Of a stretch of 64,000 bases of DNA, positions 1 through 64,000 are shown piece after piece (position 1 is the first letter of the stretch; each line of letters opens with the position of its first letter). The DNA is from an uncultured Dehalococcoidia bacterium (lineage in GTDB: Bacteria > Chloroflexota > Dehalococcoidia > Lucifugimonadales > GCA-2712585), in NCBI GenBank assembly GCA_958295715.1, contig OY282371.1, positions 248,001 through 312,000 on the forward strand, given 5' to 3'. The position numbers and the translations under genes were made by a program. The notes beneath the pieces are model-generated. The model made no database searches. It saw only the letters and a list, made by a program, of their open reading frames with translations, and had not been told where the DNA came from.

Positions 1-135
1 GAGCCGGACGCCCAGCGCCCGGTCCGACAGCAGCCTCTCCGACACGCCGCCGAGGGCGATGCAGGAGCGTTGAAGCGAGGTCAACTGGAGCTGGGGCAGG
101 CTGGCGTTCATCTCCTTGAGGCTAGACGGTCGCAT
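1..135 (-). CDS. 5' end of an unidentified gene (runs off the window)
   Basis: An open minus-strand frame starts at ATG 135 and leaves the left edge without a stop, giving about 45 residues that begin MRPSSLKEMNASLPQLQL. A second in-frame ATG lies at 111, but its AGGAG is directly adjacent, which is too close for a usual ribosome site. The frame lies 56 bp downstream of the FmdB-like gene on the same strand, so the two may be co-transcribed. The visible part matches no family I recognise, and no function is assigned. Confidence 0.4.
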   Translation of the reverse strand, partial: MRPSSLKEMNASLPQLQLTSLQRSCIALGGVSERLLSDRALGVRL

Positions 136-191
136 TATCCGGACAATTCAATAATAGGGCCGATGATAGGGCCGATGATGGGGCTGAGGCG

Positions 192-548
192 TTACGGCAG
201 GTCGTCGGAGTTGTCGTAATCATCCTCCAAGGCCTTTCCCGACTCCAGGTCCTCGACCATCTCCTCAAACTCCGGGGTAGACTCCTCCCCCATCTCCTTT
301 TGCATACGCCGCATCCAATCGGCCATAGCCCTGGGGTCCTCCCCGTCCAAGCCGTCAAGGTCATCGGAGTCGTAGGAGTCCTCCGAGCCCCCGCCGCGGG
401 AGCGGTGGACGGCGAACCGCGATATGAGCCGGGATAGGTCGGCGCTGCCGCACCGGTCGCATACAGGCGCGTCGTCCCGTCCCGCCGCTCTGACAAGCAC
501 GGTTACCCGGCGGCGACAGTTTTGGCACCGGTATTCAAAGATTGGCAT
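192..548 (-). CDS. FmdB-family zinc ribbon protein
   Basis: The 118-aa product starts MPIFEYRCQNC, the usual opening of the FmdB/CxxC_CXXC_SSSS family. Two CxxC knuckles (Cys8/Cys11 and Cys30/Cys33) form the expected small zinc ribbon. The tail is long, acidic and low in complexity (Gly/Ser, then Asp/Glu-rich), which is common in the family. FmdB was named for a regulatory gene near formamidase, but most members have no proven function; nucleic-acid or protein binding is inferred. No amidase gene is next to it here, so a link with amide metabolism is not supported. Confidence 0.85.
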   Translation of the reverse strand: MPIFEYRCQNCRRRVTVLVRAAGRDDAPVCDRCGSADLSRLISRFAVHRSRGGGSEDSYDSDDLDGLDGEDPRAMADWMRRMQKEMGEESTPEFEEMVEDLESGKALEDDYDNSDDLP

Positions 549-631
549 GGGTTGGAGGCGCGTTTAGTCAATGGCTGGGGGTATTTTAACACACGGCGGG
601 GGTAAGTGAGTAATGGCCGGGCCGGTTCTGC

Positions 632-1012
632 TCAGGACGCCGGCGGCCCTTCAATGGCGTTTTGCAGGTGGCGTAGGGCCTTGACCCTGCCGCCGCGGTC
701 CATCTCCACGGAGACCAGGTCGATGCGCCACTGGGCCGCCGGGGTTTGGCGCTCCTCCAAGTAGGTCTCCGCCGCGGCGATGAGCCGCTGGGCCTTGGCC
801 TTGGTCACCGACTCCTCGGGGGAGCCGTAGGAGTGGCTGCGGCGGGTCTTCACCTCCACAAACACCAGGAAGTCGCCGTTGCGGGCCACAATGTCCACCT
901 CTCCCCACCGGCAACGGTAGTTGGTCTCGATAATCCGGTAGCCGGCGCCGCCCAGGTATTCCAAGGCCCGCCTCTCCCCCAGGGAGCCTAGGCGGCTTCT
1001 GCCGGTGGGCAC
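632..1012 (-). CDS. yraN: YraN/UPF0102 family putative endonuclease
   Basis: This 126-aa protein has the complete UPF0102 pattern: an N-terminal G-x-x-G-E-x-x-A helix (LGSLGERRALEYL), then the PD-(D/E)XK-like core GEVDIVARNGDFLVFVEVKTR with the expected Asp and Glu-x-Lys. The family resembles Holliday-junction resolvases, but its activity is poorly established. The start is GTG at 1012, inside the last 25 bp of rnhB, so the two genes are translationally coupled. YraN next to RNase HII is a widely conserved gene order, which supports both calls. Confidence 0.9.
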   Translation of the reverse strand: MPTGRSRLGSLGERRALEYLGGAGYRIIETNYRCRWGEVDIVARNGDFLVFVEVKTRRSHSYGSPEESVTKAKAQRLIAAAETYLEERQTPAAQWRIDLVSVEMDRGGRVKALRHLQNAIEGPPAS

Positions 1013-1650
1013 TTCGGGGCCTTGCGGTGAATTTCTTGGGCCTGCCTGACGGGGGCGAAGGAGAGGCGGTGGATGGATGACGGCCCCAACCGGCGGAGGC
1101 TTTCCAGGTGGACACGGGTCCCGTAGCCCTTGTGCAGGTGGAATCCGTAGCCGGGGCAGAGGGCCGCAGCGTCCACCATGAGGCGGTCCCGGGCCACCTT
1201 GGCGGCAATCGATGCGGCGGCTATGGAGTAGGAGCGGCTGTCTCCCCCCATGACGGACGTGAAGGGCAGGTTGGCCTCCTTGAGGGGGAGGTAGTCGATG
1301 AGGAGGCGTTGGGGCGCTGAGGGCAGCCGTTCGACGGCCCTGACCATTGCCAGCTTGGTGGCGGCGACGATGCCGATGGCGTCTATCTCCGACGGGGCCG
1401 CGGCTCCTATGCCCACGGCCACGGCGCGGGCGTGAATCTCCCGGGCGGCCCCTTCCCGCCGGAGGGCGGTGAGCTTCTTGCTGTCGTTTACGCCTCGGAG
1501 CCAGGGTTCTGAGGGAAGCAGGTCCGGCGGCAGGATTACGGCGGCGGCCATGACGGGGCCGGCCAGGGCGCCCCGGCCCACCTCGTCAACGCCGGCTATC
1601 AGGAGGCTTCCCTCCCGGTGAAGCTCCCGTTCGATGTCAAGGGATGGCAT
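988..1650 (-). CDS. rnhB: Ribonuclease HII
   Basis: This 220-aa protein is of normal length for RNase HII, which cuts the RNA strand of RNA-DNA hybrids and starts removal of misincorporated ribonucleotides. The first catalytic pair is visible in GVDEVGRG (Asp22, Glu23), the third acid in LLIDYLP and the fourth in KVARDRLM, making the DEDD metal site. The HKGYGT substrate motif is also present. The gene overlaps mnmA upstream by 14 bp and yraN downstream by 25 bp, so it is the middle gene of a tightly packed minus-strand operon. Confidence 0.95.
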   Translation of the reverse strand: MPSLDIERELHREGSLLIAGVDEVGRGALAGPVMAAAVILPPDLLPSEPWLRGVNDSKKLTALRREGAAREIHARAVAVGIGAAAPSEIDAIGIVAATKLAMVRAVERLPSAPQRLLIDYLPLKEANLPFTSVMGGDSRSYSIAAASIAAKVARDRLMVDAAALCPGYGFHLHKGYGTRVHLESLRRLGPSSIHRLSFAPVRQAQEIHRKAPKCPPAEAA

Positions 1651-2782
1651 TGCCCGCCGCGGCGCCGGTGGTCTGCGCCGCCGTTGGTCCTTCAGGCGTC
1701 CGGACGATGCGCCCGCCGCCCAGGACCTCCTGACCCCGGTAGAAAACCGCCGCCTGACCCGGCGTTACGGCCCTCTGCGGCTCGTCGAATCTGACGAGGG
1801 CGTCGGGGCCGCGGGGGTGGAGGGTGGCGGCGACCGGCTCCGACTTGTAGCGTATCTTGACGGATACCCGGACGCCTTGGGGCGGCTCTAGGCCGGAGGG
1901 GTAGTTGGCCCCGGAGACCCAGAGGTCCCTTCGATAGAGCTCCGGCTCCGGGCCGACGGTGACGTCGCCGGTTCCGGGGTTGATGTCCGTCACGTAAAGG
2001 GGGATGGGGGAGGAGAGGCCCAAGCCCCGTCGCTGGCCCACGGTGTAAAACTCAATGCCGCGGTGGGTTCCCACCTCGGCGCCGTCGGAGGCCACCAGGC
2101 GGCCGGGCTTGGGGGTGACGCGCTTCTTCAGGAAGTCGCGGTAGTCGCCCATGGGTATGAAACAAATCTCCTGGCTGTCGGGCTTATCCGCGTTGGGGAA
2201 GCCGGCGTTCCGCGCCAACTCCCGTATCTCCTCCTTGGGACGCCATCCCACGGGCATGAGGGTGTGGGAAAGCTGGCTCTGGGTCATGCCGTAGAGGACG
2301 TAGGACTGGTCCTTGGCGGCGTCGGCGCCGGTGAGGAGGCGGTATCCTTCCTGCCCATGCAGGATGCGGGCGTAGTGACCCGTGGCCACGTAGGCGGCCC
2401 CCAGGAAGTGGGCGCGCTGGAGGAGGAAGGAGAATTTTATCCTGTCGTTGCAGGCGATGCAGGGGTGGGGGGTGCCGCCCCGCTGGTACTCGGCCACGAA
2501 GTAGTCGATGACGTGGGACTTGAACTCCCGCTGGAGGTTTAAGACGTAGTGGGGCGCTCCCAGGATTTCGCAGACGCGGCGGGCGTCCTCCACGTCGTCC
2601 ACGGCGCAGCAACCCTTGTAGTAGGCGGGGAGGGTCTTTTCCTCAATGTTGAAGAGGCGCATGGTGACCCCGATGACCTGGTAGCCCTCTCGCTTGAGCA
2701 GGAGGGCAGCCACGGAGGAGTCGACGCCGCCGCTCATGGCCACAATGACCTTGCGGGGGTTGAGTCCGTCGATGCTGTTCAT
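1637..2782 (-). CDS. mnmA: tRNA-specific 2-thiouridylase MnmA
   Basis: MnmA puts sulfur on U34 of tRNA-Lys, -Glu and -Gln. The 381-aa product has the ATP PP-loop SGGVDSS at residues 17-23, the first catalytic cysteine in HPCIACN and the persulfide-forming cysteine in SQEICFI, plus the family motifs KDQSYVLYG and GQRRGLG. The ATG at 2782 is chosen because homology begins a few residues later; a longer frame from 2821 adds 13 unconserved residues. No strong Shine-Dalgarno precedes either start. It is the first gene of the MnmA-RNase HII-YraN operon. Confidence 0.94.
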   Translation of the reverse strand: MNSIDGLNPRKVIVAMSGGVDSSVAALLLKREGYQVIGVTMRLFNIEEKTLPAYYKGCCAVDDVEDARRVCEILGAPHYVLNLQREFKSHVIDYFVAEYQRGGTPHPCIACNDRIKFSFLLQRAHFLGAAYVATGHYARILHGQEGYRLLTGADAAKDQSYVLYGMTQSQLSHTLMPVGWRPKEEIRELARNAGFPNADKPDSQEICFIPMGDYRDFLKKRVTPKPGRLVASDGAEVGTHRGIEFYTVGQRRGLGLSSPIPLYVTDINPGTGDVTVGPEPELYRRDLWVSGANYPSGLEPPQGVRVSVKIRYKSEPVAATLHPRGPDALVRFDEPQRAVTPGQAAVFYRGQEVLGGGRIVRTPEGPTAAQTTGAAAGNAIP

Positions 2783-3359
2783 GGCTAGGCCAGCGTAGCA
2801 CAAGGGGCGCAGGCCGTTCAACGTGGCGCGCCGCGCCGTCTTGCTTGGCCGTGGCCGCCCTCCCTCCCGTCATTCCCGCCACGCCTTCCCTCCCGCCCTT
2901 CCCGCGAAGGCGGGAATCCATCCCCCGTTGCGCCGGGGCAACCGCGCCACGAAGCCAGCAAACCCCGCCGCCCTCTCCGTCATTCCCGTGAAAACGGGAA
3001 TCCAGGAAGCCCACAATCCAGGACCAGCGCTCTTCAAAGCCAAAACGGGAGCGCGCGCCGATGTCCGGTTGCCCCGGCCTAATGGAGGGGAGAAGATGGA
3101 TTCCCGCCTGCGCGGGAATGACGGATAAGAGGGCCGGAAGCCAAAACCCCCAACGCAGAACCGCCGCTCTTCAAAACTTAAGTGGGCGCACGCGCCCTTC
3201 CCGCCTGCACGGGAATGACGGAAAAGAGGGCGGGAATGACGCGAGGGATGGCGTCGTGGCCGCGGGACTGACGGCTGCTCGGTTCCCCCCGGTTCCGGCC
3301 CCGGTTGCATAGCGGGGAACAAGTCCTTAAGCTTGACGGAGAAAGGCAGGGTGACGGTT
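2783..3359. repeat. Gene-free spacer with dispersed palindromes
   Basis: No gene is supported here. The spacer holds at least four hairpin palindromes of the window-wide family, near 2896-2925, 2977-3005, 3095-3125 and 3205-3230, in both orientations. The core GCTCTTCAAAACTTAAGTGG with a GGGCGCACGCGCCC-like palindrome lies at 3165-3205, so the right half is one composite element. Peptides read here (RHSRENGNPG, WIPACAGMT) are translations of the palindrome, not proteins. Confidence 0.8.
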
Positions 3360-4490
3360 ATGGCTAAAGGCGGGTTCAAGGTGGCGGACAGCGACATGCA
3401 CGTCATGGAGCCTCACGACCTTTGGCAGCGTTACATCGCCCCGGAGTTCAGGGGCCGGGCCCCCGTCTTTGAGGGCGACCCGCTGAGCCAGGGTTTCGCC
3501 AACCGGTGGCGGGTGGAGGGCAGGGTGTTTCCCGCCCATTCTGAGACCAAGGCCCGCACCGAGAGCTTGGCGGGCCGCCACGACCTCATCACTGACCGGT
3601 TCGCCGAGGCGCGGGCCCGGCGGTTCGACGCGCCGTCGCAGCTGGAGGCCCTGGAGGTGGAGGGAATCGACGTGGCCGTCCTCTTTCGCACCTTCGGCGC
3701 CCACGTCATAGCCCTTGACGGCATGGATGGCGACCTGGCCGCGGCCATCTGCCGGGCCTTCAACGACTGGCTGGCCGACTTCTGCGCCGCCGACCCGTCG
3801 CGGCTGAGGGTGGCCGCTCAGATGCCGATGCAGGACGTTGACAAGGCCGTTTCCGAGGCGCGTAGGGTCGTTAAGGACCTGGGCGCGGCGGCCCTCGTCC
3901 TGCCCTCCAATCCGGTGAACCGGCGGCCCTGGTACGACCCGTACTACGAGGGTCTTTGGGCCGAGGCCGAGGCCCTAAACGTCCCCATCTGCTTTCACGG
4001 CATCCACGGGGCCTACCAGCAGCATATCGGCAACAGGTTCCTCGACTCCTTCGTGGTCGCCCACGCCGCCACCCACCCCATGGAGTTGATGATGGACCTG
4101 GCCGGCATGATCTGCGGCGGCGTCCTGGAGCGTCATCCCAATCTGCGTGTGGGTTTTTTGGAAGGAAATTGCAGCTGGCTTCCCTGGTGGCTCTGGCGCC
4201 TCGACGAGGAGTGCGAGAAGTTCGGCCCCTGGGAGAGCGCCAAGCTGTCCTGCCGCCCCACGGACTACTTCAAGCGTCAGGGCTTCGCCTCCGTTGACGT
4301 GGACGAGGGCCTGGCTTCCCACACGGTGGACATCCTGGGGGACGACAACCTGGTGCTGTCCACCGACTATCCCCACCACGACTCATCCTACCCCCACGCC
4401 TTGGATATTTTTCTGGATATGGACGAGTTCAGCCGGGAGTCGAAGAGGAAGATTTTGTGGGACAATTGCGTCCGACTTTATAACCTGTAG
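3360..4490 (+). CDS. Amidohydrolase family TIM-barrel protein (ACMSD-like)
   Basis: The 376-aa protein belongs to the amidohydrolase_2 family (COG2159), which includes ACMSD-type decarboxylases and metal-dependent hydrolases. Visible landmarks are VADSDMHVMEP at the N-terminus (the metal-binding strand is D-x-H in place of H-x-H), FHGIHG and HAATHPMELMMD mid-protein, EGNCSWLPWWLWRLDE, and the C-terminal STDYPHHDSSYP with the metal-ligand Asp. ATG 3360 is preferred over an upstream TTG at 3333 because homology starts at once. Such genes occur in many copies in SAR202-type genomes; the substrate is unknown. Confidence 0.85.
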   Translation: MAKGGFKVADSDMHVMEPHDLWQRYIAPEFRGRAPVFEGDPLSQGFANRWRVEGRVFPAHSETKARTESLAGRHDLITDRFAEARARRFDAPSQLEALEVEGIDVAVLFRTFGAHVIALDGMDGDLAAAICRAFNDWLADFCAADPSRLRVAAQMPMQDVDKAVSEARRVVKDLGAAALVLPSNPVNRRPWYDPYYEGLWAEAEALNVPICFHGIHGAYQQHIGNRFLDSFVVAHAATHPMELMMDLAGMICGGVLERHPNLRVGFLEGNCSWLPWWLWRLDEECEKFGPWESAKLSCRPTDYFKRQGFASVDVDEGLASHTVDILGDDNLVLSTDYPHHDSSYPHALDIFLDMDEFSRESKRKILWDNCVRLYNL

Positions 4491-4506
4491 GGCGGGGGGA
4501 CGGACG

Positions 4507-6141
4507 ATGCAGCAGGGCGTTGGGGCGATGGCCGGTCTGGGCGAATATCTGCCGCGGGTTGAGGCCGCTCTCCGGGACATTCACGACCGGGACGCGGTCA
4601 AGCGCGTGTGGGCCAAGGACCATACCCTTTGGAAACCCGACCCCACGGAGATAACCGACCGCTTGGGCTGGCTGACGGTCACCGGCGCGATGCGGGGGCA
4701 GTTGGCGCGGCTGGAAGGGTTGGCCGAGGAGATACGCGGCGCCGGATACCGCCACGTGGTGGTGGCGGGCATGGGCGGCAGCGTCTTCGGCCCGGAGGCG
4801 TTGCGGCAGATAATCGGCTCCGGCCTCGGCTGCCCGGAACTCATCGTGTTGGACTCCACCGTCCCGGCCTGGGCGCGGGCCGTCATCCAAAGGATTGACC
4901 CGCGGAGAACGCTGTTCCTCATATCCTCCAAGTCGGGCGGCACCCTGGAGACCCTCTGCTTTTACAGGCGCTTCAGAACCCTTGTGGAGGAGAGCGTTGG
5001 CCGGGCGGCGGCGGGAGATAGATTCGTGGCCATAACCGACCCGGGAACCCCGTTGGAGAGGCTGGCCCAGGAGCAGGGGTTCAGGGAAGCGCTGCTGAAC
5101 CCGGAGGACGTTGGCGGCCGCTATTCGGTGCTGTCCCTCTTCGGCCTGGCGCCGGCGGTCCTGACCGGCATTGACGCCGCGCGGCTCATGGACCGGGCCG
5201 ACGCCATGCGGGAGCGGTGCGGCCCCGATGTCCCGGCGCGGGAGAACGCCGGCGCATGGCTGGGCGCGGTCATGGGCAGTCTGGCCCTCGCGGGCTGCGA
5301 CAAGCTAACCCTGGTCACCTCGCCGGCCGTTGAGAGCTTCGGCCTCTGGGTGGAGCAGATGCTCTCTGAAAGCCTCGGCAAGGAGGGCAAAGGGGTCGTG
5401 CCTGTGGCGGGGGAGCCGCCGGCGGCCCCGGAGCGGTACGGCGGGGACAGGCTTTTCGTGTTCCTGCGGCTCCGGGACGACGACAACGCCGCGGTGGACG
5501 CGCGCATGAAGGCCATAGCCGCCTCCGGGCGTCCGTGGCTGCGGCTGGAAATGGAAGACCGGTACGACCTGGGCGCCGAGTTCTATCGCTGGGGGTTCGC
5601 TACGGCCGTCGCTGGCGCCCTTCTGGGTGTGCACCCCTTCGACCAGCCCAACGTCCAGCAGGCCAAGGACATGACGAACGCGGCCCTCGCCGAGTACAGG
5701 GCAACGGGCCGGCTTCCCCGCGGAGAGGCGGGCCCATCGCCGTCGGAAATGCTGGCCGAGGCAAAGGCGGGGAACTACGCGTCCATCATGGTCTACGCCC
5801 TCCGGACGCCGGAGATGGACCGGGCCCTCTGCATCCTCCGCCGGCGGATACTGGAGCGGCACGGCCTCCCGGTGGCTATGGGCTACGGGCCGCGCTATCT
5901 CCACTCCACGGGCCAGATGCACAAGGGCGGGCCTGCCACCGGCCTGTATCTACAGATAACCACCGGCCACGGCCACGACCTGGAGATTCCTGGAGAGGAT
6001 TTCAGCTTTGGAACCTTAGCCGACGCGCAGGCCCTCGCGGACCTGAAGGCCCTCCGCGCCTTGGGCCGGCCCGTGGCCGGGATTCACCTGGACGCGGTGG
6101 ACGAGGCGTCCCTCAACCGGTTGGCTGAAACGCCGGTCTAG
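4507..6141 (+). CDS. pgi: Glucose-6-phosphate isomerase
   Basis: This 544-aa enzyme of glycolysis and gluconeogenesis interconverts glucose-6-P and fructose-6-P. The two SIS sugar-phosphate lobes are visible: GMGGSVFGPEALR and SSKSGGTLETL in the first, the ESFGLWVEQMLSESLGKEGKG and HPFDQPNVQQAK stretches later. It resembles the isomerase half of transaldolase-isomerase fusions; no transaldolase is attached here. ATG 4507 is taken as the start; the frame is open much further upstream, but that part lies inside the amidohydrolase gene. Its TAG stop shares the tetranucleotide CTAG with the convergent lipoprotein gene. Confidence 0.9.
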   Translation: MQQGVGAMAGLGEYLPRVEAALRDIHDRDAVKRVWAKDHTLWKPDPTEITDRLGWLTVTGAMRGQLARLEGLAEEIRGAGYRHVVVAGMGGSVFGPEALRQIIGSGLGCPELIVLDSTVPAWARAVIQRIDPRRTLFLISSKSGGTLETLCFYRRFRTLVEESVGRAAAGDRFVAITDPGTPLERLAQEQGFREALLNPEDVGGRYSVLSLFGLAPAVLTGIDAARLMDRADAMRERCGPDVPARENAGAWLGAVMGSLALAGCDKLTLVTSPAVESFGLWVEQMLSESLGKEGKGVVPVAGEPPAAPERYGGDRLFVFLRLRDDDNAAVDARMKAIAASGRPWLRLEMEDRYDLGAEFYRWGFATAVAGALLGVHPFDQPNVQQAKDMTNAALAEYRATGRLPRGEAGPSPSEMLAEAKAGNYASIMVYALRTPEMDRALCILRRRILERHGLPVAMGYGPRYLHSTGQMHKGGPATGLYLQITTGHGHDLEIPGEDFSFGTLADAQALADLKALRALGRPVAGIHLDAVDEASLNRLAETPV

Positions 6142-7085
6142 GGGCCGGCTAGAAGCTCCTCCAAGGCCTCCTCTAACTCCTCGCGGGTAACCAGCCCCTC
6201 AAAGCGGGCGGCCACCCGTCCTGATTGGTCTACGAGAAAGACCCACGGCTCGCTGGGGAGCCGCCACTCGGTGAAGGCCGGCGTTGGGACCAGCCTGCCC
6301 TCGGTCCTGGCGACGTTCAGGTCCCACGGCTCCACGTGGATGAAGTTGACCCTTTCCGAGTAGCCGCCCTGCACGGCTATCACCTGGTCCAGCACGGGGC
6401 CGCATATCCTGCTGGCGCAGAACATGGGCGCGCTCCACACCACCACAAAGGGCCTTCTCAACTCGATGGCGTCGGCGATGGAGAGGCGGTGCATGTTGGT
6501 GGGAGGGACGTGGCTGTCAATCTCAGCGACGTTGGCCACGTCATCCACGGTGAGGGTGCGTGTGGGTGGGGCCGGTTCCCCCACGCCGGGGGCCGATGGC
6601 TTGGGCAGCACGTTGAAGGCCAACTCCCCCGCCGTGGGCCGCTCTCCCGCGCCGGTGACGATGGAGAACCGGGCCGCCCACACGCCGGCGGTCTGGAAGT
6701 CCGCGGCGTCCACAACGTACTGGCCCCGGACCTCCGCGTGTTCGTGGACTAACCCATCATCGTGGAGGTGGGGCGTCACGCCCTCGGCCTCTCGGTACCG
6801 GGCCTCGTGGCTGGACCGGAACTCCCGCTCGGCTCCGTTGAGGGCGAAGAAGTCCACCGTCACCTCGGCGCCGCGCAGGGGTTCCCCCGCCAGCGACGAC
6901 AGGGCGAAGGGGAACCGGTTCTCTCCCAATACGAACTCCGTTGCCCCGGAGAAGGAGTTGTACTCCGGCCTCGGCGGGAGCCCGGCCCCCGGCGCGCCGT
7001 TGGGACGGCAGGCCGCCATCCCAACGGAAAGGCTGAGGAGGGCGGAGAGGGCCAGGAGCCAAAGGGCCCAGGCTTTTGGGCGCAT
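6138..7085 (-). CDS. Lipoprotein with thioredoxin-like domain
   Basis: The 315-aa product starts MRPKAWALWLLALSALLSL and has a lipobox (GMAAC), so it is probably a membrane-anchored extracytoplasmic lipoprotein. The middle is a beta-rich region (about residues 45-180). The C-terminal third has a thioredoxin-like fold, with VVVWSAPMFCASRICGPV holding a CX4C pair in place of the usual CXXC, and ends WVFLVDQSGRVAARFEG, as in TlpA-type proteins. A redox or copper-delivery role is inferred only. An alternative ATG lies at 7103. The stop overlaps pgi by the 4-bp CTAG in convergent orientation. Confidence 0.75.
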   Translation of the reverse strand: MRPKAWALWLLALSALLSLSVGMAACRPNGAPGAGLPPRPEYNSFSGATEFVLGENRFPFALSSLAGEPLRGAEVTVDFFALNGAEREFRSSHEARYREAEGVTPHLHDDGLVHEHAEVRGQYVVDAADFQTAGVWAARFSIVTGAGERPTAGELAFNVLPKPSAPGVGEPAPPTRTLTVDDVANVAEIDSHVPPTNMHRLSIADAIELRRPFVVVWSAPMFCASRICGPVLDQVIAVQGGYSERVNFIHVEPWDLNVARTEGRLVPTPAFTEWRLPSEPWVFLVDQSGRVAARFEGLVTREELEEALEELLAGP

Positions 7086-7096
7086 GTATCGAAGTG

Positions 7097-7380
7097 GCGG
7101 CATGTTGGCGGCGCTCGTCCGGCGGGGCCTTGATTGGAATGTGATTGGGATGAAATTGGGGTGAAACGGCGGGGGCTGTCCGGGCGCCGCTTCTGCGGAA
7201 AGTATAGGGTTGGAGCCGCCACTTTGGAAAGACCCGCAGGGCATCCAATTGAAATTGCCGCGTTCCCTCCACTAAAATTGAAGGCCGTGGCCGTGGAGCC
7301 GGCCCTGCGCGCCTTTCCCCCTCCGTCATTCCCGTGAAAACGGGAATCCATCCCCACTTACATCCAAAACCAAGGCCCCA
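7097..7380. repeat. Long direct repeat, copy A
   Basis: About 284 bp here are repeated almost base for base at 7591-7877 (offset 494 bp) and in part at 8100-8195. The copy begins with GCGGCATGTTGGCGG, so it includes the upstream ATG (7103) of the lipoprotein gene, and ends in a dispersed palindrome at 7323-7350. On the minus strand it is the leader region of that gene. The copies differ by only a few substitutions, so the duplication is fairly recent. Confidence 0.85.
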
Positions 7381-8243
7381 GGGCCACCCCAGTCCCTCCC
7401 TCCCGCGATGGATTGAGACCTTAAGTCGGTCTGGCCGTAACAAGACTAGCTCTTCTGATGTTTCGCGCCTTTGTGTGATTGTCCTAACATAATAAAGGTT
7501 GGAAGATGGATTCCCGCCTTCGCGGGAATGACGGGAGGGGGGCGCGGGAATGACGGATAAGAGGGTGGGAATGACGGGAAAAGGACAAGCGCGGCATGTT
7601 GGCGGCGCGTGTCCGGCGGGGCCTTGATTGGAATGTGATTAGGATGAAATCGGGGTGAAACGGCGGGGGCTGTCCGGGCGCCGCTTCTGCCGAGAGTATA
7701 GGGTTGGAGCCGCCACTTTGGAAAGACCCGCAGGGCATCCAATTGAAATTGCCGCGTTCCCTCCACTAAAATTGAAAGCCGTGGCCGTGGAGTGGGCCCT
7801 ACGCGCCTTTCCCTCTCCGTCATTCCCGTGAAAACGGGAATCCATCCCCCCCTTACATCCAAAACCAACGCCCCAAGCCACGGCATAAACCCGTAGAGGC
7901 GTCCCTAGTGGTCGCTGCCCGCCCTTGGCGAGGGGGAGAAGATGGATTCCCGCCTACGCGGGAATGACGAGGGGGGGGGCGGGGCAGGAATGACGGAACA
8001 GGGGGTGGGAATCCAGAAGCCTCCAACCCAGAACCAACGCTCTTCAAAATATAAGTGGGCGCTCGCGCCCTTCCCGCCTGCGCGGGAATGACGGATAAGA
8101 GCCGCCACTTTGGAAAGACCCGCAGGGCATCCAATTGAAATTGCCGCGTTCCCTCCACTAGAATTGAAAGCCGTGGCCGTGGAGCCGGCCCTACGCCTTG
8201 GCTTGGGGCTGGAGGCTTTGGAGAAACCGCGGAGGTTGGTCAA
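7381..8243. repeat. Gene-free spacer with repeat copies B and C and palindromes
   Basis: No gene is supported between the lipoprotein leader and rpiB. Copy B of the long direct repeat spans about 7591-7877 and the partial copy C about 8100-8195. Dispersed palindromes lie at about 7507-7535, 7819-7846, 7940-7968 and 8068-8095. The core with GCTCTTCAAAATATAAGTGG and GGGCGCTCGCGCCC sits at 8037-8072. Open frames here are translations of repeats. Confidence 0.8.
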
Positions 8244-8780
8244 ATGGGGCTAACGGTGGCTGTCGGCGCCGACCACGGCGGTTGGCGTCTGAAGGAGGAG
8301 TTGGCCCCCTGGCTGCGAGGCCTGGGCTACCGGGTGGAGGACGTGGGGGCCTACGCCCTGGACCCCGACGACGACTTCCCTGACTTCGCCCACCGGGTGG
8401 CCCAGTCGGTGGCCTCCGGCGCGGCCTGGCGGGGGGTGGTGGTGTGCGGCAGCGGCGTCGGGGCCTGCGTGGTTTCCAACAAGACGCCGGGGATACGGGC
8501 CTCCGTCTGCCACGACACCTACTCGGCGCGGCAGGGCGTGGAGCACGACGACATGAACGTGTTGTGCCTGGGCGCGCGGGTGGTCGGCGTAGAGTTGGCC
8601 CAAGAGGCGGTGGCGGCCTTCCTCAAGGCCCGCTTCATCGGCCGGGGCAAGTACCTGCGCCGCCTGAACAAGGTCCTGGCGGTGGAGGGGTCCTTTTTGA
8701 AGGAGGGCTTGAAGGAAGGCGCGACGGCCCCGCCGCGAGAAACGCCACAAGAAACAATGGAGGATGGTCATGGCCGCTGA
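8244..8780 (+). CDS. rpiB: RpiB/LacA/LacB family sugar-phosphate isomerase
   Basis: The 178-aa protein shows the RpiB opening VAVGADHGGWRLKEEL, the active-site cysteine loop VVCGSGVGACVVSNKTPGIR and the HDTYSARQGVEHDDMNVLCLG stretch. RpiB interconverts ribose-5-P and ribulose-5-P; some relatives act on allose-6-P or galactose-6-P. The usual length is about 150 aa, so the last 25 residues are an extension without obvious homology. The ROK gene starts inside the 3' end, which suggests a coupled sugar-phosphorylation and isomerisation pair; the actual sugar is not shown. Confidence 0.87.
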   Translation: MGLTVAVGADHGGWRLKEELAPWLRGLGYRVEDVGAYALDPDDDFPDFAHRVAQSVASGAAWRGVVVCGSGVGACVVSNKTPGIRASVCHDTYSARQGVEHDDMNVLCLGARVVGVELAQEAVAAFLKARFIGRGKYLRRLNKVLAVEGSFLKEGLKEGATAPPRETPQETMEDGHGR

Positions 8781-9627
8781 CCTGGTCTTGGCCTGCGACA
8801 TAGGGGGAACGCGCGTCCGGGTGGCCCTCGTCAGCCCCGATGGGGCCGTGGCCGGCAAGGAGGCGTCCCTGACCCCGGATGACGCCCCGGACGCCCTGGT
8901 TAACATAATGAACTCGGCTCTGGCGGCGGCGGGGGGGAACGTAGCCGGGGTGGTGGTGGGCGCGCCGGGCATGGTCGACTACACCAAGGGGGAGGCGTTG
9001 AAGCTCCCCAACCTCTCCAGGTGGAACGGATATCTCAAGGCTTCCCGCCTCACCGGGGAACTTGGCGTCAAGACCCTCATCGCGAACGACGCCGATTTGG
9101 GGGCCTTGGGCGAGCACAGATTCGGCGCTGGCCGCGGCTTCCGTGACATGGTGTACGTGACGGCCAGCACGGGCATAGGGAGCGGGGTTATCCTCAACGG
9201 GCGCCTGCTCCACGGCAGGCTGTCCCTGGGGGAGATAGGCCACACCATTATAGACAGGGATGGTCTGGACACCGTGGAGGGGCTGGCCTCCGGCGTCGCC
9301 ATGCGGCGCGCGACGGGAATGGACGCGAAAGCGATTGCCGACCGGGCGCGGGCGGGAGACGAGGAGGCGCGGCGCCGCTTCGACCGGGCGGCGCGGGACC
9401 TGGCCGTAGGCGTCTACAACCTGGTCCTCTGCTTCTCGCCGGAGGCGGTGGTCATCGGGGGCGGCATGTCACAGTCCGGCGACATGCTGCTGAACCCCGT
9501 TAGGGACATGCTCAGGGGGGCGGGGCCCTTCAAGGCGGCGTCGCAGGTGAAGGTGGTGAGGGCCGAGGGCGGGGACGACGTTGGGCTGAAGGGCGCGGCG
9601 GCCTTCTGGAGCGACTACGGGGCCTAG
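8770..9627 (+). CDS. ROK family sugar kinase-like protein
   Basis: The 285-aa protein carries the ATP-binding start LACDIGGTRVRVALV and a second glycine-rich segment VVIGGGMSQSGDML, as in glucokinase-type ROK proteins. The substrate-loop signature LSLGEIGHTIIDRDG is present, but the CxCGxxGC zinc cluster that should follow is missing; the chain passes directly to LDTVEGLASG. ATG 8770 is preferred to 8764 because GGAGG at 8759-8763 is then spaced seven bases. The gene overlaps rpiB by 11 bp. Kinase activity is likely by family but the sugar is unknown. Confidence 0.85.
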   Translation: MAADLVLACDIGGTRVRVALVSPDGAVAGKEASLTPDDAPDALVNIMNSALAAAGGNVAGVVVGAPGMVDYTKGEALKLPNLSRWNGYLKASRLTGELGVKTLIANDADLGALGEHRFGAGRGFRDMVYVTASTGIGSGVILNGRLLHGRLSLGEIGHTIIDRDGLDTVEGLASGVAMRRATGMDAKAIADRARAGDEEARRRFDRAARDLAVGVYNLVLCFSPEAVVIGGGMSQSGDMLLNPVRDMLRGAGPFKAASQVKVVRAEGGDDVGLKGAAAFWSDYGA

Positions 9628-10130
9628 ACCCCGCTTTCTTTGAACAGCTTGGCCCTCTCGGCGAGGGCGTGGGCCGTCCTGGTCATCCGCTCTATCTGCG
9701 CCTGAGTGACCTGCCGCTTGACCGTTCCCGGGACGCCGGTCACGAAGGAGCCGCCGGGGAACTCCCGGTTGGCGAGGGCCACGGAGTTGGCCGCCACCAG
9801 GCACCGCTTCCCCAGGATAACGCCGTTTAGTATTGTGCTGTTGTTGCCCATGAGGGAGCCTTCCCCGATGCGCCGGCAGTGGACCACAACGCAGTGTCCC
9901 ACGGTTACGTAGTCCTCTATCACCATGTGGCTGCCGTGGATTACCGACCCTTCCTGAACGTTGACGTAGTTGCCAAGGACCACGGGGCCATTCCCGTCGC
10001 CTCTAATGGTGACGCCGGGCCAAACGCTAGAATGCTCCCCAATCTCTACGTCGCCGATGACGTAGGCGAACTCGCTGACCCAGGCGGTGCCGGCGATTCT
10101 GGGACTCTTGCCGCCGAAACTCCTTATCAT
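9624..10130 (-). CDS. Gamma-carbonic anhydrase family hexapeptide protein
   Basis: The 168-aa protein is a left-handed beta-helix with repeating hexapeptides (VIGDVEIGEHSSVWPGVTIR onward). The metal ligands of gamma-class anhydrases appear in SVIHGSH, VTVGHC and VVHCR. The C-terminal helix (QIERMTRTAHALAERAKLF) is typical of YrdA/PaaY relatives. It may hydrate CO2 or may be an inactive or differently specific homologue. Its TAG stop overlaps that of the convergent ROK gene through the shared CTAG at 9624-9627. Confidence 0.9.
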   Translation of the reverse strand: MIRSFGGKSPRIAGTAWVSEFAYVIGDVEIGEHSSVWPGVTIRGDGNGPVVLGNYVNVQEGSVIHGSHMVIEDYVTVGHCVVVHCRRIGEGSLMGNNSTILNGVILGKRCLVAANSVALANREFPGGSFVTGVPGTVKRQVTQAQIERMTRTAHALAERAKLFKESGV

Positions 10131-10195
10131 GGTACGTCTCCTTTCGCCAACCCGCCCGCCGCCGGGGGGTGGGCCTGTTCAACTTTCAAAGCCGT

Positions 10196-11521
10196 CTACC
10201 GCAAGGCGGGGGCCGGGGCGCCGGGCTTCGGGCTTTTCATAAACACGAACAGCAGGGAGCCGGCGCCCACCGCCGCGGCTATCATTAGAAAGGCGCTGCT
10301 GTAGCTGTAGTTGTCGGCCATGTATCCGGTGAAGACCGGCCCCACAACCATGCCCAGCATCATTATCATCTGAGAGAAGCCCATGATGACCGCGAAGGAC
10401 TTCCTGCCGAAGTAGTCCCCCCTCATGGCGGTGAGGATGGGGCCGCGAGTCCCCCAAGAGATGCCCTGCACCACCGCGTAGAGCATCAGCAGAGGGTAAC
10501 TGTCGGCGGTGGCCAGTAGAAGCATGGCGGCGCAGTGGCCCAAGAGGGTGGCGGCGGCGATGTACTCCTTCCTGTAGCGGTCTCCAAGGAACCCGCCAAA
10601 GGGCTGGGACAGCATGGCCACCCCCGAAAGGACCACCAGCACCTGGGCCGCGGAGCCTCTGGAGAAGCCCAGGTCCGTTTCCATGTAGGGCACCTGGTGC
10701 AGGCCGATGCTGGATATCACCACCAGGGCCAGGGCGTGCCCCGTGGATATGAGCCAGAAGGCGGGGGTCTTAAGGGCCTCTCCAACGGTGAACTCCTCCC
10801 CGTACTGGCGTCTAGGATAGGCCCTGGCCGGCCTCGCCGGCGCCGCGGGTGGAGGGGCTTGTCCCGGCGGCGCGGCTTGTCCCGGCGGCGCGGGCTTGTC
10901 TCCGTCGGGGAGGTATCCGTAAGGCTCCGGGCTGAAGCGGACTATTAGGGAGATGGGAAGTCCAATCACTATCATCAGCAGGGCAGAGCCGAGGGCCGTC
11001 CTTTCCCACCCAAAGGCGGAGACCGACGCGGCCAAGGCCGGCGAGAAGATGACGCCGCCCAGACCCAGGCCCAGCATGGCCGCGCCCATGGCCTTGCCCC
11101 GGTTGCGCCGGAACCAGTTGTTGATGCTGGCCACGGCGGCGGAGAACCCGGCCAGCCCGGAACCCAGGGCCAGCACCATGAAGGCCGCGTAGAAGGTGAG
11201 AACGGAGTTGACTTGGCTGAGGAACACGAACCCCAAGGCGAAGATGACGAAGCCCATCATCATCACCTTTCGCGGGCCTAGGCGTTGAATCATGTAGCCC
11301 TCTATGGGGCCGAGGAAGCCCCCTTCAAGGCGCGAGAGGGAGAAGGCCCCGGATAGGACGGTGCGGCTCCAGTTGAACTGCTGCCGCATGGGTTCGAAGT
11401 AGAAGCCGAAGCCGTTGTAGAAGAGCCCGGAGGATAGGGTCATGCTCACCAGGCCGACCCCGACTATCCACCAGCCGTAAAAGACCCTTCCGGAGCGGTC
11501 CGTTAGCCATGATATCAGCAA
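10196..11521 (-). CDS. MFS transporter, oxalate/monocarboxylate type
   Basis: The 441-aa protein has 12 predicted membrane segments in two halves. YGWWIVGVGLVSMTLSSGLFYN is the entry helix typical of OxlT/MCT-like carriers, and RLGPRKVMMMGFV is the loop 2-3 signature. The cytoplasmic linker (about residues 205-245) is Pro/Ala-rich with repeated PPGQA, encoded by a short DNA repeat at 10855-10890. The second half has GGFLGDRYRKEY. The substrate cannot be told; organic anions are the family norm. The start is TTG 11521, with no strong Shine-Dalgarno, so it is uncertain. Confidence 0.85.
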   Translation of the reverse strand: MLISWLTDRSGRVFYGWWIVGVGLVSMTLSSGLFYNGFGFYFEPMRQQFNWSRTVLSGAFSLSRLEGGFLGPIEGYMIQRLGPRKVMMMGFVIFALGFVFLSQVNSVLTFYAAFMVLALGSGLAGFSAAVASINNWFRRNRGKAMGAAMLGLGLGGVIFSPALAASVSAFGWERTALGSALLMIVIGLPISLIVRFSPEPYGYLPDGDKPAPPGQAAPPGQAPPPAAPARPARAYPRRQYGEEFTVGEALKTPAFWLISTGHALALVVISSIGLHQVPYMETDLGFSRGSAAQVLVVLSGVAMLSQPFGGFLGDRYRKEYIAAATLLGHCAAMLLLATADSYPLLMLYAVVQGISWGTRGPILTAMRGDYFGRKSFAVIMGFSQMIMMLGMVVGPVFTGYMADNYSYSSAFLMIAAAVGAGSLLFVFMKSPKPGAPAPALR

Positions 11522-11557
11522 GTTGGGTATCCGGTCCGGTTATCCAAGGGCGCGGAG

Positions 11558-12910
11558 CTAGAGACGTATTACTCCCACGTCGTCCTCAATGGTTATCTCG
11601 GTGCCGTAGGGCTTGGATACCTCCTGAAGCCATCGCAGGACTTGTTGGGCCACCGGGCCGTGGGCCATAACGGGCCGGCCTCGCTGGCTCATGGGCTGCT
11701 GGAAGCCCAGGTCTATGGGATGGAGCCGTATCTCCTTCAGGTCGCCGTTGACGTACCGGCAAAGGGCCACCGCGCTGCGGTAGAAGACCGGGTCGGCGGC
11801 AAAGCTGTACTTCCCGCCGCCGGAGCGGGCCAACCCCCAGTCGCCGGGGTTGTTCTCGTGGCCCAGCTTCAGGCCCCGGTAGGCCGGCTCCGGGACCCAT
11901 TGCACGGTCTCGTTTTGGAAGATGAAGTTGCCCAGGCTGTAGAAAATGGGCCTGTTCTTGTATATCTCGATGCCCCGCAGGAAGTGGGGGCCGTGGGCGA
12001 AGAAGAGGCTGCATCCCTGGTCGATGGAGAAGTGGGCGAACTCCTCCAAGAATGAGGGTGGCGCCAGCCTGGAGGCGCCGTGGTACTCCCCGGACTCGCC
12101 GCTCTCGTGGCAGTGCACGCCGTAAACGGGCCAGTCCGAGGCCTTCTTGGCCCCCCGTATCCAGTTGCCTATGCCGGCGAGGTCGGCCTTGTTGCAGGAT
12201 GTCAGGGTCGCGTACTCCTCGGCCAGGCGGAACTTGGCCCCCAGGAACCGCACCTCCGCCTCGCGGTCGTACTCCTCCTGGTTGACGGGATGGAACCTGC
12301 GCGCGGCCTCCTCCTGCTCCCGGTAGCCCAACCCGCCGTTGGCCTTTCGCAGGGCGTCAAACACCTCCCGAGGAACGTGGCGGACGCTGTCGTGGCGCAG
12401 GGCGTTGACGCCGGGCTTGCCCTGGAAATCGGGGCGGCCGAGGCCCGCCGGGGAGTCGCTGGAGTAGGTGGTGGTGGCGCTCATGAGGGCCACCCTGCCC
12501 CCGGCGGTGTCCAGGTACGCCGGCGCCCGGGCGTGGTCCAGGTCCCTTCCTCCCCCCGCCTGGGGCAGTTTGTACGCCTTGCAATGCTCCAAGGTGGTGA
12601 GAAAGCCCTTCTCCGAGTAGTCGTAGGAGTGGTTGTTGGCGGTGGTCACGGCGTTGAACCCCATCCACTTCAGTTCCCTGAGGTTGGCGGGATCCGACAC
12701 CTGGAAGGACACCGTGTCCTTGCCCTCCCAACTCATCTCGTATTCGTGGCAGAGCATCTCCAGGTTCACGACGCTGGCGTGAGCGCCTCGGAGGACCCGC
12801 ACCAGTTCTATAAAGGACCTCTCCTCTTTGAAGTGTCTCATGGGACGGGTTATCATGGAGTCTCCCGCCACGGCGATGGTGATGTTTCCCTGTGCCGAGT
12901 CGTAGATCAT
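11558..12910 (-). CDS. CapA family metallophosphatase-like protein
   Basis: The 450-aa product has the CapA/PgsA fold: ITIAVAGDSMITRPM at the start, NLEMLCHE, FNAVTTANNHSYDYSEKGF (the N-N-H motif), VYGVHCHESGE and ADPVFYRS late. CapA proteins take part in poly-gamma-glutamate or capsule synthesis in Bacillus, but many genomic homologues are calcineurin-like enzymes of unknown role. No capB/capC partner is nearby, so capsule synthesis is not supported. ATG 12910 follows GGGGGAG; a longer frame to 13045 would run through repeat DNA and is rejected. Confidence 0.82.
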   Translation of the reverse strand: MIYDSAQGNITIAVAGDSMITRPMRHFKEERSFIELVRVLRGAHASVVNLEMLCHEYEMSWEGKDTVSFQVSDPANLRELKWMGFNAVTTANNHSYDYSEKGFLTTLEHCKAYKLPQAGGGRDLDHARAPAYLDTAGGRVALMSATTTYSSDSPAGLGRPDFQGKPGVNALRHDSVRHVPREVFDALRKANGGLGYREQEEAARRFHPVNQEEYDREAEVRFLGAKFRLAEEYATLTSCNKADLAGIGNWIRGAKKASDWPVYGVHCHESGESGEYHGASRLAPPSFLEEFAHFSIDQGCSLFFAHGPHFLRGIEIYKNRPIFYSLGNFIFQNETVQWVPEPAYRGLKLGHENNPGDWGLARSGGGKYSFAADPVFYRSAVALCRYVNGDLKEIRLHPIDLGFQQPMSQRGRPVMAHGPVAQQVLRWLQEVSKPYGTEITIEDDVGVIRL

Positions 12911-13435
12911 CGCTGAAGCTCTCCCCCCAGGGGCCTGTGGGCCGGCCCCCCGTCGTGATTCCCGTTGCCGCCGGACGGTCTGATTCTGAAGGAAGGGGCG
13001 CTGAGAGTCAAGGGCGCAGCCCTCTCCCGCCCTCTTATTCGTCATTCCCGTGAAAACGGGAATCCAGGAAGGTCACAGCGCAGGCCCGACGCTCTTCAAA
13101 ACAAAATGGGCACGCGTGCCCTTCCCGCGCAGGCGGGAATCCATCCACCCAGGGCTGGTATGCTCCCTACCTCCCCCCCGCCTCCCCCCCTTTCCGTCAG
13201 TCCCGCCCTCTTATTCGTCATTCCCGTGAATACGGGAATCCAGGAAGGTCACAGGGCAGGCCCGACGCTCTTCAAAACAAAGTGGGCACGCGTGCCCTTC
13301 CCGCGCAGGCGGGAATCCATCCCCCTCCCGTCACGGGAGAGGGTTGGGCAGAGGGTGAACGGCTCCGCCGCCTTACCCCCAAGTCCTTGGTGTACAATTG
13401 GGCCGTTGACGAGATGCCGAGAGGAGGCGCGCCCG
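12911..13435. repeat. Gene-free spacer with a duplicated 120-bp composite repeat
   Basis: Two near-identical composite units lie at about 13026-13146 and 13203-13323. Each has a left palindrome with GAAA or GAAT in the loop, the conserved core with GCTCTTCAAAACAAA, the palindrome GGGCACGCGTGCCC and a right palindrome. They differ by about four bases. From 13375 the spacer becomes the leader of the EamA gene. Confidence 0.85.
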
Positions 13436-13438
13436 GTG
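13375..13438 (+). promoter_or_regulatory. Leader of the EamA gene (TACAAT box and GGAGG)
   Basis: The stretch contains GTGTACAATTGGG, a plausible -10 (TACAAT), and GAGGAGG ahead of the GTG start. The same stretch recurs at 14061-14120 with TAGAAT in the same place. Conservation of both boxes between copies supports their function, although no consensus -35 is seen. Confidence 0.45.
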
Positions 13439-13852
13439 AGTTATGTCGTCTGGACGCTGATAGCCCTGGTGGCCTACGCCTTTATGACCACCATTCTCAA
13501 GATGTCGCTGCGGACCATCCCGCCGGAGGCGGCGGTGATTTTCACCAACGTCATGCTGGTCGTTATGGCCGTCCTATGGGCCATCTACCGGGGGGTGAAG
13601 GTAACGGAGCAGATGGGCCTCAACCAGCCCACCCTCCTACTTGTCGTGGCGGGGCTGCTTTTGGGCGTTGGCGTCATCAGCCTGTACATGGCCCTCAGCC
13701 GCGGGCCCGCGTCCATCGTGGCCCCTCTCTTTGGGATGAACCTGGCCCTGGTGGCCGTTCTGGGCTTTGTCGTTTTGAGGGAGCCGCTCAACGTTGAACG
13801 GGTTGCCGGCATATTCCTGGCGGCGGGAGCGGTCTTTCTCCTCACCCGGTAG
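13436..13852 (+). CDS. Small EamA/DMT-type transporter (half-size)
   Basis: The 138-aa protein has about five hydrophobic segments, starting SYVVWTLIALVAYAFMTTIL and ending VERVAGIFLAAGAVFLLTR, the end expected of an EamA domain. It has one domain where full-size DMT carriers have two, so it should act as a dimer, like SMR or short EamA proteins. The GTG start at 13436 has GAGGAGG eight bases upstream. A copy of its promoter and ribosome site without the gene lies at 14061-14136. The substrate is unknown. Confidence 0.8.
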   Translation: MSYVVWTLIALVAYAFMTTILKMSLRTIPPEAAVIFTNVMLVVMAVLWAIYRGVKVTEQMGLNQPTLLLVVAGLLLGVGVISLYMALSRGPASIVAPLFGMNLALVAVLGFVVLREPLNVERVAGIFLAAGAVFLLTR

Positions 13853-14164
13853 GGAGATACGGCCCCCTTCCCGTCATTCCCGTGAAAACGGGAATCCAGG
13901 AAGTCCCCAAACTAAAAACGGCTAATGTGTCGCTCTCACGCCCTCGGCCCACCCTGCCACCCGAATCCGGAGATCTGTCAAGGGAGAACGAAGACGTTAG
14001 AGGGAATAGGGAAAGATGGATTCCCGCCTGCGCGGGAATGACGGATAAGAGGCCGGCCTTGACCCCAAGTCCGTGGTGTAGAATTGGGCCGTTGACGAGA
14101 TGTCGTGAGGAGGCGCACCCGGTAGGGAGATACGGACAGGACTAAAACAGTTTTTGGAGGCGAT
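13853..14164. repeat. Spacer with palindromes and a gene-less copy of the EamA leader
   Basis: Palindromes lie at 13872-13897 and 14017-14043. Between them, 13917-14010 is one of three copies of a longer dispersed repeat also found at about 37500-37595 (opposite strand) and 40109-40199. At 14061-14136 the EamA leader is repeated and joined directly to the sequence that follows the EamA stop (CCCGGTAGGGAGATACGG), as though the reading frame had been deleted between two CCCGGT sites. Confidence 0.75.
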
Positions 14165-14452
14165 ATGATTGGCGTTTTGACTCATCACTGGGCGCGGGAG
14201 GACAGCTTTGACGCGGCGAAGAGGCTGCTGGAGGGCAACGGGAGGGCCCAGAGCATGGCCCCCGGCTTCGGGGCGCGGCAGACCCTCTACTCGCTGAGCG
14301 ACCCCATGAAGATAACCACCCTGGTCACCTGGGATAGCGGCGAGATTTACGACGCTTGGCGGGCCAGCCCGGAGCGCGCGGCGGCCATGGCCGGGGCCGG
14401 GAGCCTGTGGACCAAGCCCCCGGAGTCGGAGCGTTTTCAGGTGGCGGACTAG
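14165..14452 (+). CDS. Small dimeric alpha/beta-barrel protein (ABM-like)
   Basis: The 95-aa protein starts MIGVLTHHWAREDSFD and has the alternating pattern of the antibiotic-biosynthesis-monooxygenase/dimeric ferredoxin-like barrel, with KITTLVTWDS as a central strand and EIYDAWRASPERAAAM as the helix. The start is firm: TTTTTGGAGG lies four bases ahead of ATG 14165. Members are cofactor-free oxygenases, heme-degrading proteins or binding proteins, and this one cannot be placed further. It is followed by a convergent peptidase gene 14 bp away. Confidence 0.6.
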   Translation: MIGVLTHHWAREDSFDAAKRLLEGNGRAQSMAPGFGARQTLYSLSDPMKITTLVTWDSGEIYDAWRASPERAAAMAGAGSLWTKPPESERFQVAD

Positions 14453-14466
14453 TCCGCCACGGCGCC

Positions 14467-16362
14467 TTAGAGGCCGGTGAACTTCTTGAAGTGGGCCGCC
14501 ATCCGGCGCATGGAGTCGCGCACGTTTTCGGGCCGCCAGTGGTACCAGCCGTGGGGCTCGCAGTTGTACTGGATGTACTCGGTGTACAGCCCCTTGGCCT
14601 TGGCCGCCCTGAAGTAGTCGTCGGCCATGCTGATGCGGACGCCGTCCCGGTCGCCCCACAGGAGAAGCAGGGGCGTCTTTATCTTGTCCAGGTTGTAAAC
14701 GGCGGAGCGCTCCCGCCAGTGGTCGGGGGCCATGTCGGGCCCGCCCCGGTCTCCCGCCACCACGTCGCCCAAAACCGGCTTCCCGGCGCCGTTGGAGTAC
14801 CGGTCTGAGTGGATGAGGTCCGGCGGGCCGTAGAAGCATACGGCGGCCTTCAGCAGGTCCGGGTAGCGGTGAATCATGGCCAGGGTGAAGTAGCCGCCGG
14901 TGGAGCCGCCGTGCATGACTACCCGCTCCCGGTCGGCCAGGCCCTGGTCCACCAGGTGGTAGGCGGCGTAGGCGAAGTCGTCGATGTCGCCGCCGCCCCA
15001 GTCGCCGAAGTTCATGAACTCGTACTGCTTGCCAAGGCCCGCGGAGCCGCGGACCAGGGGCGCCACGACGGAGTATCCCTTGTGCACCCAGTACTGTATG
15101 TAGGGGTAGAAGCCCCTCACGTGCAGCCCCTTGGTGTTGGCCCTGGCGTAGATGACCAAGGGCGTCGCGCCCAACGCGCCGCGGGGCCGGTACAGCCAGG
15201 CGGGTACCTCCAGGCCGTCCTTGGAGGGGTAGCGAATTAGGCTGGGCTTCACAAAGGGGAAGTCGCTAAGTCCCCTTGGCATATGGCGCGTAACCTGCTC
15301 AGGCTCGCCTCCGTCGGCGTCGATGGTCCAGAGGTCGGAGGTCCTGGCGTGGTCCATAAAGGTGTACAGGATGCGCTTGCTGTCAGGAGTCCACCGGATG
15401 GAACCCCTCACCTGGTAGGCGTCGAACCCGCCGTGGACGGCGTCGCCGCGGGTGATTTGGATGGGTTCCCCGGAGCCGTCGGCCCGCGTCTTCATAATGT
15501 GAAAGCTCCACTCCCTGTTGGCCACGTAGGCCACCCACTGCCCGTCGGGGGAGAAGCGGGGGTTGTACTCGTCGTATTCGCCGTTGGTGAGGAAGGTCGT
15601 CTCCCCTGAGGCCACGTCTATGAGGCCCACCCTGCGCCAGTTGGAGCGGTCCGAGGTGAACACAATCTTGGAGCCGTCGGGGGAAAAGCGGGGTCTGTAG
15701 TCGTAGTGGTTGAAGGTGTTCGGCGTCATGTTCCTGGCCGGGCCGCCCTGTATGGGTGCGACCCAAACGTCCATGCGCTTGAAGTCGTCGTAGCCCGACC
15801 GGTCCGACATGAAGGTCACGCGGCTGCCGTCGGGGGAGACGAACACGTCGGTGCTGTTGAACTCCTCGTTGGTGATGTAGTGGGGCTGAATCCTGCCCGT
15901 TGGGATGTCGGTGGGGAGGGAGACCACCTGGTTGTACCCGTTGGGGCCGCCCTTCACGAAGACGATGCGGCGTCCGTCGGGGGTCCACCGGATGAACTCG
16001 TGGCCGCGGGAGGGGCCGTTGCCGTAGCTAAGGTTGATGGGCGGCTCGGAGCCGTCGGCCCGCACCTTGAAGGCGTCGTAGCGGGACGTGTAGGCTATCC
16101 ACTTGGAGTCGGGGGACCAGGAGGGGTTGAGGCACTCCTCCGGGTACATGGCCACGACCCGGCGGTTGTTGGCCCCGTCGATGTCGCAGACCCAGAGGTC
16201 GTAGCCGCCGGACTGGGCGGAACTGTAGGCGATGCGGCGGCCGTCGGGGGAGAGGTCGAAGTGCTCCACCTTGGCGTTGGTCTGGGCCATAAGGTCAATG
16301 AGCGGGTCATCCGGCAGTTGGGGTTCCTCGGTGAAAGTGGCTCCTCGGTTGAAGTGGGTCAC
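14467..16362 (-). CDS. S9 family prolyl oligopeptidase-like peptidase
   Basis: The 631-aa protein has an N-terminal TolB/WD40-like propeller with repeated S-P-D-G strands (LSPDGRRIAYSS, WSPDSKWIAYTS, FSPDGSKIVFTS, FSPDGQWVAYVA) over about residues 25-340. A C-terminal alpha/beta hydrolase follows, with the nucleophile in HGGSTGGYFT, the acid in LLLWGDRDGV and the histidine in EPHGWYHW. It should be an acylaminoacyl- or dipeptidyl-peptidase. No signal peptide is seen. GTG 16362 is chosen because GGAGGAG lies six bases upstream. Confidence 0.88.
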   Translation of the reverse strand: MTHFNRGATFTEEPQLPDDPLIDLMAQTNAKVEHFDLSPDGRRIAYSSAQSGGYDLWVCDIDGANNRRVVAMYPEECLNPSWSPDSKWIAYTSRYDAFKVRADGSEPPINLSYGNGPSRGHEFIRWTPDGRRIVFVKGGPNGYNQVVSLPTDIPTGRIQPHYITNEEFNSTDVFVSPDGSRVTFMSDRSGYDDFKRMDVWVAPIQGGPARNMTPNTFNHYDYRPRFSPDGSKIVFTSDRSNWRRVGLIDVASGETTFLTNGEYDEYNPRFSPDGQWVAYVANREWSFHIMKTRADGSGEPIQITRGDAVHGGFDAYQVRGSIRWTPDSKRILYTFMDHARTSDLWTIDADGGEPEQVTRHMPRGLSDFPFVKPSLIRYPSKDGLEVPAWLYRPRGALGATPLVIYARANTKGLHVRGFYPYIQYWVHKGYSVVAPLVRGSAGLGKQYEFMNFGDWGGGDIDDFAYAAYHLVDQGLADRERVVMHGGSTGGYFTLAMIHRYPDLLKAAVCFYGPPDLIHSDRYSNGAGKPVLGDVVAGDRGGPDMAPDHWRERSAVYNLDKIKTPLLLLWGDRDGVRISMADDYFRAAKAKGLYTEYIQYNCEPHGWYHWRPENVRDSMRRMAAHFKKFTGL

Positions 16363-17269
16363 GCCTGCTCCTCCTTCCGACGTTAAGTCCGTCCATTCTA
16401 TCACACGAGGCCCGTCAAACAAGGGACGCGTCGTCGCCTTCCGTCATTCCCGCTTCTCCCCATTCCGTCATTCCCGCGAAGGCGGGAAGGGCGCGCGCGC
16501 CCACTTTTGTTTTGAAGAGCGTTGGCTCTGCGTTGGGGGCTTCCTGGATTCCCGCCTGCGCGGGAATGACGGATAAGGGGGCGGGAATCCATCCCCTGGG
16601 CGTTGCGCCGGGCCAACCGCCCAGAGGCGCTCTTTCCCATGCCTTCGTAAGGGCCACGCCTCTCTTGCCCGTTCCCCATCCCTGTCCGTCATTCCCGTGA
16701 AAACGGGAATCCATCCCTCCCAGGCGTTGCGCCGGGCCAACCGCACCACTAGGCGCGCGCAGAGGCTGCTCTCCCAATCTAACCGCGCTGCCATTCCCGC
16801 CACGCCCCTCTCGTCATTCCCGTGAAAACGGGAATCCAGGAACCCTTCATCCCGATGCCAACGTTTCTCAAGCAAAGGGGGCGTCTCTCCTCTCCCCACG
16901 TAACCACACCGCCCATCCTGTCAAGGGAGAGGGACGGCGGCGGCGGGTGGTCTTGTAATTCCGGGCGCTGGTTTGCGGCGTGGCCTTCCTGGATTCCCGC
17001 CTACGCGGGAATGACGGAGAGGGGGGCCGTCAAACAAGGGATGCGGCCTACCCACAAGACCGGGTGTCGAGGGGATGGATTCCCGCCTGCGCGGGAATGA
17101 CGGATAAGGAGGGCGGGAATGACGGGGTGGGGGATGTGATGCCCAAGGGGCCTGCCAAGGTCCTCCCGACGGACGCCGGCCCGCGGCCATTAACCCCCTT
17201 GGCGCGCCATGGGTTAAACTAGGGCGGCTCGGCGTTGGACGCGTTAGAAAGGAATGACTGGATAGCGGG
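16363..17269. repeat. 900-bp gene-free spacer packed with palindromes
   Basis: At least seven palindromes of the dispersed family are present, near 16463-16490, 16548-16573, 16685-16713, 16814-16842, 16990-17018, 17076-17104 and a partial one at 16440. The core CACTTTTGTTTTGAAGAGCG with GGGCGCGCGCGCCC lies at 16488-16530. GCGTTGCGCCGGGCCAACCG appears twice (16599-16618, 16724-16743). No coding signal or RNA gene is seen. Confidence 0.8.
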
Positions 17270-18253
17270 TTGGGACTCACCGGATCTCTAATTCTGTTTC
17301 TCGGCGCCGCCGTGGTGGTGGTGACGGCATCCAGGTTCCTTGCCGCCTCGGGACACGTCATAGCCGTGCGCACCGGTTGGGGTCAGGTATGGGTGGGGGT
17401 TCTGCTCCTGGCGGGGGCCACGTCGCTTCCGGAGTTGGTGGCCACCTCCACGGCGGCCCTCATAGGGGCAACGGACCTGGCCGGTGGGAGCATATTCGGG
17501 TCTAACATGGTCAACATGGCCATCCTCACCGTGGCCCTGGGACTCTTCGCCCGCCAGTTGGTCTTCCGGATGGCGCCCCCGCAGTTGAAGACGGTGGCCC
17601 TTTTCGCCACGGCCCTAACCATTATCGCCGTAGCGCTGGCCGCCGTGCGGCTGGACGTGAAGTGGGCGGTGGTAAGCCCCGCTTCCCTCATAATCATCGG
17701 GTGCTACGTTTTGGCGTCGCGCCGCCTGTTCAGGGAGAGTTCCGCCGTGGTCGAGGTTGGGGAGGAGACCGCCAGCCACGGCCTCCGGTGGGGCTGGACG
17801 GTGTTCGGCCTAGCCACCGGGACCATCTTCGTCGCCACCTTCTTTTTGACCCGCAGCGCCGCGGACATAGCCGCGATAACGGGCATTGGCGAGAGCTTTA
17901 TCGGGGCCTTGGGGGTGGCCTTCGTCACGTCGCTGCCGGAGGTGGCCACCACGGTGTCGGCCCTGAGGCAGGGAACGCCCAACATGGCCATATCCAGCGT
18001 CTACGGGAGCAACGCGTTCAACGTTATGGTCCTGGCGGTGGCCGACCTGTTCTATAGCGGCGGGTCTCTCTTCGGCAGCATGACGGAGGGGGCGGTGGCC
18101 GCGGGGTTCTTCGCCATCGGGCTCATGGTCCTGGGCGGCTTGCAACTGGTCCTGCGCCGGCCCCAAAGGCGCTTCTCCCTGGTGGAACCCAGCGTCCTGA
18201 CCACGGCGGCCCTCTACGTGGGGGGACTGTTTGTGGTCTTCTACATTGGTTAG
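17270..18253 (+). CDS. Sodium/calcium exchanger family (CaCA, YrbG-like) antiporter
   Basis: The 327-aa integral membrane protein has about ten segments in two inverted halves. Each half has the ion-binding alpha repeat: GATSLPELVATSTAAL with GSNMVNMAI in the first, VTSLPEVATTVSALRQG with GSNAFNVMV in the second. The Ser-x-Pro-Glu motifs hold the glutamates that bind Ca2+ or Na+. The central loop (about residues 150-175) is hydrophilic. The TTG start at 17270 is used because an ATG just upstream (17254) is closed by TAG after three codons. Confidence 0.88.
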   Translation: MGLTGSLILFLGAAVVVVTASRFLAASGHVIAVRTGWGQVWVGVLLLAGATSLPELVATSTAALIGATDLAGGSIFGSNMVNMAILTVALGLFARQLVFRMAPPQLKTVALFATALTIIAVALAAVRLDVKWAVVSPASLIIIGCYVLASRRLFRESSAVVEVGEETASHGLRWGWTVFGLATGTIFVATFFLTRSAADIAAITGIGESFIGALGVAFVTSLPEVATTVSALRQGTPNMAISSVYGSNAFNVMVLAVADLFYSGGSLFGSMTEGAVAAGFFAIGLMVLGGLQLVLRRPQRRFSLVEPSVLTTAALYVGGLFVVFYIG

Positions 18254-18366
18254 GGGAGGCGGGATGGCTTCTGTGGGTCCGAGGGAATCAAGCGTCTCAA
18301 CTTGAGATTCCGGGTTTCTGGGACTCACGAGGACGGGAGGTTTACGCGTCCTCCTCAATCAAGGGG

Positions 18367-18525
18367 CTAACCGTTCTTTTTAGGGTTCTCCGGCGGGGGT
18401 GGTTCGGTGAACTCCTCACCCTTGGCTTGAGCCTCTTCCCTCCGCCGGTTCCAGTCTATCCACCTGGCCCGTTCCTCAGCGCGTCCTTCAGCAAATCGCT
18501 GCTTCAAATACTTCTCAGCCAGCAT
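18367..18525 (-). CDS. Small charged protein, possibly with an N-terminal membrane anchor
   Basis: From ATG 18525, behind GAGGGAGG, the product is 52 aa: MLAEKYLKQRFAEGRAEE, then ARWIDWNRRREEAQAKGEEF and a Pro-rich end. I do not know a function, but the W-x-x-R-R-x-E-A-x-x-x-G-E-x-F-x-E-P-P-P ending recurs in small Chloroflexota proteins. The frame is open upstream to 18669 and encodes a hydrophobic stretch (SVIITVVTVIII), so a longer membrane-anchored form is possible. That stretch is unusually AT-rich and could equally be promoter DNA. Confidence 0.5.
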   Translation of the reverse strand: MLAEKYLKQRFAEGRAEERARWIDWNRRREEAQAKGEEFTEPPPPENPKKNG

Positions 18526-18758
18526 TGCGCCTCCCTCAATTATTATTACTGTTACGACTGTGATGATAACAGATGCCGGGAATCCTGTGCGGACAGGTTG
18601 TTCCCCTCCAAGCCTCCCGGCCTTCCTTGACACCTGCTGATAAGATGGGTTGAACGCGCATCTCAGCAAGGCAGGTCAACCCCGTAGCTCGCAGACCGGT
18701 TAGTCAGCCGCCCACCGCCACGGCCAGGGGAGCCCAGGACCAGCGCTCCATAGGCTTG

Positions 18759-19955
18759 ATGGTAGGCTTGATGGTAGGCTTGGCCGTGGGCCACGGCATC
18801 AAGCACTTCTACTCCCAGGCGTTCCTGCTCCTGCTCCCGTCGGTGAAGGCGTACCTGGGCCTCAGCGACGTGGAGGTGGGGCTGATAGGCACGACCCGCA
18901 CCATCTTCGGCGCGGCGGTCAACATCCCCGCCGGGATACTGTCCGACATGTGGCGCAGCAAGGTGGGGCTGATACTAACGGGCAGCCTGAGCTCCATCGC
19001 CGTGGGCTACGTGTTCATAGGCTCGGCGCCCAGCTACTGGCTGCTGCTCCTGGGCGTGGCCGTCACGGGGGCGGGGGCCTCCATCTGGCACGCGCCGGCC
19101 TTCGGCACCCTGGCCGTGGTCTACCCCACCCGGCGGGCCACGTCCTTCGCCGTCCACAGGATGGGCGGCTCCTCCGGCGACAGCCTTGCGCCCCTGGTCA
19201 TTGGGCTGCTGCTGGGCGGCGTCGCCTTTTGGGGGTTGGAGTGGAACGGCCTGGACTGGCGTGCCCTGTCCTACATCATGGTGGCCCCCGCCGGGCTGGC
19301 GGCCCTGGTCGTTTATCTCGCCTTCCGCAACATGGAGGGCGGGGGCGGGGGCAGCCCTACCTTTGGCGCCTACGTCCGCTCGGCCAAGAGCATGATGACC
19401 AACAGCACGGTTATAAGCATGGTTGGAATCTCCGGGGTCCGTTCCATGGCCCACAACAGCCTCAACATCTTTCTGGTCATCTACATGAGCGAGGACCTGG
19501 GATTCTCCGACTTCAAAATCGGATACCACATCGCCCTTCTAACGCTGTTCGGCGTCGTTTCCTCCCCCATATTGGGGTGGGCGTCGGACAGGATAGGAAG
19601 GCGGCCGGTGCTGTTCGTTAGCCTGTCCTGCATGGCGGTTCTGGTGTTCTCTCTGCTGAGCTTCGGGACGGGATGGAGCTTCACGCTGATACTGGCGTTG
19701 ATAGGGTTGTTTCTATACTCGGTTAGTCCCATAATGATGGCCGCCGCCGTCGACGCCACCAAGCGGGGCGCCGAGGCCTCGGGCGTGGCCCTCATGTTCG
19801 CGGGGTCGGCCACCCTTGGGGCCATCTCCCCGGTCATAGCCGGCCGCCTGCGGGAGGTCTTCGGCATGGATGGCGTGTTCTACTACGCGGCCATCATCGT
19901 TACGGTGGTGGCCCTGGCCACCCTGGTGGTTCCGCTGCGGAGGGCCCAAAACTAG
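18759..19955 (+). CDS. MFS transporter
   Basis: The 398-aa protein has twelve predicted membrane segments. GTTRTIFGAAVNIPAGILSD and GWASDRIGRRPVLFVSL carry the loop 2-3 and loop 8-9 MFS signatures, and ends of the helices are rich in Gly and Ala. The first residues (MVGLMVGLAVGHGIKHFY) come from a 12-bp tandem repeat in the DNA, TTGATGGTAGGC, present about two and a half times from 18756, so several starts are possible. No good Shine-Dalgarno is visible. The substrate is unknown. Confidence 0.83.
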   Translation: MVGLMVGLAVGHGIKHFYSQAFLLLLPSVKAYLGLSDVEVGLIGTTRTIFGAAVNIPAGILSDMWRSKVGLILTGSLSSIAVGYVFIGSAPSYWLLLLGVAVTGAGASIWHAPAFGTLAVVYPTRRATSFAVHRMGGSSGDSLAPLVIGLLLGGVAFWGLEWNGLDWRALSYIMVAPAGLAALVVYLAFRNMEGGGGGSPTFGAYVRSAKSMMTNSTVISMVGISGVRSMAHNSLNIFLVIYMSEDLGFSDFKIGYHIALLTLFGVVSSPILGWASDRIGRRPVLFVSLSCMAVLVFSLLSFGTGWSFTLILALIGLFLYSVSPIMMAAAVDATKRGAEASGVALMFAGSATLGAISPVIAGRLREVFGMDGVFYYAAIIVTVVALATLVVPLRRAQN

Positions 19956-20075
19956 AGGCGAGGAGCTTCCATTAAATCCCCCTGGCATAAATCCCTCTGG
20001 GCGGCAAGGAGCGTATAACCAGAGAACCGGAGGCGTCCGCCGCCGCGCCGGCGAGACGCAACGCTTGAAGGAGAG

Positions 20076-20978
20076 ATGACTGCGATGGACGCGCTGCTGG
20101 AGAGAGCCAAGCCCTTTCAAGGCTACATTTTGCCCTTCCTGGTGGGCGGACTCGCCCTCGCCGCCGCGGCCATTGGGGCTTGGCTGACCGGGAGCGACAC
20201 CCTTGGGGGGCTTAACGGGTTCATAGAGGGGTTGTCGGGGCGCTCCGGCTCCCGGCTGAGCAACATCGGATTTCTGGCCCCCTTGGGCTTCGCCTTCGGC
20301 GCCGGGATGGTGGCCAGCGTCAACCCCTGCGGCTTCGCCATGCTGCCGGCCTATCTGGGGCTGTATATCGGCTCCAACGACCCGCAGACCGCGGCGAGCG
20401 GCCCGGCGCAAAAGCTGGCGCGCGCCCTAATGGTGGGCCTCATAGTCACCTCCGGGTTCATCCTCCTGTTCGGCGTGGCCGGCGTAGTCATAGGCGCGGG
20501 GGCGCGCTTCGTGGTGGGGGCCATCCCGTGGATCGGCCTCATCATCGGGGCGATTCTGACCCTGGCCGGCTCGTGGCTGCTGGGCGGCGGGAAGATATAC
20601 AGCGGGCTGGGGGCCAGGGCGGCGTCCCACATCGGCGGAACCCCTGGGCAGGTCAGCGTAAAGAGCTATTTCCTCTTTGGCCTCAGCTACGGCACCGCGT
20701 CCCTCAGCTGCACCCTGCCCATCTTCCTGTCGGTGATAGGCATCTCCCTGGTGACCTCGGATATTTGGACGGCCATACGCCAGTTCATTCTGTACGCCCT
20801 CGGCATGGGGCTGGTGATAGTCCTGATGACCGTGGGAATGGCCCTGTTCAAGGAGGCCATCGTCCGCATGATGCGGGGGGGCCAGCGATACGTGCAACCC
20901 GCCAGCGCGGTGTTCATGATCCTGGCGGGCTGTTACATCGTCTACTACTGGCTCACCCTGGGCCGCGACCTGCTCTAG
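20076..20978 (+). CDS. CcdA/DsbD-type transmembrane thiol-disulfide carrier
   Basis: The 300-aa membrane protein has the two cysteine-proline motifs that pass electrons across the membrane: SVNPCGFAMLPAYLGLY in the first half and SLSCTLPIFLSV in the second. Seven to eight hydrophobic segments are seen. CcdA sends reducing power from cytoplasmic thioredoxin to extracytoplasmic thiols, for cytochrome c maturation or other thiol reduction. No cytochrome gene is adjacent; the thioredoxin-like lipoprotein at 6.1-7.1 kb could be a partner but is distant. GGAG stands just before ATG 20076. The stop shares CTAG with the convergent gene. Confidence 0.87.
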   Translation: MTAMDALLERAKPFQGYILPFLVGGLALAAAAIGAWLTGSDTLGGLNGFIEGLSGRSGSRLSNIGFLAPLGFAFGAGMVASVNPCGFAMLPAYLGLYIGSNDPQTAASGPAQKLARALMVGLIVTSGFILLFGVAGVVIGAGARFVVGAIPWIGLIIGAILTLAGSWLLGGGKIYSGLGARAASHIGGTPGQVSVKSYFLFGLSYGTASLSCTLPIFLSVIGISLVTSDIWTAIRQFILYALGMGLVIVLMTVGMALFKEAIVRMMRGGQRYVQPASAVFMILAGCYIVYYWLTLGRDLL

Positions 20979-21799
20979 GGGCCGGCGGCGGGGGTCTCCG
21001 AGCGCACGTAGGGCGGCAGATAGCCCGGCCCGTACTCCGACCCCTCCCACTCCTCCCCCTCGTCGTTCCACCGGTAGGGCAGGGCGACGATAGACCCCGG
21101 CTCCTTCATGCCGTCGATGGACGCCAGCGCGTCCCTGACTATCCTACGCTGGAGTTCCGGCTGGTAGGGTTTGCCCGTCTGGTGGCCCAGGGGGAAGTTG
21201 AGGAACACGGCCCGCGGGGGCTTAACCCCCTGGGTGATGTCCAGAGCCGAGGTCATCGAAAGGGTGGGTATCCCCGCCTCCTCCACCGCCCTGGCGACCA
21301 GTCCCACGGACTGGTGGCATATGGGTCAAGCGGGCACCAGGTAGAGGAGGTCCACCCCGGCGCGGGTCAGGCGGCTGACCAGCCTCGGCGCCAGTTCCTC
21401 CCTAACCCTACGGGCCGAGTAGATGCCGCCCATGAAGGCGTAGGCCGGGTCTGCGAACTCGCCGATAAGCCCTTCCTTCTCAAGCTCGCGGAGCCGTGGC
21501 AGGGGGAAGACGCAGTTGGGGTCCTTTTTGGCGTCGCCGGTGCGGTATCCGAAGTGGACAACCCGCAGGTCCTCCGGCAAGGCGTCCGTGGGTATCTCCC
21601 GCAGGGAGGTGTCGTCCTTTGTGTGGAAGGGCGTCTGGCTGACGTGATATACGCCGGCAGAGCCGGCTAGGGCCACCCGGCACTGGCTGAGGGGCTTGGA
21701 CAAGGGCGTCCAGGGAACGTCCTCGTTCACCACCCAACGGTAGGGTTCGTGGCCGCCGTAGAGGGTGCGGGTGCGCGGTATGTATTCGATGGGCGCCAT
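20975..21799 (-). CDS. GrdB/PrdB-family reductase with in-frame TGA (probable selenoprotein)
   Basis: Read through one TGA (21328-21326), this frame gives 274 aa resembling the glycine/sarcosine/betaine and proline reductase selenoprotein B family. The N-terminal part has CRVALAGSAGVYHVSQTPFH and VVHFGYRTGDA, and the C-terminal part has VGLVARAVEEAGIPTLSM and KPPRAVFLNFPLGHQTG. TGA lies exactly where the family has its redox residue: LLYLVPA-Sec-PICHQSVGL, forming a U-x-x-C pair at residue 158. The frame is the same on both sides and both halves are well conserved, so decay is unlikely. ATG 21799 follows the upstream nuclease-like gene by two bases. The substrate is unknown. Confidence 0.8.
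21297..21328 (-). promoter_or_regulatory. Candidate bacterial SECIS hairpin after the in-frame TGA
   Basis: In mRNA sense, UGA (21328-21326) is followed after 18 nt by a perfect 8-bp stem ACCAGUCC/GGACUGGU with the apical loop GUG (loop at 21307-21305). Known bacterial SECIS rules ask for an apical loop 16-37 nt after UGA, a G among the first two loop bases and an upper stem of 4-16 bp. All three hold. The elements are inside the coding region, as usual in bacteria. Confidence 0.7.
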
Positions 21800-21801
21800 G
21801 T

Positions 21802-22527
21802 CTAGGACAGGCCGTTCTGTCTTCCCGCCAGGGCGGCCAGGTTGAAAACGGCGGGGCACTCCCTGCACCGTTTGTTGGGTTCCGGCGGGCCGGCCATGTC
21901 AAACACCTCCTTGGCCCGCGCCATGAGGGCCGGGATGGTTCCCTCCGGGTCCAGGTCCACGGGCACTATGGTGGCCTGCAACTCCATGGTGAAGCCCAGG
22001 CCGTTCACCATTTGGGGATTGGCCGCCGCCACCTCCCCGGTGCAAGGCTCCATGTAGACCAGGGCTATTTGGGACACGGGATGGAAGCCCAAGCGGTTGC
22101 CCAGATAGGCGTAGGCGTTTAGCTGCGCCTGGTAGATGGGCATGAGGCGCTCCTGCCCCGGTGTGTATCTGGACGTCTTGTAATCGACAATGGTGTAGGA
22201 GCCGTCGGCCATTTCGAAGATGCCGTCGGCGGCCCCTCTGATGGTGACGTTCAGGTCGTCGTTGTGAAAGGAGAACTTGCGGTAGGAAGGAGGCTCCACG
22301 TAGCCTTTGACGTGCCCCAGCGAGTCCAACCACCGGGGCATTCTGCCCTCCCGGTCGTGATACTGGTGGACGACCCGCTTGTTGTAGACGTCGATAGAGC
22401 TGAATATGCCCGGAAAGGTCTGGTAGGGCAGGGGCTTCACGCGCAGCTTCACCCACTGGCACCGGGGGCAGGCCCCAGGTACGGCGAAGTCGCCCAGGTT
22501 CTTGGCGGATATGGTCAACGCGGCCAC
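21802..22527 (-). CDS. PD-(D/E)XK nuclease-like protein with cysteine cluster (Cas4/AddB-like)
   Basis: The 241-aa protein has the nuclease core GAADGIFEMADGSYTIVDYKTS, with the Asp and D-Y-K triad, and the QLNAYAYL helix (motif QxxxY) of RecB/Cas4-type nucleases. Cysteines at the N-terminus (CPRCQW) and C-terminus (CRECP) could hold an iron-sulfur cluster, as in Cas4 and AddB. No cas genes or CRISPR array are nearby. GTG 22527 has AAGGTGA upstream. The gene ends two bases before the selenoprotein-like gene, so they should form one transcript; the link in function is unknown. Confidence 0.75.
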   Translation of the reverse strand: MAALTISAKNLGDFAVPGACPRCQWVKLRVKPLPYQTFPGIFSSIDVYNKRVVHQYHDREGRMPRWLDSLGHVKGYVEPPSYRKFSFHNDDLNVTIRGAADGIFEMADGSYTIVDYKTSRYTPGQERLMPIYQAQLNAYAYLGNRLGFHPVSQIALVYMEPCTGEVAAANPQMVNGLGFTMELQATIVPVDLDPEGTIPALMARAKEVFDMAGPPEPNKRCRECPAVFNLAALAGRQNGLS

Positions 22528-23350
22528 GGGTTCACCTTCATAGCGGATGTGAACATGATACCCGACGGGCGCCTTGGCGCCAAGGCGCCACGAGTATTGG
22601 CGCGCGCGTACTTCCTTCTTGCGATGGCCTTGGCCGGTTCAATCCTTCCCGCCCGCCCTGCCGTCATTCCCGCGCAGGCGGGAATCCAGGAACGCCACGT
22701 CATAGAGCCAACGACCGAAATCCGGGCGTCACCCTCCCCCTCCTCGTCATTCCCGCGTAGGCGGGAATCCATCCCCTCACCGCCCCGTTGGCCCGTTCAA
22801 TCCTTCTCGCTCCCCTCCGTCATTCCCGTGAAAACGGGAATCCAGGAACGCCACGTCACAGAGCCAACGACCGAAATCCGGGCGTCACCCCCCCTTTTCG
22901 TCATTCCCGTGAAAACGGGAATCCAGGAACGCCACGTCAGAGAGCCAAGGCCTCAAGCCCCAGGGTCACTTGCGGGGACGCCCGCTCCCCCCCATCCGTC
23001 ATTCCCGTGAAAACGGGAATCCAGGAACCTTTCGCCACAGAGCCAAGGCCCGAAATCCGGGCGTCACCCCCCTTTCCGTCATTCCCGCGCAGGCGGGAAT
23101 CCATGAACCTTTCGCCACAGAGCCAAGGCCCGAAATCCGGGCGTCACCCCCCTTTCCGTCATTCCCGCGCAGGCGGGAATCCATCCCCCCTTCCTTCATC
23201 CCGAAACTAACGCCTCAAGCCCCAGGGCCACCCGTGGGGACGCCCCTCGCCCCTCCCATCCGTCATTCCCGCGAAGGCGGGAATCCATCCCCGGCCCTGT
23301 TGGGCCTAGGGCAACATCCCGCCACCCTCCTCCCGGAAACCCCTTGGCGT
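22528..23350. repeat. Regular array of eight palindromes with repeated spacers
   Basis: Palindromes recur at about 22662, 22746, 22818, 22898, 22996, 23076, 23156 and 23261, some 70-105 bp apart. The intervals are repeated too: CGAAATCCGGGCGTCACCCC occurs several times, and 23037-23116 is followed by an almost exact copy at 23117-23196. It is a tandem expansion of the dispersed element. No gene is present. Confidence 0.85.
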
Positions 23351-24193
23351 CTATCTAGCCTCTTTGGGGGGAATCCTCTGGCGCATGGCCTCGTACATGA
23401 CTAGGGCGGCGGACACCGAGGCGTTCAGCGAGGCCACCCGCCCGCGCATGGGGATGGACGCCACCACGTCGCATCGTTCCCTCACCAGGCGGGAGACGCC
23501 CCGTCCCTCGGCCCCGATGACGATGGCCGTGGGCAGCCGGTAGTCGATTTCGGTGTAGCCGGCCGGGCCGCCGGGGTCGATGGCCACGGTCCAGACGTTT
23601 TCTTTGGACAGCCGCGCCAGGGCGTCGGAGATGTTGGGCGCGCGGGCCACGGGCACGTGTTCCACCGCCCCGGCGGAGGCGCGGGCCACCGCCGCCGTCA
23701 GCCCGGCGGAGCGCCGCTTCGGGATGACCACCCCGTGAACCCCGGCCCCGTCGGCGGTGCGGATGATGGCCCCCAGGTTGTGGGGGTCTTGGATGCCGTC
23801 GAGGAGCAGCAGCAAGGGCGGTTCTCCCCGCCGCGCCCCCGTTTGCAGCAACTCTTCCAGGCTGGCGTACTCCTTGGCGGCGGCGAGGGCCGCCACGCCC
23901 TGGCTCCGCCCGGTGACGCTCAGGCGGTCCAGCGCTCGGCTGTCCACCCGCTCCACCGCCGCGCCCCTCTCCCCGGCCAGGCGCGTTATCTCCGCGATGA
24001 CGGCGGCGCGGCCGACGCCCTCCGCGATGAGCACCTTGTTGATGGGACGCCCCGACTTCAGGGCCTCTAGTACGGGGTTGCGGCCCTCAATGATGGCGTC
24101 GTCGTCCCGGCCCCCGGCGTCCGTGGGAGGGGGGCCGCCCCGGCTCCGGCGGCGCAGGTTGGGGGGCTTGCCGGCGTCTCTGCGCTGGGTCAC
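23351..24193 (-). CDS. rlmB: 23S rRNA (guanosine-2'-O-)-methyltransferase, TrmH/RlmB family
   Basis: The 280-aa protein has an N-terminal substrate-binding domain starting IIEGRNPVLEALKSGRPINK and the SPOUT catalytic domain with LLLDGIQDPHNLGAIIRTAD, PTAIVIGAEGRGVSRLV and PMRGRVASLNASVSAALVMYE, the three knot motifs. RlmB methylates G2251 in the peptidyl-transferase loop; related TrmH enzymes act on G18 of tRNA, and the N-terminal domain favours RlmB. The first 30 residues are basic and Gly/Pro-rich. The start is GTG 24193, without a clear ribosome site. Confidence 0.92.
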   Translation of the reverse strand: MTQRRDAGKPPNLRRRSRGGPPPTDAGGRDDDAIIEGRNPVLEALKSGRPINKVLIAEGVGRAAVIAEITRLAGERGAAVERVDSRALDRLSVTGRSQGVAALAAAKEYASLEELLQTGARRGEPPLLLLLDGIQDPHNLGAIIRTADGAGVHGVVIPKRRSAGLTAAVARASAGAVEHVPVARAPNISDALARLSKENVWTVAIDPGGPAGYTEIDYRLPTAIVIGAEGRGVSRLVRERCDVVASIPMRGRVASLNASVSAALVMYEAMRQRIPPKEAR

Positions 24194-24563
24194 CGGACTA
24201 CACGCGCGACGAGGGAGTTTTGTACCCCGTGACGGGGTCTTTGGCTGATTTCTCGTGGGGGATGGGAGCCAGCCCGCGCAAGGCCCAAGTCACCGGGGAT
24301 GGATTCCCGCCTGCGCGGGAATGACGGGAGGGGTGGTGGGAAGGGCACGTGTGCCCACTTTTGTTTTGAGGAGCGTTGGTTCCACGCTGGGGCCTTCCTG
24401 GATTCCCGCCTGCGCGGGAATGACGGGAAGGGAGGCGGGAAGGGCGCGTGTGCCCACTTAAGTTTTGAGGAGCGTTGGTTCCACTCTGGGGCCTTCCTGG
24501 ATTCCCGCCTGCGCGGGAATGACGGGAGGGGAGGCGGGGGGGCGGGGAGTCGCGCAAGGTGGC
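24194..24563. repeat. Spacer with a 100-bp tandem composite repeat
   Basis: Palindromes at about 24301-24326, 24401-24425 and 24501-24525 alternate with the conserved core (GGGCRCGTGTGCCCACTT, GTTTTGAGGAGCGTTGGTTCC). The period is close to 100 bp, and the two full units differ at only a few bases. No gene is present. Confidence 0.85.
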
Positions 24564-24893
24564 TCAGGCCGGCCGGAGGGTGTCCGCTATCTCCTGCTCG
24601 AGGGATGAGGGGCCGAGGCGTCCCTCCAACCGCGCGATGGGGATGGCGGGCAACGTGATGATTGACACGCCCGCCCGGACGCCTAACTCCATGGAGTAGC
24701 GGGCTATGGACTCGTTGTCGGGGGCGTCCACCATGCTGACAAAGTCGTAGATGCCCAGAACGCCGTAGAGTCCCAGCACCCGGACCTCGTCGTCCTCTAT
24801 GTGGTCCTGGGTCCAGCGAACACGCTCAGGGTTACCAAGGGCCTTCTCCCGCCCCTCCGGGGTCAGGGTAAGCAGTTGGATGTAGGTTGGCAT
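24564..24893 (-). CDS. GYD domain protein
   Basis: The 109-aa protein is a small ferredoxin-like alpha/beta protein of the GYD family: MPTYIQLLTLTPEGREKAL, then VLGLYGVLGIYDFVSMVDAPDN, where GIYDF replaces the family G-x-Y-D-F, then VSIITLPAIP. Members form dimers or oligomers like the Lrp ligand-binding domain; no biochemical role is established. It stands alone between a repeat-filled spacer and the alcohol dehydrogenase gene on the same strand, 79 bp downstream of it. Confidence 0.85.
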   Translation of the reverse strand: MPTYIQLLTLTPEGREKALGNPERVRWTQDHIEDDEVRVLGLYGVLGIYDFVSMVDAPDNESIARYSMELGVRAGVSIITLPAIPIARLEGRLGPSSLEQEIADTLRPA

Positions 24894-24972
24894 ATCGTTA
24901 TCCTAACTGAGATTGGCCTATCCAAATTTGGCCTAACTGAATTTGGCGCGACGGCCCGTCCGAATACCGGGG

Positions 24973-26064
24973 CTAGGGTAGGCGGATGACGGAACGCAGG
25001 GTCTCGCCCCGCTCCATGGCTTCAAAGGCCGCCTCCGTATCCTCAAGCTTGATTACGCGGGTAACCATCCTGTCCAAGTCCAACTCCCCGCTGAGATACC
25101 AGTTGGCGAGGAGGGGGAAGTCCCGCGACGGCAGGCAGTCGCCGTACCAACTCACCCTGAGGGAGCCGCCCAACCCAAAGAACTGGAGCATGGGCATATC
25201 AAGGGTCATGGTGGGGTCGGGAACGCCGATGAGGGTGCAGACGCCGGCCAGGTCACGGGACCATAGGGCTTGGGAAAGGGTTTGCGGAGCGCCGACGGCC
25301 TCAAAAGAGAAGTCGACGCCGTTCCCGCCGGTTATCTCCTTAATGGCCTCCACCGGGTCCGTCTCCGTGGCGTTCACCGTGTGGGTGGCCCCGAACTCCT
25401 TGGCCCAGGTCAGCTTGTTACCGGCGATGTCCACCCCGATGATGGTCCCGGCCCGGGCCAGCTTGGCCCCCATGATGACGCTGGAGCCGATGCCGCCGCA
25501 CCCGTACACGGCGACGCTGCTGCCCTGGCGCACCCCCGCGGTGTAGAGGCAGGCCCCGACCCCGGTCATAACGCCGCACCCGATGAGGCAGGCCTGTTCC
25601 GGGGGGCAGGCCCTCGGCGCCGGGACCGCCTGCCGCGCCGCCACGACGGTGTGGGTGCAGAAGGTTCCGATTCCCAGGGCCGGGTTCAGCGGGACGCCGT
25701 CCTCCTTGGCGAACATGCGGGGCTGGGCGTTGAGGCTTGCGGAGCAGAGGTTGAGCTTTCCGATGGCGCAGAAGCGGCAGTACCCGCAGGGCGCCCTCCA
25801 GGCGAGGATAACGTAGTCGCCCACCGATGGCTCGGTGACGCCCTCTCCCACGGCCTCCACAATGCCGGCCCCCTCGTGGCCCAGCAGGTAGGGGAACTTA
25901 TCGTCTATCTTGCCCAGCTTGTAGTGGAGGTCGGTGTGGCATACGCCGCTGGCCTGGACCCGCACCAGGACCTCGCCCGGACCCGGCGGCTCAATGAGCA
26001 TCTCCTCCAACCTAGCCGGCTCTCCGGCGGCCCTTGACACGATGCCGTATCCCGTAATAGTCAT
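24973..26064 (-). CDS. Zinc-dependent alcohol dehydrogenase (class III-like)
   Basis: The 363-aa protein is a zinc MDR enzyme. The catalytic zinc ligands are in GVCHTDLH, LLGHEGAG and the later LIGCGVMTG. The structural zinc has four cysteines in APCGYCRFCAIGKLNLC. The NAD-binding motif is AVYGCGGIGSSVIMGAK, followed by IIGVDIAGNKL, with Asp favouring NAD over NADP. It resembles class III and NDMA-type dehydrogenases that oxidise alcohols or thiol adducts of formaldehyde. ATG 26064 is the natural start. Confidence 0.9.
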   Translation of the reverse strand: MTITGYGIVSRAAGEPARLEEMLIEPPGPGEVLVRVQASGVCHTDLHYKLGKIDDKFPYLLGHEGAGIVEAVGEGVTEPSVGDYVILAWRAPCGYCRFCAIGKLNLCSASLNAQPRMFAKEDGVPLNPALGIGTFCTHTVVAARQAVPAPRACPPEQACLIGCGVMTGVGACLYTAGVRQGSSVAVYGCGGIGSSVIMGAKLARAGTIIGVDIAGNKLTWAKEFGATHTVNATETDPVEAIKEITGGNGVDFSFEAVGAPQTLSQALWSRDLAGVCTLIGVPDPTMTLDMPMLQFFGLGGSLRVSWYGDCLPSRDFPLLANWYLSGELDLDRMVTRVIKLEDTEAAFEAMERGETLRSVIRLP

Positions 26065-26225
26065 AACGCGCCCCCTATCGCTTTAACTCTCCGTATCCTA
26101 TCACAATACCCTGGGCAAGCGGGAACCCCGCGCCGGCGCCCGGGGCCGTCCGGCGTTTGGATTCCAACGGGCGCCGTGGTACAGTTTAGCGGTAGGGCCA
26201 ACGCCAATTAAGGAGGGTCGCCGGC

Positions 26226-26420
26226 ATGTTTTCGTTCCTGTTCAAGGTCGTCTTCAAACCCCTCGTTTGGCTTATCAAGCTGCCCTTCAAGCTGGTAATG
26301 CTGCCCTTCACCATAGTGGGATTCATCCAAAAGGTGATGATGACCCTTATGCTTCTCGGATTTCTCGCCCTCATAGGCGTCGTGGTCTGGCTGGTTCTCA
26401 GGTCGGGGGGCGGGTCTTGA
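26226..26420 (+). CDS. Small two-helix membrane protein
   Basis: The 64-aa product has an amphipathic, Lys/Pro-punctuated N-terminal half (KVVFKPLVWLIKLPFKL) and a strongly hydrophobic C-terminal helix (MTLMLLGFLALIGVVVWLVL). AAGGAGGG lies before ATG 26226, a very good ribosome site, and GTGGTACAGTTTAG at 26170-26183 could hold a -10 box. Its stop TGA overlaps the TTG start of the next gene. I do not recognise a family; the pair may form a membrane complex. Confidence 0.65.
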   Translation: MFSFLFKVVFKPLVWLIKLPFKLVMLPFTIVGFIQKVMMTLMLLGFLALIGVVVWLVLRSGGGS

Positions 26421-26836
26421 GCGCCGACGCCACGTCTCTAATAAAGGACGTCGCCATTATCGCCGTGGCCGTGGCGGGGGCGGTCCTGCTGGTGGCCGTA
26501 ACCGCGGGGCTGGCGCGCCTGTACCCCTCCCTGCGCCGGACGGCTTTGAACGTGGAAAGGGCCACCGAGTCGGCGGCGGTGGCGGCGGGAAACGCGGCGT
26601 CGGCGTCGGAGAGCATGGCGGAAGCGGCGTCCAGCGTCAAGGAGGCCGCGGCCAACGCCGCGGAAGCGACGGCGGAGGCGGCCTCCAAGGCGGCCAAGGT
26701 GTCGGAGAACGTAGCCGAGGCCACGGCCAACGCGGCCACGGCCTCTAGACTGCTGGGGCAGCTAGGCGACTCCGATGGCGAAAAGGGGGGAGCGAGCGAC
26801 CTGATGAAGCTCGTTTGGCGGGTCATCCGCCGGTAG
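26417..26836 (+). CDS. Membrane-anchored Ala-rich coiled-coil protein
   Basis: The 139-aa protein has one membrane helix (IIAVAVAGAVLLVAVTAGLA, about residues 13-32), then an alanine-rich segment of about 70 residues with a repeating A-x-x-A-x-x-A-A spacing (AAEATAEAASKAAKVSENVA) that should form a long helix or coiled coil, much like DUF948 or LEA-type proteins. It ends in a short basic tail. It starts at TTG 26417, in the sequence TCTTGAGC where the previous gene stops, so translation is coupled. The function is unknown. Confidence 0.6.
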   Translation: MSADATSLIKDVAIIAVAVAGAVLLVAVTAGLARLYPSLRRTALNVERATESAAVAAGNAASASESMAEAASSVKEAAANAAEATAEAASKAAKVSENVAEATANAATASRLLGQLGDSDGEKGGASDLMKLVWRVIRR

Positions 26837-27050
26837 CGGGCGCGGCGCCTCCACCTCACAATCCTTGACATTCAGTTGGCCCCTTTGTATGTTACTCAAT
26901 GCCCCTATCGCTTGCCCCTATCACTTGAATAACACACGCGCATCTGAGGCTGCGGCTGGGAGGCGGCTCCAACCCTCCTCAGCGGCTTAACGGCAAGGAT
27001 CCGGGCGATGGCGGCGAGGCGCCGCAACCTGTACCGCAAGGGGACTGCTC

Positions 27051-28739
27051 ATGGCTAGGGCTCTTCTGCTATCCGCGACCCTTCTGCTTCTAGTGGCCCT
27101 CACCGCGTGCTTGAGGAACCCCACCGCGACACCCACGGCGGAGCCTAGCCCGACGCCAACGCCTGTCCCGGTTCCCACGGTGGCCCTCACAGTCGCGCCG
27201 ACGGTGGCGCCGACGGTGGTTCCCACAGCGACGCCTCGGCCCACGCCGCGACCGACGCCCAGACCAACGCCGGCGTCCACGCCGACACGGGTTCCAACCG
27301 CCACGCCTAGGCCCACGCCGCGACCGACGCCCATCCCCACGCCTACCCCGGCGCCGACTCCTATTCCCACCCCCATCCCGACGCCTACACCGGCGCCGAC
27401 GCCGGTTCCTACCCCTATCCCAACGCCCGCGCCCACGCCGACCCCGGTTCCAACCCCCACCCCCACGCCGGCCCCGCCAACGGCGGCCGAAGTATTCGCC
27501 CGGGTGTCCCCCTCCGTGGCCTACGTCGAAACGGGCGTCGCCACAGGAAGCGGCATACTTATTGAAGGGGGATACGTCATCACCAACGCCCACGTCGTGT
27601 GGACCCACAACACGGCTAGGGTGGTGTTCCCCGATGGCTCTGAGCATGAGGACGCGCCGGTCACCCACGTGGACCTGCTGGCCGACCTGGCGATTATCGG
27701 CCCCCTAGATACCGAGCTTGAACCCCTGGAATTCGGAGACGGGGAGGCCCTGCCCATAGCCAGCAACGTCTACCTCATCGGCTATCCCGCCGAGTTGGAG
27801 AATGAGAACGTCAAGCCCACCATCACGCGGGGCATACTCTCGCGGCTGCGGCAGTCCGGCTCCGTGGGCGTCACCTATCTACAGACCGACACCGCCATCG
27901 CAGGCGGCCAGAGCGGGGGGCCTCTCTTTTCTGAGGATGGATACGTAATCGGCATGTCCACCTTCGCCTTGGCCTCCTTCACCTTCGCCCTCAACTCGTC
28001 GGTCACCGACATAAGCGAGAAGGTCCAGGCCCTCCTCAACGAAGACCCGTCGGCCGCGCCGGTGAACCGCCGTGTAACCCTGGAGGGCGCAAGGACCAGG
28101 TATAACTTCTCGCTGGATAACCTGTGGGACGCGACGACCTTTGTGATAAGCGAGCCTGTGGGAACCGAGGTGGACATAAGCATAAACAGCGAGAACGACG
28201 TGAATTTCACCGTGGTGAACCCCCGCCGCACTAAGGTCCTCTCGGTGGACTCTAGGAAAACCGGGGCTGAGTCGGGTTCCTTTAAGGTGGGATATGACGG
28301 CCCCTACTTCCTCACTGTGGGCCAGTCCACCAAAGGCCCCGCCCGCGTTAACCTTAACAGCAGCGTCGCCATCTCTCTGTACAAGGACGTTGACGACGGG
28401 CAGAGCGTCTCCGCCGGTCAGACCGTCACCGGGGCGGTGGAGTTTCCCGCGGACCAGGACTACTTCATCATTGACATGGTGGAAGGCGACAGCATCGACA
28501 TACTCGTGGAGGCGGTGCTTATGGACCCCTACGTTGTGGTCCACTGGCTGAGCGGCTCCTACCCGGAGCAGTGGATAGCCGACGACGACAGCGGGGTCGG
28601 GGTCTTTGGGTGGGACGCCAAGCTCACCTTTGAGGCCCCCCACAGCGGCAACTTCTACATCCTGGTGAGGGACGTCTTCGATAACAGGGTTGGGGGATAC
28701 GTCCTCTCAGTAAGCGAAACGCCCCCGCCGGCCTCTTGA
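27051..28739 (+). CDS. Lipoprotein trypsin-like serine protease with Pro/Thr linker and C-terminal PPC-like domain
   Basis: The 562-aa product has a lipoprotein signal ([20 protein letters not shown]). Residues 25-145 are a low-complexity Thr-Pro linker built from [10 protein letters not shown] and [10 protein letters not shown] units. The protease domain follows (about 150-330) with His in ITNAHVV, Asp in DLLADLAII and Ser in [12 protein letters not shown], the HtrA/DegP catalytic order. No PDZ domain is seen. Two beta-sandwich units follow, the last with [17 protein letters not shown] and [13 protein letters not shown], as in bacterial pre-peptidase C-terminal domains. It probably acts outside the membrane. 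Confidence 0.88.
27120..27480. repeat. Minisatellite-like coding repeat of the Thr-Pro linker
   Basis: Short units such as CCCACGCCGACC and CCGACGCCCAGACC recur throughout, in frame with the protease gene. Because they encode the flexible linker, unit number can change by slippage without breaking the reading frame. Confidence 0.8.
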
Positions 28740-29299
28740 CGGGGCGCCTTCCCCCTTACGCCGTCCTTCCGGTGAACTGACCGCGCCCGGCCCCCCTCCC
28801 GTCATTCCCGCGCAGGCGGGAATCCAGGAAGGCCCCATTGCAGAACCAGCGCCCCGAACCTCAGCGCCGCATGTGGATGGGGCCTCTGGCCCTCTGCCAG
28901 CAGGGGTTGGGCGCATATCCATGTGGTTGGAGAGGGGGGATGGATTCCCGCCTGCGCGGGAAGGGCGCGTGCGCCCACTTAAGTTTTGAACAGCGTTGGT
29001 TCTGGGTTGGAGGCGTGGCTTCCTGCCCCGTTATGCCCACCACCCTCTTAATCCGTCATTCCCGTGAAAACGGGAATCCAGGAACCCTTCATCCCAAAAC
29101 CAAGGCTTCAAACCCCAGGGTCACCCGTAGGCGCGCCCCTAATGCGGGTGTCGTTGTAACGGGACCGATTCTTACTGGCGCCGTTGCATTGTCGCAGCGG
29201 GGGTAAGGAAGATGGATTCCCGCCTGCGCGGGAATGACGGATAGGGGGGAAGCGGGCGGGAATGACATATGGACGGATGGCGCGCGCCCCGGCTACGCC
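28740..29299. repeat. Gene-free spacer with palindromes and composite repeat
   Basis: Palindromes occur at about 28799-28826, 28941-28965, 29056-29082 and 29214-29238. The core with GGGCGCGTGCGCCCACTTAA and a GTTTTGAACAGCGTTGG block lies at 28964-29008. Bases 29105-29215 match about 110 bp at 42300-42420 (both end GTAAGGAAGATGGATTCCCG). No gene or RNA is seen. Confidence 0.8.
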
Positions 29300-30655
29300 C
29301 TAGAACTTGTAGAAGTGGTGCCTGAGTTCGAACTCCACGTCGCGCTGGGAGAACAGTTCCCAGTCGGCCCGCCGGATGGCCAGGTAGGAGTTCGACAGGG
29401 CCGGCCCCATGGCGTCTAGCAGCAGCGGGTCGCCTTCCAACGCTGCGATGGCCTCCGGCAGCGACTGGGGCAGGCGCACGATGCCCCGGCTCTCCAACTC
29501 CTCCGCCGTCAGCCGCACCGGGTCAACGTCAATCCACTGCTCCCTGCGGGGGCGCAGTTCCCGCTCGATCCCGTCGAGGCCGGCGGCTATCAGCCCGCCC
29601 AGGGATATGTAGGGGTTGGAACTGGAGTCCGACGGGCGAAACTCCAGGTTGGTGGAGGCCATCTCCGATCCCCAGAACAGCGACGGTATTCGCAGGGCGG
29701 CTTCCCGGTTGTCCGGCCCCCAGCAGGTGAAGGCCGTGCTCCACGACCCGGGGGACAGCCGCCGGTAGCTGTTCATGCTGGGGCAGGTGAGGGCCACCAA
29801 GGCCGGCAGATGCTCCATTATGCCGCCGATGAAATGGTAGGCCATGGGACTGAGGTTATGGGGGTCCGACGAGTCGTAGAACAGGTTTGTCTCCCCGCTA
29901 GCGTCCCACGCGCTGAGGTGAACGTGCAGGCCGTTGCCCGCCTGTTCCGGGAAGGGTTTGGGCGCGAAGGAGGCGTACATGCCGTGCCGCCAGGCCACGT
30001 TCCGCACCGTCTCCCGGTAGATGAGGTGGTTGTCGGCGGCCCGCAAGGCCCCGTCGTGTTCAATGCTCAACTCGTGCTGGCCGTGGCCCAACTCCGGGTA
30101 GTACTGCTGCACCCGGAGGCCCTGGGTTTGCAGGGCCGCCACCACATCGTCCACCACGTCCTGGGCGAAGGTGGCGCCGATGCTGGCGTTGTCAAGGCTG
30201 GTGTCGATGGGCGTGAACTTTTCGCCTGCTTTGGTCGCGAGATACCACTCAGGCTCCATGGCGGCCTGAATGGTTAGACCCATGGACTCGGCCCGGGCCA
30301 GGGTCCGCTTCAGGAAACTTCGCGGGCAGGCGTCCCAGGGTTGGCGCGAAACGGTTATCAGGTCACACAGCATGAGCGCTCGTTTGGGCGCGTAGGGAAG
30401 ATGGGTGAAGGTGCCGGTGTCCGGTATCAACCTCACCTCGCCCACAGGCCCCATACCCTCCACCACCAACAACTGGTCCATGTCCGTCATGGCCTGCATG
30501 GCGAGGGTCAGGCCCATGCCCGAATCGAGCTTCCGCTCGAGGCCCGACACGTGGGTGGCCTTGCCCCGGATGATCCCGCCGTTGTCGCAGAACAGGAAGG
30601 TGATAAGCTGCACGCTGGCGGCCTTGGCCTGCCGGACAATTTCGCCGTGGTCCAT
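29300..30655 (-). CDS. Glutamine synthetase-like ligase
   Basis: The 451-aa protein has the glutamine synthetase fold. Metal and ATP motifs include AAMEPEWYLA (the E-x-E type ligand pair), LGHGQHELSI, GNGLHVHLSAWD (nucleotide loop), NSYRRLSPGSWSTAF and STNLEFRPSDSSSNPYISLG. Its overall form is closer to gamma-glutamyl-amine ligases and GlnA-like proteins than to assimilatory GlnA. The product could be gamma-glutamylmethylamide or another amide. It is 363 bp from the next gene, so it may be transcribed alone. Confidence 0.83.
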   Translation of the reverse strand: MDHGEIVRQAKAASVQLITFLFCDNGGIIRGKATHVSGLERKLDSGMGLTLAMQAMTDMDQLLVVEGMGPVGEVRLIPDTGTFTHLPYAPKRALMLCDLITVSRQPWDACPRSFLKRTLARAESMGLTIQAAMEPEWYLATKAGEKFTPIDTSLDNASIGATFAQDVVDDVVAALQTQGLRVQQYYPELGHGQHELSIEHDGALRAADNHLIYRETVRNVAWRHGMYASFAPKPFPEQAGNGLHVHLSAWDASGETNLFYDSSDPHNLSPMAYHFIGGIMEHLPALVALTCPSMNSYRRLSPGSWSTAFTCWGPDNREAALRIPSLFWGSEMASTNLEFRPSDSSSNPYISLGGLIAAGLDGIERELRPRREQWIDVDPVRLTAEELESRGIVRLPQSLPEAIAALEGDPLLLDAMGPALSNSYLAIRRADWELFSQRDVEFELRHHFYKF

Positions 30656-31018
30656 CTACTTATTCTCCCGGCTATTGATTCTCTTGGGCGTGGTTTCTTA
30701 AAGGAAACTCACTGTCGGCATCCCCGCCGCCCATTGCCATTCCCGCCCTCTCCCGCCGACATGCCCGCGTCCCTCTCGTCATTCCCGCCCCCCTTTTATC
30801 GTCATTCCCGTGAAAACGGGAATCCAGGAAGGCCCCAACGCAGAACCAACTTTCCTCAAAACTAAGTGGGCACACGTGCCCTTCCCGCGCAGGAGGGAAT
30901 TCAGGAGGCCCCGACGCAGAACCGACTTTCCTCAAAACTAAGTGGGCACACGTGCCCTTCCCGTTTTCACGGGAATGACGGGAAAGGAGTAAGACCAACG
31001 CCCATAGCCCCTTGGCGG
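30656..31018. repeat. Spacer with tandem composite repeat
   Basis: Palindromes lie at about 30800-30826, 30876-30900 and 30955-30980. The core with GGGCACACGTGCCC and CAGAACCAACTTTCCTCAAA occurs twice, with a period of about 76 bp (30832-30960). No gene is present. Confidence 0.8.
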
Positions 31019-32353
31019 CTAGACCAGGTTATCCTGGCGCATCCCGGCCAGACACCGCTCGAAGGCCGCCAGCGTCTTATCTATGTCCTGCTCCCGGTGG
31101 GCCGCCGAGACGATGAACCCCCGCCCGCCCATGACGTCAACCCCGGCGTTCAGCATCCCGCGCTTGAAGCCGGGCCCCGCCCCCGGCTTGGCCGCCGTGT
31201 GAAGGGTCTCGCGCGGTATCTTCCACACGTCCTCCGGCTCACTCTCCACCCCGAAGGCCACCATCACCAGGGAACTCACCCCATGGGCGACCCCCGTCAC
31301 CTCCATCTTGGACAGCGTGTCGTTAAGCCCCGCCCTCAGCCGCGCGGCCATGGCGTCGGCCCGCTCGTTGATAGGCTCTCTGGCCAGCGTCTCGAGGCAC
31401 GTCGCCCCCGCGACCGCCGACAGGGGGTTGGCGTTGAAGGTGCCCGGGTGGGACACCCGCTTGGCGTTGTCCCACTCGGGGTCTCCCCGGTGGGATATCA
31501 TGTCTATAATCTCGGCCCTGCCTCCAACCACGCCGCCCGGCAATCCGCCGGCCACTATCTTGGCCATGGTCGTCAGGTCGGGCTTCACGCCGTAGCGCAC
31601 CTGAGCGCCGCCGCTGGACAGCCGGAACCCGGTAACCACCTCGTCCAGTATCAGCAGGACCCCGCGCCGCTCGGTGACCTCCCGCAGCTGGTGCAGGAAC
31701 TCCGGCGCCTTGAAGGGGTACTGGCCCATGTGGGCCCCCGTGGGTTCGGTGATGAGGGCCGCCACGTCGCCATCCCGCGCGAGGGCGTCCTCCACGACGC
31801 CAATGTCCCCGGGCGGCAGGACTATCATCGACTCCCAGGTGGAGTCGGGCACGCCCCCGGCGCCGCCATCGGAGCCGGCGATGGCGTAGTCGTGCCAGCC
31901 GTGGAAGTGGTCCTGGAACTTTATTATCTTGCGCTTACCCGTATACGCCCGGGCCAACCGCATGGCCATCATCGTGGCCTCGGTCCCGGAGCTGTGGAAC
32001 CGCAGCTTCTCCACCGACGGCACCAGCCCCTTAATGGCGTTGGCCCATCGCAGTTCCAACTCCGTGCTGCCGCCCAAGTGGGTGCCCCTTCCCACCTGCT
32101 CGGCCACGGCGGCGGCGATGGCCGGGTGGGAGTGTCCCAGAATGAGGGAGCCGTGGCCGCACACGTAGTCCACGTACTCGTTGCCGTCAACGTCCCACTT
32201 GGTCGCTCCCGCGGCGTGGGTCATCACCAAGGGAAAGGGCGTCACGCGCCGGGTGTCGTGGGTCACGCCGTCGGCGAACACCGCCGATGCTTCCTCAAAA
32301 ATCCGAGCCGACTTGGGATGCAGGCTCACGTATTCCCGGTCTATGGTGGACAT
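31019..32353 (-). CDS. Class III aminotransferase, glutamate-1-semialdehyde aminomutase-like
   Basis: The 444-aa PLP enzyme resembles HemL. Visible features are GHGSLILGHSHPAI, FHSSGTEATMMAMRLARAYT (phosphate-binding), FQDHFHGWHDY, LILDEVVTGFR with the pyridine-binding Asp, and the PLP lysine in TMAKIVAGGLPGG. HemL makes 5-aminolevulinate, but many homologues in heterotrophs are other transaminases, and no heme genes surround it, so the reaction is left open. ATG 32353 is preceded by GGGAGGAA. It diverges from threonine synthase. Confidence 0.85.
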   Translation of the reverse strand: MSTIDREYVSLHPKSARIFEEASAVFADGVTHDTRRVTPFPLVMTHAAGATKWDVDGNEYVDYVCGHGSLILGHSHPAIAAAVAEQVGRGTHLGGSTELELRWANAIKGLVPSVEKLRFHSSGTEATMMAMRLARAYTGKRKIIKFQDHFHGWHDYAIAGSDGGAGGVPDSTWESMIVLPPGDIGVVEDALARDGDVAALITEPTGAHMGQYPFKAPEFLHQLREVTERRGVLLILDEVVTGFRLSSGGAQVRYGVKPDLTTMAKIVAGGLPGGVVGGRAEIIDMISHRGDPEWDNAKRVSHPGTFNANPLSAVAGATCLETLAREPINERADAMAARLRAGLNDTLSKMEVTGVAHGVSSLVMVAFGVESEPEDVWKIPRETLHTAAKPGAGPGFKRGMLNAGVDVMGGRGFIVSAAHREQDIDKTLAAFERCLAGMRQDNLV

Positions 32354-32466
32354 GGACTATTCCTCCCTCGCGAGGCAGCCTGTTCAGGCGGCCAAAACCC
32401 CTCTCTGGGGAAAGGATGCGCCTAATGATACAATAACCCCATCACCACAACAAGGAGCGCCCACCC

Positions 32467-33642
32467 ATGAACAGCCGCCTCACCCATTTGGAGTGCACCT
32501 GGTGCGGGAAGGAACACGCCCACGCCCAGCCCATAAGGACGTGCCCCGACTGTGGGAAGGTCCTGTTCGCCCGCTACGACCTCGCCGCCGTCAAACGAGA
32601 GGTGAACAGGGACGCCCTCAGCGGCCGGCCCAGCGACATGTGGCGCTTCTACGAACTGATGCCGGTCATCGACCCCAAGAACGTGGTCACGCTGGGCGAG
32701 GGCGGGACTCCCCTCCTACGAGCTAGGAACTTGGGGGCGATGCTGGGTCTTGAGAACCTTTACATAAAGGATGAGGGCCTGAATCCCACCGGCTCCTTCA
32801 AGGCGCGGGGGCTGTCCGCCGCCGTGTCCAAGGCCCTAGAGGTGGGACAGACCCGCGTCACCATGCCCACGGCCGGCAACGCCGGCGGCGCCCTGGCGGC
32901 CTACGCCGCCAAGGCCGGCATGGAGGCCACCGTCTTCATGCCCAAGGACGCCCCGGAGGCCAACAAGAAGGAGTGCCTGGCCCTCGGCTCCAACCTCGTC
33001 CTCGTCGACGGCCTCATCAACGACGCCGGGCGCATCTCTCAGGAGAAGGCCCAGCAGGAGGGCCTGTTCGACCTCTCCACCCTCAGAGAGCCTTACAGGG
33101 CCGAGGGCAAGAAGACCATGGCCTTGGAGCTTGCCATGGACTTGGGCTGGCGCGCGCCTGACGTTATTGTGTATCCCACCGGCGGCGGCACCGGGATTGT
33201 GGGCATGTGGAAGGCCTTTCAGGAGCTCCGGGCCCTGGGTTGGATAGACAGCCCTCAGCCCAGGTTCATCTGCATCCAGGCGGAGGGATGCCAACCCCTG
33301 GTGAAGGCCTTTCACGAAGGCTCGAAGACCGCGGAACCTTGGGCCAACGCGTCCACCGACGCCGCGGGACTGCGGGTTCCCGCCGTCTTTGCGGACTACA
33401 TTATCCTGGAGGTCCTTCGCGAGACGGGGGGAACGGCCATCGCGGTGTCCGACTCCGAAATGGTCCACGCCATGAGGGAAATGGGGACCGCCGAGGGGGT
33501 CTTCCCCGCCCCGGAGGGCGCGGCCACCCTGGTGGGCCTGAGGCGTCTCCTGGACCAGAACCTGCTGCAAGGCTCCGAGACCGTCATACTTATGAACACC
33601 GGCTCCGGCTACAAGTACATGGACCTGCTCAGCGCGCCATAG
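32467..33642 (+). CDS. thrC: Threonine synthase
   Basis: The 391-aa enzyme converts O-phosphohomoserine to threonine. An N-terminal zinc ribbon (CTWCGKEH and CPDCGK) precedes the fold type II PLP domain, a common form of ThrC. The PLP lysine is in NPTGSFKARG, the phosphate-binding loop is TAGNAGGALAA, and PTGGGTGIVGMWKAF is the second glycine loop. AAGGAG stands before ATG 32467, and GATACAATAACC at 32427-32438 is a plausible -10 (TACAAT). It is divergent from the aminotransferase gene, sharing a 113-bp intergenic region. Confidence 0.9.
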   Translation: MNSRLTHLECTWCGKEHAHAQPIRTCPDCGKVLFARYDLAAVKREVNRDALSGRPSDMWRFYELMPVIDPKNVVTLGEGGTPLLRARNLGAMLGLENLYIKDEGLNPTGSFKARGLSAAVSKALEVGQTRVTMPTAGNAGGALAAYAAKAGMEATVFMPKDAPEANKKECLALGSNLVLVDGLINDAGRISQEKAQQEGLFDLSTLREPYRAEGKKTMALELAMDLGWRAPDVIVYPTGGGTGIVGMWKAFQELRALGWIDSPQPRFICIQAEGCQPLVKAFHEGSKTAEPWANASTDAAGLRVPAVFADYIILEVLRETGGTAIAVSDSEMVHAMREMGTAEGVFPAPEGAATLVGLRRLLDQNLLQGSETVILMNTGSGYKYMDLLSAP

Positions 33643-34010
33643 GGCCGACCGGCTCCAACCGGCCCGTTCTGGGAGGGCAGACCTGTCCATAGCGGGAATC
33701 CCCCGCCAACCGCCGTTCCCGCGCAGGCGGGAAGGGCGCGTGACTTCCCCCTATCCGTCATTCCCGCGCAGGCGGGAATCCATCCCCTCCCCCGCCGGTG
33801 TTGGCAAGAGAAGCGGCGCCACGCCGCCACGCCTGACTCTTTTCGTCATTCGTCGGTAGGGGAGAGCCGCGGCGCGGTCTATGGGGTCAGTTCTGCGACA
33901 TGGCCTTCCTGGATTCCCGTTTTCACGGGAATGACGGATAGGGGGGCGGGAATGACGGATGGGAGGGCGGCGTTGCGGCGGGCCAACGGCCCACCAGCCC
34001 GGAAGCGCGG
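33643..34010. repeat. Spacer with three palindromes
   Basis: Palindromes lie at about 33715-33735, 33757-33783 and 33911-33937; the first ends in GGGAAGGGCGCGTGAC, the start of a truncated composite core. No gene, terminator with a U-tract or RNA is seen. Confidence 0.75.
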
Positions 34011-34856
34011 CTAGAGGGTGGCCCTGGCCACCTCCTCCAACTGCGCGGATATCTCCTGCTCGGTCTTGGCGGGCTGTATGCGTATGATTACCCTGGCGGC
34101 CCCGCCCTCCAGGTACGCCTTCACCTCCTCCCGGTCGGGGGCCTGCCCGTGGATGGATATGGTCAGCGACGCCGGGTCCCGGTTGGCCCTTACTGCCAGG
34201 CCGTCCAACTCGGCCCGCTTCTGTCGCAGCTCCTCAACGCTCAGGCGGTTGGGCAGCCACCCGTCGGCCCAGCGGACCACCCGCTTCAGCACGTTGGGGG
34301 CCATGCCGCCCAGCAGCACCGGCGGGTGGGGCTTCTGGGCCGGCTTGGGGTAGGACTTGACGGGTGGAAAATCGTAGTACCGGCCCCGGTGGGACGCCGC
34401 CTCCTGGGTCCAAAGCTTCTTCATAACCTCCACCGACTCCCTGGCCTGGGTCCACCGGTGGTCGAAGTCGCCGCCCATTATCTCCGTCTCCTCGCGGAGC
34501 CACCCCACGCCTATGCCAAAGAGAAACCGCCCCCCGCTGAAGTGGTCTAGGGTGGAGACCTCCTTGGCCAAGAGCAGCGGGTTGCGCTCGGGGACAAGGG
34601 TTATGCCGGTGCCCAGCTTGATGGTCTTCGTGACCCCGGAGGCGCGGGCCAGGGCTACGAATGGGTCCACAAAGTGGGAGTAGCTCTCCGGTATCACGCC
34701 GTCGGCGGAGGCGGGAAAGGGGCTGTCGCTGTGCACGGGTATGATGGGGTGTTCCGCGCACCACAGGGACTCAAAACCCAGGGACTCGGCCTTCTCAGCT
34801 ATGAATGCCACGTCCACAAGGTAGGCCGGCAGGGGCACGGTGACGCCGATGTTCAT
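34011..34856 (-). CDS. LLM class F420-dependent oxidoreductase
   Basis: The 281-aa protein is a luciferase-like TIM barrel: MNIGVTVPLPAYLVDVAFIA, AEKAESLGFESLWCAEH, LGTGITLVPERNPLLLAKEV, LDHFSGGRFLFGIGVGWLREE and PPVLLGGMAPNVLKRVVRWADGW. The last two regions are the family signatures for F420-type LLM enzymes, many of which are reductases of unsaturated substrates. ATG 34856 is chosen because homology begins there; a longer frame to 35273 lies inside the acylase gene. It follows the acylase by 44 bp on the same strand, so the two may be co-transcribed. Confidence 0.87.
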   Translation of the reverse strand: MNIGVTVPLPAYLVDVAFIAEKAESLGFESLWCAEHPIIPVHSDSPFPASADGVIPESYSHFVDPFVALARASGVTKTIKLGTGITLVPERNPLLLAKEVSTLDHFSGGRFLFGIGVGWLREETEIMGGDFDHRWTQARESVEVMKKLWTQEAASHRGRYYDFPPVKSYPKPAQKPHPPVLLGGMAPNVLKRVVRWADGWLPNRLSVEELRQKRAELDGLAVRANRDPASLTISIHGQAPDREEVKAYLEGGAARVIIRIQPAKTEQEISAQLEEVARATL

Positions 34857-34900
34857 TTCGCTTGCCTCTCGTTTTGATGCTGTTGGAAGGGGGCCTCGGC

Positions 34901-37297
34901 CTAGTTCGGGCTCAGTGTCTGGCGGGACTGGGCCTCGGCGGTGACGCGCCGCCAGTCGTAGAGCATGGGGATGAAGTCCACCTCTCCCCAAGTCGACGCC
35001 TGGTCCGCGTAGTGGGGGCTGCCGGGATGCCCCGACGCGCCCAGGGGAATTATCCAGCGGGAGTTGTTCCAGTCGGCCAGGTCGTAGACGTACCGCAGCA
35101 CCGAGGTTGAGGATATGAGGAAGGGCTGGGCCGGCGAGTAGCTTGCCGCCTGAGGGGTATCCCCGTCGCCGCCCAGGGGAATCTGCGGGGGGTCCAATGC
35201 CCCTTGGGTGTCGGGAAAGACGACGGAAAGGGGGTGCTGAGGCGCGGTGTGATGGACCCTTCCCCACTCCCACGGGAACTCCGGCCCCAGTCTTGACACA
35301 AGCTCCTTCACGGCGGCGGATAGGGCGTCCTCTAGCAGGGAGTCCCAGCCGGTCCCCGGGGGCAGCAGGGACGCGTCGTCCCGCTCCATGAGGTAAAGGA
35401 AGTGGGCGCGCAGCCGTGAGGCGTGGGCCGGGCCGCCGCGGTTGGCTTCCGACAAAGCCGCCTCAGCCAGGGGGCCAAGGAGGTGGGTCAGGATGCGGCG
35501 GTCGAGGTGGAGCCGCAGGGCGCTGTAGATAGTGGCCGCCGCGCTGCCGCGGTCCATGTCGCCGTCCCAACCCTTCAGGATATCCAGGGCCTTGGCGGCG
35601 GCGGCGTCCTTGGGCTTCAGTCCGGCCAGGCGTTTGAGGTAGCCTTGGGCGGGAATGGACACCCTCTCGCCATGAACGGCCCCCATGTCTTCCACGGTGG
35701 CCTTGCCGAGGGCCTGGAGGCGAAGGGTTATCCGCTTGGCCCGGAACTCCGTCGAGTGGTCCAGGGCTATGTAGTAAGGGTAGTCGTCACCCGTCACCTT
35801 CTGGTTGGCCGTCACGATGTATCCCTCGTCAGGGTTGTGGGAGCGGGGCAGTTCGTCGAAGGGGATGTGTCCCTGCCACTCGTGCTCGCCGGTCCAGCCG
35901 GGAACGGGGAGCCAGGCGTTGGCCCGGGAGCGGATGGGGATTTGGCCCCTGGTGAGGTAGCCGGCGCTCCCGTGAACGTCGGCGAACAGGAAGTTGTTGA
36001 CGGGGTCGACCCAGTGGCGCATGGACTCGTCAAGTTCGGCGGTGGTCTTGGCTTGAAGCATGTCCAGCAGACATTCGGCGCCCCGGTGGGCCACGGCGGT
36101 TTGGGTGTACCGGAAGGCGACGGCGTTGCGCTTGGACGGCTCCCCGGATATGACGGGGCCATGGTGGGTTACCGTAACCTCCGTCTCGTGGCTGGCCGCG
36201 CCCCGCACCTTTATCAACTCCCGGTGAACTTCAGCCCGGCGCCACTGGCCCTTGAACCGGTAGTAGGCGGGGTTGTCATCCTTGAACCGCTCCAAGTAAA
36301 GGTCCTGGTAGTCGGCGCCGGTGTGGGTGACACCCCAACAGACCCACCGGTTGTGGCCGAAGTGGGGGAATCCCGGAAGGCCGGGGAAGGATATCCCCAC
36401 CACGTCGAAGGCGGGACATCGCACGTGGTTCTGATAGTAGACGTTGGGCGTGTCCAAGCCCCGGTGTGGGTCGCCGGCCAGCAGGGGCTTCCCCGAGGCC
36501 GTGCGGCTCCCCGACAGGACCCAGTTGTTGCTTCCCTGCTCCAACTCCTTCAGGCGGTCGGCGACGGCGGCCCCCCGCCCCAACTCCTCCAAGGCGTTGG
36601 CGAAGGCGGCCCTCCGCTCCAACTCCTTCAGGCGGTCGGCGACGGCGGCCCCCCGCTCCAACTCCTCCAAGGCGTTGACGAAGGCCCCTTCGAACACGGA
36701 GCCGGGCGGGAGTATGAGGAGGTGGCCGGGCTGGTAGCCGGGGATGAGACTTGCGGCCTTCTCCGGCCCCAGTTCCTTGAGGAGCCTGGCCCTCCACGCC
36801 TTGCCCTCGAAGGTCCCCATGAGGACGTGGCGCACCTTGAAGACGCCAAGGCCGTCCCAGGGCTGCCACGGCTCAGGCGAGGCGTCCAGCAGCCGGTACT
36901 CGATGGGAAGGCTGGCGGTGGTCTCGATGAAGGCGTTGACCCCGGCGGCGTAGGCGTCCAGCATGGAGCGGGTCTCCTCGTTGACGGCCTGGTAGTCGGC
37001 GCGGGCGCTGGCCTCCAGACGGAAGCGGCGCATGAGCAGGTCCTGCTCCAAGCCCTGAGGGCCGGCCATCTCCGCCCAACGGCCGTAGGCCCGGTGGCGG
37101 TCGTAGTCCATGTGCCACAGGCGGTCCTGGGCGGTGGCGAAACCCTGGCCGAAAAAGGCGTCCTCCACGGTTTTCGCCTCCACGTGGGGGATGCCGTGGC
37201 GGTCCCGGTAAATCTCCACCTGATCCGTCAAGCCGCGAGCCGCGACAGGGCCGGTGGTGTCCGGGAGCGAGTCCGCAAGGAGCTTTTGGGTAATCAT
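34901..37297 (-). CDS. Penicillin acylase family N-terminal nucleophile hydrolase
   Basis: The 798-aa precursor has the acylase architecture: alpha chain to about residue 255, then the nucleophile Ser256 in QGSNNWVLSG, which becomes the N-terminus of the beta chain after self-cleavage. VEIYRDRHGIPHVEAKTVED and AQDRLWHMD are typical of the alpha chain, and TANQKVTGDDYPYYI and GHNRWVCWGVTHTGAD of the beta chain. Just before the cleavage site the chain has two copies of a 26-residue unit (ALEELERGAAVADRLKELE). The ATG 37297 is preferred to GTG 37303 because GGGGGG is then six bases away. Substrates may be acyl-homoserine lactones or other amides. Confidence 0.88.
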   Translation of the reverse strand: MITQKLLADSLPDTTGPVAARGLTDQVEIYRDRHGIPHVEAKTVEDAFFGQGFATAQDRLWHMDYDRHRAYGRWAEMAGPQGLEQDLLMRRFRLEASARADYQAVNEETRSMLDAYAAGVNAFIETTASLPIEYRLLDASPEPWQPWDGLGVFKVRHVLMGTFEGKAWRARLLKELGPEKAASLIPGYQPGHLLILPPGSVFEGAFVNALEELERGAAVADRLKELERRAAFANALEELGRGAAVADRLKELEQGSNNWVLSGSRTASGKPLLAGDPHRGLDTPNVYYQNHVRCPAFDVVGISFPGLPGFPHFGHNRWVCWGVTHTGADYQDLYLERFKDDNPAYYRFKGQWRRAEVHRELIKVRGAASHETEVTVTHHGPVISGEPSKRNAVAFRYTQTAVAHRGAECLLDMLQAKTTAELDESMRHWVDPVNNFLFADVHGSAGYLTRGQIPIRSRANAWLPVPGWTGEHEWQGHIPFDELPRSHNPDEGYIVTANQKVTGDDYPYYIALDHSTEFRAKRITLRLQALGKATVEDMGAVHGERVSIPAQGYLKRLAGLKPKDAAAAKALDILKGWDGDMDRGSAAATIYSALRLHLDRRILTHLLGPLAEAALSEANRGGPAHASRLRAHFLYLMERDDASLLPPGTGWDSLLEDALSAAVKELVSRLGPEFPWEWGRVHHTAPQHPLSVVFPDTQGALDPPQIPLGGDGDTPQAASYSPAQPFLISSTSVLRYVYDLADWNNSRWIIPLGASGHPGSPHYADQASTWGEVDFIPMLYDWRRVTAEAQSRQTLSPN
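36539..36690. repeat. 78-bp in-frame tandem duplication in the acylase gene
   Basis: Two nearly identical 78-bp units start at 36539 and 36617 (both CTCCAACTCCTTCAGGCGG). They encode two 26-residue charged helical units immediately ahead of the self-cleavage site. The identity at DNA level shows a recent event. Confidence 0.85.
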
Positions 37298-37985
37298 GTC
37301 CACCCCCCAGATGTTGGTAGGCTAACTCTACTCTCAGCAGCCGACGGGGGCAACTCCGCCACCGCGCTCCCCCCTCCCGCCATTGCCGCCCTTCTCTTAT
37401 CCGTACATTCCCGTGAAAACGGGAATCCAGGAACCTTACACCCCAAATCCAACGCCCCAAGGCCCGGGGCCACCCATTCCGTCATTCCCGTGAAAACGGG
37501 AATCCATCTTCTCCGGTTCTCTTCTAACGCCATCGTCCTCCTTTGATAGAACTCGGGATTGGGCCGGGGGAATGAGAGCGACACATTGGACGTTTTGGGT
37601 TGGGGCCTTCCTGGATTCCCGCCTGCGCGGGAATGACGGATAAGAGGGCGGCCACCCGTAGGGACGTCTACGAGGGCCACCCCCCGCCTCTCCCTCCAAT
37701 GAGGGATGGAGACCTTAAGCCAGTCTGGCCGTATGGGGCCGGTTCTCACCGGGGATTCGCGCTGTTCCCTCGGTGTAACGGAGGGGAGAAGATGGATTCC
37801 CGCCTGCGCGGGAAGGGCGCGTGCGCCCACTTTGTTTTGAAGAGCGTTGAGGGTTTTTGCATTCCTGCCGCCCGTCCAGTCATTCCCGCGCAGGCGGAAA
37901 TCCATCCCCCACCGCGTGAGGGCCGCCTTGCCTGTAGGCCAACCCATGCGCTACCATAGGCCAACACTGCCCAGAAAGGCCCTTC
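37298..37985. repeat. Gene-free spacer with palindromes
   Basis: Five palindromes are seen near 37405-37432, 37480-37508, 37612-37637, 37795-37815 and 37880-37905. Bases 37500-37595 are an inverted copy of a longer dispersed repeat (also 13917-14045 and 40109-40199). A core with GGGCGCGTGCGCCCACTT lies at 37812-37850. No gene is supported. Confidence 0.8.
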
Positions 37986-38891
37986 ATGGAAGTCATCCTC
38001 AGTTCGCCCAGGGGGTTCTGCGCCGGGGTAGTCCGCGCCATAGAGGTCGTGGAGCTATGCCTGGAAAAGTTCAACCCGCCCATCTACGTCAAGCACCAGA
38101 TAGTCCACAACCCATACGTGGTCAGGGCCCTGGAGCGCAAGGGGGCCATAACCGTTGAGGAGGTGGACGAGATACCCGAAAACTCCATCGTCGTCTTCTC
38201 CGCCCACGGGTCACCCCCCGAGGACTTTCAGAGGGCGGGGGAGCGCGGCCTCCACGTCGTCGACGCCACGTGCCCCCTGGTGACCCGCGTCCACAACGAG
38301 GCCATCAAGTACAGCCGGGAGGGAAAGCGGGTTATCCTGGTTGGACACCGGGGCCACGCGGAGGTGCGCGGCACCATGGGCCAGGCCCCCATGATACTGG
38401 TTGACGACCACAGCCCCCTGGACATCCCCGAGTGGAATGGCGACACGGAGGTGGCCGTTCTCACCCAGACCACCCTATCGGTGGACGACACCGCCAAGGC
38501 CGTGTCCAAAATCAAGGCCCACTTCTCCAACACCCTAATACGCAACGACGTTTGCTACGCCACCACCAACCGCCAGGAAGCGGTGAAGGAGTTGGCCCGG
38601 CTGGTGGACCTTGTGTTGGTCATCGGCGCCGAGAACAGTTCTAACTGCAACCGGCTGCGGGAGGTGGCCGAGCGGCACGGCGTGCCCGCCTACCTGATAA
38701 ACAGCGCCGACGACCTGCGGGAAGACTGGGTCCGCGGCGCCGAGAAGATAGGCATAACCTCCGGGGCGTCAACCCCCGAGGTGCTGGTGGACGAGGTCAT
38801 ATCCAAGCTCAAGCCCGACGACGTATCCACCCTCAAGGTGATTCAGGAAGACGTGACCTTCGTACTGCCCAAAGAGTTGAGGTCAAAGTAG
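37986..38891 (+). CDS. ispH: 4-hydroxy-3-methylbut-2-enyl diphosphate reductase
   Basis: IspH is the last enzyme of the MEP isoprenoid pathway and makes isopentenyl and dimethylallyl diphosphate. The 301-aa product has its three iron-sulfur cysteines in PRGFCAGVVRAIE, VVDATCPLVTRVH and RNDVCYATTNRQEAV, plus HQIVHNPYVVRALE and VFSAHGSPPE with substrate-binding His. SSNCNRLREVA and GITSGASTPEVLV complete the family pattern. AAAGG lies upstream of ATG 37986. It is flanked by repeats, so it is probably transcribed alone. Confidence 0.95.
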   Translation: MEVILSSPRGFCAGVVRAIEVVELCLEKFNPPIYVKHQIVHNPYVVRALERKGAITVEEVDEIPENSIVVFSAHGSPPEDFQRAGERGLHVVDATCPLVTRVHNEAIKYSREGKRVILVGHRGHAEVRGTMGQAPMILVDDHSPLDIPEWNGDTEVAVLTQTTLSVDDTAKAVSKIKAHFSNTLIRNDVCYATTNRQEAVKELARLVDLVLVIGAENSSNCNRLREVAERHGVPAYLINSADDLREDWVRGAEKIGITSGASTPEVLVDEVISKLKPDDVSTLKVIQEDVTFVLPKELRSK

Positions 38892-38989
38892 CCGGAGGGA
38901 AGGCCCCCGGTGGTTGAGCGCTCAGCCCCCTGTTCCTAGCCCGGGGCTTTGGATAGCCGCCGGCCCGACGCCCACCCGCACTTCATCCG

Positions 38990-40000
38990 TCATTCCCGCG
39001 CAGGCGGGAATGTGAATTCACATTTCAAGTGCAACACCTTGTTACGGAAAGTTTCGGCTGGGGTCCGGTAGTCCAGACACTTGCGAGGGGTGTGGTTGTA
39101 GGCTTGGACCAGTTGGGTGAAGCGCTCCTCGGACACCGCCGCCAGGTCGGTCTTGCGGGGCAGGGTGCGCCGCAGCCGGCCAATGGCGTTCTCCACGCCG
39201 CCCTTCTGCCAGGGGGAGCGGGTGTCGCAGAAGAAGGTCTGGATGCCGAGGGCGTGGAGAAGGTGGTGGCGGGCGAACTCCGTGCCGTTGTCGAAGGTGA
39301 CCGTCTGGCGCCACTCCTGGGGCAAGGGACCCAGGGCCTCGGCTATGGCAGTGGCGATGGGCTCCGCGGCCTTCCCCGGGGGTCTGAGGGCTATGAGCAG
39401 GCGGGTGCAGCGCTCGTGGAGGATGAGGACGACTTGGCCGTAGGCGCTGAAGAGCATGGTGTCGGCCTCCCAGTGACCCGGCTTCTGGCGGTCATCCGCA
39501 TCCTGAGGACGCTCTTCCAAGGGAAGGCGGTGGGGGATGAAGGACACGGAACTGCCGCCCCTGCGCCCCCGCCAGCCTCGTCTGGACTTGCGCCGGGGCA
39601 GGTAGAGCCGCCACGAGTAGTCCTTCCTGCGGGCTATCTGGGCGTAGATGAACCGGTAGATAGACTCATAGGAGATGACCGTTCTTCCCTTCTCCAAGGC
39701 CAGCCGGCCGGACACCTGCTCCGGGGACCAGCCCAGCTCGAGACGGGCGAGGACATCCTCCCGAAGGGTGGGGTCGCGGGTCAGCCGGTGACCGTGCCAA
39801 CGGCGGGCGTGGGCCTGTTGGTCGGCGTACTTGGGCCGGTAGGCGCCATTGGCCGAAGGATTGCGCTTCAGTTCCCGAGCAACCGTTGATGGCGAGCGAT
39901 CCAGAGCTGCCGCGATTTGGCGGAGGGAGCGTCCCGTGGCATGTAGTCGGGCAATTTCACACCGTTCCACAATGTCGAGCTGCGTGTAGTGGAGTCCCAT
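38990..40000 (-). CDS. IS30 family transposase
   Basis: The 336-aa transposase has the IS30 order: an N-terminal helix-turn-helix (LHATGRSLRQIAAALDRSPS), ARELKRN, YESIYRFIYAQ, then the DDE domain with Asp in GHWEADTM, Asp in TFDNGTEFARH and Glu in GGVENAIGRLRR. The last residues (FPPARE) and the TGA stop are read from the host palindrome beyond the element end, so the native stop is missing or was always supplied by the target. The gene appears intact otherwise. Confidence 0.92.
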   Translation of the reverse strand: MGLHYTQLDIVERCEIARLHATGRSLRQIAAALDRSPSTVARELKRNPSANGAYRPKYADQQAHARRWHGHRLTRDPTLREDVLARLELGWSPEQVSGRLALEKGRTVISYESIYRFIYAQIARRKDYSWRLYLPRRKSRRGWRGRRGGSSVSFIPHRLPLEERPQDADDRQKPGHWEADTMLFSAYGQVVLILHERCTRLLIALRPPGKAAEPIATAIAEALGPLPQEWRQTVTFDNGTEFARHHLLHALGIQTFFCDTRSPWQKGGVENAIGRLRRTLPRKTDLAAVSEERFTQLVQAYNHTPRKCLDYRTPAETFRNKVLHLKCEFTFPPARE

Positions 40001-40046
40001 GGCAACACCTCAATTAAGTGTTGCACTTCGTTTGTGAGTTTAGCGA
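39012..40046. mobile_element. IS30-type insertion sequence, about 1.03 kb
   Basis: The transposase gene is bounded by imperfect inverted repeats sharing AAGTGCAACAC preceded by a TCACA: left end 39012-39040, right end about 40010-40046. Flanks are the two parts of one dispersed palindrome: GCGCAGGCGGGAAT on the left and AATCCATCCCC on the right, so the element entered that repeat. AAT at 39009-39011 and 40047-40049 may be a 3-bp target duplication; the ends are uncertain by about 3 bp. Confidence 0.8.
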
Positions 40047-40049
40047 AAT

Positions 40050-40369
40050 CCATCCCCTGGTGGAGGGGCGGTGGGCGGCGCCGCAGGGCATACCGGCTAC
40101 CGGCTACCGCCCCAACCCGGAGGTCTGCTAAAGGAGGACGATGGCGTTAGAAGCTAATCGGGAAAGATGGATTCCCGCGCAGGCGGGAATGACGGAGGGT
40201 TGGCGCCGACGCGGTGGGCCAACGCCGCGGGCGCATGTCGGTTATCACCAACCGGGAATCCAGGCGCGAACGATTCCTACGGCGTCAAGGGCGGGAATGC
40301 CGGACGGGGAGCGGCAACTGACGGTGGCCCCGGGCGATGGCCTTTAGGAGCCGCCGCGCTGCAACAGAC
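40050..40369. repeat. Spacer with palindrome and dispersed repeat carrying a ribosome site
   Basis: Bases 40109-40199 are a copy of a dispersed repeat in which AAAGGAGGACG precedes ATG (40141) and a short frame MALEANRERWIP that runs into the palindrome (about 40171-40197). Nothing suggests that the frame is a real gene. The rest shows no feature. Confidence 0.65.
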
Positions 40370-40684
40370 CTAGGGCCGGGCTATCAGGATGTCGCTTCCC
40401 TCAACCTTCACCTGGTACAGAGGCACGGCCTCATCGGCGGGGGGAGTCTCGGCATCCCCCGTCTTGACGTTAAAGGAGGCTCCGTGAAGGGGGCACTCAA
40501 CGCTTTCGCCCTCCAGATACCCCTCCGCCAGAAGTCCACCGGCGTGAGTGCACTCCCCGCCAATGGCGCAAATGTCGCCGCCTACGTTTATAAGGGCGAC
40601 CACCTCTCCCCCAATCTCCACCTGCTTCATGCCGCCCGGGGGAACCTCATCCGTCCGAGCTACCTTGGTGTACTCCTGAGCCAT
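40370..40684 (-). CDS. Rieske-type [2Fe-2S] ferredoxin
   Basis: The 104-aa protein is a small Rieske ferredoxin like the BphF/NirD family, which passes electrons to non-heme oxygenases or reductases. The cluster ligands are in GGECTHAGGLL (Cys-x-His) and VECPLHGASFN (Cys-x-x-His). The start at ATG 40684 has AAGGAGG seven bases upstream. The longer frame reaching 41863 is a shadow opposite the amidohydrolase gene. No oxygenase subunit is adjacent, so its partner is unknown. Confidence 0.9.
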   Translation of the reverse strand: MAQEYTKVARTDEVPPGGMKQVEIGGEVVALINVGGDICAIGGECTHAGGLLAEGYLEGESVECPLHGASFNVKTGDAETPPADEAVPLYQVKVEGSDILIARP

Positions 40685-40918
40685 CTTCGCCTCCTTCTGC
40701 GTCTTGGGAAACCCTGGCGCCGCCGTCCACGACCACTCAGGACCGGCGACCGTCCGTATTATAAGGCCATAACTCCCTACGAATAAAGACCCAACGCCTC
40801 CGTAGTCGCGACCCGGCCCCCCGCGCCCGCGTTGACACCCCTCCGCGTCAGGCGCTAGCATGACCTCCAATCGCCCCGCGGGGCGCGCCTGGACCCACAA
40901 CCACGATAGGAGAGCGGA

Positions 40919-42097
40919 ATGAACCTTCTCATCAGAAACGTCCGTCTCATTGACGGCTGCGGCGGCGAACCGGTCCCATCGGTGAACGTGGTGGTGGAGA
41001 ACGGCGTCATCAGCTGGATAGGCGAAGGCTCCGTCGTTCCCTCCGCTCATCCCCACTACGAAGACATCAACGGCGAAGACCTCACCCTCATGCCCGGCAT
41101 CTTCGACTGCCACGAGCACTTCGCCGGCGACGGCGGGCAGAATGGCGTCCTCGTAATGAACGAAGACACGCCGGAGACGCTGCTGGTGAAGGCCGCCGGT
41201 AACGCCCAACGCGCCCTCATGTCCGGCCAGACCTCGGCTAGGGACGTCGGTTCCCCTTACGGAATCAGCGTCACCCTGGCGCGGCAGGTGGCCACCGGCT
41301 CCATACCCGGCCCCCGCATAACTGCCGCCGGCCAGTGGATACAGGCCCCCACCACCTGGCCCTACTCCATGGTGCACACCATAGAATCCGCCGAGCAGAT
41401 GCGCCGGGTGGTGACGGACCAGATAGCCCAGGGCGTCGGCCTCATCAAGGTTGGGGCCACCGGCGTGCGCGAAGACGGCTCCGACTACGCCACCCTTGGC
41501 CCTGAGATAGCCGGGCTTGTGGTGGAACTTGCCCACGGCGCGGGGCTTAAGGTGGCCGCCCACTGCACAGGCTTCACCGGGGCCGCCGAGGCCGTGGAGG
41601 CCGGCATCGACTCCATAGAGCACGCCACGCAGATAGACGAACGCACCGCCAAGCTCATGGCGGAAAAGGGCACGGTGGCCGTTCCCACCATGTCCACGTG
41701 GGACTACCGGCTCAACGCCGCCGTCCGGTGGGGCCTCTCGAAGGAGGAGTTGGACATATCCGAGGCTCGCCGCGACGCATCCAAGGCCAGCTTCAAGCGT
41801 ATGCTCGCGGCCGGCGTGAAGATCGCCGCGGGCACCGACGCCGGCGGCTCCCCCGTGCGCCATGGCACAGTCGTCCGCGAGCTTGAAGTTATGATAGACG
41901 CCGGCCTCGGCGTTATGCAGGCCATAGAGTCCGCGACCCGCACGGCCGCCGAAATCACCGGCGTTCTGGACCGCGCCGGCACGGTGGAGGTCGGCAAGCT
42001 CGCCGACCTAATCCTCATCGACGGCGACCCCCTTTCGGACATCGCCGCCCTCAGAAACGTTTGGGCCGTCTTTCAGGGGGGAAGGCGCATCCGCTAG
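40919..42097 (+). CDS. Metal-dependent amidohydrolase (imidazolonepropionase/prolidase-like)
   Basis: The 392-aa protein is an amidohydrolase-superfamily enzyme with the small beta-sandwich at both ends (LLIRNVRLIDG at the start, GKLADLILIDGDPL at the end). Metal ligands are visible: H-x-H in FDCHEHFAGD, the bridging lysine in LIKVGATG, His in VAAHCTGF, His in SIEHATQ and Asp in AAGTDAGGSP. It resembles the Xaa-Pro dipeptidase/ imidazolonepropionase-like group common in Chloroflexota. AGGAG stands before ATG 40919. Confidence 0.88.
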   Translation: MNLLIRNVRLIDGCGGEPVPSVNVVVENGVISWIGEGSVVPSAHPHYEDINGEDLTLMPGIFDCHEHFAGDGGQNGVLVMNEDTPETLLVKAAGNAQRALMSGQTSARDVGSPYGISVTLARQVATGSIPGPRITAAGQWIQAPTTWPYSMVHTIESAEQMRRVVTDQIAQGVGLIKVGATGVREDGSDYATLGPEIAGLVVELAHGAGLKVAAHCTGFTGAAEAVEAGIDSIEHATQIDERTAKLMAEKGTVAVPTMSTWDYRLNAAVRWGLSKEELDISEARRDASKASFKRMLAAGVKIAAGTDAGGSPVRHGTVVRELEVMIDAGLGVMQAIESATRTAAEITGVLDRAGTVEVGKLADLILIDGDPLSDIAALRNVWAVFQGGRRIR

Positions 42098-42694
42098 ACC
42101 GGCCCAGGCTGCCTCCCATCCGTCATTCGCGCGCAGGCGGGAAGGGCACGTGTGCCCCTTTTTGTTTTGCGGAGCGTTGGCCCTGCCCCCGCCGCCTTTT
42201 GTCACGCCCGCCCACCCTCCCGTTATACCCGCCGACCTCTCATCCGTCATTCCCGCGCAGGTGGGAATCCGGGAAGCCTACTCCCCATGACCACCGCCCT
42301 AAACCCCAGCCTCAACTTGTAGGGACGTCCCTAACGCGGGTGTGGGCGTAGCGGGACTGGCCCTTGCCGGTGCGGGGTTCCAAGGCGTCGCAGCCTTGTC
42401 GCAGCGGCGGTAAGGAAGATGGATTCCCGCCTTCGCGGGAATGACGGAAAGGAGCAGGCGGGAATGACGGACAGGGGCAGGCGGGAATGACGGACAGGGG
42501 CAGGCGGGAATGACGGAAAGGGGCAGGTGGGAATGACGGACTGGGGCAGGCGGGAATCCAGCGGCCATGAGGCCCACAGCCCTTGATTTTGCGGGTGCCA
42601 TCTGATTACATGAAATCACAAGCGCTGACCCCGTCGTTGGCGCCTTTTCTATTGTTAGAGCAACGGGGATAGTTCCCGCCGCGGAGCCGCCGTC
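42098..42694. repeat. Spacer with palindromes and 23-bp tandem repeat
   Basis: Palindromes lie near 42121-42140, 42248-42272 and 42421-42446. From about 42460 to 42555 a half-palindrome is repeated in tandem, each unit reading close to GGCGGGAATGACGGACAGG plus GGCA (23 bp, about four copies). Bases 42300-42420 resemble 29105-29215. No gene is supported. Confidence 0.8.
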
Positions 42695-43543
42695 GTGACT
42701 TCAGCCCACTCCATACTCAAGGCCCTCACAGCCCGGGACGGGAGCCTCGCGCACGCCCGCGAACCGGCCCTCATCTTAGGGGCCTACCTCGTTTACGTGC
42801 TCACCCGGAACCTCTTGGGCGGCGGCTCCGACGGCGCAGCCGTCGACAACGCCGCAAAGCTCATCGCCTTCGAAAGCGCCAGAGGCTTCTTTTGGGAACC
42901 GTCCTGGCACCAGTGGGCCGTCGACGCGGGTCAATGGCTGGTAGTCCTCTTCAACTGGGTATACATCCTAACCTTCTTCCCCATCGTCCTAGCCACGGCC
43001 CTCATCTACTACATCCGCGACAGGGACAGGTACTTCTACTATAGGAACATAATCCTCATCAGCTTTGCCGTGGCCCTGGCGGTCTTCACCATCTACCCCC
43101 TCGCCCCACCCAGGATGATGCCGGACTTCGGCTTCGTGGACACCTTCAAGGAGTTTGGCCCCTCCTGGTACGCCGGCCGGGAGATGGCCGTCTACTACAA
43201 CTCATTCGCCGCCATGCCGAGCCTTCACTTCGCCTGGACGGTAATCTTCGGGGTCCTCTTCTTCAGGCAGGGTGGAATTGCCCTCAAAGCCCTGGGCGTC
43301 CTCTACCCAACCATGACCTTCTTCGCCATAATCATCACCGCCAACCACTACGTGCTAGACGCCGTGGCGGGCGCGGCCATGATGGCCCTGACCTATCTTG
43401 GCTACGAACTCGTCGTCGTGCGCCGGCCCATCCCCAAGCCGGGCTTCGCCGCTATGTGGGCGAGACTTCGACTGCTCCCGCCCGCCGCGAAGGCGAGGGG
43501 CCACCGGCGGTTGGACGCCCCGCGTTCCGAGGCATCACCCTAG
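42695..43543 (+). CDS. PAP2 superfamily membrane phosphatase/phosphotransferase
   Basis: The 282-aa membrane protein has about six segments and the PAP2_3/inositol-phosphoceramide-synthase-like motifs: APPRMMPDFGFVDT, NSFAAMPSLHFAWTV and TANHYVLDAVAGA. The two histidines in PSLH and NHYVLD are the catalytic pair. It may dephosphorylate lipid phosphates or transfer head groups. The start is GTG 42695. The next gene, a glycerophosphodiesterase, lies 49 bp downstream on the same strand, so both may serve phospholipid turnover. Confidence 0.85.
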   Translation: MTSAHSILKALTARDGSLAHAREPALILGAYLVYVLTRNLLGGGSDGAAVDNAAKLIAFESARGFFWEPSWHQWAVDAGQWLVVLFNWVYILTFFPIVLATALIYYIRDRDRYFYYRNIILISFAVALAVFTIYPLAPPRMMPDFGFVDTFKEFGPSWYAGREMAVYYNSFAAMPSLHFAWTVIFGVLFFRQGGIALKALGVLYPTMTFFAIIITANHYVLDAVAGAAMMALTYLGYELVVVRRPIPKPGFAAMWARLRLLPPAAKARGHRRLDAPRSEASP

Positions 43544-43592
43544 TTGACAGGCCGCCGCGTCCTTCCCGCCATCCTCCTAAGCGTATGACGTC

Positions 43593-44363
43593 GTGAGCGT
43601 AACCAGTCCGGCGGTCAGGGGTTGGAACATAGCTCCCGGCTCCCTGCCGCGTCCCCTCATCATCGCCCACCGCGGCGACGTGGAGTCTGCCCCGGAGAAC
43701 ACGTTGGCGGCCTTCCGGAGCGCGGCTGAAAGGGGAGCCGACGGCGTGGAGCTGGACGTGCGGCTCACCAAGGACGGGCGCGCGGTGGTTATGCACGACC
43801 GCCTCATCAACAGGACCACCAACGGCCATGGGCCCGCCGGCGCCCACACCCTGGCCCAGCTTAGGGAACTCGACGCCGGCTCCTGGTTCCACCCCAAGTT
43901 CAAGGGGGCCGTCGTCCCAACCCTGGGCGAGGTCTTTGACGCCCTGCCGCCGGACTTCCTGGTATCCGTGGAGTTGAAGGTGCGAGGCTGGGGCGTCAAG
44001 CCGCTGGTCCGCGCCACCCTGGAGGCCATAAGCCGCTCCAACCGGTGGAACAGCGCCATGGCGGCCAGCTTCAACCCCGTGGCCCTCTTCTTCATGCGCC
44101 GCATGGGGCCTCGACTGGCCCGCGGCTACATATGGAGCGCCCGGCACCCGCTGCCCATCAGCCGCCGGTGGCTTAGCCCCCTGGCCAAGCCCGACTGGAT
44201 GGACCCCGACCTGCACACCTTCACCCCCAAGCTCCTGGAGCGGTTCCATAGGCAGGGCAAACCCGTGCTGGCCTGGGACGTCGACGCGGGCCAAGACCTC
44301 GAGGGCCTCGGGGCCATGGGGCTGGATGGCGTTGTCACGGACACGTTGTCAGCCTTCCTCTAG
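43593..44363 (+). CDS. Glycerophosphodiester phosphodiesterase
   Basis: The 256-aa TIM-barrel protein carries the GDPD signature IIAHRGDVESAPENTLAAF with the catalytic His-Arg, then GVELDVRLTKDGRAVVMHD, which supplies the metal ligands E-x-D and the second catalytic His. VSVELKV gives the third acid. It hydrolyses deacylated phospholipids to glycerol-3-phosphate and an alcohol. GTG 43593 is taken as the start. No signal peptide is seen. It follows the PAP2 gene closely. Confidence 0.9.
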   Translation: MSVTSPAVRGWNIAPGSLPRPLIIAHRGDVESAPENTLAAFRSAAERGADGVELDVRLTKDGRAVVMHDRLINRTTNGHGPAGAHTLAQLRELDAGSWFHPKFKGAVVPTLGEVFDALPPDFLVSVELKVRGWGVKPLVRATLEAISRSNRWNSAMAASFNPVALFFMRRMGPRLARGYIWSARHPLPISRRWLSPLAKPDWMDPDLHTFTPKLLERFHRQGKPVLAWDVDAGQDLEGLGAMGLDGVVTDTLSAFL

Positions 44364-44442
44364 CCCAACGCCCGTTCTTTCCGTCATTCCCGCGCAGGCG
44401 GGAAGCGCCGGGGGGGGGGTGGTGGAGAGGGGGATTCCCCCT

Positions 44443-45237
44443 CTACCAGGGTTTGCGCTCCTCCACCCCCGTGGGCTGCTCCAGCCCGTCCACCGGGATG
44501 TGGCGGCCGTTTATCCAGTTGGCGCGGGGCGAGACGAGGAAGCCGATGACGTCGGCCACCTCCTCCGGGTTGCCCAGCCGCCCCATGGGGAAGCCGTCGC
44601 GCACGTACTGTTCATAGGATGCCGGGTTTTCCTTCCTGAAGGTGTCCCAACCCCGAGTGCCCTGTATGGAACCCGGCGACACGGTGTTGACCCGGATGTT
44701 GTGCCCCGACAACTCCAGGGCGACGCGTTCCGTCAAGAATATCACCGCGGCCTTGGCGGCCCCGTACTGGGCGGACCCCGCCAACTGGGGCGACCATCCG
44801 GAGATGGAGGCCACGTTGACGATGGCCCCACCGCCGCGGCGCCGCATGTGGGGGGCGGCCAGGCGGGTGAGATGGACGCCGTGCATTAGGGTAATGTCGA
44901 AGGTGCGATGCCAGTCCTCGGGGCTGGTCTCGAATATGGACTTTCCACCGGTGGAACCGCCGACGTTGTTGACTAGAATATCGACGCCGCCCAGCCCCTT
45001 CACGCACTGCTCCACGAACCGGGCGGCCTCCTCCGGCCTGGTGACGTCGGCGGCGACGGCCACCACCTCCGCGCCCCGCGCCTCCAACTCCCGCTGCGCC
45101 GCCGCCAGCCGCTCCTGACTGCGACCGCATATCCCCAGGCGGCACCCCTCCTCGGCCAGGAGCCGCGCGGTGGCCAACCCAATCCCCATAGTCGCGCCGC
45201 TTACGAGGGCGACTTTGTCATCAAGTTGAAGGTCCAC
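44443..45237 (-). CDS. SDR family oxidoreductase
   Basis: The 264-aa classical short-chain dehydrogenase has the nucleotide motif VSGATMGIGLATARLLAE, the structural NNVGG, the catalytic Ser in VASISGW and the Y-x-x-x-K in YGAAKAA, then NTVSPGSI. ICGRSQER suggests NADP preference because of the arginine after strand 2. It is FabG-like but a role in fatty acid synthesis is not shown. GTG 45237 is well supported by AAGGAGG seven bases upstream. It follows the M20 gene by 28 bp on the same strand. Confidence 0.9.
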   Translation of the reverse strand: MDLQLDDKVALVSGATMGIGLATARLLAEEGCRLGICGRSQERLAAAQRELEARGAEVVAVAADVTRPEEAARFVEQCVKGLGGVDILVNNVGGSTGGKSIFETSPEDWHRTFDITLMHGVHLTRLAAPHMRRRGGGAIVNVASISGWSPQLAGSAQYGAAKAAVIFLTERVALELSGHNIRVNTVSPGSIQGTRGWDTFRKENPASYEQYVRDGFPMGRLGNPEEVADVIGFLVSPRANWINGRHIPVDGLEQPTGVEERKPW

Positions 45238-45265
45238 AGGACGCCTCCTTATTCACATAATCCGC

Positions 45266-46444
45266 CTAGGGTGTCTGAGTCGCGGCGAAGGCCTCTTTTG
45301 CCTTGGACAGGTTGGACGGCTCCGCCAGCAGGTCCACGACGGTCCACCCCATGGCCACGGCCCCATCCAAGACGGCCCGGTGGCCGGCCTCGGAGCCGGC
45401 GTAGGACTGGAACTCCTCGGTGTGGATGGGGACGCCGGGCGGCGACACCGCGATGATGGGGTGTATGCCGGGAACCATGAAGCTCACGTTCCCCATGTCG
45501 GTGCTGCCAAAGGTCTTGCCCTCGTAGGACTCCACCACGCGGCCTCGCTCCTTCAGGTTCCGGGCGTACAGGTCTTCGATAACCGCGTTGTTGTTCATAG
45601 TCCTGTACTGGGGTTCGCTCCACCGGTGCTCCAGCCGCGCCCCCGTAGCCAGCGCCCCCGACCGGAAGCAGTCTATCACCCGCTCCTTGAAGGTCTCCAA
45701 GTACGGGTCTTCCGAGGCCCTAATATAGAAGGTCCCGGCGCTGTGGGCGGGAACCACGTTGGCGGCCTGCCCGCCGTCGGTTATGATGCCGTGGACCCGG
45801 CTGCCGTCGACGACGTGCTGACGGAGGGAGTTGATGGCGTTGTAGGAAAGTATCATGGCTTCAAGGGCGTTCACGCCCTGCTCCGGCGCGCCGGCGGCGT
45901 GGGAGGCCCTGCCGTGGAACTCCACCTCCAGAATGGCCACGGCCATGGCGTTGCAGCCGGAGGTGTTGTGGGAGCCGGGGTGCACCATCATGGCGGCGTC
46001 TAGGTTGGAGAAGGCCCCCTTGTCGGCCATCCGGATCTTCCCGCCCCTGCCCTCCTCCCCGGGCGTCCCGATGACGTGGACCGTTCCTCCCAGGGCGTCC
46101 ACCGCCGCCTTGGCGCCGAGGCCGGCCCCCACCGCGGCGGCGGCGATGATGTTGTGGCCGCAGGCGTGGCCGATGCCGGGGAGGGCGTCGTACTCGGCGA
46201 TGACGCCTATGTGGGGATTCCCGCCGCCGTAGACGGCTTCGAAGGCCGTGGGCAATTGGTAGGCCCCGCGGGTCACCGCGAACCCCTTTCCGCCCAGGTA
46301 GTCGGCCAGGCGCCGGGCTGACCGCTCCTCCTCCAGGGACAGTTCCGGGTTGCCGTGAATCCCCAGGGACAGTTCCACCAACTCGCCCCGGTGGGCGTCA
46401 ATCTCCTGCTGAACTTGCCGCTTCAGTTCCTCTGCTCTATCCAT
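45266..46444 (-). CDS. M20 family amidohydrolase (AbgB/amidase-like)
   Basis: The 392-aa protein is an M20D-type peptidase: AEYDALPGIGHACGHNIIAAAA with the H-x-C-G-H metal motif, GTPGEEGRGGKI with the catalytic Glu-Glu, MVHPGSHN and HGRASHAAGAPEQGVNALEAM with the dimer-domain His. It resembles AbgB, p-aminobenzoyl-glutamate hydrolase. The start ATG 46444 is preceded by AAGGAG at a spacing of six. With the SDR gene it likely forms an operon for breakdown of an amide-linked substrate. Confidence 0.88.
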   Translation of the reverse strand: MDRAEELKRQVQQEIDAHRGELVELSLGIHGNPELSLEEERSARRLADYLGGKGFAVTRGAYQLPTAFEAVYGGGNPHIGVIAEYDALPGIGHACGHNIIAAAAVGAGLGAKAAVDALGGTVHVIGTPGEEGRGGKIRMADKGAFSNLDAAMMVHPGSHNTSGCNAMAVAILEVEFHGRASHAAGAPEQGVNALEAMILSYNAINSLRQHVVDGSRVHGIITDGGQAANVVPAHSAGTFYIRASEDPYLETFKERVIDCFRSGALATGARLEHRWSEPQYRTMNNNAVIEDLYARNLKERGRVVESYEGKTFGSTDMGNVSFMVPGIHPIIAVSPPGVPIHTEEFQSYAGSEAGHRAVLDGAVAMGWTVVDLLAEPSNLSKAKEAFAATQTP

Positions 46445-46551
46445 ACGCGCTCCTTAGGGGCCGGCTTTTGGCTCGGCGCCGGGGTTTGGTCGCAGTATAT
46501 GGGGTTTCCCGACCCTTAGACAAGGTTGGCGCAGCAGAGGCCGTTTTAGGG

Positions 46552-46557
46552 TATAAT
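46552..46557 (+). promoter_or_regulatory. Possible -10 box (TATAAT) for the aldo/keto reductase pair
   Basis: A perfect TATAAT stands 52 bp ahead of ATG 46609. A TTGGCG at 46526 would give a spacing of about 20 bp, longer than ideal, so only the -10 is convincing. Confidence 0.45.
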
Positions 46558-46608
46558 GCCCGCAAGCGGGGCCTTGGCTCCGGAATCGCAGGGGAGAGAA
46601 GGGGGAAG

Positions 46609-47421
46609 ATGAGACTTCGCAAGTTGGCCGGCATGGAGGTGAGTTCCATTGGGATGGGCAGCGCCGCGACCTTCGACGTGGACGGCGCCGGGGACCTGGC
46701 CCTTCGTCGCGAGATTATGGACCAGTGCATCGCAGAAGGCGTCACCTTCATCGACACGTCGCCCATGTACGGCCGCGCCGAGTGGGTCCTCGGGCAGGTT
46801 ATCGATGGAAGGCGCGATAAGTTCCAGCTGGCCACCAAGGTGTGGTGCTCCGGCAAGGAGACGGGCGAGGCGCAGATAGGCCAGTCCTTCAGCCTCCTCA
46901 AGACGGACTACATCGACGTTCTTCAGATTCACAACCTGGTGGACTGGGGCGCCCATCTTCCCTACTTGGAGAGGCTGAAGGCTGAGGGGCGGATAGGGCT
47001 TATCGGCGTCACCTACGGCTACCCCGACATGTTCCCTGAGATGATGGATATCATGCGGACGGGGCGGGTGGACACCATTCAAATTTCCTACAACATCAAT
47101 GACCGCGCGGTGGAGGATGAGGTGCTGCCCTTGGCCGAGAGTTTGGGCATGGGCGTTATCGTCATGCGGCCCACGGGCAAGGGGTTGCTGGCCACCGGGC
47201 TAAGCAGGCAGCCGGACCTGTCGCCGCTGCGGGAGTACGGGATTGAAACGTGGGGTCAGGCGGCCCTGGCCTGGCTGCTGGCCGACCATCGTGTCAGCGT
47301 GCCCATTCCCGCCACGACGAAGCCGAGCCGGATTGTGGAGAACGCCCTTCCGGGGAAGGCGCAGGTCCTTCCTCAAGAACTGCGGGAGTATATCGCTAAG
47401 GAGACGGAGCGCTGCTCCTGA
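46609..47421 (+). CDS. Aldo/keto reductase (first of a tandem pair)
   Basis: The 270-aa product has the AKR barrel: IGMGSAATFDVDG, then FIDTSPMYGRAE, which holds the catalytic Asp and Tyr, LATKVWCS with the Lys, and VLQIHNLVDW with the His, completing the tetrad. VMRPTGKGLL and the C-terminal VPIPATTKPSRIVENA bind cofactor. ATG 46609 follows AGAAGGGGG; a longer frame from 46468 has no start signal. The following gene is a clear paralogue, 38 bp away. Confidence 0.9.
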   Translation: MRLRKLAGMEVSSIGMGSAATFDVDGAGDLALRREIMDQCIAEGVTFIDTSPMYGRAEWVLGQVIDGRRDKFQLATKVWCSGKETGEAQIGQSFSLLKTDYIDVLQIHNLVDWGAHLPYLERLKAEGRIGLIGVTYGYPDMFPEMMDIMRTGRVDTIQISYNINDRAVEDEVLPLAESLGMGVIVMRPTGKGLLATGLSRQPDLSPLREYGIETWGQAALAWLLADHRVSVPIPATTKPSRIVENALPGKAQVLPQELREYIAKETERCS

Positions 47422-47459
47422 CGGCGGGGGCGCGTTTCAAACATGATAGGGGGTAGACA

Positions 47460-48278
47460 GTGAGAACACGAATGTTGGCCGGACTGGAGACGCCAGCCAT
47501 TGGGATGGGCAGCGCCAACACCTTCAACGTGGAGGACAGCGAGGGGCTGGAGACGCGCAGGCGCATTATAGACAACTGCATCGCCTCCGGGTCCACCTTC
47601 ATCGACACGTCGCCCATGTACGGGCGGGCTGAAGAGGCCCTGGGCGTGTCTATGGAGGGGAAGACGGACCAGTTCCAGCTTGCCACCAAGGTTTGGGCGG
47701 TGGGAAAGGAGACGGGGCGGCGTCAGATAGCCCGGTCCTTCGAGCTATTGAAGACGGACCACATCCACGTGTTCCAGATTCACAACATGGTGGACTGGCG
47801 CACCCATCTGCCCTATCTGGAAGGGCTCCGGGAGCAGGGCGCCATAGACCTGATTGGCGTCACCTACACCTACCCGCCCGGCTTCCCGGAGATGATTGAG
47901 ATAATGAAGACCCAGCGCATTCAGACTATTCAGATATCCTACAACGTGTTGGAGCGGGAGGCGGAGGATGAGATTTTGCCCTTGGCCGAGGAGTTGGGCA
48001 TAGGGGTGATAGTCATGCGGCCTTTGGGGTCGGGGGCACTGGCCAAGGATATGAGCAGCCAGCCCGACTTGGCGCCCCTCGCGGAGTTTGGCATTGAAAC
48101 GTGGCCGCAGGCCCTGCTCGCCTGGGTGCTGGCGGACCCGCGTATTGGGGTTCCCATACCCTCCAGCACTCGTCCGGAGCGGATACTCCAAAACGCGGTG
48201 GCGGGGAACCTTCCCACGCTGCCCAAGGAGCTCAGGGAGCACGTCTCGAAGGAGGCGGCGCGGAGCTTTAACGCCTAG
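47460..48278 (+). CDS. Aldo/keto reductase (second of a tandem pair)
   Basis: The 272-aa paralogue keeps the tetrad: Asp and Tyr in FIDTSPMYGRAEE, Lys in LATKVWAV, His in VFQIHNMVDW. It aligns with the preceding gene over its full length without large gaps (compare IGMGSANTFNVED and IGMGSAATFDVDG), so the pair arose by tandem duplication followed by divergence. The start is GTG 47460 with TAGGGGG upstream. Substrates are unknown. Confidence 0.9.
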   Translation: MRTRMLAGLETPAIGMGSANTFNVEDSEGLETRRRIIDNCIASGSTFIDTSPMYGRAEEALGVSMEGKTDQFQLATKVWAVGKETGRRQIARSFELLKTDHIHVFQIHNMVDWRTHLPYLEGLREQGAIDLIGVTYTYPPGFPEMIEIMKTQRIQTIQISYNVLEREAEDEILPLAEELGIGVIVMRPLGSGALAKDMSSQPDLAPLAEFGIETWPQALLAWVLADPRIGVPIPSSTRPERILQNAVAGNLPTLPKELREHVSKEAARSFNA

Positions 48279-48298
48279 CCGCCGCCGGGCTGGCGGGG

Positions 48299-48616
48299 CT
48301 ACTCCTGGGGGGCGAAGTCGGCGGCCTTCATAATCTGGTCTCTGGCGTTCACCAGGAGGGGCTGGACGCGGGGCAGGTACTCACCCGTCCAGCGGGGGTC
48401 GGAGTCGACCTTGGCCTTTATCTCCTCCATGTGGGCCAGGCTCTTGTAGGCCCAAATGTGGATGACCTGGGTTATGGGGCCAATGATGGTGTAGAACCAG
48501 CCGGCCAGTTCAACGCCGTAGGACTGTCTCAGGGGGAGGGCTATCTCTCTAACGGCGTCCATGTACTCGTTGACCTTGCCGTGTTTGAGGTCATAAGTGC
48601 GCACGTCATAAATCAT
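48299..48616 (-). CDS. NIPSNAP family protein
   Basis: The 105-aa protein is a small ferredoxin-like alpha/beta fold of the NIPSNAP family: MIYDVRTYDLKHGKVNEYM, GWFYTIIGPITQVIHIWAYKSL and WTGEYLPRVQPLLVN. Bacterial members occur near degradation genes, but a reaction is not known. AGGAGG lies before ATG 48616. It is convergent with the aldo/keto reductase pair. Confidence 0.9.
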   Translation of the reverse strand: MIYDVRTYDLKHGKVNEYMDAVREIALPLRQSYGVELAGWFYTIIGPITQVIHIWAYKSLAHMEEIKAKVDSDPRWTGEYLPRVQPLLVNARDQIMKAADFAPQE

Positions 48617-49005
48617 GGGCGTTCCTCCTAAAGCCGGGGGCGGTTGGGGCTTGGGCTGAAGCTATCAGCCGCCGCGCCGGGTGTCAAGGCGGGAAGGGGG
48701 GGAACGCGCCCGCTGGCCGCCCGCTCGCCCCGCCGGATTCCCGCTCCCCCCCTCCCGTCATTCCCGCGCAGGCGGGAAGGGCGCGTGCGCCCCCTCAAGT
48801 TTTGAAGAGCGTTGGTTCTGTGTTGGGGCTTCGGATGGCCGCCCTCTTATCCGTCATTCCCGCGCAGGCGGGAATCCATTATCCGGCCCCGTTACGCCCC
48901 CTAGAGCCGATACGGGCTGATATAATAGCCGTGTAGCGGAAGGCGGGGGGTTGCTGGGGGAGATACTGCGATAGCCACAATCCTGAGAGAGAGGGGAGGG
49001 CCACA
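48617..49005. repeat. Spacer before the defence island: palindromes and leader copy 1
   Basis: Palindromes lie at about 48758-48783 and 48853-48879, with the core CCCTCAAGTTTTGAAGAGCG at 48792-48811. From 48885 the sequence changes to the leader that also precedes the next two modules. Confidence 0.75.
48885..48965 (+). promoter_or_regulatory. Shared leader, copy 1 (before hicBA)
   Basis: The element reads GAGCCGATACGGGCTGATA, then TAATAGCC, with TATAAT at 48921-48926 in an imperfect inverted repeat (ACGGGCT/AGCCGT), followed by a G-rich stretch ending GCTGGGGGAGATA. It recurs before the next two modules. A -10 function is plausible; no -35 consensus is seen. Confidence 0.65.
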
Positions 49006-49230
49006 ATGTCCGCCGCCATTTTTGAGGTCATATTCGAAGTCAGGGAGGACGAGGTCGATGGCGGATACTCGGCCAGCGCCCTGGGGCATGGCATACACAC
49101 CGAGGGCGAGACTGTTGAAGAACTGCGCCATAACGTGAAGGAGGCCGTCGAATGCTATTTCGACGCGGGAATGACGCGGCCGGCGCTGGTCCGACTTCAC
49201 TTCGTCCGTGATGAAGTCCTTACGCTGTGA
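49006..49230 (+). CDS. hicB: HicB family antitoxin
   Basis: The 74-aa protein has the HicB partial RNase-H-like fold: FEVIFEVREDEVDGGYSASALGHGIHTEGETVEELRHN is cut here into its two landmarks, the E-x-x-x-G-G-Y strand and the ET-x-EEL helix, followed by VKEAVECYF. HicB neutralises HicA and usually represses its own promoter. This form lacks an added DNA-binding domain. It overlaps the toxin gene by four bases (GTGA). GGGGAGGG is upstream of ATG 49006. Confidence 0.85.
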   Translation: MSAAIFEVIFEVREDEVDGGYSASALGHGIHTEGETVEELRHNVKEAVECYFDAGMTRPALVRLHFVRDEVLTL

Positions 49231-49469
49231 AACTGCCGCGAGACTTGAGCGGGTCTGATTTGGAGAAGGCCCTCAAGACTTTGGGTTATGAAGTCACCAG
49301 GCGGCGCGGGTCTCACGCGCGGGTAACAACTCAAACCAATGGTGAACATCACGAGGTTATCCCCAGGCATAACCCCATTAAGACGAAGACGCTTTCAAGC
49401 ATCCTGAAGAGCATTGCAGCGCATCACGGCCTTAGTGTAGAAGAACTGATTAAGCGTCTTGATTTGTAG
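49227..49469 (+). CDS. hicA: HicA family mRNA interferase toxin
   Basis: The 80-aa protein is a dsRBD-like HicA: LPRDLSGSDLEKALKTLGYE, then TRRRGSHARVTT with the catalytic His, HHEVIPRHNPIKTKTLSSIL and a C-terminal helix. HicA cuts mRNA independently of ribosomes and stops growth until HicB binds it. The GTG start overlaps the hicB stop. Antitoxin-first order is the less usual one for hic loci but well known. Confidence 0.9.
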   Translation: MKLPRDLSGSDLEKALKTLGYEVTRRRGSHARVTTQTNGEHHEVIPRHNPIKTKTLSSILKSIAAHHGLSVEELIKRLDL

Positions 49470-49504
49470 CTGACCTTAAGCTTAAGGCTGCGAAGTCAAA
49501 CCCC

Positions 49505-49570
49505 GGCCCCGTCGCCCCTCTGAGCCGATACGGGCTGATATAATAGCGGTAAGCCGGGAGGCGGAGGGCT
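49505..49570 (+). promoter_or_regulatory. Shared leader, copy 2 (before the membrane-TIR pair)
   Basis: GAGCCGATACGGGCTGATA with TATAAT at 49539-49544 matches copy 1 base for base over about 30 bp and then shares the GGGAGGCGGAGGG stretch. It lies about 60 bp ahead of ATG 49604. Confidence 0.65.
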
Positions 49571-49603
49571 GAACATTTCTGACAAATGTCACGAGGCGAC
49601 CGG

Positions 49604-50044
49604 ATGACCGAGCAATCGCACCTAAGTTACGAGTCCTCTGCCGTTCAGAAACACCTCGAGATAATGCAGGGCGTTATCCAGCGGATGGCGGAGAACAGCC
49701 GCTCCTGCAAGATGTGGTGCGTCACCCTCGTCTCCGCAACGCTGGTGTTGGTGGCGCGGACGGGTGAGCCGGGGCACGCGCTGATAGCCTTGGCGCCATC
49801 CGTCCTGTTCTGGGTACTGGATTCCTATTACTTGGCATTGGAGCGGGGTTTCAGAGACTCCTACCGCGCATTCGTTGGAAAGGTCCACTGCTCTACGGTA
49901 TGCGTATCCGACCTTTACGGGGTTTCTCATAGCGGCAAGGTGAGCCGGCGGTTCCTTTGGGCGCTGTTCCTCTCCTTCTCCACGCTCCCGTTCTACATAA
50001 TCATCGCTGGCATGATACTATCGGCTTGGCGATTTGTGATTTAA
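49604..50044 (+). CDS. Membrane protein paired with a TIR-like protein
   Basis: The 146-aa product begins with a charged helix (YESSAVQKHLEIMQGVIQRM) and then has three hydrophobic stretches: WCVTLVSATLVLVA, ALIALAPSVLFWVLDSYYLA and FLWALFLSFSTLPFYIIIAG. The arrangement recalls SLATT-type two-helix membrane effectors that accompany nucleotide-signalling defence systems, but I cannot assign it firmly. ATG 49604 is chosen over 49586 because GAGG lies at a suitable distance. The TIR-like gene starts 24 bp downstream. Pore formation on signal is inference. Confidence 0.65.
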   Translation: MTEQSHLSYESSAVQKHLEIMQGVIQRMAENSRSCKMWCVTLVSATLVLVARTGEPGHALIALAPSVLFWVLDSYYLALERGFRDSYRAFVGKVHCSTVCVSDLYGVSHSGKVSRRFLWALFLSFSTLPFYIIIAGMILSAWRFVI

Positions 50045-50068
50045 CTTCAGCTTACCAGGAGTGGAGAG

Positions 50069-50647
50069 ATGGTGAATTCGCTCCCAAGGCACAAGGTGTT
50101 CATCAGCTACTATCACGAGGACGACCAGGAGTACAAGAACCGGCTCGTACAGGCGTTGGAGAGCAAGTTCGTTGATAAGTCCGTCAGTCAAGGGGACATT
50201 CATGACGAAGGCCTTCCGCTGGATGAGATCCGCCGCAGGATCCGGAATAACCACATATCGGACGCAACCGTCACCGTCGTTCTGATTGGCTGTTGCACGT
50301 GGCAGCGAAAGCACGTGGATTGGGAAATTTTAGCCAGCCTTATTGATAGGCCGAACAATCAGAGATGCGGGATAGTAGGCCTGCTACTGCCGACGCACCA
50401 CGACTATCTCAACCCTCCAAAAGAGCGTAATCCTCGCCTAATTCCACCGAGGTTGGCGCGTAACATTGTCGGGAAAAATCCTTTCGCAGTCATATATGAC
50501 TGGCCCAAGAATGGACTTTCCAAGAAAGTCCTGCCGAAAATCCACACGGCATTTCAGAGGAGGAACCAGACTCCGTGGCCGGATGACAGTCTTACCCTGT
50601 TTAAGAACAACAGGAGCGGTGATTGTTCGAGAGGTTGGTGGAGTTAG
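50069..50647 (+). CDS. TIR-like (MTH538/DUF1863, ThsB-type) protein
   Basis: The 192-aa protein begins HKVFISYYHEDDQEYKNRL, the MTH538 TIR-like strand-helix, continues VTVVLIGCCTWQRKHVDWEI (with the W-x-x-x-H-V-D-W-E helix) and IVGLLLPTHHDY. The fold is that of Thoeris ThsB, which makes a cyclic-ADP-ribose-type signal from NAD when phage is sensed. The last 40 residues are basic. The gene follows the membrane protein closely and lacks a ThsA partner; the membrane protein may be the effector. Confidence 0.8.
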   Translation: MVNSLPRHKVFISYYHEDDQEYKNRLVQALESKFVDKSVSQGDIHDEGLPLDEIRRRIRNNHISDATVTVVLIGCCTWQRKHVDWEILASLIDRPNNQRCGIVGLLLPTHHDYLNPPKERNPRLIPPRLARNIVGKNPFAVIYDWPKNGLSKKVLPKIHTAFQRRNQTPWPDDSLTLFKNNRSGDCSRGWWS

Positions 50648-50673
50648 AGCCTGGCGCCCGCCACTTCTACAAG

Positions 50674-50758
50674 CCCCGGCCCATGCGCCCCTTGGAGGCG
50701 ATACGGTCTGATATAATAGCCGTGGAGTGGGAGATGGAGGGACTGCTGGGGGAGAGAT
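50674..50758 (+). promoter_or_regulatory. Shared leader, copy 3 (before SIR2-HerA-KTSC)
   Basis: GGCGATACGGTCTGATATAA with TATAAT at 50712-50717, then TAGCCGTGGAGTGGGAG and GCTGGGGGAGAGATAG, matches copy 1 on both sides of the TATAAT. It lies about 61 bp ahead of GTG 50778. Confidence 0.65.
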
Positions 50759-50777
50759 AGTTTGGAGGGCATGAATC

Positions 50778-51974
50778 GTGACCCCATATGATCCCGCCGA
50801 ACAAATTGGGTATCTCCATCAATGTCTGTCAAGCGCTAAGAGACCCATTGGTCTTTTTCTGGGCGCAGGCTGCTCTATGGCCGTCAAAGTAGCGAAAAAC
50901 AAGCCTCTGATCCCCGACATCTCTGGCATCACCAAATATGTATGCGAATCTCTGAACAAGTGTGAAAGTCTTGGCGTTGTAATAGAGAATCTCAAGAAAG
51001 ATGGTCAAAAGGCCCCCACCGTCGAAGATATTCTCACCCATGTTCGGGGGTTACGGGCCGTCGTTGGAGGAGGAGAGGCGCGCGGTCTATGCGCGAATCA
51101 ATTGGATAAATTAGATAATGACATCTGCAAACGCATACAGGGTATCGTCAACAAGAAGCTTCCCCAATCCGACACTCCATATCACAAACTTGCGGCATGG
51201 ATCAAAGCGGCGGAGCGCGACTATCCAGTCGAAGTATTCACGACAAATTATGACCTACTGGTCGAAAAGGCGCTCGAAGACTCGGATGTCCCCTACTTTG
51301 ATGGCTTTGCCGGCGGCCTAACACCAGGTTTCGATGTTCAGGCAATGGAGGAAGACAAGCTCCCGCCACGTTGGGCACGGGTATGGAAACTTCATGGATC
51401 AATCAATTGGCATCGAAAAAATGACAGGGTGTTACGTGGCGCTGGTGTTGCCCGTGGAGAGCGTATCCCAGTCATTCATCCATCTCACCTCAAATATCAA
51501 GAAAGCAGGAGATTGCCGTACCTGGCCATGATGGATAGGCTTAGAAGATATTTGGGGCAACCTTCATCAGTGCTCATTCTATGTGGATACTCTTTTCGTG
51601 ACCAACATGTCAACGATGTAATTTTACAGGGGTTACACTCAAGCCCCACGACTATGGCCTTTGCATTGCTTTTTTCCTCGTTAAAGAATTCTTTGGATGC
51701 GGTAATGCTAGCAAAGAAGCAACCCAATCTCACGGCCCTTGCGCGGGACGGAGCCGTCATTGGAACCACCGAAGGAGAATGGATAAGGCGCGACAAGCAG
51801 GAGGTATCAGCTAGTGGTAGCCCAGGAGTGATTTGGTCGAAAGGCGTTTCAAAAGACAAGGACGAGAAATTACAAGCCGAGTTGCTACTTGGCGATTTCG
51901 GCGCTTTGGGTGATTTCCTTAAAAGCATAGTCGGTGACACTCAGAGGGAGAAGAGGGTTTCTGATGGCAATTAG
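50778..51974 (+). CDS. SIR2 family NAD-hydrolase-like defence protein
   Basis: The 398-aa protein has a SIR2 domain: LFLGAGCSMAV at about residues 26-36 (NAD-binding G-A-G-x-S), VFTTNYDLLVEKAL, the catalytic His in VWKLHGSINW (about residue 205) and ILCGYSFRDQHVNDVI. SIR2 proteins paired with HerA-like ATPases form an antiphage system in which the SIR2 subunit depletes NAD. GGAGGG lies eight bases ahead of GTG 50778. The HerA gene overlaps by 11 bp. AT content rises here relative to the window. Confidence 0.88.
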   Translation: MTPYDPAEQIGYLHQCLSSAKRPIGLFLGAGCSMAVKVAKNKPLIPDISGITKYVCESLNKCESLGVVIENLKKDGQKAPTVEDILTHVRGLRAVVGGGEARGLCANQLDKLDNDICKRIQGIVNKKLPQSDTPYHKLAAWIKAAERDYPVEVFTTNYDLLVEKALEDSDVPYFDGFAGGLTPGFDVQAMEEDKLPPRWARVWKLHGSINWHRKNDRVLRGAGVARGERIPVIHPSHLKYQESRRLPYLAMMDRLRRYLGQPSSVLILCGYSFRDQHVNDVILQGLHSSPTTMAFALLFSSLKNSLDAVMLAKKQPNLTALARDGAVIGTTEGEWIRRDKQEVSASGSPGVIWSKGVSKDKDEKLQAELLLGDFGALGDFLKSIVGDTQREKRVSDGN

Positions 51975-53802
51975 CCCGACCTTACTTGGAACAGTCCAAG
52001 ACGTTCAAGGCGCTACGGTCAATGTCGCCCTTGACAAGGATACGGTGTCTGGCCTGATTTTCATTAACGGACACGGGTATCGAATAGGCCAAATGGGAAG
52101 CTTTGTCCGGTTCCCGATAGGGTTTACAAACCTGTATGGGATTATCTCTCACGTAGGTGTGGGAGCTGTGCCTGAATCCATGTCCACAGACCTCCCCCAT
52201 GGGCATCGCTGGGTTAGAGTACAGCTTATCGGAGAAGCACAAAGATCAGGTAATTTTCAGCGTGGAGTGTCGGAGTATCCAACGATAGGCGACGAAGTAC
52301 ATATTGTCACCGATGAAGACTTGGCGCTCATATATGGAAGACCCGGTGAATTGCAATTCGTACGTGTGGGAAGTCTCTCGAGCACAGGGTCAATACCGGC
52401 TCTTGTGGATGTCAACCTCTTGATTACACGCCATAGCGCTGTTGTAGGGGCAACTGGAGCGGGCAAATCGACTACGGTTGCCAGTCTTATTGCTTCGCTG
52501 TCTCGTTTTGATCAGTATCCTTCGGCGCGTATCATAATTTTCGATATTCATGGGGAATACCACGCCGCACTAGGAGATAGGGCCACTATCTTTCGTGTCA
52601 ATGCGAGTGAGGGTCGACCGCTCTATGTTCCATACTGGGCACTAAAATTAGAGGAACTCCTTGAAGTCACACCATTTCGAGACGTAAGCGATACTGATCG
52701 TGCCGCTCTAGCGGACAAAATCAAAGAATTGAAAATTGGCTCAATCGGAGTAAAAGCTCGGGACGAGGTTACTACAGACAGAGTAACCGTGGACACGCCT
52801 GTTCCGTTTAGCATTCACCGGCTTTGGTATGAATTGCACCGACTCGTCTTATCGACTCACACCGTTGGTCCAGGCTCTAACCAGAGTTGTGATACGGAGG
52901 CAATAAAAAAGGGGTCGAATGGCCATCCTGAAGAGGGTAGCATCATGAAAGTTGAACCACCCCAGTATGAGTCAATCACCCGGGGTGGCCCCGGTCGGAT
53001 TTTTTTGAGCGGCGCTCCCTTGAACATTAGGAGTCAACTCATGGCAACTCAAGCGTTGCTTAAAGATACTCGGTACGACTTCATCTTTCGCCCAGGGCCC
53101 TGGTGTCCTTCGCCAGACCTGAATAATCTTGATGCACAGCCCGACAAGGACCTTGATGAGTTAATCAAAGATTGGGTGGGTTCAGACAACCCAGTTACAA
53201 TTCTTGATTTATCGGGCGTCCCCGTATCCATTCTCACAGATCTGATAGGCGTGCTGGTTCGGCTACTGTTCGATGGGCTGTTCTGGGGGCGGAATCTGCC
53301 CGAAGGAGGTCGTTCTCGACCACTACTCCTTGTCTTTGAAGAAGCCCACACATACTTGAGCAGTGGAGATGGCCGTGCAGCTTCGACGGCAGTGCGGCGA
53401 GTTATCAAGGAAGGCCGCAAGTATGGACTAGGCGCCATGATAGTCAGTCAGCGACCTGCTGAGATTGACCCGACTATCCTTTCTCAGTGTGGCACCTTGT
53501 TTGCTATGAGACTAAGCAACTCGATTGACCGCTCTCACGTAACCGGTGCGTCTAGCGACAACCTGGAAGGTTTCTTCAGTATGCTACCCACTTTGCGGAC
53601 TGGGGAGGTCATTATCGTTGGTGAGGCTGTCCAATTGCCGCTCCGAGCCTTGGTCGACTTGCCTGGCGAAGGCCGTCGTCCGGATAGCGATGACCCAAAG
53701 GTATATGCTCCAGATGGCAATAGCGGGTGGAACCGTCCGAGGCGTAAAGAAGATTATGCCAGAGTTCTCAAAAACTGGAGACACGAGGATGCGAGAAACT
53801 AG
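51964..53802 (+). CDS. HerA-like hexameric ATPase (DUF87) of a SIR2-HerA system
   Basis: The 612-aa protein has an N-terminal HAS-barrel-like domain (GTVQDVQGATVNVAL), Walker A GATGAGKST at about residues 162-170, IIIFDIHGEYH, Walker B LLLVFEEAHTYLS at about 454 and the sensor SQRPAEIDPTILSQC with ITGxSS-like end. HerA-like ATPases form ring translocases; with SIR2 they build a large complex that senses phage. ATG 51964 overlaps the SIR2 gene by 11 bp. The KTSC gene follows by 21 bp. Confidence 0.88.
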   Translation: MAISPTLLGTVQDVQGATVNVALDKDTVSGLIFINGHGYRIGQMGSFVRFPIGFTNLYGIISHVGVGAVPESMSTDLPHGHRWVRVQLIGEAQRSGNFQRGVSEYPTIGDEVHIVTDEDLALIYGRPGELQFVRVGSLSSTGSIPALVDVNLLITRHSAVVGATGAGKSTTVASLIASLSRFDQYPSARIIIFDIHGEYHAALGDRATIFRVNASEGRPLYVPYWALKLEELLEVTPFRDVSDTDRAALADKIKELKIGSIGVKARDEVTTDRVTVDTPVPFSIHRLWYELHRLVLSTHTVGPGSNQSCDTEAIKKGSNGHPEEGSIMKVEPPQYESITRGGPGRIFLSGAPLNIRSQLMATQALLKDTRYDFIFRPGPWCPSPDLNNLDAQPDKDLDELIKDWVGSDNPVTILDLSGVPVSILTDLIGVLVRLLFDGLFWGRNLPEGGRSRPLLLVFEEAHTYLSSGDGRAASTAVRRVIKEGRKYGLGAMIVSQRPAEIDPTILSQCGTLFAMRLSNSIDRSHVTGASSDNLEGFFSMLPTLRTGEVIIVGEAVQLPLRALVDLPGEGRRPDSDDPKVYAPDGNSGWNRPRRKEDYARVLKNWRHEDARN

Positions 53803-53823
53803 GCGGTTAAAGGAGATAGTCAC

Positions 53824-54033
53824 ATGAATAGAACACCTGTGAGTTCGTCCAACCTTGCATCAATCGGGTATGAGCCCAACTCGGCAACACTTGAGATAGA
53901 GTTCTACGACGGTAGGGTGTATCAGTACTTTGATGTTCCTGAGTTTGTGTGGCAAGGTTTGATGCAGGCGAATTCACACGGCAAATACTTCAGCGCTCAC
54001 ATCAAAGATATGTACCGATACACCATGCTATGA
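53824..54033 (+). CDS. KTSC domain small protein
   Basis: The 69-aa protein is a KTSC domain: SSSNLASIGYEPNSATLEIE, then FYDGRVYQYFDVPEFVW and SHGKYFSAHIKDMYRY. The domain is often found next to or fused with RNA- or DNA-acting defence enzymes, but a biochemical role is not known. AAAGGAG precedes ATG 53824. It follows the HerA gene closely and is probably the third gene of that system. Confidence 0.8.
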   Translation: MNRTPVSSSNLASIGYEPNSATLEIEFYDGRVYQYFDVPEFVWQGLMQANSHGKYFSAHIKDMYRYTML

Positions 54034-54043
54034 CCCCCGCCCC

Positions 54044-54063
54044 CCCCCCGGTGATTCGGGGGG
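54044..54063 (+). terminator. GC-rich hairpin at the end of the defence island
   Basis: A perfect 7-bp stem CCCCCCG/CGGGGGG with the loop GTGATT follows the KTSC stop by ten bases. It lacks a T-tract, so it is a possible but incomplete intrinsic terminator. It also marks the point where composition returns to GC-rich. Confidence 0.35.
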
Positions 54064-54146
54064 CCGGGCAGAACCCGGCGGGCGGGTGTGAAAAGGTTCC
54101 AAGACTGTTGACGGCGCCGCCGGAACCGTGATATGCCAGAGGCGCA

Positions 54147-55453
<1,307 letters not shown>

Positions 55454-55457
<4 letters not shown>

Positions 55458-56533
55458 GCGGCGCCGTCCAACAGAGGCCGGAGGCGGGCGGGACCCGGTC
55501 GCCGGGGGAATGGTCGGGGCCTTGGCGCGTCACCTTCGACACCAACCCCGACGACTGCAACCTCCACTGCGTCATGTGCGAGGACCACTCGCCATACAGC
55601 GCGACCCAGGGCGACAGGCGGCGCGCCGGCCTTCCCAAGCGGCGCATGGATATCGACCTGATTCGCCGCGTCATGGAGCAGGCCAAGGGCGCGGGCCTGC
55701 GCGAGATAATACCGTCAACTATGGGCGAGCCGCTGCTCTACCGGCGCTTCGACGAGATACTGGACCTGTGCGCGGAGCACGGGGTGAAACTTAACCTCAC
55801 AACCAACGGGACCTTTCCCAAAAGGGGGGCCGGAGCGTGGGCAGAGCGGATAGTTCCCGTCGCATCCGACGTAAAGATTTCCTGGAACGGCGCGACCAAA
55901 GAGACCCACGAGGGCGTCATGCTGGGGTCGCGCTGGGAGACCGTTCTCGAAAACGTGCGGACGTTCGTTGGCGTGAGGGACGCCCACGCGGCGCGCGGCG
56001 GGAACCGGTGCCGCGTGACCTTCCAGTTGACGTTCATGGAGACCAACGCGCGCGAGCTGCCCGGCATCGTTGAATTGGCCGCCGGTCTTGGCGTGGATAG
56101 GGTGAAGGGCCACCATCTATGGGTGCACTTCAACCGGATGCGGGGCCAGTCCATGCGGCGAAACCCGGAGTCCATCGCCCGTTGGAACGCCATTGTGGAC
56201 TCGGCGCGCGAGGCCGCCGAACGCCACCGGCTCCCCAACGGCGGCAAGGTTCTGCTGGAAAACATCTTCAGGCTCAATGCGGACAACGAAGGGGATATCT
56301 CCCCCAGCGGCGAATGCCCGTTTCTGGGGCGGGAGGCGTGGGTGGCCTCCGACGGCAGGTTCAACCCGTGCTGCGCCCCCGACGCGCTGCGGCGCTCCCT
56401 GGGCGACTTTGGGAACCTCAACCGCGTCAGCTTGCGTCACGTGTGGGAAGGCGAGGGGTACAGGAGCCTTCAGGCCGGCTACATGAAAAACGCCCTGTGC
56501 CAAGGCTGCAACATGCGGAGACCCGTTAGCTAA
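55454..56533 (+). CDS. Radical SAM protein with SPASM-like domain
   Basis: The 359-aa enzyme has the cluster motif DDCNLHCVMCED (C-x3-C-x2-C), IIPSTMGEPLLY (the GE motif) and TTNGTFPK. The C-terminal region GECPFLGREAWV, NPCCAPDAL and CQGCNMRR gives cysteines for an extra cluster, as in SPASM proteins. Such enzymes modify peptides, sugars or cofactors, and this one is like those that accompany glycosyltransferases. It overlaps the genes on both sides (ATGA before, TAATG after). Confidence 0.85.
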
Positions 56534-58224
56534 TGAAGGGCCGGTGGCGGGAGTTCAAGCCGGCTGAGGACTGGTCCCACCACGTCTACCGGGGGCGCCC
56601 CGCATACCCCGCCAGGTTCCTTGAGGCGTCAAAGTTCCACGAACCCGGACTCGCCCCCGCGCGTGACGCCTCCGGCGCCTATCACATCACCCCCGACGGC
56701 CTGCCGGCCTACGAATCGCGCCACCTCCGGACCTTCGGGTTTTATGAAGGACGCGCGGCTGTCCATTCAGATGATGGGTGGTTCCACATCCTCCCCGATG
56801 GTAGTCCCGTGTACCAGGAGCGCTATGGGTGGTGCGGCAACTTCCAGGAGGGCCGGTGCCCCGTCAGGCTGCCCGGCGGCGGCTACTTCCACATTACGGC
56901 CGGCGGAGCCGCCGCGTATGGCGAGCGTTACCGGTACGCTGGCGACTTCAAAGACGGCCGCGCCGTGGTCCAGCGACACGACGGCAAGCACACCCACGTA
57001 GACGCCGCCGGGAATCCGGTTCACGGCCGGTGGTTCCAAGACCTAGACGTGTTCCACAAGGGCTTCGCCCGCGCCTGCGACTCCGGCGGCTGGAACCACG
57101 TTGACGTGTTCGGGAAGCCGCTGTACGGGGAGCGGTTCAAGAGCGTGGAGCCGTTCTACAACGGGCAGGCCCGCGTGGAGGGGTTCGACGGCTCCCTATC
57201 GGTCATAAACGAGTCGGGTCAAACCCTGTTGGAGCTCAGAGGGCCGGCGCAGTCCCACCTCCAACGGCTCTCGGATGATATGGTCGGTCACTGGCGGACC
57301 CAGACCATCCACGCCGCCGTGGAGTTGGGCGTGTTCGAACGCCTGCCGGCATCCGCAAGGGAAATCGAGGGACAGGCCCGGTTGCCCTGTTCCTTTGGGG
57401 ACAGGCTGATGAGGGCCCTCATGGAGTTGGGGCTGGTATGGAGGGACGCGGATGGCGTCTACCACGCGTCGGGCCGGGGAGGTCTCCTCATGGGAAAGGG
57501 CCGGCTCTCCCTTGCGGACGCGGCCCGGCACTGGGGCACAGAGTCCTACGAAGCCTGGTCCGGGGTTGCTGAAGCCCTCCGGACGGGAGAGTCCAGCTTG
57601 GAGAGGCTGCGCGGCAAGAACCTCTTCCAGTGGATGCGGAACAGGCCCGCCGACCTGCGGGCCTACCATTCGGCCATGTCCGCCTACGCAAGACACGACT
57701 ACCAGGGCCTCGCCCAGCGGGTGGACTTCACAGCCCATGACGCCATCCTGGACGCGGGAGGAGGCCATGGGGAGTTGGCCTTCGCGCTGCTGCGTTCCTG
57801 CCCCGGTCTAAAGGCCACGGTCATGGATATGCCCGAGGTGGTCGCGTCTGCCAAGCTGCCGGCAGACCTCAAGGGGCGGTGCCGGTTCGTCGCGGGAGAC
57901 CTCTTCCGGAAATGGCCGATTGCGCCGGACGCCGTCATTCTGGCGAGGACCCTCCACGACTGGCCGGACCAGGACGCTCTGCGAATTCTGAGACGCGCCC
58001 GCGAAGCCATGTCCAAGGACGCCGCCCTGTACGTGATTGAGATGGTCTTGGACGACGCCACGGGCAGGGGCGGGCTGCTGGACCTGAACATGCTCGTGAT
58101 GACCGGAGGCGCCGAGCGCACGGCGAAGCAGTTCGGAGACCTCCTGTCCCAAGCGGGGTTCGACCTGCTCAACGTGACTGGAACCGGTTCTGTAAGCTCG
58201 GTCATCCAGGCCAAGGCCCTGTGA
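56533..58224 (+). CDS. WG-repeat/O-methyltransferase fusion protein
   Basis: The 563-aa protein has two parts. Residues 1-235 hold about six WG-like units of 36-38 residues, each with a G-x-A or F-x-x-G-R-A-x-V core and a Y-x-x-R-Y or similar turn (for example FYEGRAAVHSDDGWFHI and FKDGRAVVQRHDGKHTHV). Residues 245-563 are a class I O-methyltransferase with its own dimerisation helices, the SAM motif LDAGGGHGELAFAL at about 406 and the catalytic His in RTLHDWPDQD at about 474. WG repeats are usually binding modules, so they may present a glycan or peptide to the enzyme. Confidence 0.85.
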   Translation: MKGRWREFKPAEDWSHHVYRGRPAYPARFLEASKFHEPGLAPARDASGAYHITPDGLPAYESRHLRTFGFYEGRAAVHSDDGWFHILPDGSPVYQERYGWCGNFQEGRCPVRLPGGGYFHITAGGAAAYGERYRYAGDFKDGRAVVQRHDGKHTHVDAAGNPVHGRWFQDLDVFHKGFARACDSGGWNHVDVFGKPLYGERFKSVEPFYNGQARVEGFDGSLSVINESGQTLLELRGPAQSHLQRLSDDMVGHWRTQTIHAAVELGVFERLPASAREIEGQARLPCSFGDRLMRALMELGLVWRDADGVYHASGRGGLLMGKGRLSLADAARHWGTESYEAWSGVAEALRTGESSLERLRGKNLFQWMRNRPADLRAYHSAMSAYARHDYQGLAQRVDFTAHDAILDAGGGHGELAFALLRSCPGLKATVMDMPEVVASAKLPADLKGRCRFVAGDLFRKWPIAPDAVILARTLHDWPDQDALRILRRAREAMSKDAALYVIEMVLDDATGRGGLLDLNMLVMTGGAERTAKQFGDLLSQAGFDLLNVTGTGSVSSVIQAKAL

Positions 58225-58243
58225 ACAGCGCCCACGCAGGGCC

Positions 58244-58317
58244 CTGGCCCGCCGGGTAGCGTCTTGGCCTACTCAGCGTCCTGGCCCGCCGGGTAGAATC
58301 ATGGCCTACTCAGCGTC
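58244..58317. repeat. 37-bp tandem duplication over the phosphatase start
   Basis: CTGGCCCGCCGGGTAG and GGCCTACTCAGCGTC occur in two 37-bp units (58244-58280 and 58281-58317). Only the second has ATGG where the first has TTGG. Confidence 0.85.
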
Positions 58318-58966
58318 CTGGATTATGGAACGGCTTCAAGGTGTCCCGCCCCAAGCGGACGCCGCGCTGGTCCTGCGACACGCCGAGCGCGAGGACATCC
58401 CGCCGGGGACCTTCGGGGCCGGCGCGCGGCTGACCCCATGGGGAGTCGCATCCACGGAAAGGCTTGGAGCGGCCCTGTCTGCCATAAGGCCGGAAGGTAG
58501 GGTCGTCACCAGCCCGGCCCTCCGGTGCGTGTCCACCGCCGAGGCGATGCTACGCGGCGGCGGCCGGCCTGAAGCCCCCATCCTCGACCGGCGGCTGGGA
58601 GACCCCGGCCCCTTTGTGGTGGACGCGGAGGTCTGCGGCCCCCTCTTCTTGGAGGTGGGCGCGCCGGAGGTAGCGCGGCGTCAACTTGCCCGCGCCGGAC
58701 CTCCCGCCGGCATGAGAGACGTTTCCGAGGGCGTCGACCTGCTGTTGGGGCTAACGGTCAAAGACCTGCGGTCACAGGGACGGCTGAACGTATATGTGAC
58801 CCACGATTCCATACTGGCGGTCCTGGCCGCTTGCCTGTTCAAGCTATCCGTCGATGAGGTCGGGTGGCCCGGCTACCTGGACGGGCTGCTGGCGTGGCGC
58901 TCCCGTGACCGACTCCACCTGGTTTGGAGGGGACTAGAGCAGGCTTCTCACCCATCCGGCGGTTAG
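58301..58966 (+). CDS. Histidine phosphatase family protein
   Basis: The 221-aa protein has the RHxE start LVLRHAEREDIPPG, which replaces the canonical RHG, the SPALRCVSTAEA segment with the second Arg, and YVTHDSILAVLAA with the distal His. These form the phosphatase pocket of the branch-1/2 superfamily. A substrate in sugar or lipid phosphate metabolism is plausible from the adjacent glycosylation genes but unproven. Its 3' end overlaps the convergent epimerase gene by 33 bp. Its ATG lies in a 37-bp duplication. Confidence 0.8.
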   Translation: MAYSASWIMERLQGVPPQADAALVLRHAEREDIPPGTFGAGARLTPWGVASTERLGAALSAIRPEGRVVTSPALRCVSTAEAMLRGGGRPEAPILDRRLGDPGPFVVDAEVCGPLFLEVGAPEVARRQLARAGPPAGMRDVSEGVDLLLGLTVKDLRSQGRLNVYVTHDSILAVLAACLFKLSVDEVGWPGYLDGLLAWRSRDRLHLVWRGLEQASHPSGG

Positions 58967-59899
58967 GGCCACCGCTTCCCTCGGCGAGACTTTGGGAGCG
59001 TAGCCAAGCTCTCTTTGAGCCTTCTCTAGGCTGAACGCCTCCCGGTGGCCCTCCTCCCCGGGACGGTATCCCACGTATTCGATTGGCGCGGCGCTCCCGG
59101 CGGCGTCCCGGCAGATTTTCGCAAGGTCTTCAACCGTGTGTTCCTCACCGGAGCCGATGAAAAACTTATGCCCCACCACCTTCTCGGCGGGGGCTTTGAT
59201 GGCGAGCATCCACCCGGCTATCACGTCGTCAATGAAGGACAGGTCGCGGGTCTGCCTGCCACCCTCAACGACTATGGGTTGTCCGTGGAGGGCGTTCCAC
59301 AGCCACTTGAAAATGAAGACCTCCCGGCGCATGTTGGGGCCTACCACGACGCCTGAGGTCATGACCACCGCCGGCGTCCCGTAGGACAGCCTCCACGCCC
59401 ACAGGGCCATCTCGGCCGCGGCCTTCGAGAACCCGTATGGATTGTGAGGGGTCAACGGGTGGGCCTCATCTATAGGAAGGTACGCTGCGCGCCCGATTTC
59501 GTTCCCGGAGGCCGCGAATATCAGCTTCGATACGCAGTCCGTCTGACGCGCCGCCTCCAGCAGCGCGACGGCTCCCTCGATGTTCTGCATAACCGTATAT
59601 CGTGGCGACTCGAAGGCCATTGGGGCGTCGGCCTGCGCCGCCAAGTGGGCCACCACCGAATGGCCTTCGACGTCTTTGGGCTGGATGTCTTGTAGGCCCT
59701 TCCACAGGTAGCGGAACCCGGGGTTGGACATCTCCCGGCGCAGTAGACAGGCATGGCCGGGAGGGGCCACGTCCAGGCCCGTGACGGTGTAGCCCGAGGC
59801 CAACAGCCTTCGGGCCAGGCTGGAGCCGCTGAATCCCGCTGCGCCGGTAATCAGGACCCGTTTGTTACAGTCGCGCGCTGGCGCGGAACGCTTCCCCAT
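58934..59899 (-). CDS. NAD-dependent sugar-nucleotide epimerase/dehydratase
   Basis: The 321-aa extended SDR has GAAGFSGSSLARRLL (the G-x-x-G-x-x-G nucleotide motif), VAHLAAQADAP, the Y-x-x-x-K in NPYGFSKAAAEMALW and VVVGPNMR. These are typical of GalE/RmlB-like enzymes that act on UDP- or dTDP-sugars. GGAGG precedes ATG 59899. Its convergence with the histidine phosphatase and closeness to the glycosyltransferase cassette suggest a common role in making a sugar donor or surface glycan. Confidence 0.85.
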   Translation of the reverse strand: MGKRSAPARDCNKRVLITGAAGFSGSSLARRLLASGYTVTGLDVAPPGHACLLRREMSNPGFRYLWKGLQDIQPKDVEGHSVVAHLAAQADAPMAFESPRYTVMQNIEGAVALLEAARQTDCVSKLIFAASGNEIGRAAYLPIDEAHPLTPHNPYGFSKAAAEMALWAWRLSYGTPAVVMTSGVVVGPNMRREVFIFKWLWNALHGQPIVVEGGRQTRDLSFIDDVIAGWMLAIKAPAEKVVGHKFFIGSGEEHTVEDLAKICRDAAGSAAPIEYVGYRPGEEGHREAFSLEKAQRELGYAPKVSPREAVALTAGWVRSLL

Positions 59900-60062
59900 G
59901 TCCTAACCTCCTCCCGTCACGAGCCCCGTTGCTTAACCGCCATATCCCCGAGCGCCCATCCCCCTTCTCGCGCAACCGGCCTTCCAGCCCTTCCAGGTAG
60001 GCGGTTCCTGATGCCCGGCAGCCGGCCCTTCCCGCCGTGTCATGGCCCCAGGCTTGCGTCGC

Positions 60063-60139
<77 letters not shown>

Positions 60140-60160
60140 ATCTATGAGCTTGCCAGAGAC

Positions 60161-60757
60161 TTACCGGCGGCGGCGCTGGGACTCCTGCCGCGCCTGGATG
60201 CTTTCCACCCGCCAAAGCTCGGCGAACTTCAAGGCGCGGGGGCAGTGGGCAAACGCCTCGTCCACCTCCACTAGTATCCCCTGGAGCTTGATGGAGTTGT
60301 CGTCTGGGTTGTTGATGGAAAGCTCCACGTTCAGCCGGTCCAACTCCTCCTTGGACAGTATGGTCACGCGGCCGTTGACCCGGGCCGTGTCGTTGGAGCC
60401 GGGGATGAGGAACAGGACCCCCACCTGCGGGTTCTCCTCCATGTTCAGATAGCTCTGGAACAGCTTGTTGCCGGCCACGTCGGGTATGATGATGTGGCGG
60501 TCGTCAAGGGTCTTCACGAAGCCGGGCTTGCCGCCCTTGGGCGAGGCGTCACACTCCCCGGCGCGGCTGCTGGTGGCCATGACGATGAAGGGCGACTGGG
60601 CTATGAACTCCTTCACCGCCTCCGACATGACGTTCGTCACCTTGCCAACGGCCCGGTGGCTTGGGGTCCCGAAGGCCTGGGTAAACCGGTTACTCGTCGC
60701 GGCGCTTACACTTTCCAACTCTCCTCCAATCCACGCTCCGCGGGAGCGCGCAGACAC
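60161..60757 (-). CDS. Pyridoxamine-5'-phosphate oxidase family (split-barrel flavin-binding) protein
   Basis: The 198-aa protein is of the split-barrel family like MSMEG_1061-type proteins: SPFIVMATSSRAGECDASPK is the start of the flavin-binding barrel, then PDVAGNKLFQSYLNMEENPQ and VGVLFLIPGSNDTARVNGR. These bind FMN or F420 and act as oxidases, reductases or cofactor-binding proteins. The start is GTG 60757, but the first 25 residues are poorly conserved, so it is not firm. The tRNA lies just downstream on the same strand. Confidence 0.82.
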   Translation of the reverse strand: MSARSRGAWIGGELESVSAATSNRFTQAFGTPSHRAVGKVTNVMSEAVKEFIAQSPFIVMATSSRAGECDASPKGGKPGFVKTLDDRHIIIPDVAGNKLFQSYLNMEENPQVGVLFLIPGSNDTARVNGRVTILSKEELDRLNVELSINNPDDNSIKLQGILVEVDEAFAHCPRALKFAELWRVESIQARQESQRRRR

Positions 60758-60871
60758 GGCTTAAACTGCCCCCTATTCTAGAGAGGCGGCCATGCCTTGG
60801 CAACTTTGGCTCGCTATCCCGCCGCGGCTGTTTAGGGTGGAGGAACCGCGCCCCGGGTGGTCTCCCGTTCC

Positions 60872-60899
60872 TTGACCCGTGATATGGGCCGTGTATAGA
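60872..60899 (+). promoter_or_regulatory. Predicted promoter of the permease gene
   Basis: TTGACC at 60872-60877 and TATAGA at 60894-60899 are separated by 16 bp, close to the consensus for the main sigma factor. The permease ATG lies 84 bp beyond. Confidence 0.55.
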
Positions 60900-60983
60900 A
60901 TGGCGACGCTAGGACGGATCAGCTACATGGACGCCTCCGTTTCCAACCGTATTCTCATCCCTCACAAACCTTAAGCGACGGCG

Positions 60984-62471
60984 ATGAACGACCCAGGTAA
61001 GCGCAAGGTAGGCTCGGTGGAGTACAGCGCCGCCGGCCGCGACTACTTCGCAAAGCGGGGGCTGCGACGATACGCCGGGGTGTGGTCCCTGTGGGCCTTG
61101 GGCGTGGGCGCGGTTATCTCCGGCGACTTCTTCGGCTGGAACTTCGGCCTGGGCGTCGGGGGCTTTGGCGGCCTTGCTCTAGCCACCGTCATCATCGCCC
61201 TAATGTACGTGGGCATCTGCTACTCCATCGCCGAAATGTCCCCGGCCCTGCCCCACACCGGCGGCGCCTACTCCTTTGGGCGAACGGCCCTGGGGCCGTG
61301 GGGCGGCTTCATCACCGGGCTGGCCGAGAACATAGAGTACGTGCTGACGCCGGCCGTTATTGTGGTTGGAATTGGCGGCTACGTCGGCGCCGTGTTCAAC
61401 AGCATCTTCGGCCTTGACATACCCGCGCCCATTTGGTGGCTGATATTCTACGCCGTCTTCGTGGGAATCAACGTCATAGGCGTTGAGGCCACCTTCAAGT
61501 TCTCCGTGGTCATAACGATAATGGCCCTGGCCATCCTGCTGGTGTTCTGGATAGGGGCCATCCCCCACTTCAGTTGGGACCTGGCCTTGAACATCGACCC
61601 CGTGGGCGGCAACTCCCGGTTCCTTCCCTTCGGATGGACCGGAATCGCCCAGGCCCTGCCCTTCGCCATCTGGTTCTACCTGGCCATTGAGCAGCTTCCC
61701 CTGGCGGCGGAGGAGTCCCGCGACCCCCAGCGGGACATGCCCAAGGCCCTGCTCTGGGGGATTCTGACGCTAATTATCGCCTCGGTCCTGACCCTCTTTC
61801 TGAACGCCGGCATCGCCCCCGGGGCGGCGGAGGTCGGAGAGTCCAACGAGCCGCTGTTCCTGGCCTTCACGACCATCTTCGGGAGCGGCATAGGCGCCCC
61901 GCTGCTGGCCCTGGTGGCCGTGGCCGGCCTCGTCGCCAGCTTCCACACCATCATCTACGCCTACGGACGGAACATATTCTCGCTGTCCCGCTCAGGCTAC
62001 TTCCCCAAGTGGCTGTCGGTGACGCTGCCCACCCGCAAAACGCCCTACGCGGCCCTGATTACGGGGGCCGTGATGGGTTACTGCGTGGCCCTGCTCATTG
62101 AGTTCGGCGAGGACTGGTTTGGCGCCGACGTTCCGGTGGGGGCCGTGCTTCTGAACATGGCCGTCTTCGGCGCCGTCATCGCCTACGTCATGCAGATGGT
62201 GGCCTTCGTCCAGCTGCGGAGGCGGTTCCCGGCCATCGAGCGTCCCTACGTCAGCCCCCTGGGGAACCCGGGCGCGATAATCGCGGGTCTCATAGCCTTC
62301 GCCACCCTCTGCTTCCTCTTCCTCAACCCCGACTACCGGGTGGGGGTGTACGGGTGCGCCGTTTGGTTCGCCGCCGGGCTGCTCTACTTCGCCTTCATCG
62401 CCCGCAAGAAGTTGGTCTACTCACCGGAGGAGGATTTCGCGGTGAAGCATTCGACCCCGCCGGACGCCTGA
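60984..62471 (+). CDS. APC family ethanolamine-type permease
   Basis: The 495-aa carrier has about twelve membrane segments. GVWSLWALGVGAVISGDFFG near the start and SIAEMSPALPHTGGAYSF are typical of ethanolamine permeases (TC 2.A.3.5). LAIEQLPLAAEESRDPQRD and KTPYAALITGAV are also conserved. The N-terminal 25 residues and the C-terminus are cytoplasmic and charged. No ethanolamine lyase is in the window, so the substrate may be another amine or amino acid. Confidence 0.87.
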   Translation: MNDPGKRKVGSVEYSAAGRDYFAKRGLRRYAGVWSLWALGVGAVISGDFFGWNFGLGVGGFGGLALATVIIALMYVGICYSIAEMSPALPHTGGAYSFGRTALGPWGGFITGLAENIEYVLTPAVIVVGIGGYVGAVFNSIFGLDIPAPIWWLIFYAVFVGINVIGVEATFKFSVVITIMALAILLVFWIGAIPHFSWDLALNIDPVGGNSRFLPFGWTGIAQALPFAIWFYLAIEQLPLAAEESRDPQRDMPKALLWGILTLIIASVLTLFLNAGIAPGAAEVGESNEPLFLAFTTIFGSGIGAPLLALVAVAGLVASFHTIIYAYGRNIFSLSRSGYFPKWLSVTLPTRKTPYAALITGAVMGYCVALLIEFGEDWFGADVPVGAVLLNMAVFGAVIAYVMQMVAFVQLRRRFPAIERPYVSPLGNPGAIIAGLIAFATLCFLFLNPDYRVGVYGCAVWFAAGLLYFAFIARKKLVYSPEEDFAVKHSTPPDA

Positions 62472-62488
62472 CGGCCCGGCCCCGCCCG

Positions 62489-62959
62489 TCAGCTTCCCTT
62501 GGCCCTTGACCGCCTCTTTGGAGGACGCGACGCCTCGTAGAACCCGACCCACTCCTCCATCGGAACGCGCCCGACCGCCTCGCCTATAAGCTCCAGGGGC
62601 ATGTCGGCCAGGGTCCTGAAGCGGACGCAGGACTTGCCCATGTTCAGCCGCTTGCCGGTGGCCTCGTACCGGTCCAGGAACCACTGCCTGGAGGCCTCGT
62701 CGGCGTAGATGTTCATCAGGTGCACCGAGATGTATCGCTTCTCCGAGGCCAGGGCCGCGTACATGAGGGGATGGCCGTTGTAGGTCTTTGGATACCGCTC
62801 CAGGGGGACCACGTAGGCTATCATGCCGAAATCCATGATCTCCTCGTAGCCCGCCGGGAGGTTGGCCAGGACCACCTCCCGCACGGCGGACACGGCCTCG
62901 CGCCGCTCCGGCGTCAACTCTTCAAGATACTGCTCCACCGTGGCCGCGTCGCTCTTCAA
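62489..62959 (-). CDS. DUF1801 domain protein
   Basis: The 156-aa protein belongs to the DUF1801 (YdhG-like) family: LPAGYEEIMDFGMIAYVVPL, then KRYISVHLMNIYAD and SCVRFRTLADMPLELIGEAV. The fold resembles an iron-chaperone or frataxin-like unit but the role is unknown. TTG 62959 is the start; AGGAGG stands seven bases upstream. It is convergent with the permease gene. Confidence 0.85.
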   Translation of the reverse strand: MKSDAATVEQYLEELTPERREAVSAVREVVLANLPAGYEEIMDFGMIAYVVPLERYPKTYNGHPLMYAALASEKRYISVHLMNIYADEASRQWFLDRYEATGKRLNMGKSCVRFRTLADMPLELIGEAVGRVPMEEWVGFYEASRPPKRRSRAKGS

Positions 62960-63093
62960 AGGCCGCCTCCTTGCCGCGCGACTCCTAGCCCAACGGGGCC
63001 GCCGCGCCGCATCGATTCTACCACACCCCGGTTCTCAGGCGAGGGGGGGCCAAGTTTCCGCTTTAGCTCTGCGCGGAAGGCCCAATCCTGAAC

Positions 63094-63414
63094 TTAGACG
63101 TCTGAAGAGCTTCCCTCAGCATATGCGATAAAGAAACCAAAAGGTATGCCAGGAATGGGTGTGATTGGATCGTCGGTTGAACCGCTGGAGATATCTTGTT
63201 CAAAGGCTCGGCGGCTACTCAAGATCAAATCTTTGAGTTCTTGATGAAGCGGTTCAGTTTTTTCTTGAGTAGGGATTATCGGGCTAGATATATCGAAGGT
63301 AAGAGTAATCTTGCACTCGTCACATTTAAGGCAGTAGAGACCGTTCTCGGTTGGCTTGGGCTTTGTTGTGCGTTGACATGTGAGGCATTTGAACGCTTCG
63401 AAATTACGAGACAT
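63094..63414 (-). CDS. Small zinc-ribbon protein, unknown
   Basis: The 106-aa product has a two-knuckle zinc ribbon: FKCLTCQRTTK and GLYCLKCDECKI (C-x2-C pairs). The remainder is polar, with a helix (PLHQELKDLILSSRRAFEQ). I recognise no family. AAGGAG five bases ahead of ATG 63414 supports translation. Base composition is AT-richer than the window, as for the next gene, and both lie between the inverted repeats. Confidence 0.6.
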   Translation of the reverse strand: MSRNFEAFKCLTCQRTTKPKPTENGLYCLKCDECKITLTFDISSPIIPTQEKTEPLHQELKDLILSSRRAFEQDISSGSTDDPITPIPGIPFGFFIAYAEGSSSDV

Positions 63415-63623
63415 AATGCTCCTTAAAATGAATAAATTGACGCTACTCTAGTAAAGAGTTAGGATTTGACCACTCTACCACGAGTACGTATTCCAAACAA
63501 GTAGGAGCGCGTGAGATATAGGCAAGGGCATGACTCTCATGCCCCCTTGAGGCTCACGTGTTGGGATAGACTGCTTGTGGTAGAGAAGTCTAAATCCTTG
63601 CCGCAAGGGGGTTCTAAATTGCC

Positions 63624-63839
63624 GTGGAAGTAGGAATAGGAATTCTTTGTTGGGTGTTGATGGCAGGCTTCGCTATCTTTATAGCCGGGGAGAAGGGATA
63701 TAGCAGTGGATTCTGGACTGTATGCGCAGTTTTATTTGCTCCGTTAACATTTTTGACTATGTTAGGACTACCGGATAGGTTGGCTCGCCCTGCTCCACCA
63801 TCAGAATCGCCTGAAAGTGATGACAAAGAAGGTCAATGA
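63624..63839 (+). CDS. Small two-helix membrane protein
   Basis: The 71-aa product has two hydrophobic segments (IGILCWVLMAGFAIFIAG and FWTVCAVLFAPLTFLTMLGL) joined by a short charged loop (EKGYSS), then an acidic tail. It resembles the many small integral proteins with a G-x-x-x-x-F-W turn; no function is known. GTG 63624 is behind AAGGGGG at a longer than usual distance. It diverges from the zinc-ribbon gene. Confidence 0.5.
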   Translation: MEVGIGILCWVLMAGFAIFIAGEKGYSSGFWTVCAVLFAPLTFLTMLGLPDRLARPAPPSESPESDDKEGQ

Positions 63840-63950
63840 TGTAGTTATGGGGGCGAAATGCCGCCCCGCTCATGGCCCAACGGGGCCGGGGCGCGCCTGA
63901 GGACCGGGGTGTGGTAGAACCTATGCGGCACGGCGGGAGTCAGAGTTTCC

Positions 63951-63979
63951 GTCATTCCCGCGCAGGCGGGAATCCATCC
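63951..63979. repeat. Dispersed palindrome at the right edge
   Basis: CGTCATTCCCGCGCAGG and its inverted half CGGGAATCCATCC form the same hairpin as elsewhere. It lies outside the low-GC segment. Confidence 0.85.
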
Positions 63980-64000
63980 CCCGGCCCTCAGACGTCTGAA

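Follow-up and report, generated by a model that had tools for sequence, protein, structure and literature searches.

This locus raises the question of whether a reading frame of 274 codons interrupted by a single TGA encodes a functional selenoprotein and, if it does, which kind of enzyme the product may be. The window analysed is a stretch of 64,000 nucleotides (C1:248001-312000) from the 96.6% complete, two-contig, 2.4-Mb genome of an uncultured Dehalococcoidia bacterium. The frame, on the minus strand at 20975..21799, was translated into 274 residues, starting with the first ATG (21799-21797), which opens the conserved N-terminus MAPIEYIPRTR, and ending with TAG (20977-20975). Its only TGA is codon 158 (21326..21328), within the motif LVPA-U-PICHQSVG, and the codon for Cys161, the partner in the U-x-x-C motif, is located at 21317..21319. 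The coordinates, the length of 274 codons and the motif listed in the initial annotation were all correct on translation; the strand, which was absent there, is minus. A TGA-interrupted frame of 274 codons is far beyond chance.

The same annotation had described the two sides of the TGA as sharing one frame and being conserved, and this was borne out by comparison with other genomes. Homologues from the same order, with identities of 64-76%, carry the same TGA and continue in one frame across it, and dN (approximately 0.17-0.35) was lower than dS (0.7-2.7) before and after the TGA, indicating that purifying selection acts on both sides. Homologues were present in 15 of the 40 near relatives, every one with an in-frame TGA. 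Of 393 genomes drawn from across the class, 134 gave matches, and the in-frame TGA was found in all but one among the matches listed; the single clear exception in the class (G154) has Cys at the Sec position (LVALCPVCHQT). It had been proposed beforehand that homologues be aligned to see whether Cys or Sec occupies the TGA position, and the answer was TGA in 40 of 40 distinct extracted family members, which came from MAGs of Chloroflexota, Deltaproteobacteria and Alphaproteobacteria, and Cys in G154. Residues invariant in the alignment are D93, N95, F98, P99, G124, D150, U158, P159, C161, E173, P195, R196, G205 and G209. For a collection scan, the broad alignment (A1) contained no block that was conserved enough, and a four-sequence alignment (A2) was used instead. 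No relatives of the selenoprotein were found among viral contigs.

A SECIS-type hairpin is predicted on the minus strand at 21294..21318, which is 10-34 nt past the T of the TGA, and is composed of an 8-bp stem (ACCAGTCC/GGACTGGT) with a GTG loop and two additional outer pairs. The hairpin recurs among homologues, and its loop opens with G in 34 of 36 sequences. Over 24 distinct sequences, 92.9% of cells pair and compensatory changes occur in six of the ten pairs, with a covariation score of 0.379 as against 0.144 +/- 0.020 for shuffled alignments (0/500) and values of 0.072 or less for slid registers. When the hairpin of this gene alone was compared with synonymous recodings, it was modestly unusual (P 0.10 for pairs and 0.018 for energy), and the SECIS assignment is drawn from covariation in the family, not from single-gene hairpin statistics. 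Its position soon after the UGA and the loop-initial G are the features by which a SelB-dependent element is recognised.

Another check set beforehand was a search of the same genome for selA, selB, selD and tRNA-Sec, and all four were found. Profile searches detected SelA (541 bits), SelB (349 bits) and SelD (368 bits); since the SelD gene has an in-frame TGA of its own (CAGUASK), Sec is used elsewhere in the genome. A tRNA-Sec with anticodon TCA was found by the family search, which is loose (weak matches in 14 of 14 control genomes, above cut-off in five), and was hence confirmed with ARAGORN. Decoding of UGA here as tryptophan or some other standard amino acid, a reading for which we found nothing in favour, is extremely improbable given this tRNA, the presence of Cys and not Trp in the TGA-less homologue, and the location of the genome's other detected in-frame TGA at the known Sec site of SelD. 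A bare reading of the genetic code would make the gene a pseudogene or the product of a sequencing error, with the TGA as a real premature stop and a product of 157 residues; this is very improbable when the same TGA occurs in dozens of genomes, selection acts on both halves, the hairpin covaries and the Sec machinery is full. Because codon 158 has been kept by selection, is followed by the SECIS-type hairpin and belongs to a genome with SelA, SelB, SelD and tRNA-Sec, we consider that it is read as selenocysteine and that, as judged from the sequences, the minus-strand gene at 21799-20975 is a genuine selenoprotein gene.

As for the protein family, the assignment to GrdB/PrdB made in the initial annotation holds. 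The product matches the GRDB model PF07355 with 38.5 bits (gathering threshold 22, E-value 1e-9) over positions 211-341 of the 347 in the profile, i.e. in the C-terminal part only, and the PrdB model TIGR04483 with 186.8 bits (4e-55) over residues 28-245, under the equivalog cut-off of 300 bits. Both models match 24 of 24 aligned members, and this gene is the only one with PF07355 in its own genome. These matches indicate homology both to PrdB and to the Sec-bearing C-terminal part of GrdB; the product is nearest to PrdB yet well under the PrdB cut-off, and is described here as a PrdB-like branch. With D-proline reductase PrdB it shares the homologous region, the single-domain size and the Sec in UxxC; it differs in its score, in that PrdA was not found and in the absence of a prd operon. 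With GrdB, GrdH and GrdF (selenoprotein B of glycine, betaine and sarcosine reductase; PF07355, TIGR01917/01918) it shares homology to the C-terminal part of GrdB, and it differs in lacking the N-terminal part, in having UxxC (UPICHQS) in place of UxxCxxC, in its size of 274 aa and in that GrdA and GrdE were not found. Longer PrdB-like selenoproteins of about 390 aa with an extra conserved C-terminal domain, e.g. LRGYYERWIEENNGRTLVGLSGVPQRQFRGLVRF, were observed at L017, L019 and L021 (G004, G023 and G009, respectively), and no Pfam model matches the extra domain.

One alpha/beta domain was predicted by AlphaFold2 (pLDDT 94.5, pTM 0.93), in which U158 lies between a strand (151-155) and a helix (159-174), at the helix N-terminus, the usual site of a nucleophile. 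A sequence search of solved structures yielded no relative, only designed proteins with weak E-values, and searches of the PDB with Foldseek (best E 9e-3) and VIA-align (best Z 8.3) returned a generic Rossmann-like alpha/beta arrangement near background. Because no solved structure is clearly similar, the active site is not modellable on a relative.

The initial annotation had suggested a stand-alone protein with no GrdA partner nearby, and this can be extended to the genome level, where PF09338, GrdA and PrdA were all not found. PF09338, the family of GrdE-type pyruvoyl subunits, which we take to include PrdA, matched in only two of the 40 relatives and gave nothing in the own genome; those two relatives (G009 and G027), which act as positive controls, carry longer GrdB-type genes, with the motifs UGSCNRC and UGTCNRC in G027. 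The PrdA model TIGR04480 and the GrdA model PF04723 likewise gave no match in the own genome, each in a search run without a positive control.

The neighbouring genes were inspected for a partner. Directly upstream, on the same strand at 21802..22527 and separated by 2 nt from the start of the selenoprotein gene, is a gene for a small stand-alone protein of the PD-(D/E)XK nuclease superfamily, RecB/Cas4-like, which is probably co-transcribed with the selenoprotein gene. This gene is retained in just a single genome of the same genus and is not considered a functional partner. On the plus strand, a gene at 20076-20978 is convergent with the selenoprotein gene, the two overlapping by 4 nt. It encodes a multi-pass membrane protein that carries a VNPCGFAMLPAYLGLYIG motif and has a CcdA/DsbD-like look (no Pfam or NCBIfam match), and it too is retained in only one same-genus genome. 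The RlmB, PD-(D/E)XK and CcdA-like neighbours are all kept in G001, and in G002 only the RlmB side. Among the neighbourhoods compared, nothing was shared past close relatives, save rnc, which adjoins the selenoprotein gene in three other families of the class (L086, L092 and L094); in L092 short spacings separate the selenoprotein gene from rnc on one side and smc on the other, an unexpected setting for a reductase. Neighbours elsewhere are diverse (MFS, peroxiredoxin, luciferase-like monooxygenase, CoA transferase, rnc, smc, pirin and glyoxalase). The absence of PF09338 and the unconserved neighbours argue for a free-standing selenoprotein without a pyruvoyl partner.

Other features of the window were noted in passing. 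REP-like palindromic repeats of the CGTCATTCCCGCGCAGGCGGGAATCCA type occur at 22652-23292, and also at 16456-17139 and 24284-24540; the cluster, in which a 42-nt unit occurs 11 times alongside copies in reverse orientation, lies in the gaps around the PD-(D/E)XK and RlmB genes. A plus-strand gene at 27051-28739 encodes, by eye, a secreted-looking serine-protease-like protein with a signal peptide followed by a long proline/threonine repeat linker (PTPxPT).

In the GrdB/PrdB relatives, the amino-acid substrate is held via a pyruvoyl subunit. Since the subunit that lets true proline and glycine reductases bind the amino acid was not found, such an activity is unlikely, and the selenoprotein is expected to be neither a D-proline nor a glycine reductase. 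It might be thought a true PrdB subunit of D-proline reductase whose PrdA is encoded elsewhere, because the best curated model is TIGR04483 PrdB (4e-55) and UxxC sequences of this kind are filed under proline reductase PrdB in the available parts of two marine surveys (PMC1088965, PMC2398784). However, the score of 186.8 bits is to be set against the 300-bit equivalog cut-off, the PrdA model had no match (no positive control), PF09338 gave no match in 38 of 40 relatives as well as in the own genome, and prd-type neighbours were not found; we regard this explanation as improbable.

The free-standing PrdB-like selenoprotein belongs to a family that is already known and abundant, and the present gene is another member. 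According to the available parts of the surveys, PrdB-type UxxC selenoproteins ranked third among families by abundance in the Sargasso Sea, with 42 sequences (PMC1088965), and 235 Sec and 110 Cys members (pfam07355, UxxC) were obtained from GOS (PMC2398784). The marine proteins resemble ours in Pfam family, in the UxxC motif, in having mostly Sec and some Cys, and in being uncharacterised environmental members; ours differs in coming from a Dehalococcoidia genome and in the absence of the pyruvoyl partner, a comparison made with individual marine sequences by description only, as given in those parts. No pyruvoyl-partner test is reported in the available parts of the two surveys (PMC1088965, PMC2398784). 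A 2026 review gives D-proline reductase as the sole function of the PrdB family (PMC13188914), and for the PrdB of that enzyme the source, available to us as a citation therein, is Kabisch et al., 1999. Our literature search found no papers on a PrdB-like selenoprotein in Chloroflexota. In the phylogenetic tree, closely related sequences from Proteobacteria cluster with those from Chloroflexota (100/100 on one branch), a grouping that suggests horizontal transfer; several deeper forks have weak support.

The Sec of GrdB and PrdB takes part in C-N bond cleavage. By analogy with these relatives, our best inference is that Sec158 and Cys161 form a nucleophile-and-resolver pair fed by thiol reductants. 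The Sec158 selenolate at the N-terminus of helix 159-174 would attack an electrophilic bond of a small substrate, which may be a carbon-heteroatom bond as in the relatives or one of disulfide or peroxide type. Cys161, as the resolving thiol, would next form an Se-S bond, to be reduced by a thioredoxin-type system, and the substrate would bind the selenoprotein directly in place of a pyruvoyl subunit.

The choice between these bonds brings in a serious rival, namely that the protein is an antioxidant peroxidase or disulfide reductase and not a reductase of carbon-heteroatom bonds, and we give this rival a real chance, though one below even. The U-x-x-C motif resembles that of redox selenoproteins, the gene stands alone and adjoins the housekeeping gene rnc in three families, and a peroxiredoxin-family gene lies downstream at three proteobacterial loci; on the other hand, the homology is to GrdB/PrdB with their role in C-N cleavage, and a thioredoxin-fold match was not seen among the top structural matches. 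Also pointing away from it is FarB, a GrdB-like selenoprotein proposed for fluoroacetate C-F cleavage in Cloacibacillus (PMC10838667), which offers a precedent for the reassignment of a GrdB homologue to another carbon-X bond via Sec attack. The FarB operon differs in having a GrdE-type partner (FarE), a radical-SAM gene and a transporter, none of which is present at the selenoprotein locus. On the side of carbon-heteroatom chemistry, a wider proposal is that the short PrdB-like forms (UPxCHQ[ST]V, no pyruvoyl partner) constitute a separate family of stand-alone selenoenzymes for carbon-heteroatom reduction in free-living, mostly non-clostridial bacteria, for which the label "proline reductase" would be wrong throughout; we put this forward tentatively, as possible rather than probable. 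For the present gene, we consider it very likely that the whole explanation is right, i.e. that its product is a functional selenoprotein that shares homology with PrdB and with the C-terminal part of GrdB, acting alone and with the Sec158/Cys161 chemistry proposed above.

PrdB-type UxxC selenoproteins are among the commonest in ocean metagenomes, though they are named for an enzyme of clostridial amino-acid fermentation. The lack of the pyruvoyl subunit family in a nearly complete genome speaks against the "PrdB" label, at least for the branch described here. The protein, which is small, single and, by prediction, confidently folded, also provides a handle for testing the real function of this family.
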